A DNA stretch of 64,000 nucleotides, taken from contig NZ_SZNH01000006.1 of assembly GCF_005869855.1 (NCBI RefSeq), positions 136,266 to 200,265 on the forward strand, read 5' to 3'. This DNA is from Nostoc sp. PA-18-2419 (GTDB lineage Bacteria > Cyanobacteriota > Cyanobacteriia > Cyanobacteriales > Nostocaceae). Position 1 is the stretch's first letter. Each line of letters opens with the position of its first letter. The position numbers and the translations under genes were made by a program. Below the pieces are notes generated by a model. It saw only the letters and a list, made by a program, of their open reading frames with translations, made no database searches and was not told where the DNA came from. Shown in pieces: positions 1 to 64,000 of the stretch.

Positions 1-970
1 TATTGGCAAAGGCAATACCTTCTGCCTTCGCCACTGGAGATAATTGGATGCGGCTAGTACAGTCACCTACAGCAAAGATATTTTCTTGGTTGGTACGGCT
101 TTCTTCATCTACTTTAATTGCACCATGTTCGCCAAGTTCAACACGGGCATTTTCTAAGCCTAGATTTTTAGTATTTGGGGTGTAACCTGCGGCAACTAAG
201 ATGGTATCTGCTGCAACTATTTCTCGGCTCTCACTAGTAATACTCAACAACAAAGACTCTTCTGAATATTTGATTTTTTGAATGGTGGTGTTGGTGAATA
301 ACTTAATTCCCCGTTTACTCAAAGCCTGTCGCACTGTAGAGCGAATGTCATCATCAAACCCCGATAAAATCATCTCTTCTTTTTCAATTACCGTTACTTG
401 GCAGCCAAAAGCGTGCATCATACTAGAAAATTCTATGCCAATATAGCCGCCGCCAATAATTGCCAAACGCTTCGGCAGATAGGGTAGCTGAAACATTTCG
501 CGAGATGTGATAGCGTATTCTATACCTGGGATATTTGGCTTCAGGGGTTGTCCGCCGACAGCAATTAAAATTTTGTCTGCTGTAACTTGGCGTCCACCAA
601 TATTGATAGTATGGGCATCAATGAAAGTGGCACGTTCTGAAATTATTTCAATTCCGGCTTTGTGCAATTGTTGAGAATAGGATTGGTTGATGCTGTCAAG
701 ATGCTGGTATACAGATTTAATAAATAATGTCCAGTCAAAGTATGTTTGACAATCACTCCACCCATAACTACGCGCCATTTTATTTTGCATCGCAAAGTCA
801 GCAGCATAGACAATCAGTTTTTTGGGAACACAGCCACGATTGACGCAGGTTCCACCAAGGGCTTCTTGCTCAGCGATCGCAACACGAACACCGTAGCTAG
901 CTGCTTTTTTAGCTGCTGCCAATCCCCCAGGCCCAGCACCAATGACAAACAAGTCGTAATCAAATGTCAT
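1..970 (-). CDS. gor: glutathione reductase / pyridine nucleotide-disulfide oxidoreductase (C-terminus truncated by window edge)
   Basis: Own translation of minus strand from ATG at 970: MTFDYDLFVIGAGPGGLAAAKKAASYGVRVAIAEQEALGGTCVNRGCVPKKL... with FAD Rossmann motif and GGTCVNRGCVPKK redox-active disulfide; absent from the ORF track because no stop lies in the window. Confidence 0.88.
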   Translation of the reverse strand, partial: MTFDYDLFVIGAGPGGLAAAKKAASYGVRVAIAEQEALGGTCVNRGCVPKKLIVYAADFAMQNKMARSYGWSDCQTYFDWTLFIKSVYQHLDSINQSYSQQLHKAGIEIISERATFIDAHTINIGGRQVTADKILIAVGGQPLKPNIPGIEYAITSREMFQLPYLPKRLAIIGGGYIGIEFSSMMHAFGCQVTVIEKEEMILSGFDDDIRSTVRQALSKRGIKLFTNTTIQKIKYSEESLLLSITSESREIVAADTILVAAGYTPNTKNLGLENARVELGEHGAIKVDEESRTNQENIFAVGDCTSRIQLSPVAKAEGIAFAN

Positions 971-1323
971 AAAAATCTGTTCCTTTTCAACTTTTTGGAA
1001 AGCAGAGCTATTTCATCCCTTATAGTTATTTAGACAAAACTTCATCTACTGTCTTTGGGTGGACAAATCGATATGAAAGCACACTGATATGTAGCAGATT
1101 GCCGCTAACCGCAATTACTACAAAAATAACAGCGATCGCCCCGTTATTGCTAAGTTACATGACATTTGGTTAGGGAACAGACAACATACTTATTTTACAA
1201 GAGGTAAGTATTAGCGCTCGCTCTAGGCGGGGCATAGCCCATCGCCTATGGTGGGTAGGTATGCGATCGCACTTCTAAGCAGCCATAGTGGAGAAAAACT
1301 AGAAATGCGTTGTTTGCGTATAA

Positions 1324-3645
1324 TTATGGTGAATCAAATAAAGTTTGCATCTCCTGTGCATCCCGTGTCATTCCTAAGTGCTTAAAACCATTAATAGCCT
1401 CAGTTGACAATTGGCGGGCTTTGTCTGCACTTCCCCACTTTTTCTCCCAACGCGCAAGAGAACGCTGATAGCAAGCTAGACACCGCTTGTTTTTACTGCT
1501 TCTAGCTATAGTGAAGCCTTGAATTAATAGCTTATGAGCTTCATCACGTTCGTCTTGCTCTATTGCAATATCAGCTAGCCAATTTTGAGCAGAATTTATC
1601 ACCCGATACCAACTAATTTTTTCTGCATTTTGCATCACCTTTTGAAAGAGCATCTTGGCTTCTGTATAGTTATGTTCTCTATAAAAAATTACCGCTTGAT
1701 GATAAAGAACAGGAATCAAATAACGGATGCACTTTTGCTTATCTAGATGAGCTTGAGTCACTAAGTTCTCTTCTAGATTGAGCCATCTACGTGCGTCTGC
1801 ATAGTTATTCTGTCTGATTCGCAGCCTAGCGATGTTCTCAGCCAAATCAGCCTGAACCCAGAAGTCTGCATGGTCGCGTAAAACCCATGCCCGCTGCAAG
1901 ATTTCGTCTGCTTCTTTCAAACTTTGGTGTGAGCACTGCCGAATCAGCAGCCAGGTTTTACAGATAATGATTTTTATTAAAGATGACCATTCACCACGCT
2001 GTTCCGATTGTTCTATAAGCCACTGCAACCAATCGAGGCGGTCGTCCCAGTAGGCGTAGAGATTTGCATAGTGGTTCAAAAGCAGCCATAAATCCCTAAC
2101 TCGTGCATAGTGGTCTTGGTCTTTACACCAATAAAGTACTGCGCGCAGATTTCCTTGCTCTGGTTCTAACTTATTATAGTGTATCCATTTTTCCCAATCT
2201 TCTCCGGCATAACTGCGGGCAAAATCCAAATACCATTTAACCCACCGATTTCGTGCTTCTTTCTCAAAATCTGGGTAAGCGGCTAATTCTGCTAAGGCAT
2301 AATTACGAGTCAGAGAGAGCATCTCAAATCGCTTAGTCTCTGGGTTGAGATTCACCAAGGAAAGTTGCTGCAAGCGTCCCAAGCCATTATTTACAGCATC
2401 AGGAGCAGCTGTTAGTCCAGCAACCTCAGCCACAGCAGTAAGTATGGGAGAGTCAGGAAAAATCGCCAGTGACATCAGTAACTTGTGGGGTGGCTGTCCC
2501 TTGATTCCTCGCACTGATTGCTCAAAGCAAAAACGAGCAACATCACCTGTAGCCGAGGTTAATCGCTCCAATACCGAGTTTAAGGAGTAGCCAGTTGATA
2601 CTTGGCCAATTGCATATACTATCGCCAGAGGGATTCCCCCAGTGCAATTGTAGAGTTGCTTAGAGTCCTCATCGTTAATGGTTATACCTTTTTCTCCTGC
2701 TTGTTGCTGAATTAACCGTAAACCATCATCTAAAGGCAAGTTTCGTAGATTGATGGGCAGCAAGGCAATCCGTTGGCGAGTAGTAATAACCACTTTGACG
2801 CTAATGGGCAAATCGTACAGGAATTCCATGACCCTATCCCAATCCTCTATAGTTTCCATATTGTCCACAATCAGCAGTGTTCGCTTTTTGGAGAGACTTT
2901 GGCGTATTAAGTCAAATTGGTCATTCGGAGGAAATTGAATAATCGTGGGGTCTTCTAAAGCATTTGCAATCTCGCGAAAGATATCGCGGAGGTTACGCTG
3001 TCCCTGTTGTCGTTGCAAAATACTGTCAGGAATGAGTTCTTGTTGTTTGGCTGAAGTGAAAATAATTGCATCAAATCTAGGTGCGTTAGAAAGGTTTCCG
3101 TTACTGGCTTTTAAACATAGATAAGCAGCTGCTAACACCAGCGCCGTTTTGCCTACGCCACCAATGCCATGCACCGTGATCATATGAGCACCATGCTCCG
3201 GCGAAAGGCGTTCCAGTAACTTCTTCATTTCCGCCTCACGACCAATAAATTCTGTAAATGTCGGCGCTGGTAGATTGTGAGGGATGGATAAGCTATCCAT
3301 AGACGATGGGGCAACACGTCTACGATACCCATGTTTCTCCAGAATGTAGACTAGGTTGCTTGACTTGACGCTGTTGTCAGACTCTCTTGTCAAAACTTCT
3401 ATGTCTCGATAGATATTGCTTAACCCTGCTCTGACAACAGCATTTTCCCTATGCAAGTCTTGACTAATTTTTTTTAAGCTATATCCACACAGTAACCCTA
3501 GTAACAAATCTTTTCTAGTACTTTGTCTGTAACGCTTTTGAAGCATAGCCTCTAAGTCAGTCAGTAGTCGGTCTATCTCCCAGTCTTGCAAAATTTTGCG
3601 ATTCCAACTTTTAGGTAAATTCCAACTTGCTGATTTATTTGACAT
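1324..3645 (-). CDS. NB-ARC/STAND NTPase with N-terminal winged-helix-like domain and TPR-like C-terminus
   Basis: Walker A GIGGVGKTAL, Walker B-like TLLIVDNMET, GGIPLAI motif; helical repeats in the C-terminal half; MSNKS start preferred over the upstream ATG at 3681. Confidence 0.85.
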   Translation of the reverse strand: MSNKSASWNLPKSWNRKILQDWEIDRLLTDLEAMLQKRYRQSTRKDLLLGLLCGYSLKKISQDLHRENAVVRAGLSNIYRDIEVLTRESDNSVKSSNLVYILEKHGYRRRVAPSSMDSLSIPHNLPAPTFTEFIGREAEMKKLLERLSPEHGAHMITVHGIGGVGKTALVLAAAYLCLKASNGNLSNAPRFDAIIFTSAKQQELIPDSILQRQQGQRNLRDIFREIANALEDPTIIQFPPNDQFDLIRQSLSKKRTLLIVDNMETIEDWDRVMEFLYDLPISVKVVITTRQRIALLPINLRNLPLDDGLRLIQQQAGEKGITINDEDSKQLYNCTGGIPLAIVYAIGQVSTGYSLNSVLERLTSATGDVARFCFEQSVRGIKGQPPHKLLMSLAIFPDSPILTAVAEVAGLTAAPDAVNNGLGRLQQLSLVNLNPETKRFEMLSLTRNYALAELAAYPDFEKEARNRWVKWYLDFARSYAGEDWEKWIHYNKLEPEQGNLRAVLYWCKDQDHYARVRDLWLLLNHYANLYAYWDDRLDWLQWLIEQSEQRGEWSSLIKIIICKTWLLIRQCSHQSLKEADEILQRAWVLRDHADFWVQADLAENIARLRIRQNNYADARRWLNLEENLVTQAHLDKQKCIRYLIPVLYHQAVIFYREHNYTEAKMLFQKVMQNAEKISWYRVINSAQNWLADIAIEQDERDEAHKLLIQGFTIARSSKNKRCLACYQRSLARWEKKWGSADKARQLSTEAINGFKHLGMTRDAQEMQTLFDSP

Positions 3646-3843
3646 AAAATATTGTCCTATCAAAAAGTGATGGATTTTCAATTATTAATATTTTCAATAA
3701 TAAAAATTTGAGATATTGAGCACTATCAAAAAATCCCAATAGTATTATGGGTAAAAAAATTCTTGATGTTCTTAACCGAATGCTTATTGCGGAGTGTTAC
3801 TAAATACTCCGCAATAAGCATCTAGTCCAGAATCATGCTTTCT

Positions 3844-4029
3844 CTATCGAGTCGATTGATTTTGAACACAAGAGTTGTTTACAGTTTGGTGCTGGCTATT
3901 GGCCACAGTGAAGCCACTTCCAAATGAAATCCCTGCCGTCAAGATAACGGCCAACAACGTCTCTGATAGGCGAAATGTGAAACTAACCCCCGATTGGGGG
4001 TTATTGTTTTGAGTAGAGTTTTGTGACAT
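3844..4029 (-). CDS. small hypothetical protein with one predicted TM segment
   Basis: MSQNSTQNNNPQSGVSFTFRLSETLLAVILTAGISFGSGFTVANSQHQ...; same strand and just upstream of the NB-ARC gene. Confidence 0.45.
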   Translation of the reverse strand: MSQNSTQNNNPQSGVSFTFRLSETLLAVILTAGISFGSGFTVANSQHQTVNNSCVQNQSTR

Positions 4030-4112
4030 ACTAATGGATGCAGCCCTTAATCTGCTGTAAATAAACAATATTCCTGGTGAAGTTGCCAAACATTACCCAG
4101 GGATAAACACCA

Positions 4113-4149
4113 GAAGCCCCCAGCGCCAACTAAAACACTGGGGGTCTTC
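4113..4149. other. stem-loop upstream of the small ORF
   Basis: GAAGCCCCCAG / CTGGGGGTCTTC inverted repeat, one-base bulge, 14-nt loop. Confidence 0.5.
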
Positions 4150-4691
4150 GCTGTTATGCTTAGGATACAATAAACACTTACAGCAAGTCAATTTAGTTTG
4201 TAAATATAGTTATCCAAGTATTATCTTAGCATAATTTTGAATAATGAGTTAAAAATATAACATTTAAACATATAAAATACTAATAAATAAATAACAATTC
4301 ATTAACAACAAAATTTTGCTAAATAACTGTATTTAAAGAGTTTTAGGCAATTCTACTTCTAGAAAAGTTCCAATGATGTTGTTCTAGGTATTTGATAGAC
4401 ATTCAATATTTTACCAAAGCCTAACTCCAATACCTTTGCAACACTAAATCAATAATTGAGTGCAGCTTTAGCAACTCTCTATGGACTCACCTGTTATAGA
4501 TAGTGGCTCTTCTCTCAGAGTGTTGAATACTGAAGTCGTTGAAGCAGCCAAACTTGCGGCCTTTACAATATGCTACTTATGTGTGGTGTGGTATCTTTTA
4601 TAGGACATCTCTATGTGAGGTAAAAAAGTAGGTGCAGGATTTGAACCTCCAAATTGCCAAAATGGTGGAGATACAGATTTTCCACCAACCA

Positions 4692-5471
4692 TCAAACTGG
4701 ACGACAACCAGACAAAATTTCGTGCATCTTCACGACTTGTCCAATAACTGCGACCGCCGGCGCACCAAATCCAGTTTTCTCCACTTGTTCTACAATTGTT
4801 TCTAATGTGCCAATCAATTCTTCTTGTTCTGGGCGCGTACCCCAGCGCACCAAAGCAATCGGCGTTTCCAAACTCAACCCAGCTGTACTTAATTGTTCCA
4901 CAATGTAAGGTAAATTGTGAATTCCCATATAAATTACAATGGTTTCCGAACCGTGGGCGATCGCACTCCAATTAACTAGAGGTTTATACTTGCCTGCCGC
5001 TTCGTGTCCAGTTACAAATGTCACCGAAGAACTATACAATCTATGCGTCAATGGTATACCTGCATATGCAGCTGCGGCAATTCCTGAAGTGATACCAGGC
5101 ACTACTTCCACTGGAATTCCTGCATTGAGTAATTCTGCCATTTCCTCGCCTCCACGACCAAAAATAAAGGGGTCGCCTCCTTTTAGCCGCACTACTATGG
5201 CATTATCCTGGGCTTTATCAATTAGCAGTTGAGTAGTTTCTTCTTGAAAGAGCGAATGTTTTCCCCTGCGCTTACCAGCGTTAATTTGTTCTGCTTGGGG
5301 ATTAATCATTGCCAGAATTGCTGGACTCACTAAAGCATCATAAATAACTACATCTGCACATTCCAATAAACCTTTCGCCTTCAAGGTTATTAGTCCTGGA
5401 TCTCCCGGCCCCGCACCTACTAAATAAACCTTTGCCAAATATTTCTTCGTGTGTGTGACTGTGCGGTTCAT
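4692..5471 (-). CDS. cobA: uroporphyrinogen-III C-methyltransferase
   Basis: KVYLVGAGPGDPGLITLKAKGLL, VVRLKGGDPFIFGRGGEE, VVPGITSGIAAAAYAGIPLTHR motifs. Confidence 0.93.
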   Translation of the reverse strand: MNRTVTHTKKYLAKVYLVGAGPGDPGLITLKAKGLLECADVVIYDALVSPAILAMINPQAEQINAGKRRGKHSLFQEETTQLLIDKAQDNAIVVRLKGGDPFIFGRGGEEMAELLNAGIPVEVVPGITSGIAAAAYAGIPLTHRLYSSSVTFVTGHEAAGKYKPLVNWSAIAHGSETIVIYMGIHNLPYIVEQLSTAGLSLETPIALVRWGTRPEQEELIGTLETIVEQVEKTGFGAPAVAVIGQVVKMHEILSGCRPV

Positions 5472-6217
5472 TTGTCTGTTAAATCCCAAATTAAATCGGC
5501 TAATTCTGCACTTGCTCCTAAAGGTTCTGCCAAATGGAAAGTCACTGCCGAAAATTGTAATTTTAGCTTTTCTACTGAAGCAGCGATCGCATCAGTTATT
5601 CCACCAGCGAATAAAAAATATGGTAAAATTGCAATTTCCTTATACCCAGCAGTTACCAATTCTTTAACCCGTAATTCTAAACTGCCAGATACAGACCAAT
5701 AAGCAACCACTGCTGTTAAACTCTGAGCCATTGCTTCTATTGGTTTTTGAGAATCAGGGCGACGGCTACCATGAGCTAACAAAATCCATGCTTGTGCCTG
5801 TATGTTAGCGATTTGCTTTGCCAACAGTTTCTTTAAATCTGGGTGAGAACCTAAGTATGGTTGCAATTCAATTATGATATCTTCACCAGTAGCCTGTTGT
5901 GCTAGGGCTACTTGAGTGGGAATATCTGTCATTACATGCACTCCCGGGAGTAGAAATAGCGGTAGAATCTTGAGGTGATTATCATTTGGAGACATGTGGA
6001 CACCAAAAGCAGTTTGGGCAAATTGTTTAATCTGCTCGTGTAGAGGCTCTGGACTCATTTCCAAAGCAGCTATCCCTACCACATATTCGCTATTTGCTTG
6101 GTTGTGATTTTGGTACAATTTATTGCATACTAGCCTTGCCAGTTGTTGCATAGCAATTTCTGGTCGCGGGTCGCGACTTCCATGAGATACCAATAGATAT
6201 GCAGATGACATGGGCAA
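5468..6217 (-). CDS. sirB: sirohydrochlorin chelatase (CbiX/SirB family)
   Basis: LLVSHGSRDPRP and ILLAHGSRRPDS motifs; stop overlaps cobA start (ATGA). Confidence 0.85.
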   Translation of the reverse strand: MPMSSAYLLVSHGSRDPRPEIAMQQLARLVCNKLYQNHNQANSEYVVGIAALEMSPEPLHEQIKQFAQTAFGVHMSPNDNHLKILPLFLLPGVHVMTDIPTQVALAQQATGEDIIIELQPYLGSHPDLKKLLAKQIANIQAQAWILLAHGSRRPDSQKPIEAMAQSLTAVVAYWSVSGSLELRVKELVTAGYKEIAILPYFLFAGGITDAIAASVEKLKLQFSAVTFHLAEPLGASAELADLIWDLTDK

Positions 6218-6339
6218 GCTTTAACTTCTGTGACTAGTTTTCATATTTTACATAATATTAAGCTGGTGTCATGGGTAGACTGGCGATCGCAAAAACTATT
6301 ATTAGTTTTTAAATAAAAGTATTCTAGTCACAGGTTGTC

Positions 6340-6732
6340 TTATTGTTGTTCGGCAGTGTAAGTATAAAATTGATCGAAAGCTCCCACCGTTTCAAATTTG
6401 TAAGAAGGTACCCAAGAATTTATTTTTAGATCGGTACGGTAAACACTAAAAATAATATAATTTTGCCTTTGTGTAGTTTTGTTAATAATTTCCTGCATTT
6501 GCGGGTTAGCTTGATCGACTAACTTTTCACAATTAAAATGGATCAAGTTTTCTATGAAATTTGTAGTTTTTTTGCATACATCGGTTTTTAAGTAGCTTGC
6601 CAACCGTTGCACTGCATATTCTTCATAGGCAACCTGACTCGGATTAGTCTTCGCCATTGTCACACCTAATGCAGCGAGTCCTGCTGCTGCTCCAGTATAT
6701 GCGATGATGGTTAACTGTTTCATGTTTGCCAA
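6340..6732 (-). CDS. DUF4359-like protein
   Basis: N-terminal TM plus ...VCKKTTNFIENLIHFNCEKLVDQANPQMQEIINKTTQRQNYIIFSVYRTDL. Confidence 0.6.
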   Translation of the reverse strand: MANMKQLTIIAYTGAAAGLAALGVTMAKTNPSQVAYEEYAVQRLASYLKTDVCKKTTNFIENLIHFNCEKLVDQANPQMQEIINKTTQRQNYIIFSVYRTDLKINSWVPSYKFETVGAFDQFYTYTAEQQ

Positions 6733-6846
6733 ATGAAATTCATTGTAATGCTTAGACTCCAGAGACTATAAATCAAGTAAGTCCGTTCCTTGAACAGAAA
6801 CTCTTGCTCACTTTCCAAAAAATTGTTATAATTCAAATTGTTGAAT

Positions 6847-6921
6847 GGCGAGCGTAGCCAAGTGGTTAAGGCAGTGGTTTGTGGTACCACCATTCGTGGG
6901 TTCGAGTCCCATCGTTCGCCC
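6847..6921 (+). tRNA. trnH: tRNA-His (GTG anticodon)
   Basis: GGCGAGC/GTTCGCC acceptor, D-arm AGCCAAGTGGTTAAGGC, TGGTTTGTGGTACCA anticodon arm, TGGGTTCGAGTCCCA T-arm, discriminator C. Confidence 0.95.
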
Positions 6922-7242
6922 TGATAATCTTTACAGACTTCAAACGGACTAAACCAGGATATTTATTAATGTAGCTTATAAGTAATTATATGTATATGAG
7001 CAAATTTACTTGCTTAAGTGTAATTAGGTATTATAAGCTAATCTAGAGCAAATTTGCATATTCTCTGGTTGACAGTGTTAAGGAACTTCAAGAAAAAATT
7101 ATCCTATTTGAAGTTGATAACTGATGACTGTTGACCATGACAGGGGGATATTTTTTTATTTTTCAGTATATTATATAAGATTCCTAACTCCTGAGAATAA
7201 TGAAAAATCTTAAACTCAATAATTGCGTTTTTTAAAGTGTAT

Positions 7243-7337
7243 TTATAGCAGGAGGCAGCTATGCTGAAGGTAGAACTATTACTATTCTTAGCATTCATGC
7301 CTGTCGTTATGTCCTAAAGGGTGTGACTAGAGTTATA
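7243..7337 (+). repeat. dispersed repeat E, copy 1
   Basis: TATAGCAGGAGGCAGCTATGCTGAAGGTAGAACTATTACTATTC...GTTATGTCCTAAAGGGTGTGACTAGAGTTATAA; partner at 42449-42578. Confidence 0.75.
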
Positions 7338-7967
7338 AGTATGAGAAAATACTTAAAATAATGCTCAAAGTAAACCCACATAAGCCAAGTAAATAAATAT
7401 GCATAATATTGCTTACATTGTCGTCAGAAGATACTAACTAAGGTGTATTATCAGCCATATAAATCGACCAGATTTCAAAAAATTGATGTGGAAATTATAG
7501 CTAGGCTAAATCAAAATTTTTCTATATAGCTCATATTTTATTTTTAAAAAATACGTAGGATTGATTAGCCAAAAATTTAAGCAAAAAATAACTTTTATAT
7601 CAACAGCTTAGAGAATATAGTCATAGCAATCTAATAATTCAAAACTCAGAGATACTTGATTACCAATTATCAATTTATTCCAAGATTAAACTCCGCTAGC
7701 TGTATCATTTATTTTAAAGCATCTATCAAAAGAAATAATAATTGTACTCCTTAAGTGAGAGTTAAAAATACTGAGTCATAGATACTTTAGGTGAAGTAGA
7801 ACATAACTTCAGTACTGCTGAAAAGTAGATACTTGTGTATACATACATAAGTATGGTTTATCTGTATTGTTTTGTGTTTCTATGTGGTGAAATAAAAGGT
7901 AGAGGTAGGCTTGTTTGTCCGCCTTGAAAGTTAACAATGCAAACATCGTTATCCAGTGGAGTTTACC

Positions 7968-10388
7968 ATGTCTGAATTGCTGCAAGCAGTCTTAGATAGT
8001 GAAGAAAAAAATGATTTGCGTTCCTTTATTAGTGAATTACGCCAACAAGAAAAGAAATACTTGCTGCGAAACGACATCCTCAATGTATATACCGAATATT
8101 GTTCTAAGTACCAAAAACCTGAAGCATTTTCCACTACCTCTGACTTAGGTAAGCTGATTTATTATACTCAGGAAATTATTCAAGAGGACTCAAACTTTTG
8201 TTTCATCATTCGTTCTAAAATAGCCAGTCAAGAAGTTTATTGGCTAACATCAGACTTGAGCATTGAACCAATGACGGTGCAGGATTTGCTGGATCTGCGC
8301 GATCGCTTGGTAAACAAATTTCATCCTCATGAGGGTGACCTGCTAGAATTGGACTTCGGCCCATTTTATGACTACTCCCCAGTCATCCGCGACCCAAAAA
8401 ATATTGGTAAGGGGGTACAATTTCTCAATCGGTATTTATCGAGCCAACTATTTCAAGACTCGAAAGAATTGTTGGAAAGCTTATTTAATTTCTTGCGCCT
8501 GCATCAATACAATGGTGTCCAACTGCTGATAAACAATCGCATTCAATCGCAGCAGCAACTTTCCCAGCAAGTTAAAAAAGCGATCGCTTTTGTCGCTGAC
8601 CGTCGTAATGATGAACCCTACGAACAATTCTGCTTCCAATTGCAAACAATGGGTTTTGAACCCGGTTGGGGTAATACCGCAGCGCGCGTCCAAGAAACTC
8701 TAAATATTCTGGATGAATTGATTGATTCTCCCGATCCTCAAACCCTAGAAGCATTCATTTCTCGCGTTCCGATGATTTTTAGAATCGTCCTCGTCTCCGC
8801 CCACGGATGGTTCGGTCAAGAGGGTGTTTTGGGGCGTCCCGATACTGGCGGTCAGGTGGTTTACGTCCTTGACCAGGCAAAAAGTTTGGAAAAACAGCTA
8901 CAAGAAGATGCTTTACTAGCTGGCTTAGAAGGGTTAAACGTCCAGCCAAAGGTGATTATTCTCACCCGCTTAATTCCTAATAGCGACGGTACCCTTTGTA
9001 ACCAGCGATTAGAAAAAGTTTATGGTACAGAAAATGCCTGGATTTTGCGAGTACCTTTACGAGAATTTAATCCTAACATGACTCAAAACTGGATTTCCCG
9101 GTTTGAGTTTTGGCCTTATCTTGAAACTTTCGCTATTGACTCTGAAAGAGAACTGCGGGCAGAATTTCATGGGAGACCTGATTTAATAGTTGGTAACTAT
9201 TCTGATGGTAACTTAGTGGCATTTTTGCTAGCGCGACGGCTGAAAGTTACTCAATGCAATGTTGCCCATGCTTTAGAAAAATCTAAATACTTGTTTAGTA
9301 ACCTTTACTGGCAAGATTTAGAAGATAAATATCATTTTTCCTTACAATTTACAGCTGACTTAATTGCGATGAATGCTGCCAATTTTGTGATTAGCAGCAC
9401 CTACCAAGAAATTGTCGGAACACCTGATAGCGTGGGACAGTACGAGTCTTATAAATGCTTCACCATGCCGGAGTTATATCATGTAACCAATGGAATTGAA
9501 TTATTTAGTCCTAAGTTTAATGTTGTACCGCCTGGAGTGAACGAGAATTACTATTTTCCTTACACCCAGACTCAAGACCGAGTAGAAAGCGATCGCCAGC
9601 GCCTTGGAGAAATGCTTTTTACCTTAGAAGACCCCAGCCAAATTTTTGGTAAACTCGACGATCCTAGCAAGCGTCCTCTGTTTTCTATGGCGCGTCTTGA
9701 CCGGATCAAAAACCTCACAGGTTTAGCTGAATGCTTTGGTCAAAGTAAAGAATTACAAGAGCATTGCAACTTAATTTTGGTGGCGGGTAAATTGCGTGTA
9801 GAAGAATCTGACGACAACGAAGAACGTGATGAAATTGTCAAACTTTACCAAATTATTGATGAGTACAATCTCCACGGAAAGATTCGCTGGTTGGGTGTAC
9901 GCCTGTCTAAAACTGATTCTGGTGAAATTTATCGAGTGATTGCTGACCACTATGGAATTTTTGTACAACCAGCTTTATTTGAAGCTTTTGGTTTAACAAT
10001 TTTAGAGTCGATGATTTCCGGATTACCAACTTTTGCTACACAGTTTGGTGGACCGCTAGAAATTATTCAGAATAAGGTTAATGGTTTTTACATTAACCCA
10101 ACAAATTTAGAAGACACAGCCAACAAAATAGTGGATTTTGTCACTAAATGCGACCAAAATTCTCAATACTGGAGTGAAATCTCTCAGCGAGCAATTGAGC
10201 GAGTTTACAGTACGTATACTTGGAAAATTCACACTACTAAGCTGTTATCTTTAGCACGAATTTACGGCTATTGGAACTTTACCTCGAAGGAAAATCGCGA
10301 AGATTTATTGCGTTATATAGAGGCTTTATTCTATTTAATTTACAAGCCAAGAGCGCAACAGCTATTAGAGCAGCATAAGTATCGTTAG
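7968..10388 (+). CDS. susA: sucrose synthase
   Basis: MSELLQAVLDSEEKNDLR...; VSAHGWFGQEGVLGRPDTGGQVVYVLDQ; LFSMARLDRIKNLTGL; FVQPALFEAFGLTILESMISGLPTFAT. Confidence 0.95.
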   Translation: MSELLQAVLDSEEKNDLRSFISELRQQEKKYLLRNDILNVYTEYCSKYQKPEAFSTTSDLGKLIYYTQEIIQEDSNFCFIIRSKIASQEVYWLTSDLSIEPMTVQDLLDLRDRLVNKFHPHEGDLLELDFGPFYDYSPVIRDPKNIGKGVQFLNRYLSSQLFQDSKELLESLFNFLRLHQYNGVQLLINNRIQSQQQLSQQVKKAIAFVADRRNDEPYEQFCFQLQTMGFEPGWGNTAARVQETLNILDELIDSPDPQTLEAFISRVPMIFRIVLVSAHGWFGQEGVLGRPDTGGQVVYVLDQAKSLEKQLQEDALLAGLEGLNVQPKVIILTRLIPNSDGTLCNQRLEKVYGTENAWILRVPLREFNPNMTQNWISRFEFWPYLETFAIDSERELRAEFHGRPDLIVGNYSDGNLVAFLLARRLKVTQCNVAHALEKSKYLFSNLYWQDLEDKYHFSLQFTADLIAMNAANFVISSTYQEIVGTPDSVGQYESYKCFTMPELYHVTNGIELFSPKFNVVPPGVNENYYFPYTQTQDRVESDRQRLGEMLFTLEDPSQIFGKLDDPSKRPLFSMARLDRIKNLTGLAECFGQSKELQEHCNLILVAGKLRVEESDDNEERDEIVKLYQIIDEYNLHGKIRWLGVRLSKTDSGEIYRVIADHYGIFVQPALFEAFGLTILESMISGLPTFATQFGGPLEIIQNKVNGFYINPTNLEDTANKIVDFVTKCDQNSQYWSEISQRAIERVYSTYTWKIHTTKLLSLARIYGYWNFTSKENREDLLRYIEALFYLIYKPRAQQLLEQHKYR

Positions 10389-10446
10389 TTAGTCTTAAGT
10401 AATTTGTTATTAGCTAGGGACATTAGTTATAACAGTTGTTTATTGT

Positions 10447-10520
10447 GTGGGTCATTTGTCACTTGTCATTTGTTATTAGTAAATACAAATACTAAGGACA
10501 AATGACCAAGGACAAATGAC
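10447..10520. repeat. heptameric STRR-type array with inverted halves, between convergent genes
   Basis: GTCATTTGTCACTTGTCATTTGTTATT ... ACTAAGGACAAATGACCAAGGACAAATGAC. Confidence 0.75.
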
Positions 10521-11074
10521 TAAATTGTTAACGCCCGCCAAGTTCGTTGACCAACAATTCCATCTACTGCTAAATTCCGCTGGTTTTGAAATGCTTTAAC
10601 AGCAGTTTCCGTTAACGCTCCAAAAATTCCATCTATTCTTACGGTATAACCATTAGATACTAATAACCGTTGTAAAGCCCTAACAGCAACACCAGAGCTA
10701 CCGAAATAGAGAGTTGGTAGAGGTTGGCTACTATATTTCTCGAATTTTCCCTCAGACTTTGTAAGGTCTTTCCCTATTGACTGAGAATACTTCTTAGGCT
10801 GTTCTAAATCAGTAGAAGCTAGAAACTGATTATTTTTGCTGATTTTTTGGAGTATATGTTTTTTCTCTAGGGCGATTGATCGCAAAGAAGCGTGCGAAGT
10901 CCCATCTGTCTGCATGAATTCAGGTGGTGTGACTTGAGCAGTTATCTCTAACTGAGTCTGTGTTGACTGGTTTAGGTCATTTTCCATCTGAAATAATTGC
11001 TGTTCTGGCAAATAAGGCCCAGATGCTTGTCTTGTTGTTAACACGCCCGTCATCATCAGGCCAATTTCAGTCAT
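10520..11074 (-). CDS. peptidoglycan-binding domain (PGBD1) protein
   Basis: C-term LYFGSSGVAVRALQRLLVSNGYTVRIDGIFGALTETAVKAFQNQRNLAVDGIVGQRTWRAL. Confidence 0.85.
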   Translation of the reverse strand: MTEIGLMMTGVLTTRQASGPYLPEQQLFQMENDLNQSTQTQLEITAQVTPPEFMQTDGTSHASLRSIALEKKHILQKISKNNQFLASTDLEQPKKYSQSIGKDLTKSEGKFEKYSSQPLPTLYFGSSGVAVRALQRLLVSNGYTVRIDGIFGALTETAVKAFQNQRNLAVDGIVGQRTWRALTI

Positions 11075-11750
11075 TATCGTTCTGTTTCACTTAAGCCAAT
11101 ATTTCTTTTAACAACCAACAGTAATCCTATCCGGGATAGTGCATACTGTTCAAAAAATTCTGTAGTAAATTTTTCAAATAGTTGATAATTTGCTTACCTC
11201 CCATTCCGTGTTATCAGACTAATATTATTAGTCTTTGTGCTTTTTTTATCTTTGAGCTAGCTATTAACTAGTCAGATATTTTTTCTAAATCAAAGGTTTA
11301 GACAATAATATACTACACGATCGCAGGGAAATGCTATCAAATAAATTTGTCTAGTTATCTTTGACTAATACTTAGTATGCTGATACTGCTTTTATCATGT
11401 TTGTACTACGAGCAAAAATCCTACTAAATTTAATGAGTCAATTTTTTCTGTCTCTATTAGAGTAGTATTTGACAACAATGATAAACTCTTAATTCTCAAC
11501 AATTTGTCCCCCCTTGGAGGGGGTTATAAACTTTTTTTTGTTCGATATTATCTTGATAGATACACGTTAGGTTCTCAGAGGATTATTTGGTTTTACTAAT
11601 TTCACTCGTTAGTACAGCTTTGCTTAAATTTGTAGTCAATTAAAGGTTGAAATTTTAACGCCAAGTTATACAGAGTCTTTCTCAAGACAATTCGCTCTTG
11701 ATTAACGAAACCTAAATATAGGACGCTTAGTTATGGCTACACAAAAGTTT

Positions 11751-12467
11751 TTATCTTTTATCATCTCGCCACAAAGCAATACCACCTAATAAACCAGTGA
11801 TATTCGGGATAAGTTTCACATTTAACGGTAATTGAAGATTTACTCTTACAGCTTCACCACCGCCAATATATAGGTAATCATAATTGAACAGATGTTGCAA
11901 GGATGCAATCGCCTTTTGTAAACGCTTGTTCCATCTTTTGTCACCAACTTTTTCTAACTGTGCGCGTCCTAGTTGTTGCTCAAAAGTCTCTCCTTTGCGA
12001 AATGGATGATGTCCCATTTCCATATTCGGTACTAGCTTACCATCCACAAATAAAGCCGAACCAAACCCCGTACCCAGAGTAATCACCACTTCTACACCTT
12101 TACCTGCGATCGCCCCCAGCCCTTGCATATCTGCATCATTAATTACCCGTATAGGCTTATTTAACTGTTTCAATAATGCTGTTTCCAAATCAAATCCAAT
12201 CCAATCTGGATGCAAATTTACTGCTGTTTCCGTGACTCCACGCCGCACTACACCAGGGAAACCTACTGAAACACGATCAAATTCACCTTGAGCGACTGCT
12301 AAGACAACAATTGCATTCATTACAACTTCTGGGGTCGCAGGTTGGGGTGTATCTAAACGCGTTCTTTTGGTGATCGGATTTCCTGTAATATCCAAAACCA
12401 TTGCCTTAACGCCACTTCCGCCAATATCAACCGATAATGTCCGAATCGAACCATTTTCTGGAACCAT
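11751..12467 (-). CDS. ROK-family / polyphosphate glucokinase-like protein
   Basis: LSVDIGGSGVKAMVLD, NDADMQGLGAI, ITLGTGFGSALFVDG. Confidence 0.85.
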   Translation of the reverse strand: MVPENGSIRTLSVDIGGSGVKAMVLDITGNPITKRTRLDTPQPATPEVVMNAIVVLAVAQGEFDRVSVGFPGVVRRGVTETAVNLHPDWIGFDLETALLKQLNKPIRVINDADMQGLGAIAGKGVEVVITLGTGFGSALFVDGKLVPNMEMGHHPFRKGETFEQQLGRAQLEKVGDKRWNKRLQKAIASLQHLFNYDYLYIGGGEAVRVNLQLPLNVKLIPNITGLLGGIALWRDDKR

Positions 12468-12724
12468 TGAGTTACATCCTTGCTGCTGCTTGTTATTTCG
12501 TTATTATGCTCTGCTAAATCTACCAATATAGGGATATTTGGAGAGTTTTAATATTAGTGGGCATTATGCTTGTCGAGAACAAAAAGTTCAAAGTTAACAA
12601 TAGCTTAGATGCGCCACAGCATCTAAATTTGTTAATCTAAGAATAATGGAAATAGTACTGGCATAGTTGCTTAAAATCTATCGGACAGTAAATTTCTCTT
12701 GAAAGTATTATCATAAAAAGAATT

Positions 12725-13228
12725 ATGACGGCCTTTGAACCTCAAAGCATCCGCTCTTATAGTCAAGAAGATGTACAACAAATTTTACACTTAGCGATCG
12801 CTCGTCAAGCTGATGACAAAGACAGAGAATTTTCTTATGAGCAGCTATTAGAAATTGCTGCTGAGTTAGAAATTTCACCAGATTCTTTAAAATTAGCAGA
12901 ACGCGACTGGCTAGTGCAACAAGGTCAAGTCCAACAACGAAAGGCTTTTGACACCTACCGCAAGAGAAGATTTCAAAAACGCCTAGGTAATTATGCAATT
13001 GTTAATGGCTTTTTGATACTAGTAAATTTAATTACTGGTGGCGGAATTTCTTGGTCGCTGTATATTTTAGTATTTTGCGGATTGCCAGTCGGGCTTGATA
13101 TCTGGAATACCTTTCAAATTAAAGGCGAGGAGTATGAAATGGCATTCCAAAGGTGGAACCGTAAGCATCAGATTAAAAAAAGTATCAGTACAGTTTTAAA
13201 TAAGTGGTTTAAAGCTTTACAAGCTTAA
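12725..13228 (+). CDS. 2TM domain-containing protein
   Basis: Helical N-terminus, then KRRFQKRLGNYAIVNGFLILVNLITGGGISWSLYILVFCGLPVGLDIWNTF. Confidence 0.65.
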   Translation: MTAFEPQSIRSYSQEDVQQILHLAIARQADDKDREFSYEQLLEIAAELEISPDSLKLAERDWLVQQGQVQQRKAFDTYRKRRFQKRLGNYAIVNGFLILVNLITGGGISWSLYILVFCGLPVGLDIWNTFQIKGEEYEMAFQRWNRKHQIKKSISTVLNKWFKALQA

Positions 13229-13251
13229 CAGATTGAGTGCGATCGCTCATT

Positions 13252-13282
13252 GAAAGAAAAACCCCGCACGAGATTTCGGGGT
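13252..13282 (-). terminator. Rho-independent terminator-like hairpin (minus orientation)
   Basis: Minus strand ACCCCG-AAATCTCGTG-CGGGGT followed by TTTTCTTTC. Confidence 0.55.
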
Positions 13283-13704
13283 AAAACTTGCTGCAACGCA
13301 ATATTTGTTGTCTAACACTATCTACTCAAATCTTATATAAACACAGCAATTATTAGGATCAGACTCAATATTATCCACTCGGTTAAAGTATTTTTTCTAT
13401 CTTTCTAAATATATGTACGTCTATCAAGAGACTGAAAATTATCTCATTCTGTAAGCAAAAATCTTGGCAACAAATCAATTGTCTATAAGGGCATACATCT
13501 GTACGTCCCTAGCAATGTATCTGTACCATAATGTTTTTAAATTATCAAAGATTTAGATAAGCCAGGTTATACCTGGCATAAAAACCGAGATTTATTCTGA
13601 GAACAAATACTAACAGACCCACATGATCGCAACCAATAGATATGAAACAGCATCGGAGGAATATAATAATACTGACTTGGAAATAGATTTCCATCAAAAC
13701 AACT

Positions 13705-14052
13705 ATGAAAGCTGAAGCAGAAAACCATACCAGGCTAACTTGTGAAGTAGAAACTACACTAAAGGTGATTGGCGGACGCTGGAAGGTTTTAATTATTAGA
13801 GAATTAATGGCAGGTGTTAAACGCTTTGGCGAGTTACAGCGGGCTTTACCTGGAATAACTCAAAAGATGTTGACTCAGCAACTCAAAGAAATGGAGGAAG
13901 ACGGTATTATTCATCGAGAAGTTTATCCCCAAATTCCACCCAAGGTAGAATATTCACTGACGCCTTTGGGAGAAACTTTGCAACCAATTCTCTATGCTAT
14001 GCATGAATGGGCTGTTCAATATTTTACTCAAGCCAATCACCATGCAACGTAA
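13705..14052 (+). CDS. HxlR-family transcriptional regulator
   Basis: [74 protein letters not shown]. Confidence 0.92.
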
Positions 14053-14109
14053 TGTAGAACTCACTGCCCTTACTTCCATAATGATGGCTATTTAACTTTG
14101 GAGCTATTG

Positions 14110-15432
14110 CTAACGAGTGCGATCGCCTTCTTGAGGTTCTGTATTGCTGACTTTGGTTTGGTCTAGGTAATTATAGACTCTGCGCGAAACTTCACGCACA
14201 AAATCCCCAGCTTTGGGATCGTAGTTTGGTCTTTGCACCAAAACACCTGCTAAATAGCTTTTGCCGTTGGGCATTTTAATAATACCTGCATCACCAATGA
14301 TAAATCTCAATGTACCAGTTTTGTGAGCGATGGTAGCTCCTTGACCAATACCAGCTGGTAGCAAACTATTGGTTTTGACATGGCGCATAATGCCTAAAAC
14401 TTGATTGCGGCTGTTTGGGGACAGCAAACGATTGTTAGAAACTAACGCCGCCAATCTCACCAAATCTTTAGAACTAGTTGTATTTGTGCCAGGAATGTCT
14501 GGAAGTAGATTCCGAATTGCTGTATTTTGCAATCCCCAGCTACGAAAACGTTGGCTAACTTTTGCTGCACCACCCAAGCGATCAAGAACCATATTTGTTG
14601 CGGTATTATCGCTGATTGTCATCATCAAGGTAGCGGTTTCTAAAACGCTAAATTTAGTTCCAATGGGTTTGTATTGCATGGTTCCAGCTTCACCAACCCT
14701 TAAATCGCGTCGCATCACTAGTTTATCTGTGAGTTTTATTCTCCCTGCGTCTATTTCTTGGAAAAGAGCCACTAACAAGGGAAATTTAATTGTACTTGCA
14801 GCAGCGAATCTTTTTTCACCATTAATATCTATATAGTTTCCTGTATCTAAATCTAAGAAAAATATTCCTGGATTTAATGATTTATAACTCGCTAACAAGG
14901 TGCGAATTTGAGAACTAATGCCAACCATCTCTTGACCAAGATTTATAACTCCAGCAAATGTAGATGCATCAGTAGATTTTATGGCAATATCTTCTCTATT
15001 TTCTCCAACAATGGAATTATTTGAGCGGCTAAATGAGTTAAATTTTACAATCCAATGAGAACGAGAATCACCATTGATTGATATATTTTGGGAATTAACG
15101 TCATAACCAGGAGCTAATTCTACAACAAAACGAGTTGTTTGAGAGTCTGGTTTGCCGATGCGAATTTCTTTGACTGCATTACCAAAACTTTGTTTGACAC
15201 TATCAGAATTAAAACTAGTTCCAGGTAAGTCAATTACTAATCGGCTAGGATTATCTAATAAATAAGCTTTTGGTTCTATTCCCGAAGTGGTAGTTAGGTC
15301 TAATTGGTTTTGGTTAGAATCAAAATACCAAGATTGTAATTGTGAGGCTTTAGCTTGTCCTGCAATTATAACTAAACTACTTAAACCAATCGCCAGTAGA
15401 TATGATTTCATGTTGTGATTGTGTGTGTGCAA
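14110..15432 (-). CDS. AMIN-domain + class A beta-lactamase-like serine hydrolase
   Basis: AMIN-like LQSWYFDSNQNQLDLTT...RLVIDLPGTSF; STIK, SDN and KTG motifs. Confidence 0.85.
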   Translation of the reverse strand: MHTHNHNMKSYLLAIGLSSLVIIAGQAKASQLQSWYFDSNQNQLDLTTTSGIEPKAYLLDNPSRLVIDLPGTSFNSDSVKQSFGNAVKEIRIGKPDSQTTRFVVELAPGYDVNSQNISINGDSRSHWIVKFNSFSRSNNSIVGENREDIAIKSTDASTFAGVINLGQEMVGISSQIRTLLASYKSLNPGIFFLDLDTGNYIDINGEKRFAAASTIKFPLLVALFQEIDAGRIKLTDKLVMRRDLRVGEAGTMQYKPIGTKFSVLETATLMMTISDNTATNMVLDRLGGAAKVSQRFRSWGLQNTAIRNLLPDIPGTNTTSSKDLVRLAALVSNNRLLSPNSRNQVLGIMRHVKTNSLLPAGIGQGATIAHKTGTLRFIIGDAGIIKMPNGKSYLAGVLVQRPNYDPKAGDFVREVSRRVYNYLDQTKVSNTEPQEGDRTR

Positions 15433-15784
15433 GTAAGGAGCAACTAACCAACTTTACTTAGATTTTTTTCTGATAACTGTGCTTAACTTCCGGATAAAAA
15501 TATAGAAATCCTATTGAGTTATTTTAGGAAATGATATTTGGAATTAGATCAGCACAATAAATCATCATTACTTCTAAAAAGTAAATCTGCGATCGCTTTG
15601 TTGAGGATGTGGATTGATAACAACAGAAATTGTTAATCTAGCGGAACGACGAGCCAAGGATTAATTATGTTTCCAATTTATATTTTGCTGATTGGCTAGT
15701 ATCGGGCATTGTCAGTTTAGGAAGAGTAGAAAGCTTTTTTATCATCTCCCCACACTTCCTCATCCCCCCTACTCCCTACTTGCT

Positions 15785-16963
15785 TTAGAAGAAATCAGCC
15801 ACCGAAGGAGAGCTACCTGCAAATATTTGTGTAGCTGCTGAAATAGCTGCTTCTGTCCCATGCAGTTTTCCGGTCATTTGCAGGTGGTGGGGAGCAAACA
15901 AACTTGTATATAGTGGTCCTAGTTCTCGAACATCTAACTGCAACTCACCTTTTCCACCTTTTGTAACTTCACCGCGTCCATTGGCAACAGAAAGGATGAA
16001 TTTACCATTGTTTGCATCGAGCAAATTATCTTGAATATCTAAGTGCAGCTCGGCTTGAATTGCCGATGGATAACCCCGCATCGACAATGCTTTGACTACA
16101 TCTACTACCCGCAGCAGCCAGCGAAACTGAGTCGAGATTTTGGCAGTTTGCTCTGGTAACACCAATGTTAAAGTATCAATTGCAGAACTCTTCCAACGCA
16201 CACGCTGAATTTGGGAGCGATTGCTGGCTAGAAAAGACCAGAAAGTTTGTGTAGCGGCAACTGTTCTCAGTACCCAATCTCTAACAAAGATAATTTCACC
16301 TTCATGTGTTCGTTGTTGAGCGAAGATGATGTAACCTTGGGGTTGGTCTTTTGTACCAATGAAATAAGCATAGACTGTTTCCTTTTCATCTGGTTGAATT
16401 AATTGCTCCCAGATTGCAGGATGTCGGTCTAAATATCCATGCGTGAGTCTCGCCTGCTGCTGATATAGTTCGTGAAAGACTTGATGATTTATCGGAACTA
16501 CTGGTTGTAAAGGTAGGGGTTGCTCCCGTAGCCCAATGGTGTTGGTTGCAACTTCCCAAATGTACCAGCTACCCCCTTGCTCATACCCGACTTTTCGATA
16601 TAAGGTTTGCACGGCTGGGTAAAGAGCAGAGAGTGGTATACCTCTAGCATAAAGCTCCTTAAGGGTGTGCTGCATCAGAGCGATCGCTGCTCCCGAACCA
16701 CGGTATTCTGGAGCAATACCCACTACGGCGATTCCTGTCATTGGTACACGCTCACCACCCCACCACTGAGCCATATCGAGAGTTGCCAATCCACCAACTA
16801 AATTATCTGACTCACGAATAATCCGAAAATTCTCTACACCAACCCGCTTCATATAAGCTCCCTCCTTACCAAGTGCGTTAACAAAACATTGGTCAAGGAG
16901 AGGCCCAAGCTGCTCAATATCCTGAGGATGGGCAAGAGTGCTGTATTCAAATTGAGGAGTCAT
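15785..16963 (-). CDS. GNAT N-acetyltransferase, Eis-like with sterol carrier-like C-terminus
   Basis: VPMTGIAVVGIAPEYRGSGAAIALMQHTLKEL, ~390 aa, SCP2-like tail. Confidence 0.8.
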   Translation of the reverse strand: MTPQFEYSTLAHPQDIEQLGPLLDQCFVNALGKEGAYMKRVGVENFRIIRESDNLVGGLATLDMAQWWGGERVPMTGIAVVGIAPEYRGSGAAIALMQHTLKELYARGIPLSALYPAVQTLYRKVGYEQGGSWYIWEVATNTIGLREQPLPLQPVVPINHQVFHELYQQQARLTHGYLDRHPAIWEQLIQPDEKETVYAYFIGTKDQPQGYIIFAQQRTHEGEIIFVRDWVLRTVAATQTFWSFLASNRSQIQRVRWKSSAIDTLTLVLPEQTAKISTQFRWLLRVVDVVKALSMRGYPSAIQAELHLDIQDNLLDANNGKFILSVANGRGEVTKGGKGELQLDVRELGPLYTSLFAPHHLQMTGKLHGTEAAISAATQIFAGSSPSVADFF

Positions 16964-17103
16964 ATTTTATATCAATAATCATACAAAAGCAAAACTATAC
17001 TACAACGAGGATTGCTTGAACTTTCACCTTCTCCCGGATTTCTCACAAAACTAGAAAAAAGGGGAATCAAAAACTGCCAAAATGTCTATTGGACATGAAT
17101 TAT

Positions 17104-17296
17104 AGCAGTTTTAAGCATCACCCCTCAGAAAACAGATTGGATACTGGAACAGTTCAAATTTAAACCTGTATTGTCATGTCCAGTCGTAGTTAGTTTTAAG
17201 GATGAAAGTATAACATCAGGTGCAGGATTAACTTTAATTGCAAAACTAGATAGAAAAAGAGAAATTGTATCGCCATTAGCCAAATATTTATTATAG
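17104..17296 (+). pseudogene. remnant of IS1380-like transposase N-terminus
   Basis: Own translation without start codon: ITPQKTDWILEQFKFKPVLSCPVVVSFKDESITSGAGLTLIAKLDRKREIVSPLAKYLL*. Confidence 0.45.
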
Positions 17297-17716
17297 AAGT
17301 TTTGGCAGGATTGAACAGATAGTATATGCTTATCCAAAAAATTTAATAGTATCTTCTCAAATTTTGCGATTTGGTGAGCCAGAACTTAAATTTGCCAAGG
17401 GAAAATATTTCTGACTACAGTTTTATCCTAATTATTATCTAGGCGCAGTTAATTTATCAGTCAAAAAAATGTTCTTCAACTCTTTCCACAAACAACAAAC
17501 TACAACTGCTCAACCTGCAACTAAAGTTAATGTTAGTTAAACTTAAAAATGTCTCACCAATTTTTTCATGACTTAAGTCATGGTTTAAGCATACATAAAA
17601 TATACAAATTTTGTTATATTATTAATAATCTTCCCAAAAAGGTAATTCAAAAAATGATTGCTAGTGGGGGAAGGAGGGACTAAATTTTTATTCCTGCTGT
17701 TTTAACTCAGTTTTCT

Positions 17717-18514
17717 ATGTGTAGATTAATTGGCTATCTTGGTAACAGCATCCAATTAGATGATCTGTTATATAAACCAGAACATTCTCTTTGTCATCAA
17801 AGTTATAATTCTTTAGAATTAAAGTCAGGATTCGTATGTGCAGACGGGTTTGGTGTAGGTTGGTATGATGAAGCGGGTAAACCATTTATTTATCGCAATA
17901 CTGTCCCATTTTGGAATGATCCGAATTTGAAAGAACTGAGTCAATATGTACAATCTGATTGTACTGTGGGTTATACTCGACTAGCTGGAATAGGTGAACC
18001 ACTTGATATTAGCAACTGTCAACCATTTCGTGATGGAAAGTTGTTGTTTGTCCATAATGGCGATATATCTAACTTTCAACAAACACTTTATAGACCGATA
18101 CGTGATCGCCTTGGTGATTATACATATCATTCAATTAAAGGTTTAACAGACTCCGAACACATATTCGCTCTGTTTGTAGAAATGCGGCAGTCTGCTTTTG
18201 ATAGCACTCTGTTATCAGCTCTTCTGAGTACACTAGAAACATTGACTGACTTGGCTCAAAAATACGACACCAGTTTTAGTGCCAATATAATTGTTAGCGA
18301 TGGTCAAGCACTTGCAGCAGTTCGTTACGCCTATGGCACAGAAGCGCCTAGTCTTTATTGGGCTTGTGATCATGTAACTCACCCAACGGGAGTGATTGTT
18401 GCATCAGAACCTTTATCTAACCAAAATTGGACAGCCTTTCCTGAGCAAAGTACTCTATTTGTTGAATCGAAGTCATTGATACCAACAATTAGCCTTTTGG
18501 AGAGATGCGCTTAA
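17717..18514 (+). CDS. class II glutamine amidotransferase (EgtC-like)
   Basis: Begins MCRLIGYLG (N-terminal Cys nucleophile); DGFGVGWYDEAGKP; FVHNGDISNF; SEHIFALF. Confidence 0.85.
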   Translation: MCRLIGYLGNSIQLDDLLYKPEHSLCHQSYNSLELKSGFVCADGFGVGWYDEAGKPFIYRNTVPFWNDPNLKELSQYVQSDCTVGYTRLAGIGEPLDISNCQPFRDGKLLFVHNGDISNFQQTLYRPIRDRLGDYTYHSIKGLTDSEHIFALFVEMRQSAFDSTLLSALLSTLETLTDLAQKYDTSFSANIIVSDGQALAAVRYAYGTEAPSLYWACDHVTHPTGVIVASEPLSNQNWTAFPEQSTLFVESKSLIPTISLLERCA

Positions 18515-18840
18515 TTTTCAAAAGATGTGTATTTATATTTTACTGGGTTAATTTTTGACATTTAGCTTACTTTCATAATTGCCAGAACGCAGCAGGATCA
18601 ATTAGTTGTAACTTTTGATTTGATTTAAGGAGTTGAACGCTTCAAGAGTTTGTGCTGAGATAAGTTTATTTGATCATCATCTTTCTAAAGATTTACTATG
18701 CTTGATTGCCGTTTCATCTGTAGATAGAGGAGATCTATGCTTGAGAAGGGTAAGATTTGATTGCGTAGCTAGAGGGCTGGTTTAGATTTAATCCAACCCA
18801 ATTGCAACTACCTTTTGAATCAATTTAGGAAGCAGAAATT

Positions 18841-19698
18841 ATGCGTTGGCAATTGGGTCGTAGGAGTACAAATGTTGAAGACCGCCGTGGGATGAAAGTT
18901 TCTGCTCCTGTCGTAGGTGGAGGTATTGGAGCAGTACTCATATCGCTAGTCGTTTTGCTTTTGGGTGGCGACCCCAGTGTGATTTGGGAACAAGATCGGA
19001 CATCGAATGATAGTCCTGTGGCTGAGTCACCCCAATCAAGAGGCTCTAAAGCTCAAGACCAGATGGCAGATTTTGTATCTGTGGTGCTAGCTGATACAGA
19101 AGATACATGGAGCGAACTATTTCGGCAAAACGGACAAACTTACGTACAACCCAAATTAGTTCTTTACTCGGGTGCAGTGCAGTCTGCTTGCGGATTTACG
19201 CGTTCAGTAGTCGGGCCTTTTTATTGTCCGCGCGATCGCAAAGTATATATTGATTTAAGTTTTTATCGCGATTTAAAAACTCGATACCAAGCACCGGGAG
19301 ATTTTGCTCAAGCATATGTAATTGCTCATGAAGTTGGGCATCACGTCCAGAATTTACTAGGAATTTCAGAGAAAGTTGGATTATTGCAGGACAAAGCAAA
19401 TCAGACCCAAGCAAATCAGCTTTCTGTACGATTAGAATTACAAGCAGACTGTTTTGCAGGGGTTTGGGCAAATCATGCACAGCGCTCACGGCAAATTCTG
19501 GAGAGAGGTGATATTGAAGAAGCATTGAACGCCGCTAGTAGTATTGGAGATGACCGCTTACAAGAACAAGCTAAAGGGTATGCGGTACCAGAATCTTTTA
19601 CACATGGCAGTTCAAGCCAAAGAGTTCGCTGGTTTAAGCAAGGTATTCAGACTGGTGATACTCAGCAATGTAATACCTTTGGTAAGACAAATATTTAA
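18841..19698 (+). CDS. YpfJ-family neutral zinc metallopeptidase
   Basis: MRWQLGRRSTNVEDRRG..., CPRDRKVYIDLSFY, AHEVGHHVQNLLGI, QADCFAGVWANHA. Confidence 0.93.
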   Translation: MRWQLGRRSTNVEDRRGMKVSAPVVGGGIGAVLISLVVLLLGGDPSVIWEQDRTSNDSPVAESPQSRGSKAQDQMADFVSVVLADTEDTWSELFRQNGQTYVQPKLVLYSGAVQSACGFTRSVVGPFYCPRDRKVYIDLSFYRDLKTRYQAPGDFAQAYVIAHEVGHHVQNLLGISEKVGLLQDKANQTQANQLSVRLELQADCFAGVWANHAQRSRQILERGDIEEALNAASSIGDDRLQEQAKGYAVPESFTHGSSSQRVRWFKQGIQTGDTQQCNTFGKTNI

Positions 19699-19892
19699 AA
19701 AGTTATAAAACAATTTCCATTGCAAATTTTTTGCAATATCTTCTTGACATAAAGTCAATTCATGACCTAGCTATATGAAACAAACAAACGTATTAGCGGC
19801 AGATTTTTTGTCTCACGCAAAGGCGCAGAGAACACAACGCAAACAAGGACTTTTACAAGAAATTAGCAGAGGGACTTTAAGCGTTGAGTTTT

Positions 19893-20130
19893 TTACACTA
19901 AGAAATCGGTGAAGATACTCATAATTGTGCGCTGACGCAATTTGACATTCGCATTAATAGACATCCCTGATTGCAATAGAATTTGACAGTCTTTTTCGCC
20001 AATCCTTTTGTCATTATCTGTAATTTTGGCTAATAGATCTTCTTGAGACACTGCCGCAGTGTTGCGAACTTTTTAGTTTGCTTGAGCGATCGCTAATCGT
20101 AATCGCTGCTTGTCACAAAAACCATAAATT
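19893..20130 (-). pseudogene. remnant of HlyD-family secretion (membrane fusion) protein C-terminus
   Basis: Own minus-strand translation: DKQRLRLAIAQAN*KVRNTAAVSQEDLLAKITDNDKRIGEKDCQILLQSGMSINANVKLRQRTIMSIFTDFLV* with in-frame stop. Confidence 0.65.
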
Positions 20131-20309
20131 ATATTGTATTGCGATGTCAGTCAACCTGATTGCTAACTGAGATAATAATTAAATTAAAATAAAACTTTAA
20201 ATTAAAATAAAACTTATTCAGTACTTTCACTTGTAATTGCGTAAACCAGACAGCTTAAACTGTAGCAGAAGTATTAGCCAAAAATCCAAATTATTGCAGC
20301 CAAGAGACA

Positions 20310-21065
20310 ATGAGCGAAACTAACCCCAGACGAATTGTAATTGGGGATGTACATGGTCACTATGAAGGTTTAATGACATTGTTGGAGGCGATCGCTCCGA
20401 CATCAGACGATCGGGTCTATTTTCTCGGAGACTTAATTGATCGCGGACCTCATAGTGCACAAGTAGTAAATTTTGTCAAACGAAATAACTACCCGTGTTT
20501 GCTGGGAAATCACGAGCAGATGTTATTAAGCATTCTGACTGATGAAAGGACTTCCTCCCCAAGGATGCAAGCATGGCTATATAGTGGGGGGCAAGCGACT
20601 GTAGCCAGTTACCACGAGGCTACAATTCCAGATGACCATTTAGATTGGTTCAAGGCTTTGCCTACATATATTGATTTAGGGGATATTTGGTTAACTCATG
20701 CTGGTGTTGACCCTTCTAAACCAGTCAGAGAACAAACAGCCGATGAATTATGCTGGATACGAGAAGAATTTCACAGCATTCCCAAGCCTTACTTTCCCGA
20801 TAAGCAAATTATTATCGGTCACACCATTACCTTTACTTTACCGGGTGTTTCTCCTGGTCAACTTGCACAAGGACAGGGATGGCTAGGCATAGATACTGGC
20901 GCATATCATCCCCGGAGTGGCTGGTTGACTGGGCTAGATGTTACAAATCACTTGGTTTATCAAGTTAATATTTTTAGAAATTATCTGCGTGCTGTGCCCT
21001 TAGGGGATATGGCGATTGCCATCGATCCAGCCAAAATTAAAGTTAATCGCCGCAATTACAATTGA
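20310..21065 (+). CDS. metallophosphoesterase (PPP-type Ser/Thr phosphatase-like)
   Basis: IGDVHGHYEGL, FLGDLIDRGPHSAQV, LLGNHEQM, HAGVDP, IIGHTIT. Confidence 0.92.
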   Translation: MSETNPRRIVIGDVHGHYEGLMTLLEAIAPTSDDRVYFLGDLIDRGPHSAQVVNFVKRNNYPCLLGNHEQMLLSILTDERTSSPRMQAWLYSGGQATVASYHEATIPDDHLDWFKALPTYIDLGDIWLTHAGVDPSKPVREQTADELCWIREEFHSIPKPYFPDKQIIIGHTITFTLPGVSPGQLAQGQGWLGIDTGAYHPRSGWLTGLDVTNHLVYQVNIFRNYLRAVPLGDMAIAIDPAKIKVNRRNYN

Positions 21066-21139
21066 TCGAGGAAGTGGGGACTCTTTAGTAGGGACTGGGA
21101 ATTAGGCAAGAGTTTTCCTAGTACCCAATGCCCTAAACA

Positions 21140-21997
21140 TCAGGCTAATGGTCGAATATTGGCTCTATAACTAGCTTTATCTAAGCCATAACTTCCATTG
21201 CTAGGTTGCTCCTCAATTTCACGTTTGAGGGCAGCAATGCGATCACTTGTTCCGGGGTGAGTACTCAAAAATGTGGGCACAGAACCACCCTGTTTCAACA
21301 GCTTTTGCATAAAAGAAACCATCGCCGACTGGGCGTAACCAGTGCGTGTCAAAGTTCTTAATCCTCTTTCATCGGCTTCAAATTCATTTTGACGACTGCG
21401 TGGCAAGTCTCGCGCCAACTGTACACCAATTTGTACCGCCGTACTCCGGTCTAAGCCAGCTGCTGTTAATAGACCACTTTCAAGGGCTTTTTGCTGCATT
21501 TGTTTGACTACGTGTTTGCCGCCAATGTGACCAATTTCGTGGGCGAGTACGCTTGCTAGTTCCGCTTCATTATCTGCGGTTTTCAGCAAGCCTGTATGGA
21601 CATATACATAACCTCCCAAAGTCGCGAAAGCATTAATAGACTTATCTTCAACTACTTGGAAAGTATAAGGGAGATCGGGGCGATCGCTATTAGCTGCCAA
21701 ACGCCGTCCGACTTTTTCCACATAGCGATTAACTTCTGGATTGCGGTAAAGTCGCACTTGACTATTTACCAATTCCTGATTAATCTGCTTACCCAGATCG
21801 ACTTCCTGGCGAGAGGATATATTAGAAAGCTGAAATACCTGGACTCCTTGGAATAGAAGAGGCAATAAGTCTAAAGCTCTTCCGGGTAAGGGTGTACTTA
21901 AGCACAGGCTTAGGGCAACTACCACTGAAATTACTGGATAAAACCAGCGACGACGCCACATCCGGTAATTTCCAATAAAACCTTTCCAATTCAACAT
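21140..21997 (-). CDS. M48-family metalloprotease
   Basis: LASVLAHEIGHIGGKHVVKQ; EFEADERGL; STHPGTSDRI. Confidence 0.92.
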   Translation of the reverse strand: MLNWKGFIGNYRMWRRRWFYPVISVVVALSLCLSTPLPGRALDLLPLLFQGVQVFQLSNISSRQEVDLGKQINQELVNSQVRLYRNPEVNRYVEKVGRRLAANSDRPDLPYTFQVVEDKSINAFATLGGYVYVHTGLLKTADNEAELASVLAHEIGHIGGKHVVKQMQQKALESGLLTAAGLDRSTAVQIGVQLARDLPRSRQNEFEADERGLRTLTRTGYAQSAMVSFMQKLLKQGGSVPTFLSTHPGTSDRIAALKREIEEQPSNGSYGLDKASYRANIRPLA

Positions 21998-22390
21998 AAT
22001 CTGTACTGAAGATAATTTTGGGAGAACGTAAGATGATAAGACAAATTATGAGACGGATTTAAAATATTCTATGTTGCATTGTTAGCTCAAAACCAAAGGG
22101 CTTGTTATACAGTGAATCTTTACGCAAATATACTGAAGTTGACACAGCTAACGATTCCCTCTAGAGATAGGCTTGAACATGAGATTTTACCTTTCGAGTA
22201 CATCAGTTCCAAGAGGCAAAAATTTGAGGGTTAGCTGTCGCAACTCGAAACTGACGAACACGTGATAAACTGTCGCATGACTACAAGGCTCAGCCGCTTT
22301 GAGTTATTACCAAATAGATAAAGTTGCCATTCCCATCGCAAAACTTGTTGCTACAATCAATTACTTCGCTATTACCTTGGAAAACTTTTT

Positions 22391-22924
22391 ATGGCTATTT
22401 TAGATTCAAAAGGTCGTTTGTTCGGCAAAATTAACCTCCTTGATTTAGGTGCTGCGCTGGTCAGCCTGGTAGTTGTATTTGTGATCATGTCTAGCTTCTT
22501 GTCTAGCTTGGGTCTTGCCCAAGTTGGTGAGAAAATAGCACCCATAGAAGTAGATTTAGTAGTCCGTGGTTTAAATGTACGTGACCCCGAACAATTATTT
22601 AATAACGGATTAAAAAAAGGTGGTAAAACAAATGTAATTATCCGTAATCAACCCTATGGTGAGATTGAGATTAAATCAATTCAACAACTACCTAGAACAG
22701 TCAATGTTTCCCAGCCTGATGGTTCCGTGAAAGAATTACCAGATCCAAAAACCAATAATTTTAGTACAGATTTTATTTTAACTTTAGATGGCAAAGCCCA
22801 AGTAACTGACAGTGGTCCAGTTCTTGGTAACAGTAAAGTCAAAATTGGGATGCCATTTGAATTGGAAGGTTTTAACTACAACTTCAATGCTACTGTCATT
22901 GATGTCAGGTTAAAAGACAAATAG
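22391..22924 (+). CDS. DUF4330 domain-containing protein
   Basis: MAILDSKGRLFGKINLLDLGAALVSLVVVFVIMSSFL... Confidence 0.75.
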   Translation: MAILDSKGRLFGKINLLDLGAALVSLVVVFVIMSSFLSSLGLAQVGEKIAPIEVDLVVRGLNVRDPEQLFNNGLKKGGKTNVIIRNQPYGEIEIKSIQQLPRTVNVSQPDGSVKELPDPKTNNFSTDFILTLDGKAQVTDSGPVLGNSKVKIGMPFELEGFNYNFNATVIDVRLKDK

Positions 22925-23008
22925 TTTTGTCAGAATTCAGAAGGCTTTAATACCTAAGCTTAATAGTTTAAAAGTCAATAATTTATCAAACATTTGATTT
23001 TTAAATTT

Positions 23009-23152
23009 CTAGGGGACTTCCAGAAAATAAATTATCCAATTTCATGCCCATCAAAACGACTTTCTCTCCTCCTGCTCCCTGCTCCCCTGCCCTCAAGGCG
23101 TTCGCGTAGCGTCCCGCAGGGATGGAATATTTTTTTAATTGGAAGTCCCTAG
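23009..23152. mobile_element. MITE-like element with short inverted termini
   Basis: CTAGGGGACTTCCA ... TGGAAGTCCCTAG inverted termini; internal palindromic GGCGTTCGCGTAGCGTCCCGCAGGGA. Confidence 0.5.
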
Positions 23153-23222
23153 CTAGATTCGGAATTCTTACTAATGAGCGGAGCACGGAAAATATTTCCA
23201 ACTCCGCTTGTGAATTCTGACA

Positions 23223-24116
23223 TTAATTAAGCAAAGGTAAAAATCGGCGAATTAATCCAATTGTTACTCCTGGCAATTCTAAGTGCGGTGTTAATCCCAC
23301 GTCTTCTAATTGTTGAAAAAATCGGATTGCTTGGGGATTAATTTCGGCGAGGCGGCGACCAATTGAAGGCCCTGTAAATTCCGATTTTTGTCCCCAAATA
23401 ATGGCGGTGGGGGTGGTCAATTGTTGAATATAAAGAGATAAATCAAAGCATAAATCGCCACGTACAAAAGACAGTGCTGCATACTCAGCATTTGGCTGCT
23501 GGGCTGATTGTAGATAAGCATCTACAATTTCTTCGTAGATTCGATTAGGTTGAGCAAATTGTCGCTGCTCTAAGAAGCCACGAATACCGCCACTAGTAGC
23601 AACTCCAGTACTGTATAGCACACGATCAATAATCGGAACACTGACTAACTGAGCAAAAAAGCTGCGAGAATAGTCTTCACCAAAGTCAGAAAGTCCGGCA
23701 GGAGTAGTGAGAATTAAAGACTTAAATAAATCTGGATGAGCGATCGCTACTCTAATTATAAATGCTGCGGTTAAAGAAGAAGCGATCGTTGTTACTGGGC
23801 CGCTGCAAGTCTGCTGAAAAAATTCCCGAATTGTGGTCAAATAATCGTCAATTTTATAACTGCGTGCTGGATGTTCAGATCTACCCCAACCAATTAAATC
23901 TGGCGCAATAACCCTATATTCAGCAGCAAAAGCAGGATAAACTTTCGACCACTCATAAGCAGAAGACCCACCACCAAAGGCGTGCAAAAACACTAAAGTT
24001 TCTCGGTCGTCGGCTGTCACATCGTTTTGCCAAGGTGATCCAGCGGCCGTATAGTACACCATTTTACCTAATGAGGTAATTACCGAGCGTTGTTCAAATC
24101 CTATTGGCTGAAACAT
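23223..24116 (-). CDS. alpha/beta fold hydrolase
   Basis: LVFLHAFGGGSSAYEWSKVYPAFAAEYRVIAPDLIGWGRSEHP. Confidence 0.88.
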   Translation of the reverse strand: MFQPIGFEQRSVITSLGKMVYYTAAGSPWQNDVTADDRETLVFLHAFGGGSSAYEWSKVYPAFAAEYRVIAPDLIGWGRSEHPARSYKIDDYLTTIREFFQQTCSGPVTTIASSLTAAFIIRVAIAHPDLFKSLILTTPAGLSDFGEDYSRSFFAQLVSVPIIDRVLYSTGVATSGGIRGFLEQRQFAQPNRIYEEIVDAYLQSAQQPNAEYAALSFVRGDLCFDLSLYIQQLTTPTAIIWGQKSEFTGPSIGRRLAEINPQAIRFFQQLEDVGLTPHLELPGVTIGLIRRFLPLLN

Positions 24117-24262
24117 AAATATTTTTCTTGACTCTAATGATTAATTAACACAGGTAAGCTGTTTCACATAAAATTGCATATATTAGGCAGGCGAGACGCT
24201 CACCGCACAATATATAAAGCCGACTTTCTTGCATCCTGTGAACTCAGTTAGTGCTTTTGTCA

Positions 24263-24403
24263 CTAGTTCGCAGCGGTTAGTACTTTCAGGTTACGATCGC
24301 GATCAGCAACTTTTGGTAGAAATGTACTACCAGGCGCTAATCTTGCCAATTCTGATTCGGCTATTTCTGCCAATACCTTATTATCTATAAGTGGGAATAA
24401 CAT
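24263..24403 (-). CDS. candidate 46-aa small protein
   Basis: Own translation MLFPLIDNKVLAEIAESELARLAPGSTFLPKVADRDRNLKVLTAAN*; AGAAGG upstream; below the ORF-track cutoff. Confidence 0.35.
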   Translation of the reverse strand: MLFPLIDNKVLAEIAESELARLAPGSTFLPKVADRDRNLKVLTAAN

Positions 24404-24432
24404 CAAAAGCCCCACCTTCTGGGCTTTTGATG
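24401..24432. promoter_or_regulatory. perfect 12-bp stem-loop spanning SD and ATG of the 46-aa ORF
   Basis: CATCAAAAGCCC-CACCTTCT-GGGCTTTTGATG. Confidence 0.5.
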
Positions 24433-24804
24433 GTCAATTCACCCTTGATGACTTTCGTTTTTGTCTTTAAACTAAAACTTTAAAAACTCACTCACAAAAT
24501 CAAGCTTGCTCGACCCAATCCGGGTATTCTTTTAGAGTATATTATTCATCAGTCTCCCGAAGAGTAGAAATTAGGGTGCTTATAGCAGATTTCAAGGAAA
24601 GCTAAGTACACTATTTAAGTTTAGCAGCTAGGTACAGACCCGATTCTAATTCATTAATTCTGACGCCTCGGCAAAGCTTGCTTTGCTTTTGAATTCTCCT
24701 GTATAATCACCTGTATTTTTACTAATTCGAGATACTTCTTGATTTCTGCATTTTTTAATAAAACTTATACAATAAGTAATTTCGTAATCAAGTAGGTAAA
24801 CACT

Positions 24805-25662
24805 GTGTCACAGGCTTCGTCTTCTTGGCAGCAATTGCTCAACCAAATCCCCAACTGGTCGCTGACAAAGTTCAAGACAGCTAATCACGGAAAAAACCCA
24901 CAACTAAACATGAAAAAGGAACATACCCTACTCCCTACTCCCCACTCCCTACTCTTGATTTTCAAGTTAGGAGGAAGCTTAAAACCGAAAACTTTTAAGC
25001 GCTTCTCTGGTCCTGGCGGCTTTCTTGGGTTCCTGACAATTGTCGTTGCTATGTTGTTGTGGAACTGGAAACTGCTATTAGCTTTGTCAATTGGCGTTGG
25101 AGTAATGGTACTAGTTTACTCAATGCAGGCGTGGGACTGGCAATTGCACTGGTCTAAAATACGTGAGTTTTTAAACAGTTCAAACCGTCGGTTAGTCTTA
25201 GCAGTCCTGAGTGGTGGTCTTGGGACTGTCAGCACTTACATGGCGGCTGCAATTTGGGTTGACTCTGATAGTCGGTGGATTGCTGCTGGCGCGATCGTCC
25301 AAGGTGTGGGAGTACTATTAACTTTAATTTTATTGGTATGGCAAATTGTCAACTTTTATGGAAATCAACAAGAAGACCAGGTCGAGCAGTTGTTAGTCAA
25401 TTTAACAGAAAAAGATCCATTGAAAAGATTAATTGCCTTGCGTCAACTCACCAAATTAATTACCCGTAAGCAAGTTGATTCTTCAGTGCAGGAAGATGTA
25501 GTCCAATGCTTGCAACTCCTACTGAGTAGAGAGGAGGAAGTTCTGATTCGAGAGGCAGCTTTTAAGAGCTTACAAGCCTGCGATCGCCTACAACTACTAC
25601 CGCCCAAAACAGCCACAACTTTCGTACCCATATCAGCAAAACTCAAACACCATATTTATTAG
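24805..25662 (+). CDS. conserved membrane protein with HEAT-like C-terminal segment
   Basis: Three or more hydrophobic segments; LTEKDPLKRLIALRQLTKLITRKQ...VLIREAAFKSLQACD. Confidence 0.6.
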   Translation: MSQASSSWQQLLNQIPNWSLTKFKTANHGKNPQLNMKKEHTLLPTPHSLLLIFKLGGSLKPKTFKRFSGPGGFLGFLTIVVAMLLWNWKLLLALSIGVGVMVLVYSMQAWDWQLHWSKIREFLNSSNRRLVLAVLSGGLGTVSTYMAAAIWVDSDSRWIAAGAIVQGVGVLLTLILLVWQIVNFYGNQQEDQVEQLLVNLTEKDPLKRLIALRQLTKLITRKQVDSSVQEDVVQCLQLLLSREEEVLIREAAFKSLQACDRLQLLPPKTATTFVPISAKLKHHIY

Positions 25663-25685
25663 TCATTTGTCATTGGTCATTTGTG
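25661..25685. repeat. short STRR-type heptamer array at gene 3' end
   Basis: AGTCATTTGTCATTGGTCATTTGT. Confidence 0.6.
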
Positions 25686-25711
25686 AATAATCAATGCCCC
25701 ATGCTCAATTA

Positions 25712-26458
25712 TTATTTCCGAAATAGCTGTCCATTGCGGACTTGGGCTACTGGTTGATTGCACCGTCGCACTAATTGTTCGTCGTGAGTGGTAACAATCA
25801 CCGTAGCGCCAAAAGAATTTAACTTCTGGAGAATTTGTATAACTTGCCAGGAATTATCTGGATCGAGATTTCCCGTTGGTTCGTCAGCCAGCAGCAATGG
25901 TGGTGTACTAATAATTGCCCTAGCAATACTCACTCGCTGTTGCTCTCCTCCAGACAATTGATCTGGAAAGCAGTCAGCTTTATTCAGCAAACCTACCAGC
26001 TTCAACGTTGGTTCTAAACGGCGTTGAATTTCTTTACGGGTATACCCTTGAGCTTGGAGTACAAAAGTTACATTTTCTGCTACTGTCCGTTGAGTAATTA
26101 GTTTGTAATCTTGAAACACAATGCCAATACGTCGTCGTAATAAAGACAAGCGATCGCCTCTTAAAGCCGCGACATTACATTCATCAACGATTACTTCTCC
26201 CTGTGTTGGTAACTCCTGCCCATACAGCAGTTTCAAGAGCGTTGATTTACCAGAACCACTTGGGCCTGTGATAAAGAGAAATTCTCCCTTTTTAACTTCA
26301 AGGTTGGCATTGAGCAACGCATGACAGCCATTAGTATAGGTCTTAGTTACAGATTGCAATTGCACCTTGGCAGCAGTATTACTAGTGTGCTGTTGAGTTT
26401 CACTGTTGTGTCGAGCAACGGATTTCTCTGTCTTAACTTCAGTTGTTAATACTGGCAT
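25712..26458 (-). CDS. ftsE: ABC transporter ATP-binding protein, FtsE-like
   Basis: ITGPSGSGKSTLLKLLYG, LSGGEQQRVSIARAI, LLADEPTGNLDPD, FQDYKLI. Confidence 0.8.
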   Translation of the reverse strand: MPVLTTEVKTEKSVARHNSETQQHTSNTAAKVQLQSVTKTYTNGCHALLNANLEVKKGEFLFITGPSGSGKSTLLKLLYGQELPTQGEVIVDECNVAALRGDRLSLLRRRIGIVFQDYKLITQRTVAENVTFVLQAQGYTRKEIQRRLEPTLKLVGLLNKADCFPDQLSGGEQQRVSIARAIISTPPLLLADEPTGNLDPDNSWQVIQILQKLNSFGATVIVTTHDEQLVRRCNQPVAQVRNGQLFRK

Positions 26459-26528
26459 TGTTAAATTCTCCTCATACCCACAACCAAACACTTTGCCAAC
26501 TTCGATTTGACATTCCCCCCAAAATCAG

Positions 26529-26553
26529 AATTCCCAGGTTTTGCCTGGGAATT
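26529..26553 (-). terminator. stem-loop between WecB-like gene and ftsE
   Basis: AATTCCCAGG-TTTTG-CCTGGGAATT, perfect 10-bp stem. Confidence 0.45.
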
Positions 26554-26663
26554 TCAAATCCAACAGAGAAATTTAAAATTTTTTCAAGACTTCATTAGTA
26601 ACTAAGTAATAGCACTCAGAGTTGAGAATTGATCGCTTAAAACTCCTAACCAAAGCTAACAAA

Positions 26664-27422
26664 TCAGCACTTAATAGCACTCCTTGCAGTACAGCGATAA
26701 ACAAAGGCTTTGACTGCAAATTCCGGCAAAGCCAGCATCCGCCGCCACCGCCAAGGTTCTTGATACAGCCGATATAGCCATTCCAAATTATTATTTCCTA
26801 ACCAAGCGGGAGCGCGAGTTTTAGTACCTGACCAAATATCAAAACTGCCACCGACGCCAATCCAAATTGCTTGAGGACATAAATGGCGGTTTTGGGCAAT
26901 CCATAATTCTTGACGTGGCACTCCTAAACCTACAAAAATCACTTGTGGTTTTAATTGGGTAAGAGTTTGTTGCAATTGTGCTTCTTCTTCTGGGGAGTGG
27001 TAGCCTGAGTGAGTACCTACAATATTCAAATTTGGAACTTGCTGCTGCCAAAACTCTGCTGCAATTGAGGCTACTCCAGGTGCGGCGCCATAGAAAAATA
27101 CCTTTGCCCCTGTCTGGCGCTGTCCAAGTTCTTGTAAAAGCTTTTCTGCTAATTCGATTCCCGGAAAACGCTGCACTTTTTGCCATAACAGCCAGCGTAA
27201 ATACAAAACAACTCCAGCTCCATCAGGAATCACTAGTTCAGCATTTTTAATCGTCTGAGCGAGAAATTTGTTCCGCTCTGCCTGCATAGTCATTTCTGCA
27301 TTGAGCGTTACCACATGAGTTCCTCTGCCTTGTTGCATGCATTCTAATAACCAGCCTGGATAGTTAGTCATCACATGAACTGGTATCCCCAATACTGAAA
27401 ATGCTTTAGGCGATTTAGACAT
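26664..27422 (-). CDS. WecB/TagA/CpsF-family glycosyltransferase
   Basis: THVVTLNAEMTMQAERN, IPDGAGVVLYLRW, VFFYGAAPGVA, QVIFVGLGVPRQELWIAQN, GVGGSFDIWSG. Confidence 0.9.
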   Translation of the reverse strand: MSKSPKAFSVLGIPVHVMTNYPGWLLECMQQGRGTHVVTLNAEMTMQAERNKFLAQTIKNAELVIPDGAGVVLYLRWLLWQKVQRFPGIELAEKLLQELGQRQTGAKVFFYGAAPGVASIAAEFWQQQVPNLNIVGTHSGYHSPEEEAQLQQTLTQLKPQVIFVGLGVPRQELWIAQNRHLCPQAIWIGVGGSFDIWSGTKTRAPAWLGNNNLEWLYRLYQEPWRWRRMLALPEFAVKAFVYRCTARSAIKC

Positions 27423-27970
27423 AAGTTATTGTTGATTTCACACCACATTTCCTTGAACGTTAAGTTTATCAAATATTTTTATCACGGAAGAATTAAAGAC
27501 GAGTCGCTCCAGTTTTCATTATTAGGCTCGTCAGTCACTTCCTACTTAACGGTACGACTGCCTCCTATCAAAGACAACAGCTGCAACAATAGAAAGCATA
27601 ATTTAACTAATTATCCTTAGTGCTTGTACTTCGACTAAACCAGTGGCAATTTTATTGTTAAAGTCTAACGTTGACAAAGGGTGTAGCAATGCCGTTACAC
27701 GTTAGCTTTACTCAAATTGCATTTCCATGTAGACCTGCACAAGAGTACTCAGACCACACGCGAAGCGTTACCTGTGGTGGGGAATTGCACGACAATTAAC
27801 GGGACATCAAGTACCTTTAATTGTCAGGACTGTGTTGCTTTTTGACGTAGGATTTGAGTTATTCAGGTGTGAAACCTCCATACACAGAATATCTTTAAAT
27901 CTGCGCTTATTAAGACTTTTTAGTAAACTCGACTTTACAGTTAAGGTAGTGTAACGGGCTGAAGTTGGCT

Positions 27971-28690
27971 ATGAGTAAAATTCGTATCGCTCTGATTGAA
28001 GATCATGATCTGACTCGTGTAGGAATTCGCACAGCACTGCAACAAAAGGATGAAATTGAAGTTGTAGGAGAAGCCGCCAATGCCGCTGAAGGGCTAAAAA
28101 TGTTAAAAGTGCTACAACCAGATATTGCCATAGTAGATATTGGTTTACCAGATAAAGATGGCATTGAGTTGACACGGGAGGTAAAATCTACTACTAATAG
28201 CGAAGAGTTAAGCACAAAGGTGTTAATTTTGACACTAAGGGATAATCGAGAAGCGGTATTGGCAGCTTTTGCTGCTGGAGCAGACTCCTACTGTATGAAG
28301 GATATCAAATTTGATAATTTGCTGGAAGCAGTGCGAGTAACCTATAATGGCAACGCGTGGATCGATCCGGCGATCGCTCGAATTGTATTACAACAAGCAC
28401 AACAAAACCCCCAAAAGTCGGAATCGGCTTTTGTTGATACCAAGACCGTTGCCCCTAACCCTGAATTGACGGACAATCTAGAAGGCATTGAACCTTACAC
28501 CCTGACAGAAAGAGAGTTAGAAGTGTTACAGTTGATTGTCGAAGGTTGTAGCAATGCAGTAATTGCGGAAAGACTTTACATCACTGTTGGAACTGTTAAA
28601 ACTCATGTCCGCAATATCTTGAATAAGCTATGTGCCGATGACCGTACCCAAGCAGCAGTCCGTGCCTTGCGTTCTGGGTTAGTAGGATAA
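27971..28690 (+). CDS. NarL/FixJ-family response regulator
   Basis: Receiver IRIALIEDHDLTRVGIRTAL; LuxR HTH LTERELEVLQLIVEGCSNAVIAERLYITVGTVKTHVRNIL. Confidence 0.95.
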   Translation: MSKIRIALIEDHDLTRVGIRTALQQKDEIEVVGEAANAAEGLKMLKVLQPDIAIVDIGLPDKDGIELTREVKSTTNSEELSTKVLILTLRDNREAVLAAFAAGADSYCMKDIKFDNLLEAVRVTYNGNAWIDPAIARIVLQQAQQNPQKSESAFVDTKTVAPNPELTDNLEGIEPYTLTERELEVLQLIVEGCSNAVIAERLYITVGTVKTHVRNILNKLCADDRTQAAVRALRSGLVG

Positions 28691-28846
28691 AAGTTAAATT
28701 CAACTGACAGTAAACAGTTATCAAGGTTTTAAACACTGATAACTGATAACTGTTGACGATGATTAGTTCTGAGTTTTTGTTGGTTCTCAGGTGAGATAAA
28801 GATTATACTATCTCGCCATTAAAATAGTTGAAAAATAAAGTCAAAT

Positions 28847-30520
28847 ATGGCTGAGACAGGAGTGGACAAACTTAAGCTCATGGTCGTGGACGATGAGCCG
28901 GATAACTTAGATTTACTCTACCGCACTTTTAGGCGAGATTTCCAAGTATATAAAGCTAATCATGCTCTTGGTGCTTTAGAAATCTTGGAGAAAGTTGGTG
29001 AGATGGCTGTGATTATTTCTGATCAAAGAATGCCAGAAATGAGTGGTAGCGAATTTTTTAGTCGCACAGTGGAACGGTTTCCGGACACAATTCGGATTTT
29101 ATTAACTGGTTTTACTGATGTGGAAGATTTGGTAGACGCGATTAACTCTGGTCAGGTGTTCAAGTACATCACTAAACCCTGGAATCCGGAGCGGCTGAGG
29201 GCTTTAGTTGAGCAAGCCACGGATACATACCGCCTAGTGAAGAAGCGCACCCAAGAGTTACGCAGAGCTTTACGGCGAGAATCCTTGTTTAATGCGGTGA
29301 CAACTGCAATTCGGGAGTCTTTAGACTACGACAGTATGTTGCAAAAAACTGTAGCAACTATCGGACAAACATTTGAAGCCACCAGCTGTTTGCTCATGCC
29401 AATAGAGGGCGATCGCCTGACACCAGACCTATTTTCATACCACGATCCTCAATCTGATGTATTTGATTGCGCTTTCGACGTCAGTCCTTTAATTGAAAAA
29501 GTTCTGCAAACTCGTGATAGTCAACTTGCTCAAGAAATATCCAACGGTATCGCTTGCCATCATCTAGTTGTACCACTTAGCTATCAACAGCACTTAGTCG
29601 CTGTACTGGCTCTTTATCAATCGGGACGCGATCGCCCTTGGCAAGGTGAAGATATCCAATTAATTGTCGGTGTTGCCGAACAAGCAGCCTTAGCTCTGTC
29701 TCAAGCAAAACTCTACCAACGCCTCCAGGAAAAACAACAGCAGATTCACACTGAATTGGAGGTGGCTCGTAAAATTCAATACAATCTTCTGCGCCAAACT
29801 TTACCTGATATCAAAGGTGTAAAGGTACAAGCTTGCTGCTACCCAGCGCGGGAAGTCGGAGGCGATTTTTTTGAAGTATTTGTCCATCCCAAAGGCGACT
29901 TGTGGTTGGCTGTAGGTGACGTTTCTGGCAAGGGTGTCCCAGCTGCTTTATTTATGGCTAGTGTTATTTCTGTCCTGCGCCGGGAATTATCTCAAGAAGC
30001 ACCAGCCCAACCAAATATCGTCATGCAGAACCTTAACCATGCTCTGAGTGAAGACTTGATTAGTAATAATTATTTCATCACTCTGGTATTAGCTTGTTAT
30101 ACCCCAACGACGAGGGAACTCATTTATACTAATGCCGGTCATATCTATCCACTATTATGGTCACAGAAAGCAGCATTAGCCGACAGTCCCAATTACCTCA
30201 AAGTTCGCAGCGTCCCTTTGGGGATATTGCCCAAATGGCAAGCACAGTCTGGTAGCTTGGTTCTCGCTCCTGGAGACACATTGTTACTAGCTAGTGATGG
30301 TATTACTGAGGCAATGGTATTAAATAATAATTACAAATCAGTAAAAACCGCGTCTGGCGTTGAGCCAGTTGAGCGTTCTATGCTGAATCAAGATGGTCTT
30401 TGGCAACTCTTGCAGCAACAGCAAAAACCGCTTTCTCTTAACCATTTACTAGCTCGCATCCAAGCAGATAACCACGTCCAAGAAGACGATCAAACTATAC
30501 TCTCACTGGAGATTTTGTAA
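28847..30520 (+). CDS. response regulator-GAF-PP2C (SpoIIE/RsbU-type) phosphatase
   Basis: Receiver LMVVDDEPDNLDLL...ISDQRMPEMSG; AREVGGDFFEVF; AVGDVSGKGVPAALFMA; LLLASDGITEA. Confidence 0.93.
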   Translation: MAETGVDKLKLMVVDDEPDNLDLLYRTFRRDFQVYKANHALGALEILEKVGEMAVIISDQRMPEMSGSEFFSRTVERFPDTIRILLTGFTDVEDLVDAINSGQVFKYITKPWNPERLRALVEQATDTYRLVKKRTQELRRALRRESLFNAVTTAIRESLDYDSMLQKTVATIGQTFEATSCLLMPIEGDRLTPDLFSYHDPQSDVFDCAFDVSPLIEKVLQTRDSQLAQEISNGIACHHLVVPLSYQQHLVAVLALYQSGRDRPWQGEDIQLIVGVAEQAALALSQAKLYQRLQEKQQQIHTELEVARKIQYNLLRQTLPDIKGVKVQACCYPAREVGGDFFEVFVHPKGDLWLAVGDVSGKGVPAALFMASVISVLRRELSQEAPAQPNIVMQNLNHALSEDLISNNYFITLVLACYTPTTRELIYTNAGHIYPLLWSQKAALADSPNYLKVRSVPLGILPKWQAQSGSLVLAPGDTLLLASDGITEAMVLNNNYKSVKTASGVEPVERSMLNQDGLWQLLQQQQKPLSLNHLLARIQADNHVQEDDQTILSLEIL

Positions 30521-30523
30521 GTA

Positions 30524-30949
30524 ATGAAAAGTGAGCTTCAAGTACCAAGTGATTTGAACTTTCTGAATATTGTTGAAAACTGGTTGCTGGGATGTTTGAA
30601 AATCCAGCTAGGAGAATCAGTAGATTGGTCGCGCCAATCGAGTCGTTTGAGGTTAGCTTTGGTAGAAGCGTACTCAAATGCAGTACGTCATGCCCATAGG
30701 GACAAACCAAATTTGCCGATTTTACTGCGTTTGGAACTCAAAGACCGAGACCTGGCCTTAGAAGTTTGGGACTATGGCGAAGGCTTTGATATGTCTACAT
30801 ACTACGCACCGAACCCAGTTGAAAAACAAGAAGGTGGTTATGGTTGGCTGATTATGAATCGTCTGATGGATAAAGTAGATTATAAGTTGCAGATTAATGG
30901 CGCTAATTGTCTCAAGTTAGAAGCTACTTTACCTGAATTAGTCAAATGA
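30524..30949 (+). CDS. anti-sigma-factor-type HATPase (RsbW-like)
   Basis: LRLALVEAYSNAVRHAHRDKP; LEVWDYGEGFDM; GGYGWLIMNRLMDKV. Confidence 0.88.
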   Translation: MKSELQVPSDLNFLNIVENWLLGCLKIQLGESVDWSRQSSRLRLALVEAYSNAVRHAHRDKPNLPILLRLELKDRDLALEVWDYGEGFDMSTYYAPNPVEKQEGGYGWLIMNRLMDKVDYKLQINGANCLKLEATLPELVK

Positions 30950-30973
30950 GTAGTCTATGAGCGATGATGATCA

Positions 30974-31235
30974 CTAGTACTGTCAGGCGTAATTCGTAAT
31001 GACGCTCGTTCCGACGCTCCTCCGTCGCTAACGCTTCGCTATCGCTACCGCTTCGAAGACAGTAATTCGTAATACTTGCCTCCAGCGAGAAGCAAGCTAC
31101 GTAATGACGCTCTCTACGAGACGCGCAAGGGACGAGGACTCGGCGGGAGCTGCGAAGACAGTAATTCGTAATTAGCTGTTCGCAAGGGTTTCAGACATTA
31201 AAAATGGTTGGTTTATTTCCGCTCTGCTGTACTAG
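30974..31235. mobile_element. MITE-like repeat A (full length, 262 bp)
   Basis: CTAGTACTGTCAGGCGTAATTCGTAATGACGCTCG...TTTCCGCTCTGCTGTACTAG; inverted near-copy at 47505-47760. Confidence 0.8.
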
Positions 31236-31664
31236 CTACTTTTGGCGACGTAAAGATAGTAACTCTTGAGGTGAAGCTAAAAGTTTGATTCTAGTATATA
31301 AAATTTGCTGTTGTTGGTTGAGGATAAATAGCCACAAGACATTCACGCCGCACCAAGAGGTTTGTGCTTTGCCTGTGACTTGGACTTGGATATTACCGTC
31401 TTCCAAAGTGTCGCTTATTCCTGTGTTGGGGTAAGCTTTAATATTTTGGGCTTCTTGCTTTAAGTAAGCTGCGATCGCATCACATCCAACAATATCAGAT
31501 TCTAACGGTGGATGCATCACACCGTCTTTGGCAAATAAAGCCGCAGTTGCGTCAAATTCTCCGGCATTTAATGTTTGAAAATAACGCAGTACACTTGTTT
31601 GTCTAATTCCCTCAATCTGGAATTCTGCTTCGTGTTGTAGTGGGGATATTTCAGCAGAGGTCAT
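31236..31664 (-). CDS. NTF2/SnoaL-like (ketosteroid isomerase fold) protein
   Basis: VLRYFQTLNAGEFDATAALFAKDGVMHPPLESDIVGCDAIAAYL. Confidence 0.82.
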   Translation of the reverse strand: MTSAEISPLQHEAEFQIEGIRQTSVLRYFQTLNAGEFDATAALFAKDGVMHPPLESDIVGCDAIAAYLKQEAQNIKAYPNTGISDTLEDGNIQVQVTGKAQTSWCGVNVLWLFILNQQQQILYTRIKLLASPQELLSLRRQK

Positions 31665-31949
31665 AAAATTTCCTGTATCAAGCTAACTAAATATTAATTT
31701 CAGTACAAAAATTGGTAAAAAGAAAGCCACTATTGAGATAGATTGCTACACACGTACAAATCTTTCTGACGATGGAAGTTTTGGTTGGACAAATTTTGGT
31801 CGAGTTCTCAGCAGATAGATCCCTAATTTCGGAAACAGGTCAGGGATTTGAGATGATAAATGTAAAATAAGCAACAAATATTTATCAAAAAATGACTAAA
31901 TAATGTATAATCTATATGCCTATAGTTAGGCAAATCCGGATAAAAAACA

Positions 31950-33536
31950 ATGAATCAGTGTTCGGTAACCAGCAGCGTAATTAAACAAAAAGCTAGCGAG
32001 TTAGGCTTTCATCAAGTTGGAATTGCTGCTGTATATAGGGTAGATGCCACACAAGCGCAGAGGTTACAAGCATGGATAGCGCTGGGTTATCACGCCGATA
32101 TGGAATGGATGACTAACCCAAAGCGTCAGGATATCCGGTTAGTGATGCCAGAGGTGCGATCACTAGTCTGTGTAGCACTAAATTACTACACACCACATCA
32201 ACGTCCCCAAGGTAAAGAATACGCCAAAATTTCGCGTTATAGCTGGGGAAGGGATTATCACAAGGTGATACATAAAAAGCTTAAACAACTAACCACATGG
32301 CTAAAATCCCTTGATGACAGCATTCGCGCAATTTATTATGCAGACACAGGGCCAGTGCAAGATAAAATCTGGGCACAACAAGCCGGAATTGGTTGGATTG
32401 CCAAAAATGGTAACGTGATTACACGCGATTATGGCTCTTGGGTCTTTTTGGGAGAAGTATTGACCAACTTAGAATTAGAGAGTGATCGCCCTCATACACA
32501 ACACTGTGGTAGCTGTACTCGTTGTCTTGAAGCTTGTCCTACAGGTGCAATTACTCAGCCTTTTGTTGTGGATGCTAATCGCTGCATTGCTTATCATACA
32601 ATTGAAAATCGGGCAGAAGAATTACCACAGACACTCACACCCCATTTACATGGCTGGGTTGCTGGTTGTGACATCTGCCAAGATGTTTGTCCTTGGAATC
32701 AACGTTTTGCTAAGACTACAGATATCACAGAGTTTGCGCCTTATCCTGGGAATCTTGCTCCACAACTGTTAGAATTAGCCCAAATCTCAGATTGCGAATG
32801 GGACAAACGATTTCCAGCATCCGCCTTACGACGCATTAAGCCAGAAATGTTACGGCGCAACGCTCGAGCTAATCTTGACGTATCTAGGCCAGAGATGACC
32901 CAAAAAGTAATTATTTTTGATTTTGATGGCACGATTGCAGATACCGTAGATGCCCTTGTAAGTATTGCTAATCGTCTAGCTGTAGATTTTGGTTATATAC
33001 AAATAACCCCAGACCAATTAACCCTACTCAAAAACTTAACATCTAGGGAAATTATTAAGTACTCCGGAGTTTCGCTCTTTAAGATACCTTTTCTCGTAAA
33101 AAAAGTTAAAGGAGAATTAAAAGATAAAATTCCTGAATTAAAGCCCATTCCCGGAATAAAAGAAGCATTAACAGAACTCCAAGCTCAAGGATATAAACTA
33201 GGAATTATTACTTCTAATTCTAAAGAGAATGTAACTCAGTTCCTGACAATCAATAATTTAAATCACTTATTTGATTTTATATATTCAGGAATTACAATTT
33301 TTGGTAAAACAACGATTATCAATAATGTATTAAGGCAAAAACAACTCAAACCTCAAGAAGTTATTTATGTGGGAGATGAAACTAGAGATATAGAAGCATC
33401 AAAAAAAGCAAATATTCAAGTAATTGCAGTGACTTGGGGCTTTAATTCATCAGAAGTACTAGCTAAGCAAAATCCAGATTATTTAATTCACCGACCTAGC
33501 GAACTACTGGAAGTCATGAAGTCAGAGTTTAATTAA
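31950..33536 (+). CDS. queG: epoxyqueuosine reductase (QueG) fused to HAD-family phosphatase
   Basis: CGSCTRCLEACPTGAI and GCDICQDVCPWN Fe-S motifs; second domain MTQKVIIFDFDGTIADTVDAL...IYVGDETRDIEA from codon 316 (32895). Confidence 0.93.
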   Translation: MNQCSVTSSVIKQKASELGFHQVGIAAVYRVDATQAQRLQAWIALGYHADMEWMTNPKRQDIRLVMPEVRSLVCVALNYYTPHQRPQGKEYAKISRYSWGRDYHKVIHKKLKQLTTWLKSLDDSIRAIYYADTGPVQDKIWAQQAGIGWIAKNGNVITRDYGSWVFLGEVLTNLELESDRPHTQHCGSCTRCLEACPTGAITQPFVVDANRCIAYHTIENRAEELPQTLTPHLHGWVAGCDICQDVCPWNQRFAKTTDITEFAPYPGNLAPQLLELAQISDCEWDKRFPASALRRIKPEMLRRNARANLDVSRPEMTQKVIIFDFDGTIADTVDALVSIANRLAVDFGYIQITPDQLTLLKNLTSREIIKYSGVSLFKIPFLVKKVKGELKDKIPELKPIPGIKEALTELQAQGYKLGIITSNSKENVTQFLTINNLNHLFDFIYSGITIFGKTTIINNVLRQKQLKPQEVIYVGDETRDIEASKKANIQVIAVTWGFNSSEVLAKQNPDYLIHRPSELLEVMKSEFN

Positions 33537-33938
33537 TAAAGATGTAGTAGATTAAAAAGCTACGGTACCTTGCTCTAAGTTAAGTACACTACCTTACCCG
33601 CCCTATTGGGCATCCTCATCGATGCCTTGGGAGGGATATAATACATTAACTTGTAATCTCCTGTATGTTATGCAAACCTGATAATCTGCTGCATAATGTC
33701 ATGAATTAAAAACTTCATCTAAAATTTTACATATTGTAGAAAAAATCTAGTCAAGTCTTTTTTGGCGATATTTGCTCAAAAATTCGATACAAAGCGGATA
33801 ATCGATGAACGTGGGGGTAAGACCCATTCTAAACAAATGTCAAACAGAGGAAAAGACCAGTAACAAACTCTACTAAATTATGGTTAGAAATCCGTTAACT
33901 TAATGAAACCTATATAATGTAATGCAGGCTACATAAAC

Positions 33939-34886
33939 ATGCGCTTAGAGCAGTTGCAAGCCTTTCTAGCGATCGCCCAAACCGGCAGCTTTCAACAAGC
34001 AGCGCGAACGTGTGGTGTTACCCAATCGACGATTAGTCGCCAAATCCAGGCATTAGAAGCAGATTTGGGGATAGAACTGTTTCACAGAACCAGTCATGCC
34101 AAGCTGACACTAGCAGGTGAACGTTTGCTACCTCGTGTCCGCAAAATTTGCCAAGAATGGCAGACAGCCACGGAAGAATTAAGCGATTTGATAGCCGGAA
34201 AACAGCCAGAACTTTGCATAGCTGCAATTCATTCCCTGTGCGGCTCTTATTTACCACCAGTGTTACAAAAATTTTGTCATGATTATCCAGATGTGCAATT
34301 GCGGGTGACTTCATTGGGAAGCGATCGCGCCTTGAAAGTCCTCAAAGATGGATTGGTAGATTTAGCAATTGTGATGAATAATCGCTTTTTAACCACTGGC
34401 AGAGAAATGGTAGTAGAAGTACTTTACGATGAACCTATAGAAGTTCTAACCGCAGTCAATCATCCCCTGGCGAAATATGAATTTATCCCTTGGTCAGAGT
34501 TGATTCGTTATCCTCAAGTGGTTTTTAAAGATGGTTACGGGATGCAGCGTTTAATCCAAGATAGATTTGAGCGAATGGAGGCTAAACTCCAAGCAGCTTT
34601 AGAGGTAAATACCCTAGATGCCTTTCGGGGAGTAGTGCGTCAAGGTGAACTGATAGCTTTACTACCTCAATCGGCATTAGTAGAAGCACGCCAAGACCCT
34701 ACCTTAGCGATTCGTTCCCTAGCAACTAATGGTACTGGTGGTTTGCCAGATGGTTCTAGTTTGACTCGCCGGGTAGTTATGGTCACAACACAGGATCGGC
34801 TGCAAATTCCTCCCATCAAGCACTTTTGGCAACTCGTGCAGGAAAATATCCCAGTACAAATTGACCAGCAGCGCTCGGCTTGTTAA
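33939..34886 (+). CDS. LysR-family transcriptional regulator
   Basis: MRLEQLQAFLAIAQTGSFQQAARTCGVTQSTISRQIQALEADLGIELFHRT. Confidence 0.95.
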   Translation: MRLEQLQAFLAIAQTGSFQQAARTCGVTQSTISRQIQALEADLGIELFHRTSHAKLTLAGERLLPRVRKICQEWQTATEELSDLIAGKQPELCIAAIHSLCGSYLPPVLQKFCHDYPDVQLRVTSLGSDRALKVLKDGLVDLAIVMNNRFLTTGREMVVEVLYDEPIEVLTAVNHPLAKYEFIPWSELIRYPQVVFKDGYGMQRLIQDRFERMEAKLQAALEVNTLDAFRGVVRQGELIALLPQSALVEARQDPTLAIRSLATNGTGGLPDGSSLTRRVVMVTTQDRLQIPPIKHFWQLVQENIPVQIDQQRSAC

Positions 34887-34984
34887 CTCAGTAAACTAAA
34901 AAGTTTTTCCCAAAGAGCGATCGCTATAAAGCGGGCAAGTATGCCATCGATACCAGCGATCTGTTTGTTTGAGAAAGTTATCTC

Positions 34985-35030
34985 TCTTGTGTCACTTTCC
35001 GAGTACCTAATCTCTGAAAGTGACACAAGA
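34985..35030. other. perfect 15-bp inverted repeat
   Basis: TCTTGTGTCACTTTC-16 nt-GAAAGTGACACAAGA. Confidence 0.8.
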
Positions 35031-35216
35031 AGGTTATCCATTGCCTAAAATAAAAGCTGATGCCCCGTCTTTGTATAGCGCGTAACTTTCTGCATCAATG
35101 CTAAGCTAAACCACATCTAGTTTGCATATCTAAAATTTATATAACTCTTGTGGAGTGGGCATCTTGCTCGCTCTAATTATGCAAGTTCAATGTGGAACAG
35201 CTTACTAAAACCCTGA

Positions 35217-36695
35217 CTAAGATTGTGGAACCCACACAGAAACAGAACCAGCACTGCATCGAAAATCGGCCCAGCCTTCTTCATTCGTTGTGACAGGTTC
35301 GCTGATATGTTCGGTGATGTCAATATAAGTGGTGTTGGCTTGCCCTACTTCCATCCACTTAGTCCCCTCTCCCCCATTACTCAAAACAACCGCCATACCG
35401 CCAGGATGTTCTTCATCTCCTAAGCGTGTCCAGCCGATTGTATTAGCGTGGTCGAAATAATCATATTGGTCGCCATAGGCATAGGTTTGACGAGCGTGCA
35501 AAAATTTATCAATTATCCATTGATGACTATCGAGCCAAATCTCATACTCGTTGCCATCTGGGCCCTTATCTTTGTAATTAGCACCATAGTAATCTGCATA
35601 GAAGATACAGGGATAACCCTCACTTCGCAATAGAATCAACGCATAAGCCAACGGTTTAAACCAGCTTTCAACTACAGACTCCAACGACTGCAAAGGTTGA
35701 GAATCATGATTCTCTACTAAGGTGACGGCTAAAGCAGGTTGCTGCTGCACCAAGGTATTATCAAATATCTGCCGCATATCGTAGTCATTGCCTTGTTTGC
35801 TAGCAGCGCTAAAGTTATAGTGCAATGGCGCATCAAACAGCAACACATCACCACCAGTAATGTTAATGAAATGGTGCAGCGCTTCAACTTCATAAGACCA
35901 ATATTCACCAACAGCAAAAAGCTCGCGACCTGCCTTTTGGCGACAGTGAATTAGCCACTCTGGGAAAAAGCCAGCTCTCACGTGTTTAACGGCATCAAAA
36001 CGAAAGCCATCTATTTGAGTGGTTTCTACAAACCACTCACCCCAGCGATTCAACTCCTCGCGTACTTCTGGACTCTCCATATCCAGGTCGCATCCCATCA
36101 GATAGTCGAAAGCACCTTTTTCCAGGTCAACATTATCGTCAAAATGTTTATCTTTGAACAGATAAACAGCGTTTTCACCTTCGTTGTAAACGTTGTAATC
36201 AACTGCATCGAAGTGCCACCAGTGCCATTCCATGTCCGAGTATTTGCCTTTACGACCTGGAAAGGTAAAGTGAGTCCACACTTTAATCGTTTGCATGTCG
36301 CCGATGGGGTGGTTGCGATCATCTGGACTATAAGGCGTTGCTTCCACCTCTTCGGCTTCGTCTGCACCTAACTTGTGGTTAAGAACAACATCAGCATACA
36401 CTCGAATACCAGCAGCTTTTGCCGCTTTGATCGCAGCGAGATACTCGTCTTTTGTGCCGTATTTTGTCCGAACCGAGCCTTTCTGGTCAAACTCCCCTAA
36501 ATCATACATATCGTAAACCCCGTAGCCGACATCGTAGCCACCCCCTGTTCCTTTGTAAGCTGGGGGTAACCAAACAGATGTAACACCTGCATCAGCTAAG
36601 TCCTTCACTTTCTCTTTGAACTCATTCCAAAGATTGCCATCCGGAGGGATATACCAATGGAAGTACTGCATCATTACACCATTCAGTTGAGCCAT
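35217..36695 (-). CDS. cytoplasmic-type alpha-amylase (GH13)
   Basis: NGVMMQYFHWYIPPDGNLW; ADVVLNHKLGAD; IDGFRFDAVKHV; VGEYW; VTLVENHDSQP. Confidence 0.95.
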   Translation of the reverse strand: MAQLNGVMMQYFHWYIPPDGNLWNEFKEKVKDLADAGVTSVWLPPAYKGTGGGYDVGYGVYDMYDLGEFDQKGSVRTKYGTKDEYLAAIKAAKAAGIRVYADVVLNHKLGADEAEEVEATPYSPDDRNHPIGDMQTIKVWTHFTFPGRKGKYSDMEWHWWHFDAVDYNVYNEGENAVYLFKDKHFDDNVDLEKGAFDYLMGCDLDMESPEVREELNRWGEWFVETTQIDGFRFDAVKHVRAGFFPEWLIHCRQKAGRELFAVGEYWSYEVEALHHFINITGGDVLLFDAPLHYNFSAASKQGNDYDMRQIFDNTLVQQQPALAVTLVENHDSQPLQSLESVVESWFKPLAYALILLRSEGYPCIFYADYYGANYKDKGPDGNEYEIWLDSHQWIIDKFLHARQTYAYGDQYDYFDHANTIGWTRLGDEEHPGGMAVVLSNGGEGTKWMEVGQANTTYIDITEHISEPVTTNEEGWADFRCSAGSVSVWVPQS

Positions 36696-36808
36696 GTCTA
36701 TCCCTGTAGTAAAATTTACGATAAATTTTGATTCCTGACACAAAAACTATACATTAAGTTTTATTTTTTGTGTCTAAATAGAAACAAAAATCTATTAATA
36801 AACTGCGA

Positions 36809-37432
36809 TTAACTTATATTGTTTTCTTGTGTGGATGACAGTTCTTCAGCTAGGTTTTTCTGGAGTGCTTCCAATACTGCAATCGGGTCAGCTGGTTCCT
36901 GCATCAATTGGGCTTCAGAATCATGCCGATTTACTACATTAGGTAAATCGGTACGCAGTTCTTCTAATAAAGCAATAATCTTGGCAATTTTTTGCTCGGA
37001 GAGCAGGTTAAGCTGTAGCATTAATTGCGCTCGCTGTTCGGCAAAGTTTTCTTGGCGAGTTTGTCGCACTAGGACTCCGGTTGAAATCACCAATGCAGCT
37101 GCATCTAAGCCTTGACCTGACCAGCTAAATGAGGGCAGGTTGAATGGTAAAAAGCGATCAAAAAAACTGCTAAAAATCCAGATAGCCAGTATGACTAGCA
37201 AACTATAGAGAAATGTTGATCGCCCAAAGAATGTTGCGATCGCTTCTAGTATCCGTTGGTGGGTGGGAATATCTCGAACTTCCTGGCTATGAAGCGAACT
37301 AACCGCTTCAATATTTTTTGTAATTGGGTCTGGTAATGGAGCCGTGAAAACTTGATTTCGAGAAGTTTTGAAGTTGAATTTGTTAGCACGTTTGATGTAT
37401 TTGTTAGCTGTATCGTCTGTGTTGTCCGTCAT
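36809..37432 (-). CDS. DUF1003-like membrane protein
   Basis: Two TM segments and RQTRQENFAEQRAQLMLQLNLLSEQKIAKIIALLEELR. Confidence 0.75.
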   Translation of the reverse strand: MTDNTDDTANKYIKRANKFNFKTSRNQVFTAPLPDPITKNIEAVSSLHSQEVRDIPTHQRILEAIATFFGRSTFLYSLLVILAIWIFSSFFDRFLPFNLPSFSWSGQGLDAAALVISTGVLVRQTRQENFAEQRAQLMLQLNLLSEQKIAKIIALLEELRTDLPNVVNRHDSEAQLMQEPADPIAVLEALQKNLAEELSSTQENNIS

Positions 37433-37636
37433 ACAACAACTCCTGAATCTAGATGTTACTCGATTATTGCTTATATCCTGAAAAATTAATTATACAGGAG
37501 GTAGTAGATAGGACTTGAAACTACGTAAACTGGATTACCGTAGGTCTAGTCTGCCCAAGGCATCGCTCTTCAGGAAAAACTTTTTGGTTTACTTTATTAA
37601 GTGTCATTAGTTATTAGTTATTTTCACAAAGGACAA

Positions 37637-38710
37637 ATGAGCAATATATTTAGGGAATTCGTCCAAAAAATAGGCAGTGGTAACCACACAGGCGAGAATT
37701 TAACTCGCGCCCAAGCAGCCACCGCTACTAAAATGATGCTGCTGGGTGAAGCTACACCAGCGCAAATTGGAGCGTTTTTGATTGCTCATCGAATCAAGCG
37801 TCCTACAGGGGAAGAGTTAGCGGGAATGTTGGATGCCTATGATCAACTCGGCCCAAAACTGCAACCAATCGTCTGTGAGCAGCCAGCGATCATTCTGGGC
37901 ATCCCTTACGATGGTAGAACGCGCACTGCACCAATTAGTCCAGTAACAGCTTTATTACTCGCCGCAGCTGGACAACCAGTAGTAATGCACGGTAGCGATC
38001 GCTTACCAACTAAGTACGGATTACCTTTAATAGATATTTGGCAGGGTTTGGGAGTCGATTGGACTGTCCTACCCCTAGCAAAAACCCAGCAAGTATTTGC
38101 ACAAACAAGAATCGGCTTTATTTATCTACCTCAGCATTTCCCCTTGACTACAAGTATTTGGGAGTACCGCGACCAACTTGGCAAACGTCCTCCTTTGGCG
38201 ACAATGGAGTTAATTTGGTGTCCTTATGCCGGAAATGCTCACCTAATTGCTGGGTTTGTCCATCCACCGACTGAAGGGATGTTTCAGACAGCTTTAGGGT
38301 TGCGAGGAGTAACAAAATTTACATTAGTGAAAGGATTGGAAGGCAGCTGCGACTTACCACGCGATCGCACTGCAATCATCAGCTTATCTTCATCGCCAGC
38401 ATCCCCAGAGATAGAACGATTGCACCTCGTACCGCGTGATTACGGCATTACTACCAAGAATGTACCCCTTGGAACTACTGAACAACTGGTGACAGATATT
38501 CAGGAAGTTTTAGCAGGTAAACCAGGAGAATTAATGCAAACCGCCTTGTGGAATGGCGGATTTTACCTATGGCGTAGTGGCATTTGCACTAATATGTCAG
38601 AAGCTTTAACTAAAGCAGAAGAATTAATAGCCAATGGTGCAGTAGCAGCTAAACTCCAAGAACTCAGCCAGTTAGTAAATTCGCTCTCAGCAGCATTTAT
38701 GTCAGTGTAA
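37637..38710 (+). CDS. anthranilate phosphoribosyltransferase-family protein (TrpD2-like)
   Basis: LTRAQAATATKMMLLGEATPAQIGAFLIAHRIKRPTGEELAGMLDAYD; VMHGSDRLPTKYG. Confidence 0.85.
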   Translation: MSNIFREFVQKIGSGNHTGENLTRAQAATATKMMLLGEATPAQIGAFLIAHRIKRPTGEELAGMLDAYDQLGPKLQPIVCEQPAIILGIPYDGRTRTAPISPVTALLLAAAGQPVVMHGSDRLPTKYGLPLIDIWQGLGVDWTVLPLAKTQQVFAQTRIGFIYLPQHFPLTTSIWEYRDQLGKRPPLATMELIWCPYAGNAHLIAGFVHPPTEGMFQTALGLRGVTKFTLVKGLEGSCDLPRDRTAIISLSSSPASPEIERLHLVPRDYGITTKNVPLGTTEQLVTDIQEVLAGKPGELMQTALWNGGFYLWRSGICTNMSEALTKAEELIANGAVAAKLQELSQLVNSLSAAFMSV

Positions 38711-38754
38711 ACAGTTTAGTTATAAGTATGAATTTTCTTATTTCAAGGTGTCAA

Positions 38755-38900
38755 CATAATTCGTAATTAATTACGAATTACGAATTACTGTCTTGGCAGC
38801 TCCTGCCGTGTCCTCGTCCCTTGCGGGTCTCATAGAGAGCGTCATTACGTAGCTTGCTTCTCGCCGGAGGCGAGTATTACGAATTACGAATTAGGAATTA
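38755..38900. repeat. dispersed repeat C (partial member of the A/B family)
   Basis: AATTACTGTCTTGGCAGCTCCTGCCGTGTCCTCGTCCCTTGCGGGTCTCATAGAGAGCGTCATTACGTAGCTTGCTTCTCGCCGGAGGCGAGTATTACGAATTACGAATTA. Confidence 0.8.
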
Positions 38901-40334
38901 CTTACTTAGTGATTCCTCCAAAATAGATTTTTGTTGTAACCAATCTTGACCGACTTGAATGCTGATATCCGAGGCAAGGTTGCCAGTACTTTCTACACGT
39001 ACTTCTCCAAATCCCAAAGTATTACGAATTGATTCAGCACTGTCACCATCTCCTTGTTGAGCGACGATATGAGTTACCTCTAAAGGTTCACCCCATGCCT
39101 TAGCTATATAGATATTGTGATAACCAAATTTTTCCAAAGCTCTAATTAATGGTTGCAGGTTAGAGCGATCGCCACCTGTACTATCTTGAATTGCTACACG
39201 TAAGGAACCTGGGTCAGTTACCTGTGGTTGTTGTTGCTCCTCTGATTCCAGACCAAAATGTGCAGCCATGAGTTTGGCAATACCATTTTTGTTAGGTAAC
39301 CAATAGCTTGCATTAAACTCATTCTTCTCGCTAAAGCGACCCGGGAGCATTAACATTTGCATGTTGGAGCGATTTGTCCGCACTCCGAAACCCAATAGTG
39401 CCAATAACTCCTCAACCGTCAAGTTAGTGTCAATGTGTTCTTTGACTACATCAAGAACTTTAGGTAATTGAGCTACAGTAGCCGGATTGAGAGTCTGATC
39501 CATCAAAGCACGGATAACCATTTGCTGTCGCTGAATCCGACCAATATCTCCGAGTTCGTCATGTCGAAAACGAAGCAATTGTAGTGCCTGATCGCCGCCA
39601 AGATGTTGCTTACCTGCTTTCAAATTGATATATAAATGCTGAGAATCATCTTGGTACTTCATATCTTTGGGGACATACACTGTTACGCCACCTAAAGCAT
39701 CGATTAGCTTCGCAACTCCCAAAACGTTAATTCGGACATAGCGATCAATTCCCACTCCACCTAAGAGGTTACTGACAGTTTTAGCAGTTAAAGCTGGCCC
39801 ACCATCAACATTGGCAGCATTAATTTTTTTAACTCCATACCCCTCTATTTCTGTGCGAGTATCTCTGGGAATCGAGAGCATAATTATTTTTTTCGTCTCT
39901 GGATCAAATTTGAGCAAGAGCATCACATCAGAAAGACCATCAAAAGAGTTGACTTGGGGTAAGTATTTGAGATTTTTAGTTTCTTCAGGGGGATTTTGGA
40001 TATCTGGTGGTAGTACACTCATTCCCATAATTAATAGATTAACCGGGCGAGTTAATTCGGAAAATCGTAGCACACCTCCAGAGATGCGATCGCCATCAAA
40101 CACTGCTTCATCCTGTGGACTTAGCTGGGCTTGCTGCAAAGGCGTACTAGTTAAAGACACCGCCAACAAAGCCCCTGCTGTTGCTGACACCATCGCAATC
40201 CCACTCATACCTACCCAAAACCACAGCCAACGTCCAGATTTGGAGTTGCGAGAAATTTTTTTAATCGATTTTGAGGCTTTTCCCGATTGGTTTTCTTCCG
40301 CCGAACTTCTTTGAATGGTCACAGACTTCCTCAC
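38898..40334 (-). CDS. LytR-CpsA-Psr (LCP) family protein
   Basis: NLLIMGMS...SDVMLLLKFDPETKKIIMLSIPRDTRTEIEGYGVKKINAAN; RFRHDELGDIGRIQRQQ; LytR_C-like tail. Confidence 0.92.
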   Translation of the reverse strand: MRKSVTIQRSSAEENQSGKASKSIKKISRNSKSGRWLWFWVGMSGIAMVSATAGALLAVSLTSTPLQQAQLSPQDEAVFDGDRISGGVLRFSELTRPVNLLIMGMSVLPPDIQNPPEETKNLKYLPQVNSFDGLSDVMLLLKFDPETKKIIMLSIPRDTRTEIEGYGVKKINAANVDGGPALTAKTVSNLLGGVGIDRYVRINVLGVAKLIDALGGVTVYVPKDMKYQDDSQHLYINLKAGKQHLGGDQALQLLRFRHDELGDIGRIQRQQMVIRALMDQTLNPATVAQLPKVLDVVKEHIDTNLTVEELLALLGFGVRTNRSNMQMLMLPGRFSEKNEFNASYWLPNKNGIAKLMAAHFGLESEEQQQPQVTDPGSLRVAIQDSTGGDRSNLQPLIRALEKFGYHNIYIAKAWGEPLEVTHIVAQQGDGDSAESIRNTLGFGEVRVESTGNLASDISIQVGQDWLQQKSILEESLSK

Positions 40335-40608
40335 ACTTATTCACTAATCAAATTCGGTAAATTTGCAGACGAAAAATATGCAGACAAATCAACCCATAAT
40401 ACCTAACTCTTAATTATTAGTGCTAACATTTTTAATGTAGTGTCAACCACAACACTTATAGCAGCATTTTTCCTTCTTTTGGGTAAATCTGGAAATGTTT
40501 TTCTGAAGTATGGCAATAATAAACTAGATTTGACTAGATAGTACTAATAAATTAATTTTAATTTTCCCAAAAGTAAGTAAAAATACTGTTAAAAGACATT
40601 CAAAAAAT

Positions 40609-41100
40609 TTAAGATAAGTACTTGCCAACTACCCGTTCTGCGAAAGTAGTAAACCCTGGTAAACGCCCAGATTTGTTATGTATCAAGCGGAAAATCAACC
40701 AGACACTCACTAAAAAATAACCTGATGTGAGAAAGCTATTGAGGATAAATAAACGTAGCGTAAAAAAATCTGAAGTTGCTGCTCCAGTAACCAATAATAA
40801 ATATCCTAATAGCCAAGTAAGTGCCAAAGTAATAGACAAACGACTAACAGCAAGTTGTTCCCGACTACCCTGGCGGCGATAGAGAGTCCACAGAGATGGG
40901 AAAAAACCGATAATCGGAACTAAGTATAGGAGTAACTCTGTTTTCGGGATTGAGGATTGGGAGTGTTGACTGATGAGTGTTGAGTGAGGAGTTATTCGCT
41001 CCTCTGCCCTTTTGCCTGCTTCATCTCTCCCAGTCCCCAGTCTCCAGTCCCCAGTTCCCATTTCGCCATCCCCAGTCTCTTTTGGTTGATAATTCTCCAT
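40609..41100 (-). CDS. hypothetical membrane protein with low-complexity N-terminus
   Basis: MENYQPKETGDGEMGTGDWRLGTGRDEAGKR... followed by 3 TM segments. Confidence 0.55.
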   Translation of the reverse strand: MENYQPKETGDGEMGTGDWRLGTGRDEAGKRAEERITPHSTLISQHSQSSIPKTELLLYLVPIIGFFPSLWTLYRRQGSREQLAVSRLSITLALTWLLGYLLLVTGAATSDFFTLRLFILNSFLTSGYFLVSVWLIFRLIHNKSGRLPGFTTFAERVVGKYLS

Positions 41101-41209
41101 TGGGCTTAGTTTAACTCCTAAACTAGAAGGATGAATAAGACTCGTATAGTTAGAGATAATAAACTGTAAAGAAAGATTTAATCTTGTTCTATTCCGCAAT
41201 CAGCTGAAA

Positions 41210-42385
41210 ATGCAGACACGTAAGCTACTTGACTGGTGGCAGACATTTACACCAATAGCGCGAATCGGGGCGATCGCGTTATTCGTTCCGCTGCTAGTTC
41301 TCAATGGTTGGGCAATTTCGGTGTTTTTTAATTATTTCCATTCTCTGATAGTCATTTTAGTCGGAGCCTCGGTGCTAGCATTTCTACTCAACTACCCCGT
41401 AAGTTGGATGGAGCATCAAGGTGCTAAACGAGAGCAAGTTGCTATTTTAGTATTTCTCTTGGCTTTATCGATTTTATTGGCATTGGGTGTGACACTTTTT
41501 CCTCTAGCCCTCACCCAAGCTCAGCAACTAGTGGCTCGCTTACCAGAGTTAATTGACTCTGGACGCTCTCAGCTAATGATTCTAAACGAAAAAGCTGATA
41601 CTTTCGGCTTACCCATAAATCTCGATGCTTTGGTAGTGCAAATCAATGATCGCGTCAAGGGACAATTGCAAGCGATCGCCGGACAAGTCTTAAATCTAGC
41701 TGTAGTCACATTTACTAGTCTGCTAGATTTTCTCTTGACGATGGTTTTGACTTTTTATCTTTTACAGCATGGAGGTGAACTGTGGCAAAGTTTAGTGGAA
41801 TGGCTACCTACTAAATTTCGAGACCCTTTCTCTAAAACCGTGCGCTTGAGCTTCCAAAATTTCTTCATCACCCAGTTGATTTTATCTACCTGCATGGCCT
41901 CAGCCTTGATTCCGAGTTTTTTGTGGCTGAAAGTACCATTTGGTTTGCTATTTGGCCTGACTATTGGCATCATGGCTCTCGTGCCTTTTGGTGGTTCTGT
42001 AGGCATCATCCTAACTACACTATTGGTGGCGCTGCAAGATTTCTCAATGGGTGTGAAAGTTTTGATCGCAGCAGTAATCGTACAACAAATTCTCGAAAAT
42101 TTAATTGCTCCCCGAATTTTAGGTAGCTTTACTGGTTTAAACCCAGTTTGGGTATTAATTTCAGTCTTGACAGGAGCAAGAATTGGCGGACTTTTGGGTG
42201 TAATTGTGGCAGTACCCACAGCTGTTGTGATTAAGACTGCTTTGGGTGCGCTGCGTCCCGGAGGGCTGAGTGGTGAAACTGAAGAGGGTGCTAATGGGGA
42301 GATAACTGCACCGATTACTGCAAACGACCCCCCGAAAGCCGATGCCAAAAACACTCTCAGCATTTCGGAAGCGACATCACCTTAG
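41210..42385 (+). CDS. AI-2E family transporter (PerM/YdiK-like)
   Basis: Eight-TM architecture; GLTIGIMALVPFGGSVGIILTTLL; QQILENLIAPRILGSFTGLNPVWVLIS. Confidence 0.9.
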   Translation: MQTRKLLDWWQTFTPIARIGAIALFVPLLVLNGWAISVFFNYFHSLIVILVGASVLAFLLNYPVSWMEHQGAKREQVAILVFLLALSILLALGVTLFPLALTQAQQLVARLPELIDSGRSQLMILNEKADTFGLPINLDALVVQINDRVKGQLQAIAGQVLNLAVVTFTSLLDFLLTMVLTFYLLQHGGELWQSLVEWLPTKFRDPFSKTVRLSFQNFFITQLILSTCMASALIPSFLWLKVPFGLLFGLTIGIMALVPFGGSVGIILTTLLVALQDFSMGVKVLIAAVIVQQILENLIAPRILGSFTGLNPVWVLISVLTGARIGGLLGVIVAVPTAVVIKTALGALRPGGLSGETEEGANGEITAPITANDPPKADAKNTLSISEATSP

Positions 42386-42440
42386 TAGTGCTGCGCGTAA
42401 TTCGTAATACTCGCCTGTGCATGATAAGCAAGCTACGTAA
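42386..42440. repeat. dispersed repeat D (short partial member of the A/B family)
   Basis: TAGTAGTGCTGCGCGTAATTCGTAATACTCGCCTGTGCATGATAAGCAAGCTACGTAAT. Confidence 0.65.
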
Positions 42441-42448
42441 TTTGTACG

Positions 42449-42578
42449 TATAGCAGGAGGCAGGAGGCAGTTCCCGTAGCGTGTCGAAGACAAGGCAGCT
42501 ATGCTGGAGGTAAAACTATTACTATTCCTCGCTTTCACCCTTGTCATTATGTCTTAAAGAATGTGACTACGGCTATAA
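42449..42578 (+). repeat. dispersed repeat E, copy 2 (carries an extra internal segment)
   Basis: TATAGCAGGAGGCAG[...GTTCCCGTAGCGTGTCGAAGACAAGGCAG]CTATGCTGGAGGTAAAACTATTACTATTC...TTATGTCTTAAAGAATGTGACTACGGCTATAA. Confidence 0.75.
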
Positions 42579-42693
42579 TTACTATACTGCAAGCGTTTCA
42601 TGATTTGGAATGAGTAATTTCTTTACGCGCCCGCTGCATTAGTCCAGCAAGGCAAAAGTAAAAAGCAAAGTTTAATTTTCAATTTTGCCTTGG

Positions 42694-44025
42694 TTACTGT
42701 GGCTCAACAATTGAACCCATAAATAAAATACTTCCTGTTTGATTATCCCTAATAGCACAAAAGAATGGACGGTCAACAATCATTCGGAATGGTTTTGGTT
42801 CCTGTCTGAAAGCTGTTGCTACTATTCCCACTGAGGTAGCCGCAGCCGCTTCAGTGCCCTCTTCATTCACTTCGACAAAAGTTTTATGCTTAACTTGGCT
42901 AATGGCAAAGTTTTTACCCATACCAGAAAAATTAGCTTTGTTGCTGAAAGCCTCCTCCATACCTAAAGCTTTCAAAGCACTGTTAAGTGTAACATCATAT
43001 TCGGTTTTGAAGCGGGGTAAGCGAATAAATCCTTTTTGTTTGTTGAACTGAGTCATCCATTTTTCCCAGTTCTCAAGATTTAAGTTTTGAGAGAAGGCTT
43101 TGAGGTTAGAATTTTGTTTGGGTAGGAAGATATAAAAACTGATTTTCCCATCTTTGCCATAAGGTAAACTCACTGCTTGAAATTGTTCGTTTTCATAGTA
43201 TTTGTATTCACCGTCTTGTGACATCATTGGGTATTGTTTTTGCCTGCCAGATGCGATGTTAAAAGGGTATTCGGCAGTTTTATTTTTGTCAAAAGCGTTA
43301 CTCCAATTACCTTTAAAATATATGGCATTTATCAGAAACAACACTTGATTTGGGTCGATTTGTCCGACTATTTTATTGATTTTTCCATCTGTATTATCTT
43401 TGACCCAATTATTAATCGTGTTGACTGCTGTGGCATCTTGAAAGTTTAAATTGCTTACCTTGGCTTGATAGAAATCTTCTGCTCTTTTGAGAAACTCGGA
43501 CTGAAATTTTATATCTTGATTTGCCCAAAGGGAGTTAGCAATCTTGAGTTGGACTTTCGGATCTTGATTGTCTAAAAGCTGCTTTAATATTGTTGCGTAA
43601 GCAGAGTTGATCTCTGACAAATTCATACCCTGTAATTCCAGAGTTTTTGCCATTGCTTGTTGAGTCGAACCGCTAGCGCCATTGTAGGTCATTGCTAAGG
43701 CGATCGCTACACTCGAAGGTGAGAGAAAAATATTTTTTTCTCCACCATCACTTTTATTAACTTCTGAAAAAAGCTTGAAGCTAAACTTATTGTTAGACTC
43801 AAGGATTTTAGTATCAGTATTGACTGTTTTTTTTTCCAATGGAGTTTCTGACTGAGGTAAACTAGATTGAGCAAGGGCACTTTTATTACTATCGATTTGA
43901 GAACACCCTAAAACACCGAAGATAACAACACTTGCAGCCGCTAGAACATAACGTCTACCGAGACTAACTCCGTAACGCCTTTGCAGAAAATTTTCTTTTA
44001 CACCACTAAATTTTTGCCGATTCAT
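42694..44025 (-). CDS. serpin family serine protease inhibitor (lipoprotein-like signal)
   Basis: NKFSFKLFSEVN...; hinge VNEEGTEAAAATSVGIVATAF; C-term RPFFCAIRDNQTGSILFMGSIVEP; VFGVLGCSQ lipobox-like. Confidence 0.95.
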   Translation of the reverse strand: MNRQKFSGVKENFLQRRYGVSLGRRYVLAAASVVIFGVLGCSQIDSNKSALAQSSLPQSETPLEKKTVNTDTKILESNNKFSFKLFSEVNKSDGGEKNIFLSPSSVAIALAMTYNGASGSTQQAMAKTLELQGMNLSEINSAYATILKQLLDNQDPKVQLKIANSLWANQDIKFQSEFLKRAEDFYQAKVSNLNFQDATAVNTINNWVKDNTDGKINKIVGQIDPNQVLFLINAIYFKGNWSNAFDKNKTAEYPFNIASGRQKQYPMMSQDGEYKYYENEQFQAVSLPYGKDGKISFYIFLPKQNSNLKAFSQNLNLENWEKWMTQFNKQKGFIRLPRFKTEYDVTLNSALKALGMEEAFSNKANFSGMGKNFAISQVKHKTFVEVNEEGTEAAAATSVGIVATAFRQEPKPFRMIVDRPFFCAIRDNQTGSILFMGSIVEPQ

Positions 44026-44216
44026 TCTGCTACCTCACTTGCCAAAGATTGTTAATCTGTGTCTCAGGATTGACGTAAAACCGTGTCAATGATTAACTAT
44101 TGCACCTGCTCTAATAGAAAAATGGCACTGTTACAGTTTTTGTAACAGCAAGTGAGTGGGCGTTAACTGATGAATGTTAAATATTAACCGTCAACAGTCA
44201 TCAGTCAACATTTATT

Positions 44217-45812
44217 TTAATTAATAGGCACACTCCACCAAGCTAAAGCATAGGATTGAGTTGCTTCATTTAACTTTTGACGAAACTGAACGCGGATTTT
44301 GTAATTTCCAGTAGCAGCAACGGGACAAAAAATATGTTGTACACTATCGATTTGGCTAATTGAAGAACAAACAGCGCTGATATTTGAGTTTTGAGCTTCA
44401 GCTTTTATTAAGTAAAGGTTGAGGTTATTTAAACCGCGATCGCGAAAATTTTCACCCACATCATACTGCTGATTTTTATTGCGATCGTTAAGTTCTACCA
44501 ATCGATCCCAACTCAGGGTAATAGCCACAAAACTACCCTGCTTTAACGGTTTTGCTAACGTATAATCAACAGAGCTTCCAACAATGATTGTGCGATAATC
44601 CCAACCAATAGGCGGCACAGCAGCTGATGGCTGCCATTGACCAGCATTAAATTGCTGATAAGCTCGAAATACATTTAAATGACCCGCTCCCATTTGGGCA
44701 TCCAAAGGAATTTTTGGATCTTGATAAGCATCAGAAGCTAGCCAGTCTTGATTTTGTTTATCAATAAGCGTCCGAGTCATTCCCAAGCGCAAACCATCAC
44801 CACTATCTTGGATTTTGTCTGCTGAATTGAGCAATACAGCTTTCATTACTTGATGATGGCGAGAATCTGTACTCCAATGCGGTTGTTTTGTGCGTATTTG
44901 TCGATCGCCGAGTTCCTGCAACAAAGCAACACTCGCGGTAACTTGAGGTGCTGCAAAACTTGTGCCGGTGACTTTATTCGATTTGCCATCAGGATTAAGT
45001 AAAGTAATGTTATTACCAGGAGCAACTATACTGATAGCGCGACGCCCATCAAGATCGAATTCCCTGCCGGCTAGTCGCCCACTCACTCCTTGATTAGCAC
45101 CAGCCAGATTAGCAACATCTACTTTGTTAAAAATTCCCCCCCTGCGGGATGAGAAAGCGACGTTCATGCCGTTAAAGTTGTCTGTAGGAATAGGAATACC
45201 ACCTTTTCCCTGGTTGCCAGCGATCGCATACAGAACATCATGAACGCGACTAGACCAGTCAACACATAAAGTTAATAAAGCATTGCCGTCTAAAGTAGCT
45301 TCTGGTCGAGGATCGCGGCTTAAAGGTTCACCAAAGCTAAAGTTAATTGCACGGACATCGCCACCATTTTGCAGAGCGATGTGCTGGGCTGATAAGCACT
45401 CTTCCGCCTGACCCATGTTTCTAGTTGAACCAACAGCAGACGAGTAAAGTCGCGCCCCCGGAGCAACTCCCGGTATGCCCTTGTCATGACTCACCATCAC
45501 ACCAGCAACATTGTAAGCATGGGGGTCAACACCGCTATTTGACTTAGCTGGACCATTGCGTAAGAAGACTGCTGCTAAAGATATGGCACGGTTTTTAGAC
45601 ACTGCTTTATCCCAGCCAAACATTCCTGGGCGGCCAATTTCTACCTGACCAATAGCAATCTTGCGACCGATTAAATTATAAGGAGTTTGGTGTAGTTTCA
45701 GAGCGTCAATACCGTTAGTTCCCAAGGGAGATTCTAAAACAGAAGCAATTACTGGCGCACTCAAACACGAAGCACTCAATCCCCAAATTATCCAGGTTAG
45801 TTTTTTAGTCAT
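44217..45812 (-). CDS. S8-family (subtilisin-like) serine peptidase, secreted
   Basis: GTSFAAPQV serine motif, HAYNVAGV histidine motif, AIAGNQG oxyanion region. Confidence 0.88.
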   Translation of the reverse strand: MTKKLTWIIWGLSASCLSAPVIASVLESPLGTNGIDALKLHQTPYNLIGRKIAIGQVEIGRPGMFGWDKAVSKNRAISLAAVFLRNGPAKSNSGVDPHAYNVAGVMVSHDKGIPGVAPGARLYSSAVGSTRNMGQAEECLSAQHIALQNGGDVRAINFSFGEPLSRDPRPEATLDGNALLTLCVDWSSRVHDVLYAIAGNQGKGGIPIPTDNFNGMNVAFSSRRGGIFNKVDVANLAGANQGVSGRLAGREFDLDGRRAISIVAPGNNITLLNPDGKSNKVTGTSFAAPQVTASVALLQELGDRQIRTKQPHWSTDSRHHQVMKAVLLNSADKIQDSGDGLRLGMTRTLIDKQNQDWLASDAYQDPKIPLDAQMGAGHLNVFRAYQQFNAGQWQPSAAVPPIGWDYRTIIVGSSVDYTLAKPLKQGSFVAITLSWDRLVELNDRNKNQQYDVGENFRDRGLNNLNLYLIKAEAQNSNISAVCSSISQIDSVQHIFCPVAATGNYKIRVQFRQKLNEATQSYALAWWSVPIN

Positions 45813-45850
45813 TTGTTATTTGTCATTTGTCATTTGTCATTTGTCATTGG
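45808..45850. repeat. STRR-type heptamer array overlapping the S8 peptidase start codon
   Basis: AGTCATTTGTTATTTGTCATTTGTCATTTGTCATTTGTCATT. Confidence 0.8.
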
Positions 45851-46035
45851 ACATCGCAGTGCTGTTAGCGGTAGCGTGACGTTTAGTCCGTTAGGAGTCA
45901 TTATTCTCTCTGTCCCCGTGCGTCTCCACCTCCCCACTTCCCAACACCTAAAAAAGCTGGGATCAAAGTTATAATATCTGGCTCAATATTTAGTTACAAT
46001 GTTTACAGACGAGGACGCTTGAAAACCCACTAGCC

Positions 46036-46743
46036 ATGACCCAAAACCTATCTCAAAAGCCCATTGTAATTGCTCCATCTATCCTATCAGCCGATTTTAG
46101 TCGTCTGGGTGACGAAATTCGCGCCATAGATGAGGCTGGAGCAGATTGGATTCATGTTGATGTAATGGATGGTCGTTTTGTACCTAATATTACGATAGGT
46201 CCTCTGATTGTGGAGGCGATTCGTCCGATTACAACCAAGCCTCTGGATGTCCATTTAATGATTGTGGAGCCAGAAAAGTATGTAGAGGATTTTGCTAAGG
46301 CGGGTGCAGATCATATCACCGTACATTGCGAACATAATGCTTCTCCACACTTGCACCGCACCTTAGGGCAAATTAAAGAGCTTGGTAAAACAGCTGGAGT
46401 TGTACTTAATCCTGGTAGCCCTCTAGAACTAATTGAATATGTTTTAGATTTGTGCGATTTAGTACTAATTATGAGTGTTAACCCTGGTTTTGGTGGTCAA
46501 AGCTTTATCCCTGGTGTCTTACCCAAAATCCGCAAGCTACGTCAAATGTGCGATGAACGCGGTCTTGACCCTTGGATTGAAGTGGATGGAGGTCTCAAGG
46601 CAAATAATACCTGGCAAGTTTTGGAAGCAGGAGCCAATGCGGTGGTTGCTGGTTCAGCTGTGTTTAATGCCAATGATTATGCAGAGGCTATTACAGCAAT
46701 TCGTAACAGCAAACGTCCTATTCCGGAATTAGCCAAAGTTTAA
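46036..46743 (+). CDS. rpe: ribulose-phosphate 3-epimerase
   Basis: [62 protein letters not shown]. Confidence 0.97.
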
Positions 46744-46772
46744 TTCATTTTTGCATTGACAATACCCATAAA

Positions 46773-46815
46773 AATAGGTTGGGCAATCAATTTGCTCAAC
46801 CTATTTTATTTTTTA
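46773..46815 (+). terminator. Rho-independent terminator of rpe
   Basis: AATAGGTTGGGCA-loop-TGCTCAACCTATT followed by TTATTTTTT. Confidence 0.85.
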
Positions 46816-47011
46816 TAGAAAACTGGAAGTTATTCATTTTTTTAACTTCCAGTAATTACTATATAAATTGAAAGTTTATAAACTAGAGATAATCCAGGCT
46901 GGGAGGACTTAGGATTACAATAGTCGAAAGAGAAGCGTATAAGCTACTAGTTATACTAGCCACAACAAGAATTTTACCGTAACTTTTCTATTTCCATTCT
47001 TGGTGTTGATG

Positions 47012-47242
47012 CTAAGCGTTTGCTTTATTAACTAAAGCAACATCAACCACAATATAGAAAGCTTTATCAGCACTATTTCCACCGCCTGCAGTTCGATGAA
47101 AGTTGTATAAAGTTTGGTTTGGGGGAAGCCACCTCTCCAAATTCTCTTTGCTTTGACTTTCTCGGAAAAAGAACCACCAGTAGCAACGGTTGGTTGCATC
47201 GTTGGTCTTGGCTGAGGAATTATCTATTACATGAAATGCTGA
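47012..47242 (-). pseudogene. orphan C-terminal ORF remnant, family unknown
   Basis: Open frame without ATG: SAFHVIDNSSAKTNDATNRCYWWFFFRESQSKENLERWLPPNQTLYNFHRTAGGGNSADKAFYIVVDVALVNKANA*. Confidence 0.35.
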
Positions 47243-47441
47243 TTACTTTAATAATCAGTTTGATATATTTCATGTTAATAAATAATTATTGATTTTATTT
47301 TTTAAATTAACTTGCTTGCCAATACCTCTATTTCGGCTGAAGTTGTTATTTTGATTTTATCAATATTATCAGTATATATTTGCCATTTTGGCAGATTTAT
47401 GAAAAATCTGCCATGCATTAAAGAATAGCATGGCAGTATTT

Positions 47442-47870
47442 TATAGCAATCCTTGCAGGAGAAAGTGAAAAATATCAGTGGTGGCTGTTGACTGTTAATA
47501 GGAGCTAGTACAGCAGAGCGGAAATGAACCAACCATTTTAAATGTCTGAAACCCATGCAAACAGCTAATTACGAATTCCTATCTTCGCAGCTCCCGCCGT
47601 GTCCTCTCCCAAGGGGAGATGCTTTAGCGCAACGAGCGTCATTACGTAGCTTGCTTCTTACCGGAGGCGAGTATTACGAATTACGTTAGCGAAGCGTTAG
47701 CGATAGCGACGGAGGAGCGTCGGAACGAGCGTCATTACGAATTACGCCTTACGGTACTAGTGGGTTGCGTATTTTCCAAGAGTTCTTTGCTTTTACCGTT
47801 CCTGTATGGTAAAAACTGGCTTTCACCAGCCAACAGCAGTAATATTTCACAAAAATTTAGGACTGCTATA
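47442..47870. mobile_element. outer MITE-like element carrying a nested B element
   Basis: TATAGCAATCC ... GGACTGCTATA imperfect inverted termini. Confidence 0.45.
47505..47760. mobile_element. MITE-like repeat B (full length, 256 bp; inverted relative to A)
   Basis: CTAGTACAGCAGAGCGGAAATGAACCAACCATTTTAAATGTCTGAAACCC...CATTACGAATTACGCCTTACGGTACTAG. Confidence 0.8.
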
Positions 47871-47999
47871 GAGGCTCAATCAACTCTCAGGTAAAATCCC
47901 TTGATGCAAAATATTTTTTAATTGAATGTACAGTTTATCAAACAAATACCAAGGTATTTTTACTTTTATTTATGATTCAATTGATTGGTATTCGTTAAT

Positions 48000-48386
48000 T
48001 TATTGCGCCAATCTCCGATCTAAATTTCCATTACAGATTTCTGTTTTTTGCTTTCCAACTACTTCTAGATAAGCTCTCTCTTTAATTTTAGTTAAGCAAC
48101 TTGATGATACATTCTTTTCAGATATGGAATCATTGGGCTGTTTGAGCAGTTTTAGGTTTTCACTTTGCTGTTGGTTTATCCTGCTCGCTTGAGAATTTTC
48201 TTTGAGCAACCGATTATAAGTACGATATGGAATGTAATGAAGTGGATTATAACCAGCAAATCGCAGCATTAAAACACATGCCCAGGAATACTTTCCGGCA
48301 AGAATTGCTTCAACTACTTTATCAAATTGTTGAGGCTTCATTGCCTTATCTAAGTTACTACTAATACTAGCAATGTCTTGATTCAT
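48000..48386 (-). CDS. hetP: HetP-family heterocyst differentiation protein
   Basis: [46 protein letters not shown] matches the HetP family signature. Confidence 0.85.
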
Positions 48387-48927
48387 AGTCTTTAGGTCTC
48401 TTGGGTGAAGTAAAGTAGTTTGGTTTATGCGATTGTTGGTATTTTAATTGAGGCTAACAAACTGCATTGGCCTTTTTACAGCTGTTTAATCACTTTGGGG
48501 AAATAATTATAAGAGGACAACCTTAGATATTGACGATGAATAACAATCCATTAACACGTGCAAAGATAAATTTCCCAAATTATGATTGGCTCTCACAGCT
48601 TTGAAGTCTCAATGTAGCTATTAGTAGATACAGTTTTGTCCTCTTAACCTTTTTAAACTCCTAATTCAATAAATTTATCTGAATTTTTGCTTGTATCAAC
48701 TATTACTATTAAAACCAAATCATTTCCGGCAAATTTACAAACTTTTTTTGGCTATTACAAAAAAATATTCATCACTCAGCATTTACAATGCAATTTGAAT
48801 TTATACTATTTTTTGCTGCTAATCTCATTTGACAATATAGCAGATTTTTCAACTAATTTATCGAGTAAATTTAAATATTCACTTATAGATTGTGCAACTT
48901 TTAGTATTGTCCGTTTTGGGTAAGCAA

Positions 48928-48946
48928 TGAGGGGTCTTACCCCTCA
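48928..48946. promoter_or_regulatory. candidate HetR-binding palindrome
   Basis: TGAGGGGTCTTACCCCTCA, ~540 bp upstream of the HetP-family start codon. Confidence 0.75.
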
Positions 48947-50519
48947 GACAATATCAATTTTAAACTCTTATTATTGTCTTATTGCTAGACAATAATAGCA
49001 TTAAGTACAAGTTAAAATAATTTATATATTTAGGAGGATATAGAGGATTACTATAAATCAATAGATGGATTGATTAAAAATATTTTTTCTTCAAAGAGTA
49101 GGATAGTTTATTGTCTATTTAACTTTGTCAACGAATTTTTTAGTAGATAAATTAAGTAAATATATTAAAAATACTAATATTAAATAAAAAAGTTTTAATA
49201 ATTAATATTATCTATAAATATTGAAATTATTTAATAGTTATATTAAGGTAAACTGTATTATTTTGATTAAAGTAATAATTTTATGATTAAATCATCTAAT
49301 ATTATCTATAAAATTGTATATTCATAAAAAAAATAAATTAAGACAATATAGTAATTATATTTAATTGATAAAATTAATTGTATAGACAGGCAACTAGCAA
49401 TAGATTTAGAATTATATATAAAATAATAGTAATTAATACTTTTTACAAAAAATATTAATTACTATCATTACCTGATGAGTACTTTATTTAAAGAGGATAG
49501 CTCGGTTTAACATTATCTCATTGCTTTAAGAAAAAAATAAGACACAATTTTTAAATCTTAGATTGTGCCAGCTTTGAGAGTTTATTTTTTAACGAAGAGG
49601 CTGAAATCAAAGTTTTTGGTAAAAGCTTAGTATCACAAGAGTTATAGAGTATAATTTCAAAAAAGTGATGATAGAAAGTTAAGTTTTAATGAAATTGGCG
49701 TTCCTAAATCAGAATTGTTAGTTTCTCAATGAGTGGGCGATCGCATTTTTCTGATTGCCAAACAAAAGGATAATAAATTTCTTGCCAATTACTTATATAT
49801 GAATTATGATATAAATCCAACTTATTTCAACTCACTGCAACTGTTAGCACTTCATAATTGAGTGATGTCTGGGTTGGACTGCGCCAAGATAGCTTAAATT
49901 GTGGCATCAGCTTATTGGTACCTTTGTCCTGACTATAACCCTGGGAATTTTGGTAATATTTATGGTTAAAGCTAGTAATATTTGCATTTTTGAAACATAT
50001 AGTCTTCAATTCTCAATCCTTCAACTCTTACCATTACTGAAATTTTTCTGCGCTTCCGGAACACTAGGAAAATAAAATCACAAATGTCAACTGTGACTTT
50101 TGCCGTTATAGGCAAAAACAAAGGAGTGAGAAGTTGTCAAATAACGTATTTGATTCGTAGTCAGTGGTGCGCCATTATTACCCCTGCTTGTGATAAAAAA
50201 GGATTAAGGAAAACTTTTGTTATTAGAAAAGGAATAATATTATGTTCCTTCAAGTAACCGTCATTGCAACTCTAGGGAAGCAATCCCAAAAACCTTGTGA
50301 TTGCGTCTTTTTACTCCCAATGATATATTAAGGTTGATTTGCCGGACACAATATAACGCTCTTCCATTACTCTTGTAGAGAAGCAATCGTAAAGATTCTA
50401 GATTATGTTTTTCAATCTTGACCTACTTATAAGGGAATAAGTAAGTAATTTTTATTCTGCATCTTCCCTCTCTACCTGAAGTCCAGAACTGGTGTATTTT
50501 TGAAACATCATCTAAAAAA

Positions 50520-51401
50520 TTAAATAGGCAAATCAGCAGCACTATTAATATTTTTTAGGATTAAGTCAGGACTACTACGTTTAATTAAGCCAGTTAGAAC
50601 TTTACCAGGGCCAATTTCTATTACTTCCTGGATGCCGTTAGCTGGTAATTGCAGAGAAATTTCTCGCCAGCGTACCGAACCTGTCATTTGTTTGTTAAGG
50701 CGTTGTTTTAAAATTTCGGCATCAACAGAGGGAATTGGTTCTATATTCGATAAAACTGGGAGCAGAGCTGGTTTAAATTCTACAGATTGCAGGATGTCTT
50801 GAAATTCTGTAGCAGCAGCAGCTATTAAATGTGAGTGAAATGCTCCAGAAACTTTTAAAGGAATAGCACGTTTGGCTTTAACTTGAGACATCACCGCTTG
50901 TACAGCCTCGGTGGTACCTGAAATTACTACTTGAGCCGAACTGTTGTCATTTGCCATTACTACATCAGGCGTTTCGGCAATGACTTTTTCTAACTGTTCG
51001 CGGTCAAAGTTCATCAAAGCTGCCATCATACCGCCAGAGGCACTTTCCATCAGTTGGGCACGACGTTTCACCAAATATAAACCAGCCGACCACTCAAAGA
51101 CACCTGCAATGTAAAGCGCAACATATTCTCCTAAGCTATGTCCAGCAACTAAATCTGGTTGGTGCCCTCTCTCCCTGAGAAGGTCAGCAAGAACGCTTTC
51201 TACCACATAAAGACTTGGCTGAGTATATAGCGTCTGTGATAACTTTTCTTCTTGAGTTTGACATATTTCTGTCACAGACCAGCCTAAAATTGCTTCAGCT
51301 TGGGCAAATTTTTCTTTAGCGGCAGGTATATCTAATAAATCTATTCCCATTCCCAGTGCTTGAGAACCTTGTCCGGGAAACACCCATGCAGTTTTAGTCA
51401 T
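50520..51401 (-). CDS. fabD: malonyl-CoA:ACP transacylase
   Basis: WVFPGQGSQALGMG, VAGHSLGEYVAL, SGAFHSHLI. Confidence 0.96.
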   Translation of the reverse strand: MTKTAWVFPGQGSQALGMGIDLLDIPAAKEKFAQAEAILGWSVTEICQTQEEKLSQTLYTQPSLYVVESVLADLLRERGHQPDLVAGHSLGEYVALYIAGVFEWSAGLYLVKRRAQLMESASGGMMAALMNFDREQLEKVIAETPDVVMANDNSSAQVVISGTTEAVQAVMSQVKAKRAIPLKVSGAFHSHLIAAAATEFQDILQSVEFKPALLPVLSNIEPIPSVDAEILKQRLNKQMTGSVRWREISLQLPANGIQEVIEIGPGKVLTGLIKRSSPDLILKNINSAADLPI

Positions 51402-51480
51402 TCGTCATTAGTCATTAGTCAGTGGTCATTAGTTCAGTGGTCATTGGTCATTAGTCAGTGGTCATTGGTCATTAGGGAAT
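51397..51480. repeat. STRR-type heptamer array overlapping the fabD start codon
   Basis: AGTCATTCGTCATTAGTCATTAGTCAGTGGTCATTAG... Confidence 0.8.
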
Positions 51481-51511
51481 AACAAAAGACAAAAGACTAA
51501 TGACTAAATAT

Positions 51512-52504
51512 TTATCTTCCCCATTGAAAAATTGCTGCACCCCATGTAAGACCAGCACCAAAGCCGGATGCTGCAACGATGTGATTGGGTTTGATTTTAC
51601 CTTGGCGTACTGCTTCATCTAAAGCTAGGGGAATTGAAGCAGCGGAGGTATTGCCATACTGGGCGAGATTACTGATAACTTTATCTTCTGGGACATTTAG
51701 GCGTTGGGCAACGGCGTCAAGAATCCGTTGATTGGCTTGATGTAACAGTAGCCAATCTATTTGGTCAACAGTAAGGTTGGCTTGAAACAAGGCTTTGTCA
51801 ATAATTTCCGGCACTTTTTGGACGGCAAAGCGGTAGACTTCTTTGCCGTTCATAGTAATCGGTTGGTAAGTGCCTTTAGTGACACTTATACCAGAAAGTA
51901 GTTCTTCAGATGAGCCTGTATAGCCAAGATTGAGATAATGGTTTTGAGTACCATCACTCTTAAGCGCAAATCCCAATAAGCGATCGCTTTTCGATGCCTG
52001 CAATACTACTGCTCCTGCACCATCGCCGAACAAGACACAAGTGCGCCGATCTTGCCAATCTACCCAGCGAGAGAGGATATCTGCCCCTATCAACAGTACA
52101 TTTTGATAGACACCTGCTCTAATGTATTGGGCTGCTGTGACCAGTCCAAACACAAAGCCGGAGCAAGCTGCTGTCAAGTCAAAAGCTACTGCTTTGGTTG
52201 CTCCCAATTTAGCCTGTACTTGACAAGCACTACCAAACAAATCGTCAGGGGTAGAAGTTGCCAGCAAAATCAGATCTAGGTCTTCTGGTTTAATTCCCGC
52301 AGATGCGATCGCCTGATTGCTGGCAGCTGTAGCGAGTATACTTAATGACTCTGATGGTAGTGCTAATCGCCGTTGACAAATTCCTGTTCTTGTAGTTATC
52401 CAATCATTTGATGTTTCAACCAGTTCAGTCAATCTCTGGTTGTCTAGGGAGGTTGCTGGTACTGCTGAGCCACTTCCCGTAATTGCTATGCCTAAATTAT
52501 GCAC
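51512..52504 (-). CDS. fabH: beta-ketoacyl-ACP synthase III
   Basis: TSNDWITTRTGICQRR, AFDLTAACSGFVFGL, LLHQANQRILDAVAQRL, YGNTSAASIPLALDE. Confidence 0.96.
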   Translation of the reverse strand: MHNLGIAITGSGSAVPATSLDNQRLTELVETSNDWITTRTGICQRRLALPSESLSILATAASNQAIASAGIKPEDLDLILLATSTPDDLFGSACQVQAKLGATKAVAFDLTAACSGFVFGLVTAAQYIRAGVYQNVLLIGADILSRWVDWQDRRTCVLFGDGAGAVVLQASKSDRLLGFALKSDGTQNHYLNLGYTGSSEELLSGISVTKGTYQPITMNGKEVYRFAVQKVPEIIDKALFQANLTVDQIDWLLLHQANQRILDAVAQRLNVPEDKVISNLAQYGNTSAASIPLALDEAVRQGKIKPNHIVAASGFGAGLTWGAAIFQWGR

Positions 52505-52529
52505 ACCTAATCTCCCGAGCTATCAGCTT

Positions 52530-52682
52530 TTTGTCTTTTGTCCCTTGTCGGTTGTCAGTTGTCCTTTGTCATCTGTCATTTGTCCTCTCCTGCAAAGTTC
52601 AGCTTGCTCCAAGCCGGCGAGTCCTGACTTTGCGTTTTGTCCATTTGCAAATGACTAATGACCAATGACGAACGACGAATAA
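52530..52682. repeat. composite inverted STRR-type arrays between plsX and fabH
   Basis: TTTGTCTTTTGTCCCTTGTCGG...; central GCAAAGT...ACTTTGC; AATGACTAATGACCAATGACGAACGACGAATAAC. Confidence 0.7.
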
Positions 52683-53705
52683 CTAACCGCTCTCGCGCTC
52701 TAAGATATATTGGGACTGAATTCGTTGCAGTACCTGGTTGTCAACAGCTTCTTTTGCCATGCGAATTGCATTAAAAATTGAAGGTGCTTGTGAGCTTCCG
52801 TGACCGATCAAACAAACTCCTGCTACGCCTAAGAGCAAGGCTCCACCGTGTTCTGCGTGATCCATGCGCTGCTTGATCCGCTTCAAGTTGGGTTTTAAGA
52901 GTGCCGAGCCGATTTGACCGTGTAAGCCTTGGGGTAATTCTTCGCGCAAGATTTGCAGAATTACTTCTCCGACTGCTTCGGCAAATTTTAACAAGACATT
53001 GCCAACGAAGCCATCACAGACAATTACATCAAAATGACCCGAAAGCACATCACGCCCTTCGGCATTGCCAATAAAATTAATTTGAGAATTTTCGCGTAGC
53101 AGTTGATGGGCACGCACAGCTGCATCATTGCCCTTAGAGTCTTCTTCACCGATATTTAACAAACCTACCTTCGGTTCAGTTGTACCCAAGACATACTTAC
53201 TGTAAGCTGACCCCATGACTGCAAACTGCTCTAAAAACTTCGGACGGCAGTCTACATTTGCGCCGACATCAAGTACCAGCACTGGCTTACCAGCTACGAT
53301 AGTGGGAAAAACAGTCCCGATGGCTGGGCGGTCAACTCCTGGTAATCTTCCTAAGCGGAGCAAGGCTGATGCCATAGCTGCACCAGAGTGACCTGCTGAA
53401 AATACCGCATCTGCCTGTTGCTGCTTGACCAAATCCATCGCCACATTAATAGAAGCGTTCCGTTTGCGTCTAACTGCGTTTAAAGGCTCCTCATCCATTG
53501 CGATCGCTTCTTGTGCAGTCACGATCTCCACCTGCCCTAAATTTGTTTTTGGCGGTAAGGCAGCTTCAATTTGTTGGGGATCACCAACCAACAATATATC
53601 TACACCCAATTCTTCCCTTGCTCGCAATGCGCCAGCAACAATTTCAGCGGGTGCGTGATCCCCTCCCATTGCGTCAATTGCGATCCGTACACGAGTCGAT
53701 CCCAT
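52683..53705 (-). CDS. plsX: phosphate acyltransferase PlsX
   Basis: RIAIDAMGGDHAPAEIVAGAL; FSAGHSGAAMASALLRLGRLPGVDRPAI. Confidence 0.96.
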   Translation of the reverse strand: MGSTRVRIAIDAMGGDHAPAEIVAGALRAREELGVDILLVGDPQQIEAALPPKTNLGQVEIVTAQEAIAMDEEPLNAVRRKRNASINVAMDLVKQQQADAVFSAGHSGAAMASALLRLGRLPGVDRPAIGTVFPTIVAGKPVLVLDVGANVDCRPKFLEQFAVMGSAYSKYVLGTTEPKVGLLNIGEEDSKGNDAAVRAHQLLRENSQINFIGNAEGRDVLSGHFDVIVCDGFVGNVLLKFAEAVGEVILQILREELPQGLHGQIGSALLKPNLKRIKQRMDHAEHGGALLLGVAGVCLIGHGSSQAPSIFNAIRMAKEAVDNQVLQRIQSQYILERESG

Positions 53706-53966
53706 TGCTTAGAGCTTCTAGAAACCTTACAAATTTTACCAGATGGCTTTACCCAAAAAGCTTAACTTTGAAGATAGCCAAACTACTTTTGTTAATATTG
53801 CAACATTTTTAGTGGCAAGCTCAAGATAGCACGAATTGTTGGCGATTGGACATGGGGCATGGGGCATGGGAAGTGTAGAGAGATAGGGTGGTGAGGTGGT
53901 GGGGTGAAATTCTCTCCCCATTGCCCCTAATCCCGACTTCGTGGGGGCCCCAAGTTCCCCATCTCC

Positions 53967-55448
53967 CTACTCCCCAGTTCCCAATACCCAGTCAACTAGC
54001 GTTCTAACACCGTAGCCAGTTGCCCCAGCGCCGTTGTAGCCGTTTTCTTTATCTGTCCACACTGGGCCGGCTATGTCTAAGTGCGCCCAAGGAGTTTCTT
54101 TGACGAATTCTTTGAGGAAAAGGGCGGCGGTAATGGAACCACCAGGACGCGGCCCGGTATTTTTCATATCGGCAATGCCAGATTTCAACCCTTCAAAATA
54201 TTTTTCTTCCATTGGCATCCGCCAAATCTTTTCCCCTGATGTTTGAGCGGCTTTTTCCAGTTCGGAAGCTACTGCATCATCAGGAGTATATAATCCAGCA
54301 ATGTCCTCACCCAAGGCGATGACGTTGGCACCTGTGAGGGTGGCTAAATCAACGATCGCATCTAATCCTAATTTGTCGGCATACACTAAGGCATCTGCTA
54401 GTGTCAAACGTCCTTCTGCATCGGTGTTGTTGACTTCGATTGTTTTGCCGTTTGATGCTGTGAGGATGTCTCCTGGGCGCATGGCGTGACCGCTAATCAT
54501 GTTTTCGGTCGCTGCTGAGATAAAGTGAACTTCCGAATCTGGCTTGAGTTGAGCGATCGCTTTTGCTGCGCCCAAAGTTGCAGCCGCACCGCCCATATCA
54601 ATTTTCATGGTTTCGATACCACTACCAGCACCTTTAATATTAAGTCCACCAGAGTCGAAGGTTAAACCTTTGCCAATAATTGCCAGTTTCTTTTTGGGTC
54701 TACCTTCTGGCTTGTAAGTTAGGTGAATAAATTTTGGTGGCAAATCAGAAGCTTGGGCTACTCCCAAAAAAGCACCCATACCCAACTTTTCACAGTCTTC
54801 TCGTTCGAGAATTTGCAACTGTAAACCGTATTCATTAGCGATCGCTTGAGCCGTTTCTGCCAAAGTAATTGGTGTTACCGCATTGGCTGGGGCTGCTACT
54901 AACTGCCGTGCCAAGATTACCCCAGAAACGATTTGCTGGGCGCGGTTGATGGCTGCTTCTTCTCCACTAAAACCTAGTAATTCTACGGTTTCTAATTGTG
55001 TTCCTTTATCTTCTGGTTCTGATTTAAAGCGAATATCTTGGTAAAGTGCTAATTCTACACCTTCAGCGATCGCTTGGGCACTTGCGGCTGCATCGTTATT
55101 CCACAACGGAAAACTAAAACCGAGAATTTTGCTTTTTTGCTTTTTGGCTACTCTGGCTACCGCCGCTGCCGCGCGTCGCAAAGTATCTAGTTTGAGTGCT
55201 TCTAGTTTTCCTAAACCTACTAGAATAACTTTCCGAACTCCGCTACCAGTGCCCACACGCGTGAAGATGGTGCTGTTAGCTTTACCCTTAAATTCCTCTT
55301 CAGCAATCAGTTCTTTCAAGACTCCGGAAAACTTTTGATCTAAAGTTGCCAGTTCTCCGGTTAACTCTACTGCATCTTCAAATAATCCAATTGCCAAACT
55401 ATCGCCCGCCCACTCTAGCAAAGGCGTATTACTAGGTTGAATTGTCAT
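53967..55448 (-). CDS. pepA: leucyl aminopeptidase
   Basis: [46 protein letters not shown]. Confidence 0.96.
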
Positions 55449-55618
55449 TTTGGGATTTTATTTAAATATTCGTTCTTGTACCAGTATTGCTCAAAATTTT
55501 TGTTTCATGGTGAGGGGGCTGGGGATTAGGGGCAATGGGGAAGGTAAGGTCTCCTCTGGGGATAAGGGGAGATGGGGAGAGAATTTCACCCTACCACACC
55601 ACCACCCGATCTCCGTCC

Positions 55619-56797
55619 CTATGCCCCAATCGCATTAGGATCGATGTCAAATTTATTAGCGATCGCACTGATTAGTTCTTGTTCAACTGGTGTAATCTGA
55701 TTATCGAACTGGGCAATTTTAGAACACTGAGCTAATAATGGGATGGCAAAATCACGGCTTAGCTGATTGAGCAGTGTATCTAAAGGCTTAGGTGATTTGA
55801 TGTTTTCGGCAATGGCTTTTAGAGAGGTGGGACTTAAATTTACAGCTTGCAATTCTGGCAAAATTTCTTGCCAAGTTTTTTCCGGATGACTAGCCAGGAT
55901 CGCGTGAACTAAAATTTGATCCATAACGGCTTGTTGAGCGATCGCACTTTGGAGATACTCTTCACTTTGTTGTTTTAAGGTTGCTAATGTCTGTGGGGAA
56001 GCTAGAGAAGTTGATTCATCCAATTTGGCTTCATAAAATCGACAAGCAGCATACCCCAATGAATAGATCATCGTCGCATTTGAACTAACGGCGATCGCGG
56101 CACCAGCAAAGGGCACATTTCGCAATAAGCCTAATCCCGCAGCTTTTAACAAACGACTTCCACCCAAGGCCAACCCAAAAATTGCCAAAACTTCACCTTT
56201 GCGGGCTGGATCTCTTAAATCTAACCCATAGTCACATGCAATCTCATAAACCATTTCCGACTGCAATTTTGTTGTTGCTGCTAAATCAATTGCTAAAAAT
56301 GTCAGTGCAAATCCCGGTAAAATACTCGTTGCCAAACCAATCCCCCCAGCTCTTGCTGCTTTGTCCATCATGATACGATGAGCAATTTGGCTGGGTGATT
56401 CATTGGGATATTGTTGCTTGAGCTTATTTACGGTCACTTCTGCTTTTTCTAAATCAACAATATCAGTGGCACCAAACAACCAATTTAGATTTAATACTCC
56501 AGATAGTTTTCTAACGAGCCAATTTTCGCTGAGGTGATTTAGGACTTGACCGCTGGTTTGAGTTGTTTGCTCAATGAACTTGTGTGTTTCTTTCGCTGTC
56601 GCTTCTCCCACCCCTATTACTGTGGCTAAAACTACTTGGCCTGTCTCAACAACAGTTTTGCTCAAAGACTCTAATATAGACGGATCGTTTTCTAGTGATG
56701 ATTGAACCGGAATTGTTAGTTGTGAAGTTTTTGTGGGTGAATTAACTAACTTGTTCGTCTCTATCTGTTCGGGTTTGTTTGCCATTGCTTGCACCAT
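55619..56797 (-). CDS. EcsC-like / TerB-like membrane-associated protein
   Basis: AHRIMMDKAARAGGIGLATSILPGFALTFLAIDLAATTKLQSEMVYEIA; C-term QITPVEQELISAIANKFDIDP TerB-like. Confidence 0.55.
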   Translation of the reverse strand: MVQAMANKPEQIETNKLVNSPTKTSQLTIPVQSSLENDPSILESLSKTVVETGQVVLATVIGVGEATAKETHKFIEQTTQTSGQVLNHLSENWLVRKLSGVLNLNWLFGATDIVDLEKAEVTVNKLKQQYPNESPSQIAHRIMMDKAARAGGIGLATSILPGFALTFLAIDLAATTKLQSEMVYEIACDYGLDLRDPARKGEVLAIFGLALGGSRLLKAAGLGLLRNVPFAGAAIAVSSNATMIYSLGYAACRFYEAKLDESTSLASPQTLATLKQQSEEYLQSAIAQQAVMDQILVHAILASHPEKTWQEILPELQAVNLSPTSLKAIAENIKSPKPLDTLLNQLSRDFAIPLLAQCSKIAQFDNQITPVEQELISAIANKFDIDPNAIGA

Positions 56798-57106
56798 CGT
56801 GTAAAGCCTCTCTTTCTTGGTTGTAGCGAAAGTGTGAATGGCTTGACATCTCCCAACAAGTACAACTTAAATAAAATTTTTCAAGATGTAAAGTTCAATG
56901 TATATATTTATTTGCCTCACCCTTTAATAGGAAATTAATTATACAAATTACTATTGCACCTTATCTTTTAAGTACTTATAAATTAATTGATTGTGCTTTT
57001 GCCAATGAAATAAGTAGGTCAATATTGAAAAACTTAAGTTGGTTGACTGCTGATGGTTAATAGTCAACAGTCAGCACGAAAAAATATTAGGTAAATTAAC
57101 ATTGGC

Positions 57107-57724
57107 TCACACCTTTGGAGTTGTCATCTCAAATCGTTCCCCAATCTTTGTATACTCAACTGGCCCACCTAAGCGCGTAATTGGCTGCATCTTTACAGTA
57201 TCAACTAACCCTAAATCTTGGCGGTATAAGTCTTCACGTACATGAAATCGTAAAACTCGACCCAATACCATCACATTATTAGTTCCTTCGACTGGAACTA
57301 TTTGTGTTACTTTGCACTCCATCGCCACAGGTGAACTTTCAATCCGCAATGGTCGGACATCTGTAGCAGGAATAGCTTTTAAGTTTGCTTTTTCAAACTC
57401 GTTAACTTCATAGGGAAATTCTGTAGCTGTTTGAACCATTGCCTGAGATAGTGTTTCATCTACCACATGACACACAAATTCATCAACTTCATGAATATTA
57501 CGTAACGTATCTTTTTCTTTCGGCTCACGTCTATGGTATGCGATTGAGAACATAATCGTTGGTGGAAAACCTGCTACTGCATTGAAAAACGAATATGGAG
57601 CAAGATTAGGAATTCCAGAGGCACTAATTGTAGACACCCATGCAATTGGACGAGGAGCAACGATGCTTGTCAATAGATGATAAGGAGCAGGGTCTTTCAT
57701 TTCCTGCGGCACAAATGATAACAT
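57107..57724 (-). CDS. flavin reductase-like (FMN-binding split barrel) protein
   Basis: LLTSIVAPRPIAWVSTISASGIPNLAPYSFFNAVAGFPPTIMFSI. Confidence 0.9.
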   Translation of the reverse strand: MLSFVPQEMKDPAPYHLLTSIVAPRPIAWVSTISASGIPNLAPYSFFNAVAGFPPTIMFSIAYHRREPKEKDTLRNIHEVDEFVCHVVDETLSQAMVQTATEFPYEVNEFEKANLKAIPATDVRPLRIESSPVAMECKVTQIVPVEGTNNVMVLGRVLRFHVREDLYRQDLGLVDTVKMQPITRLGGPVEYTKIGERFEMTTPKV

Positions 57725-57814
57725 AAAGTTCTCTAAGAAATGCGGGTAGTTGAGAGTATTTACTCAATAGCTGACAGGCGATTTGCACTCCTAAAAATGC
57801 GATCGCCCCTCAGT

Positions 57815-58642
57815 CTATCCTTTCACCTCTTGCTCTGTAACGATGTCAGTTTTACTTTCTAAAAAGTCGTTAGCCTTAAGGATTTCATAGAGATTGATAT
57901 TTTGCTCTAGCAAGCAAGCGTGTCCGCAATTGGGCAGCACCATAATCTTGGTATTTGGTACGATATTTGCTATCCGCTTGACTTCAGTCACAGAAGGCAA
58001 AAGCCGATCGCTAGCACCGGCAATCAACAAAACTGGTTGCGTTAAGTGGCGTAATTGCTCCTCATCAATATCAAATTCCCGCAGTAAAGATAATCGCCAA
58101 AGAACGGTTTCTGAGGGAACAGAACGCATAGTTCTTAAGAGTTCGTGGCGATCGCTACGAGAAATCCGTGGCAAAGATGCTAAAAACGGCAATAGTCCGA
58201 GTGCGCCAATATCGTATAATCCCGATGGCACTAAGTAAGTAATTTGCGATGCCCAGTTCAACCAAGGACGAAGTCGAAAGGCTGAAGCTGGATTAATTAG
58301 AATAATTCGTTTAAATAACTGCGGTGCTTTGATTGCTACTTTCATCGCCAAGCAACCTCCAAAGGACTCACCGCATAAGTAAACTGGCCTATGAGAACTT
58401 TTTTCTAGTTCGGAGTGGATCAAGTCTAATACATTGTTCGTCAACACATCCCAGGTAGTGAGGTCTTTTCGAGGGATTGCGAAACAGCGGACATCAAAGC
58501 CAACTTCTAATCCAGCGGTCTGCGATCGCAATAATTGACCTGTCCCATCCATTCCTGGTAAATAAACAAACAACGGATACTCTGGCTGTAATCGTTTAGG
58601 TGTAAGGAAACAAGGCTTGAGTTCAACTTCTGGGGTAGTCAT
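57815..58642 (-). CDS. alpha/beta hydrolase, ELT/phytyl ester synthase-like hydrolase part
   Basis: PLFVYLPGMDGTGQLLRSQTAGL, VYLCGESFGGCLAMKVAIKAPQ, HACLLEQ. Confidence 0.8.
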   Translation of the reverse strand: MTTPEVELKPCFLTPKRLQPEYPLFVYLPGMDGTGQLLRSQTAGLEVGFDVRCFAIPRKDLTTWDVLTNNVLDLIHSELEKSSHRPVYLCGESFGGCLAMKVAIKAPQLFKRIILINPASAFRLRPWLNWASQITYLVPSGLYDIGALGLLPFLASLPRISRSDRHELLRTMRSVPSETVLWRLSLLREFDIDEEQLRHLTQPVLLIAGASDRLLPSVTEVKRIANIVPNTKIMVLPNCGHACLLEQNINLYEILKANDFLESKTDIVTEQEVKG

Positions 58643-58680
58643 TGGTCATTGGTCATTGGTCATTGGTCATTGGTCACTAA
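58637..58680. repeat. STRR-type array (5 x heptamer) overlapping a start codon
   Basis: AGTCATTGGTCATTGGTCATTGGTCATTGGTCATTGGTCACTAA. Confidence 0.9.
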
Positions 58681-58801
58681 TTAATGGTATAAAAATTTTG
58701 AAGTGTTGGAAGTTCCTAGGAAGTACGCAGCTTTAGACCAACAATAAAAAACGTTTCACAGCCGACTGCAAGTCGTGGTGACAATCCAAAATTGGATTGG
58801 T

Positions 58802-59527
58802 CTAATAGCAACCTTGACGCAGTAAGTTACTAACTTCTTTTTGGCAATGTTTGGTTACTTCTGCCACAACAGTTCTGGCTTGTTTGCCACGATATCTTTT
58901 TTGATGTTGGGGAGTAATCCAATAAGGGTGACCAATTAATACAGCAACCCGACGATAAATTACCAAAGGATGCCAACCTGATTGGTTGAATAAGGGTTCT
59001 GAAGGATCGAATAAACTCAATAGCCGCAGGGGAAAGCCAGAAGTGTTTACTTCTTCTAAAGAAGCGATGGCGATCGGCAAAATTGCTAAATCCTCCACAT
59101 CAGCCCTCAACGCTAAATGAGCAAATCCTCGCTGAAATTCACCCACCATGTTTGGCACAGTAAATTTTACCATTGGTTCTGTTCCTTCAGGAAATACTCC
59201 CACCATCTGCCGAGACTGCAATAGCATCTGTGACTGCACAAAAAAGCTTTGTTGGCGGTTTTGAGCTTCTTCCAAAGGAAAACACCCTAGTTGCTTAGTA
59301 ACAATCTCCCGCATTATCGGCACTTGTCCCATGTAGTGATGGCAAGCAAATCGAATTGGATTCGATAACGCCGCCATTAAAATCGGTGCATCCATAAAGC
59401 TGCGATGATTGCTGACTACCAAGACGCTAGCATCTTGGGGAATGCGATCTTCGTAATAGCGAAACATTTGTGTTGAAAGCCCCGCCAACAAAGCTTGCGA
59501 AATCAGCTCAGGAGTATTTACACTCAT
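58802..59527 (-). CDS. 1-acylglycerol-3-phosphate acyltransferase (PlsC-like)
   Basis: VVSNHRSFMDAPIL (HX4D-type HRSFMD) and VFPEGTEP motifs. Confidence 0.9.
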   Translation of the reverse strand: MSVNTPELISQALLAGLSTQMFRYYEDRIPQDASVLVVSNHRSFMDAPILMAALSNPIRFACHHYMGQVPIMREIVTKQLGCFPLEEAQNRQQSFFVQSQMLLQSRQMVGVFPEGTEPMVKFTVPNMVGEFQRGFAHLALRADVEDLAILPIAIASLEEVNTSGFPLRLLSLFDPSEPLFNQSGWHPLVIYRRVAVLIGHPYWITPQHQKRYRGKQARTVVAEVTKHCQKEVSNLLRQGCY

Positions 59528-59906
59528 ACTTCATCAATAATATTTTCCGATAAATGTGGCAGTTTAGCTTAATTTAATTTTTACATTTCTTTACTACTAC
59601 CATGACCGTCTTAAGATAGAAATGTCTGAATATACAAAGCTGAGCGGATTTTCTGCATTCTGAGTATATGTATTCCTAAACACAAGAATATGTTATCAAA
59701 AGTATTTCCAAAACTAGTTGTTAATTTCTGGATTTTAGGCAAAAATCAGCTGAATTAATGCATATTATCAAACAATTGCTAAGCAGAGAAATTTGCTAAT
59801 ATTAAGGTGTAGTTGGAAAAAATAGGAATAATGTTATATAATGACGTGGTTTTGCTAAAGAAAAATATAATATGTAAAACGTTTTAATAAGTTGATTTTA
59901 TTTTGC

Positions 59907-61511
59907 ATGAATCTAGTGAATAAAACACAAAAGACATTTGCACTAACAACACCCCTATATTATGTTAACGATATACCTCATATAGGCAGCGCTTATACAA
60001 CGATCGCCGCCGATGTAGTAGCCAGATTTCATCGGCTATTGGGGCATCAAGTACTATTAATTACGGGTACAGATGAGCATGGGCAAAAAATTCAGCGATC
60101 GGCAGAAATTTTAGGTAAAGCCCCACAAGATTTTTGCGATGAAATTGTGCCTAGTTTTGTGAGTTTGTGGCAGTTGCTTGATATTCAATATGATCGCTTT
60201 AGTCGGACTACTGCGCCTCGTCATGAAGCGATTGTGAAAGAATTCTTTGAGCGAGTATGGAAATCAGGCGATATCTACCAAGGACAACAACAAGGCTGGT
60301 ATTGTGTATCTTGTGAAGAATTTAAAGAAGAACGAGAACTTTTAGAAGGACACCACTGTCCAATTCATACTAATAAAGAAGTCGAGTGGCGAGACGAACA
60401 AAACTATTTTTTTCGCTTATCTAAATATCAAAATAAACTGACAGAACTTTATCAGTTAAAACCAGATTTTATCCAACCAGAAACTCGGCGCAACGAAGTC
60501 CTAAGCTTTGTTAATCAAGGTCTGCAAGACTTTTCAATTTCACGGGTGAATTTAGATTGGGGTTTTCCAGTACCAACCGATCCCAAGCACACACTTTATG
60601 TGTGGTTTGATGCACTACTCGGTTATGTAACTGCATTACTTGAACCCAATGCAGAACCAACTTTAGCCAATGCCTTAGAGACATGGTGGCCAATTAATTT
60701 GCATTTAATTGGTAAAGATATTCTGCGCTTCCACGCAGTTTACTGGCCAGCGATGCTGTTATCAGCTGGTTTACCCCTCCCAGACCGAGTATTTGGACAC
60801 GGGTTTTTGACTAAAGACGGTCTAAAAATGGGCAAAAGTCTGGGTAATACTCTCGATCCTGTAGAGTTAGTCCAACGCTATGGTAGCGATGCCGTTCGTT
60901 ATTACTTCCTTAAGGAAATCGAATTTGGCAAGGATGGAGATTTTAATGAAGTTAGGTTCATTAATTCTCTGAATGCAGATTTGGCAGACAAATTAGGTAA
61001 TTTGCTCAATCGCACCTTGAGCATGGTCAAAAAATACTGCGCCCAGAATAATGTACCATCAATCGGCAACGAAATAATCTCTGAAGAAAATCCTTTAAAA
61101 ACAATTGGTTTACCTCTGGGGGAACAGGTAAAACAAGCCTATGAGCAGCTAGCTTTCAATCAAGCCTGCGAATCTATCCTTTTACTGGTGCAAGCTAGTA
61201 ATAAGTTTATTGATGAACAAGCTCCTTGGTCATTATATAAGCAAGGACAGCAGCAGGAAGTCGAAAAAGTTCTGTACGCAGTACTAGAATCAGTTAGACT
61301 AGCAGCTTATCTATTATCACCAATTATTCCGAACATCAGTAGCGATATTTATCAGCAATTGGGCTTCGGAATAAACTTTAATGATCGCATCCAAAGTTCG
61401 CTTTATGCTCCTTTTGCCACCCATGCAACTTGGGGGGTACTATCTAGTAAACAACAGTTGGGTACACCTCAACCAATTTTTAAACGTATAGAACCCCCAA
61501 AAAACCATTAA
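59907..61511 (+). CDS. metG: methionyl-tRNA synthetase
   Basis: TTPLYYVNDIPHIGSAYTTIAAD; DGLKMGKSLGNTLDP (KMSKS-like). Confidence 0.97.
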   Translation: MNLVNKTQKTFALTTPLYYVNDIPHIGSAYTTIAADVVARFHRLLGHQVLLITGTDEHGQKIQRSAEILGKAPQDFCDEIVPSFVSLWQLLDIQYDRFSRTTAPRHEAIVKEFFERVWKSGDIYQGQQQGWYCVSCEEFKEERELLEGHHCPIHTNKEVEWRDEQNYFFRLSKYQNKLTELYQLKPDFIQPETRRNEVLSFVNQGLQDFSISRVNLDWGFPVPTDPKHTLYVWFDALLGYVTALLEPNAEPTLANALETWWPINLHLIGKDILRFHAVYWPAMLLSAGLPLPDRVFGHGFLTKDGLKMGKSLGNTLDPVELVQRYGSDAVRYYFLKEIEFGKDGDFNEVRFINSLNADLADKLGNLLNRTLSMVKKYCAQNNVPSIGNEIISEENPLKTIGLPLGEQVKQAYEQLAFNQACESILLLVQASNKFIDEQAPWSLYKQGQQQEVEKVLYAVLESVRLAAYLLSPIIPNISSDIYQQLGFGINFNDRIQSSLYAPFATHATWGVLSSKQQLGTPQPIFKRIEPPKNH

Positions 61512-61668
61512 TCCATATCAAACTCTAATTTTGTTCAATTTCTAATTTTCTGGGAAAAATTTATCGGGGCTGAAGTTAATTAGCTCCGGATCATTATCAT
61601 AAACCGCTGTGACTAGAATGTAAAACTTGGTAATTTGTATCAAAAATAACAGGGATAACAACTGAGGT

Positions 61669-62307
61669 ATGACAACAATGTTGAATAATTTAGAAAATGA
61701 CTCGATATTTACACCAGAACAAGTTTTGGAAAATCGGGGTCGAGTCGCCATATTTATAGATGGTTCAAATTTATTTTATGCTGCACTACAATTAGGAATT
61801 GAAATTGATTACACGAAGCTGTTGTGTAGATTAACTGGAGGTTCTCGGTTACTGCGAGCTTTCTTCTATACTGGTGTAGACCGGACAAACGAGAAGCAAC
61901 AGGGATTTTTGCTGTGGATGCGTCGCAATGGCTATCGAGTCATTGCAAAGGACTTGGTACAACTGCCAGATGGCTCTAAAAAAGCTAACCTGGATGTAGA
62001 AATAGCAGTCGATATGATGGCGTTAGTCGATTCTTATGATACCGCAGTTTTAGTTAGCGGTGATGGCGATTTGGCGTACGCAGTCAATTCTGTAAGCTAT
62101 CGTGGTGTCAGGGTAGAGGTAGTGAGTTTGCGTTCCATGACCAGTGACAGCTTAATTAATGTAAGCGATCGCTATATTGATTTAGAAGCCATCAAAGAAG
62201 ATATTCAAAAAACCCCTCGTCAAAGCTATCCATATCGACCACTATCGAGTATGGGATTTTTGGAAGACCCAAGAACTAGCGAGGGACATTTAGAAATCCA
62301 AGAATGA
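61669..62307 (+). CDS. LabA-like NYN domain protein
   Basis: RVAIFIDGSNLFYAAL; KANLDVEIAVDMMALV; AVLVSGDGDLAYAV. Confidence 0.9.
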   Translation: MTTMLNNLENDSIFTPEQVLENRGRVAIFIDGSNLFYAALQLGIEIDYTKLLCRLTGGSRLLRAFFYTGVDRTNEKQQGFLLWMRRNGYRVIAKDLVQLPDGSKKANLDVEIAVDMMALVDSYDTAVLVSGDGDLAYAVNSVSYRGVRVEVVSLRSMTSDSLINVSDRYIDLEAIKEDIQKTPRQSYPYRPLSSMGFLEDPRTSEGHLEIQE

Positions 62308-63542
62308 AGTATCAGTTTAATCATAAAGCAACAGAGATATTGGGGCAAAGGGCAGAGGGCAAGGGAGAGAAATTTTCTCCCTCACTCACTCCCCGACTTT
62401 CCTCTTTCTTGATTTTGCTTTTGAGCTTTTTTTTAGTAACTGGATTAGTCAGCTGTGGGGGGAAATCTCCCATAGCTTCTCAAGCAAATACTGCTGATTC
62501 ATCTGACGAAGATAGTAAATTGACATTCTTTGATGTCACCTTAGAACAAGCAGATGAAGTGGGACGGCCAATTTGGAAAGTCCAAGCAAAACGGGCGAAA
62601 TATACCAAAGAAAAGCAAATTGGTCAGGCTGAAAATCCTTATGGAGAACTGTACCAAGATGGCAAAGTCGTTTACCAAGTCAAAGCGGATGTAGCAGACA
62701 TTGAACAAGATGGAAAGCAGCTATTTCTCAAAGGTAAGATACTTGCCACAGACCCGAAAAATGGTGTTGTCTTGCAAGGTAATGAACTAGAATGGCGTCC
62801 CCAAGAAGATTTGTTGATTGTCCGCAACCAAATTAACGGTACTCATAAACAACTACAAGCAGTAGCGCAAGAAGCGCGAGTAAAAACTCGCCAGCAGCGG
62901 ATAGAATTTTCTGGAGGAGTAGTAGCAAATTCCGCCGATCCCCAATTGCAAATGCGAACCGAGCATTTGAATTGGAATATTAAAGAAGAAAAATTAATTG
63001 CCGATCGCCCCGTACAAATAGACCGTTATAAAAATAATCAAATTAGCGATCGCGGCAAAGGAAATTCTGCCGAAGTCAACTTAAAAACTAAAATTGCCAT
63101 CCTCCAACAAAATGCCCAATTAGATTTACTAGACCCACCATTACAAATTGCTAGTAACTCTATGACCTGGAACATGAACGCAGAAACCGTCACCACAAAG
63201 TCTTTTACGCGCATGTTCCAGCGTGTGGAAAAAGTCACCGTTACAGCTAATCAAGGTGAAATGAAAATACCGCAAAAAACGGTTTATTTAACAGGTAATG
63301 TCAACGCCGTTGGTCAGCGTCGCCAATCTTTAAATTCTAATACGTTAACTTGGTATTTAGACAATAAATTAGTTGAAGCTCAAGGAAATGTAGTTTATCG
63401 ACAAATTGACCCACCATTAAATTTCATCGGCGAAACAGCCGTTGGGAATTTGCAGACAGAAAATATTGTTGTCAAAGGTGGTAATTCTGGCGGTAGGGTA
63501 ATAACAGAGATTATTCCCCAAGAAAGAGCGAATCGTCAGTAG
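62304..63542 (+). CDS. lptC: LptC-like LPS export periplasmic lipoprotein
   Basis: Lipobox LVSCGG; DEVGRPIWKVQAKRAKYTKEKQIGQAENPYGELYQDGKVVYQVKADVADI; ATGA overlap with upstream gene. Confidence 0.85.
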   Translation: MKYQFNHKATEILGQRAEGKGEKFSPSLTPRLSSFLILLLSFFLVTGLVSCGGKSPIASQANTADSSDEDSKLTFFDVTLEQADEVGRPIWKVQAKRAKYTKEKQIGQAENPYGELYQDGKVVYQVKADVADIEQDGKQLFLKGKILATDPKNGVVLQGNELEWRPQEDLLIVRNQINGTHKQLQAVAQEARVKTRQQRIEFSGGVVANSADPQLQMRTEHLNWNIKEEKLIADRPVQIDRYKNNQISDRGKGNSAEVNLKTKIAILQQNAQLDLLDPPLQIASNSMTWNMNAETVTTKSFTRMFQRVEKVTVTANQGEMKIPQKTVYLTGNVNAVGQRRQSLNSNTLTWYLDNKLVEAQGNVVYRQIDPPLNFIGETAVGNLQTENIVVKGGNSGGRVITEIIPQERANRQ

Positions 63543-63777
63543 AGAGTAGGGAGTCGGAGGATGGGGAGCAGGGAGCAGAGGGGAAAAAAGCAGGTGTGGG
63601 AAGATGGGGAAGAAATCTTTCCCCCCACATACTCCCCACACTCCCCACACTTCCCACACTCCCCATACTTCCTGCATCCTGCCCCCTGCCCCTTGCCCCG
63701 ATGCCTCTCCCTCATCTCCCCAATTTGGCGTCAACTACTAGGCTAGGATCTTAGTACTATAAGTCCTTTGATTACCC

Positions 63778-64000
63778 ATGAATGGATCGAACCGATTAGA
63801 TAAAGAATCGTTGCCAACATCCGAGCAAGCAGAACACTCTCATAATCAGGATACAGACCACGAACATCTAAATCATACTTCTGGGCATAGAGAATTAGGT
63901 CATCCTCATGTCCATAGCGAAGAGTCATTACGACGAATTGTTAATCGGCTGTCGCGGATAGAAGGGCATATTCGTGGTATTAAAACAATGGTGCAACAAA
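63778..64000 (+). CDS. CsoR/RcnR/InrS-family metal-sensing repressor with His-rich N-terminus (truncated by window edge)
   Basis: Own translation MNGSNRLDKESLPTSEQAEHSHNQDTDHEHLNHTSGHRELGHPHVHSEESLRRIVNRLSRIEGHIRGIKTMVQQ... Confidence 0.85.
   Translation, partial: MNGSNRLDKESLPTSEQAEHSHNQDTDHEHLNHTSGHRELGHPHVHSEESLRRIVNRLSRIEGHIRGIKTMVQQ

Follow-up and report, generated by a model that had tools for sequence, protein, structure and literature searches.

A probable HetR operator upstream of hetP in Nostoc sp. PA-18-2419 is retained across the order despite decay of the adjoining hetC

In filamentous cyanobacteria, the master switch for nitrogen-fixing cells is HetR. The closest known system to the locus described here is the HetR operator of hetP in Anabaena (Nostoc) sp. 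PCC 7120 (GAGGGGTCTAACCCCTC; PDB 4YRV). In the crystal structure of HetR this operator is gcgaggggtctaacccctcat, and its GGGN5CCC motif is indispensable for HetR binding (PMC4649674). Binding of HetR to hetP and regulation of the gene in PCC 7120 have both been published (PMC4192349; PMC7377430).

The window (the whole stretch of 64,000 nucleotides of Nostoc sp. PA-18-2419 that was analyzed) contains TGAGGGGTCTTACCCCTCA at positions 48928–48946, a HetR-type sequence with no strand assigned. Its two 8-bp arms (TGAGGGGT and ACCCCTCA) form a perfect palindrome around a 3-nt CTT centre, and within its GGGGN5CCCC core the GGGN5CCC motif occupies 48932–48942. The original prediction had placed a perfect inverted repeat exactly here, but with 7-bp arms and a 5-nt centre; its resemblance to the PCC 7120 hetP operator was borne out, with two differences, both outside the GGGN5CCC contacts. 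From the palindrome it is 541 bp downstream to the ATG of ORF 48000–48386 on the minus strand (about 540 bp had been predicted). A whole-assembly scan (106 contigs, 7.6 Mb) found GAGGGGTN3ACCCCTC exactly once, at this site, while base composition gives an expectation per genome of about 0.007 exact sites and 0.34 sites with up to one mismatch. The sole one-mismatch site of the genome is upstream of another HetP-family gene. With up to two mismatches, nine sites were found vs. 24 for a reversed-pattern control; since such sites are no commoner than in the control, only near-perfect ones are meaningful. Searches of the region with Rfam revealed no RNA family except one distant tRNA, and none of the reading frames of the 64-kb window encoded a PatS/PatX-like RG[ST]GR peptide.

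The ORF at 48000–48386 (minus strand) encodes 128 amino acids and matched the NCBIfam HetP model NF037966 with 122.8 bits (cut-off 45; E 3e-36). A Pfam search gave no match to a HetP model. Overall, the genome contains four HetP-family genes. For comparison, one genome per species was scanned, and the best 80 relatives were taken with their flanks. In the protein tree, the window gene (group A) clustered with the hetC-linked HetP proteins of other genera, apart from the paralogue groups B, C, and D, the basal support within group A being modest. An exporter gene (peptidase-C39 ABC type) is located upstream of the hetP orthologue in Nostoc parmelioides, Anabaena subtropica, Fischerella, Cylindrospermum, and others; in N. 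parmelioides, its product has 1045 amino acids and fits the known features of HetC. From the tree and the hetC linkage in relatives we infer that the window gene is hetP itself, the orthologue of alr2818 of PCC 7120. The original prediction, which had only assigned the gene to the HetP family, was over-cautious in this respect.

Alignment with hetP upstream regions of other Nostocales had been proposed as a check of the prediction. The palindrome was found in 79 of the 79 orthologous loci that had upstream DNA for the search, 0.42–1.77 kb upstream of the gene. In Nostoc parmelioides (L069), it is exactly CGAGGGGTCTAACCCCTCA, i.e., the 19 bp of the published PCC 7120 hetP operator, and stands beside intact hetC and hetP. 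Invariance was counted on 80 sequences: GGGGN5CCCC was the same in all of them, while the 3-nt centre was free to vary. In the control comparison, which covered 77 loci, the best score within 1.8 kb upstream was 13–16 of the 16 specified bases in every locus, whereas scores did not exceed 12 for the reversed pattern in these sequences or for the DNA downstream of the gene; the choice of the best site per locus biases such scores toward agreement, and the controls were still cleanly apart. The centre (48936–48938 in the window; same position in L009–L088) changes between AAG and CTT, even among sister species. A tree from which the palindrome was left out needs at least seven switches between these two reverse-complement states, which suggests recurrent inversion of the 3-bp centre, perhaps via template switching within the palindrome.

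All loci were aligned on the palindrome to find fixed elements. In the direction of hetP, the conserved columns and the variants among lineages revealed a −10-like box 31–34 nt downstream of the palindrome (48889–48894, minus strand), which is CACAAT in Nostoc, TATAAT in Fischerella, and TACAAT or GATAAT elsewhere. From this box a start is predicted near 48882, with the centre of the palindrome at about −55. No clear match to a −35 hexamer was found before it. A second promoter-like element, ATGAGA-N17-TATAAA (48800–48828, minus strand; ATGACA in most relatives), is a strong sigma70-like match lying rigidly 115–122 nt from the palindrome start. It agreed with TTGACA/TATAAT at 10 of 12 positions in 62 of the 80 loci, and TAGTATAA was present in 66 of the 80 vs. 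1.8 expected. A second start is predicted near 48793. This more conserved element would place the palindrome at about −145, which is unusual for direct activation.

Farther downstream, an NtcA-type half-site pair, GTAATAGTTGATAC in the gene sense (48693–48706, no strand assigned), keeps GTA and TAC around a variable core. The original prediction had located it correctly but had considered that it might be a chance occurrence; this does not agree with its presence in 49 of the 80 loci, vs. 6.8 expected from shuffles, with a spacing from the palindrome that is nearly always constant (about 240 nt for the majority of carriers; in the Scytonema group, about 200 nt). In the class II arrangement of NtcA promoters, a −10 box of the TAN3T type follows GTAN8TAC by about 20–24 nt. 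Downstream of the window site, TATTGA and TTGAAT matched TAN3T only partially, and the spacing of a −10 box is unconvincing.

DIF1 promoters, which also serve early heterocyst genes, are HetZ-dependent and carry TCCGGA at −35. This motif was absent within 420 nt after the palindrome in all 80 loci; therefore, hetP does not belong to the DIF1 class. In the window clade, CCGGAA occurs near GTAN8TAC, and it was rejected as a DIF1 motif, being clade-limited and never TCCGGA. The leader contains one more conserved element, AAAACTGTATCTACTAA at 48621–48637 (minus strand), about +318 from the palindrome; as ACTGCATCTACC, it is kept about 318 nt from the palindrome in most Nostocales. Possible hairpins (CTTTTGTC...GACAAAAG) directly follow it in several relatives. 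Single-sequence folding of the hetP leader gave a long AT-rich fold.

The region upstream of hetP had been described as otherwise gene-free, which is correct apart from one overlooked item, a decayed hetC remnant (peptidase-C39 ABC exporter) with an in-frame stop at 49728–50006 on the minus strand, identified by tblastn and translation. Fragments of relatives' hetC matched the window at best with 57% identity over 46 amino acids (E 1.7e-9), and this remnant was the sole hetC trace in the window. Close relatives have truncated hetC ORFs at the matching position. The best full-length HetC-like matches elsewhere in the genome were 46–48% identical, i.e., at the level of paralogues that coexist with intact hetC in N. 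parmelioides, vs. 52–91% for intact hetP-linked HetC. It therefore appears from these identities that the Nostoc clade of the window lost hetC but kept hetP and its operator. Nodularia spumigena has also been reported to be without hetC (PMC3610870). Survival of the hetP switch after hetC decay agrees with the report that extra hetP compensates for hetC loss in PCC 7120 (PMC4133259).

The neighbourhood differs between lineages. The gene upstream of hetP at 50100–50520 is fabD-like in the window, whereas a glucosylceramidase-like gene is found there in the sister locus L009 and in many Nostoc; a rearrangement breakpoint may therefore lie within 50100–50520. In Fischerella, Scytonema, Calothrix, and other lineages (loci L045, L046, L049–L052, L055, L060, L061, L063, L064, L068, L074–L079, and L086), a gene resembling HlyD-type membrane fusion proteins is located between the operator and hetP, so HetR may drive both genes together there.

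The palindrome is very probably the HetR operator of hetP. This reading rests on the match to PCC 7120, the invariance of the core in 80 of 80 sequences, the orthology of hetP, and the intact contact residues of the host HetR. The genome encodes one HetR, a 299-aa ORF (HetR_C, E 1.3e-46) that keeps R62, H69, E71, K73, R74, and K76, the six residues of the DNA-contact region named by PMC4649674. The 846 bp examined in front of hetR contained no GGGN5CCC. In the proposed mechanism, a HetR dimer would bind the GGGN5CCC core and activate the minus-strand hetP from a distal promoter, with transcription starting near 48882, near 48793, or at both. The resulting hetP leader would be 400–500 nt long, NtcA might contribute at 48693–48706, and HetP would drive commitment to heterocyst differentiation.

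That a palindrome occurs by chance near a HetP-family gene has a practically negligible probability. Palindromes containing several mismatches are not uncommon (nine sites with up to two mismatches, below the 24 of the reversed-pattern control), but an exact match is expected only 0.007 times per genome, and conservation in all 79 orthologous loci refutes this explanation. The palindrome could also be a transcription terminator or another RNA hairpin, e.g., the place where the ancestral hetC transcript ended, because RNA copied from such a GC-rich, perfect dyad would fold, and the dyad follows hetC in relatives. However, TTTT within 12 nt downstream was found in only 4 of the 80 loci and a matching upstream A-run in only 5. 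The outer pairs were often mismatched with almost no compensation (one G–C cell), and GGGG/CCCC never varied. Taken together, these features argue for a protein-binding site instead of an RNA hairpin and make a terminator very improbable.

Two further explanations accept the HetR site and are unlikely, to about the same degree. HetR could mainly regulate a plus-strand transcript, divergent or antisense, instead of hetP: the palindrome is symmetric, an antisense RNA of the hetC–hetP intergenic region in PCC 7120 has risen 12 h into nitrogen step-down (PMC3141674), and the far-side flank is conserved in 16 close relatives. Against this, the block conserved across the order is on the hetP side, no plus-strand gene is evident nearby, and the published binding and regulation in PCC 7120 concern hetP (PMC4192349; PMC7377430). 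Alternatively, nitrogen control of hetP could, in the window species, depend mainly on NtcA at 48693–48706, with the HetR site secondary, as GTAN8TAC is conserved around a variable core. Yet about 30 of the 80 loci lack this motif, among them L054, L057, L067, and L069, whose palindromes are the most PCC 7120-like; the HetR site is present in all, and no clear TAN3T −10 box stands at the usual 20–24 nt from GTAN8TAC. Direct action of HetR on hetP remains the preferred reading.

The second-best HetR palindrome of the genome, TGGGGGGTTTAACCCCTCA (G000:C89:70174-70190; loci L003 and L120, with HetR-type palindromes also in L123 and L168), precedes the group C HetP paralogue by 721 bp. It was found 0.7–0.8 kb upstream of this paralogue in the window genome and its sister genome, the only two sharing it among the 12 Nostoc checked. 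In the ten other Nostoc, the 2 kb preceding the group C gene contained no GGGN5CCC, and none was detected in the 2 kb in front of the genes of HetP groups B and D. Anabaena subtropica has a different palindrome, TGAGGGGTGACACCCTTCA, 212 bp upstream of its own group C copy, which apparently arose independently. Group C probably corresponds to alr3234, because the N. parmelioides copy begins with Met-Tyr, as is reported for Alr3234, which has been described as a brake delaying commitment (PMC9045159). Tentatively, and with more doubt than belief, we consider that in the window lineage HetR directly controls both hetP as the accelerator and the probable alr3234 orthologue as the brake. If TGGGGGGTTTAACCCCTCA is bound, the two genes would form a HetR push-pull pair, which the published PCC 7120 scheme is not known to show. 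In that case, the commitment brake may have been rewired in this one lineage.

The HetR site itself is textbook; what is added here is the rigid order-wide retention of the control region despite the decay of hetC nearby. An operator described in a single organism is widened to the whole order, with its constraint quantified and the never-changing bases of the HetR site identified, and the fixed spacings that separate this site from two promoter-like elements and from an NtcA-type site are now documented. The hetZ HetR-recognition site (GGGTCTAgCCCagCA) has the GGGN5CCC core in common with the window but is an imperfect dyad with a different target gene, whereas the window dyad is perfect. With the PCC 7120 hetP operator, the window shares the GAGGGGTCT and ACCCCTC arms, the GGGN5CCC core, the far-upstream position, and the orthologous target hetP. 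It differs in having T for C at position 1 and T for A in the centre, neither affecting a GGG or CCC base, and in the decay of the adjoining hetC in the window species.
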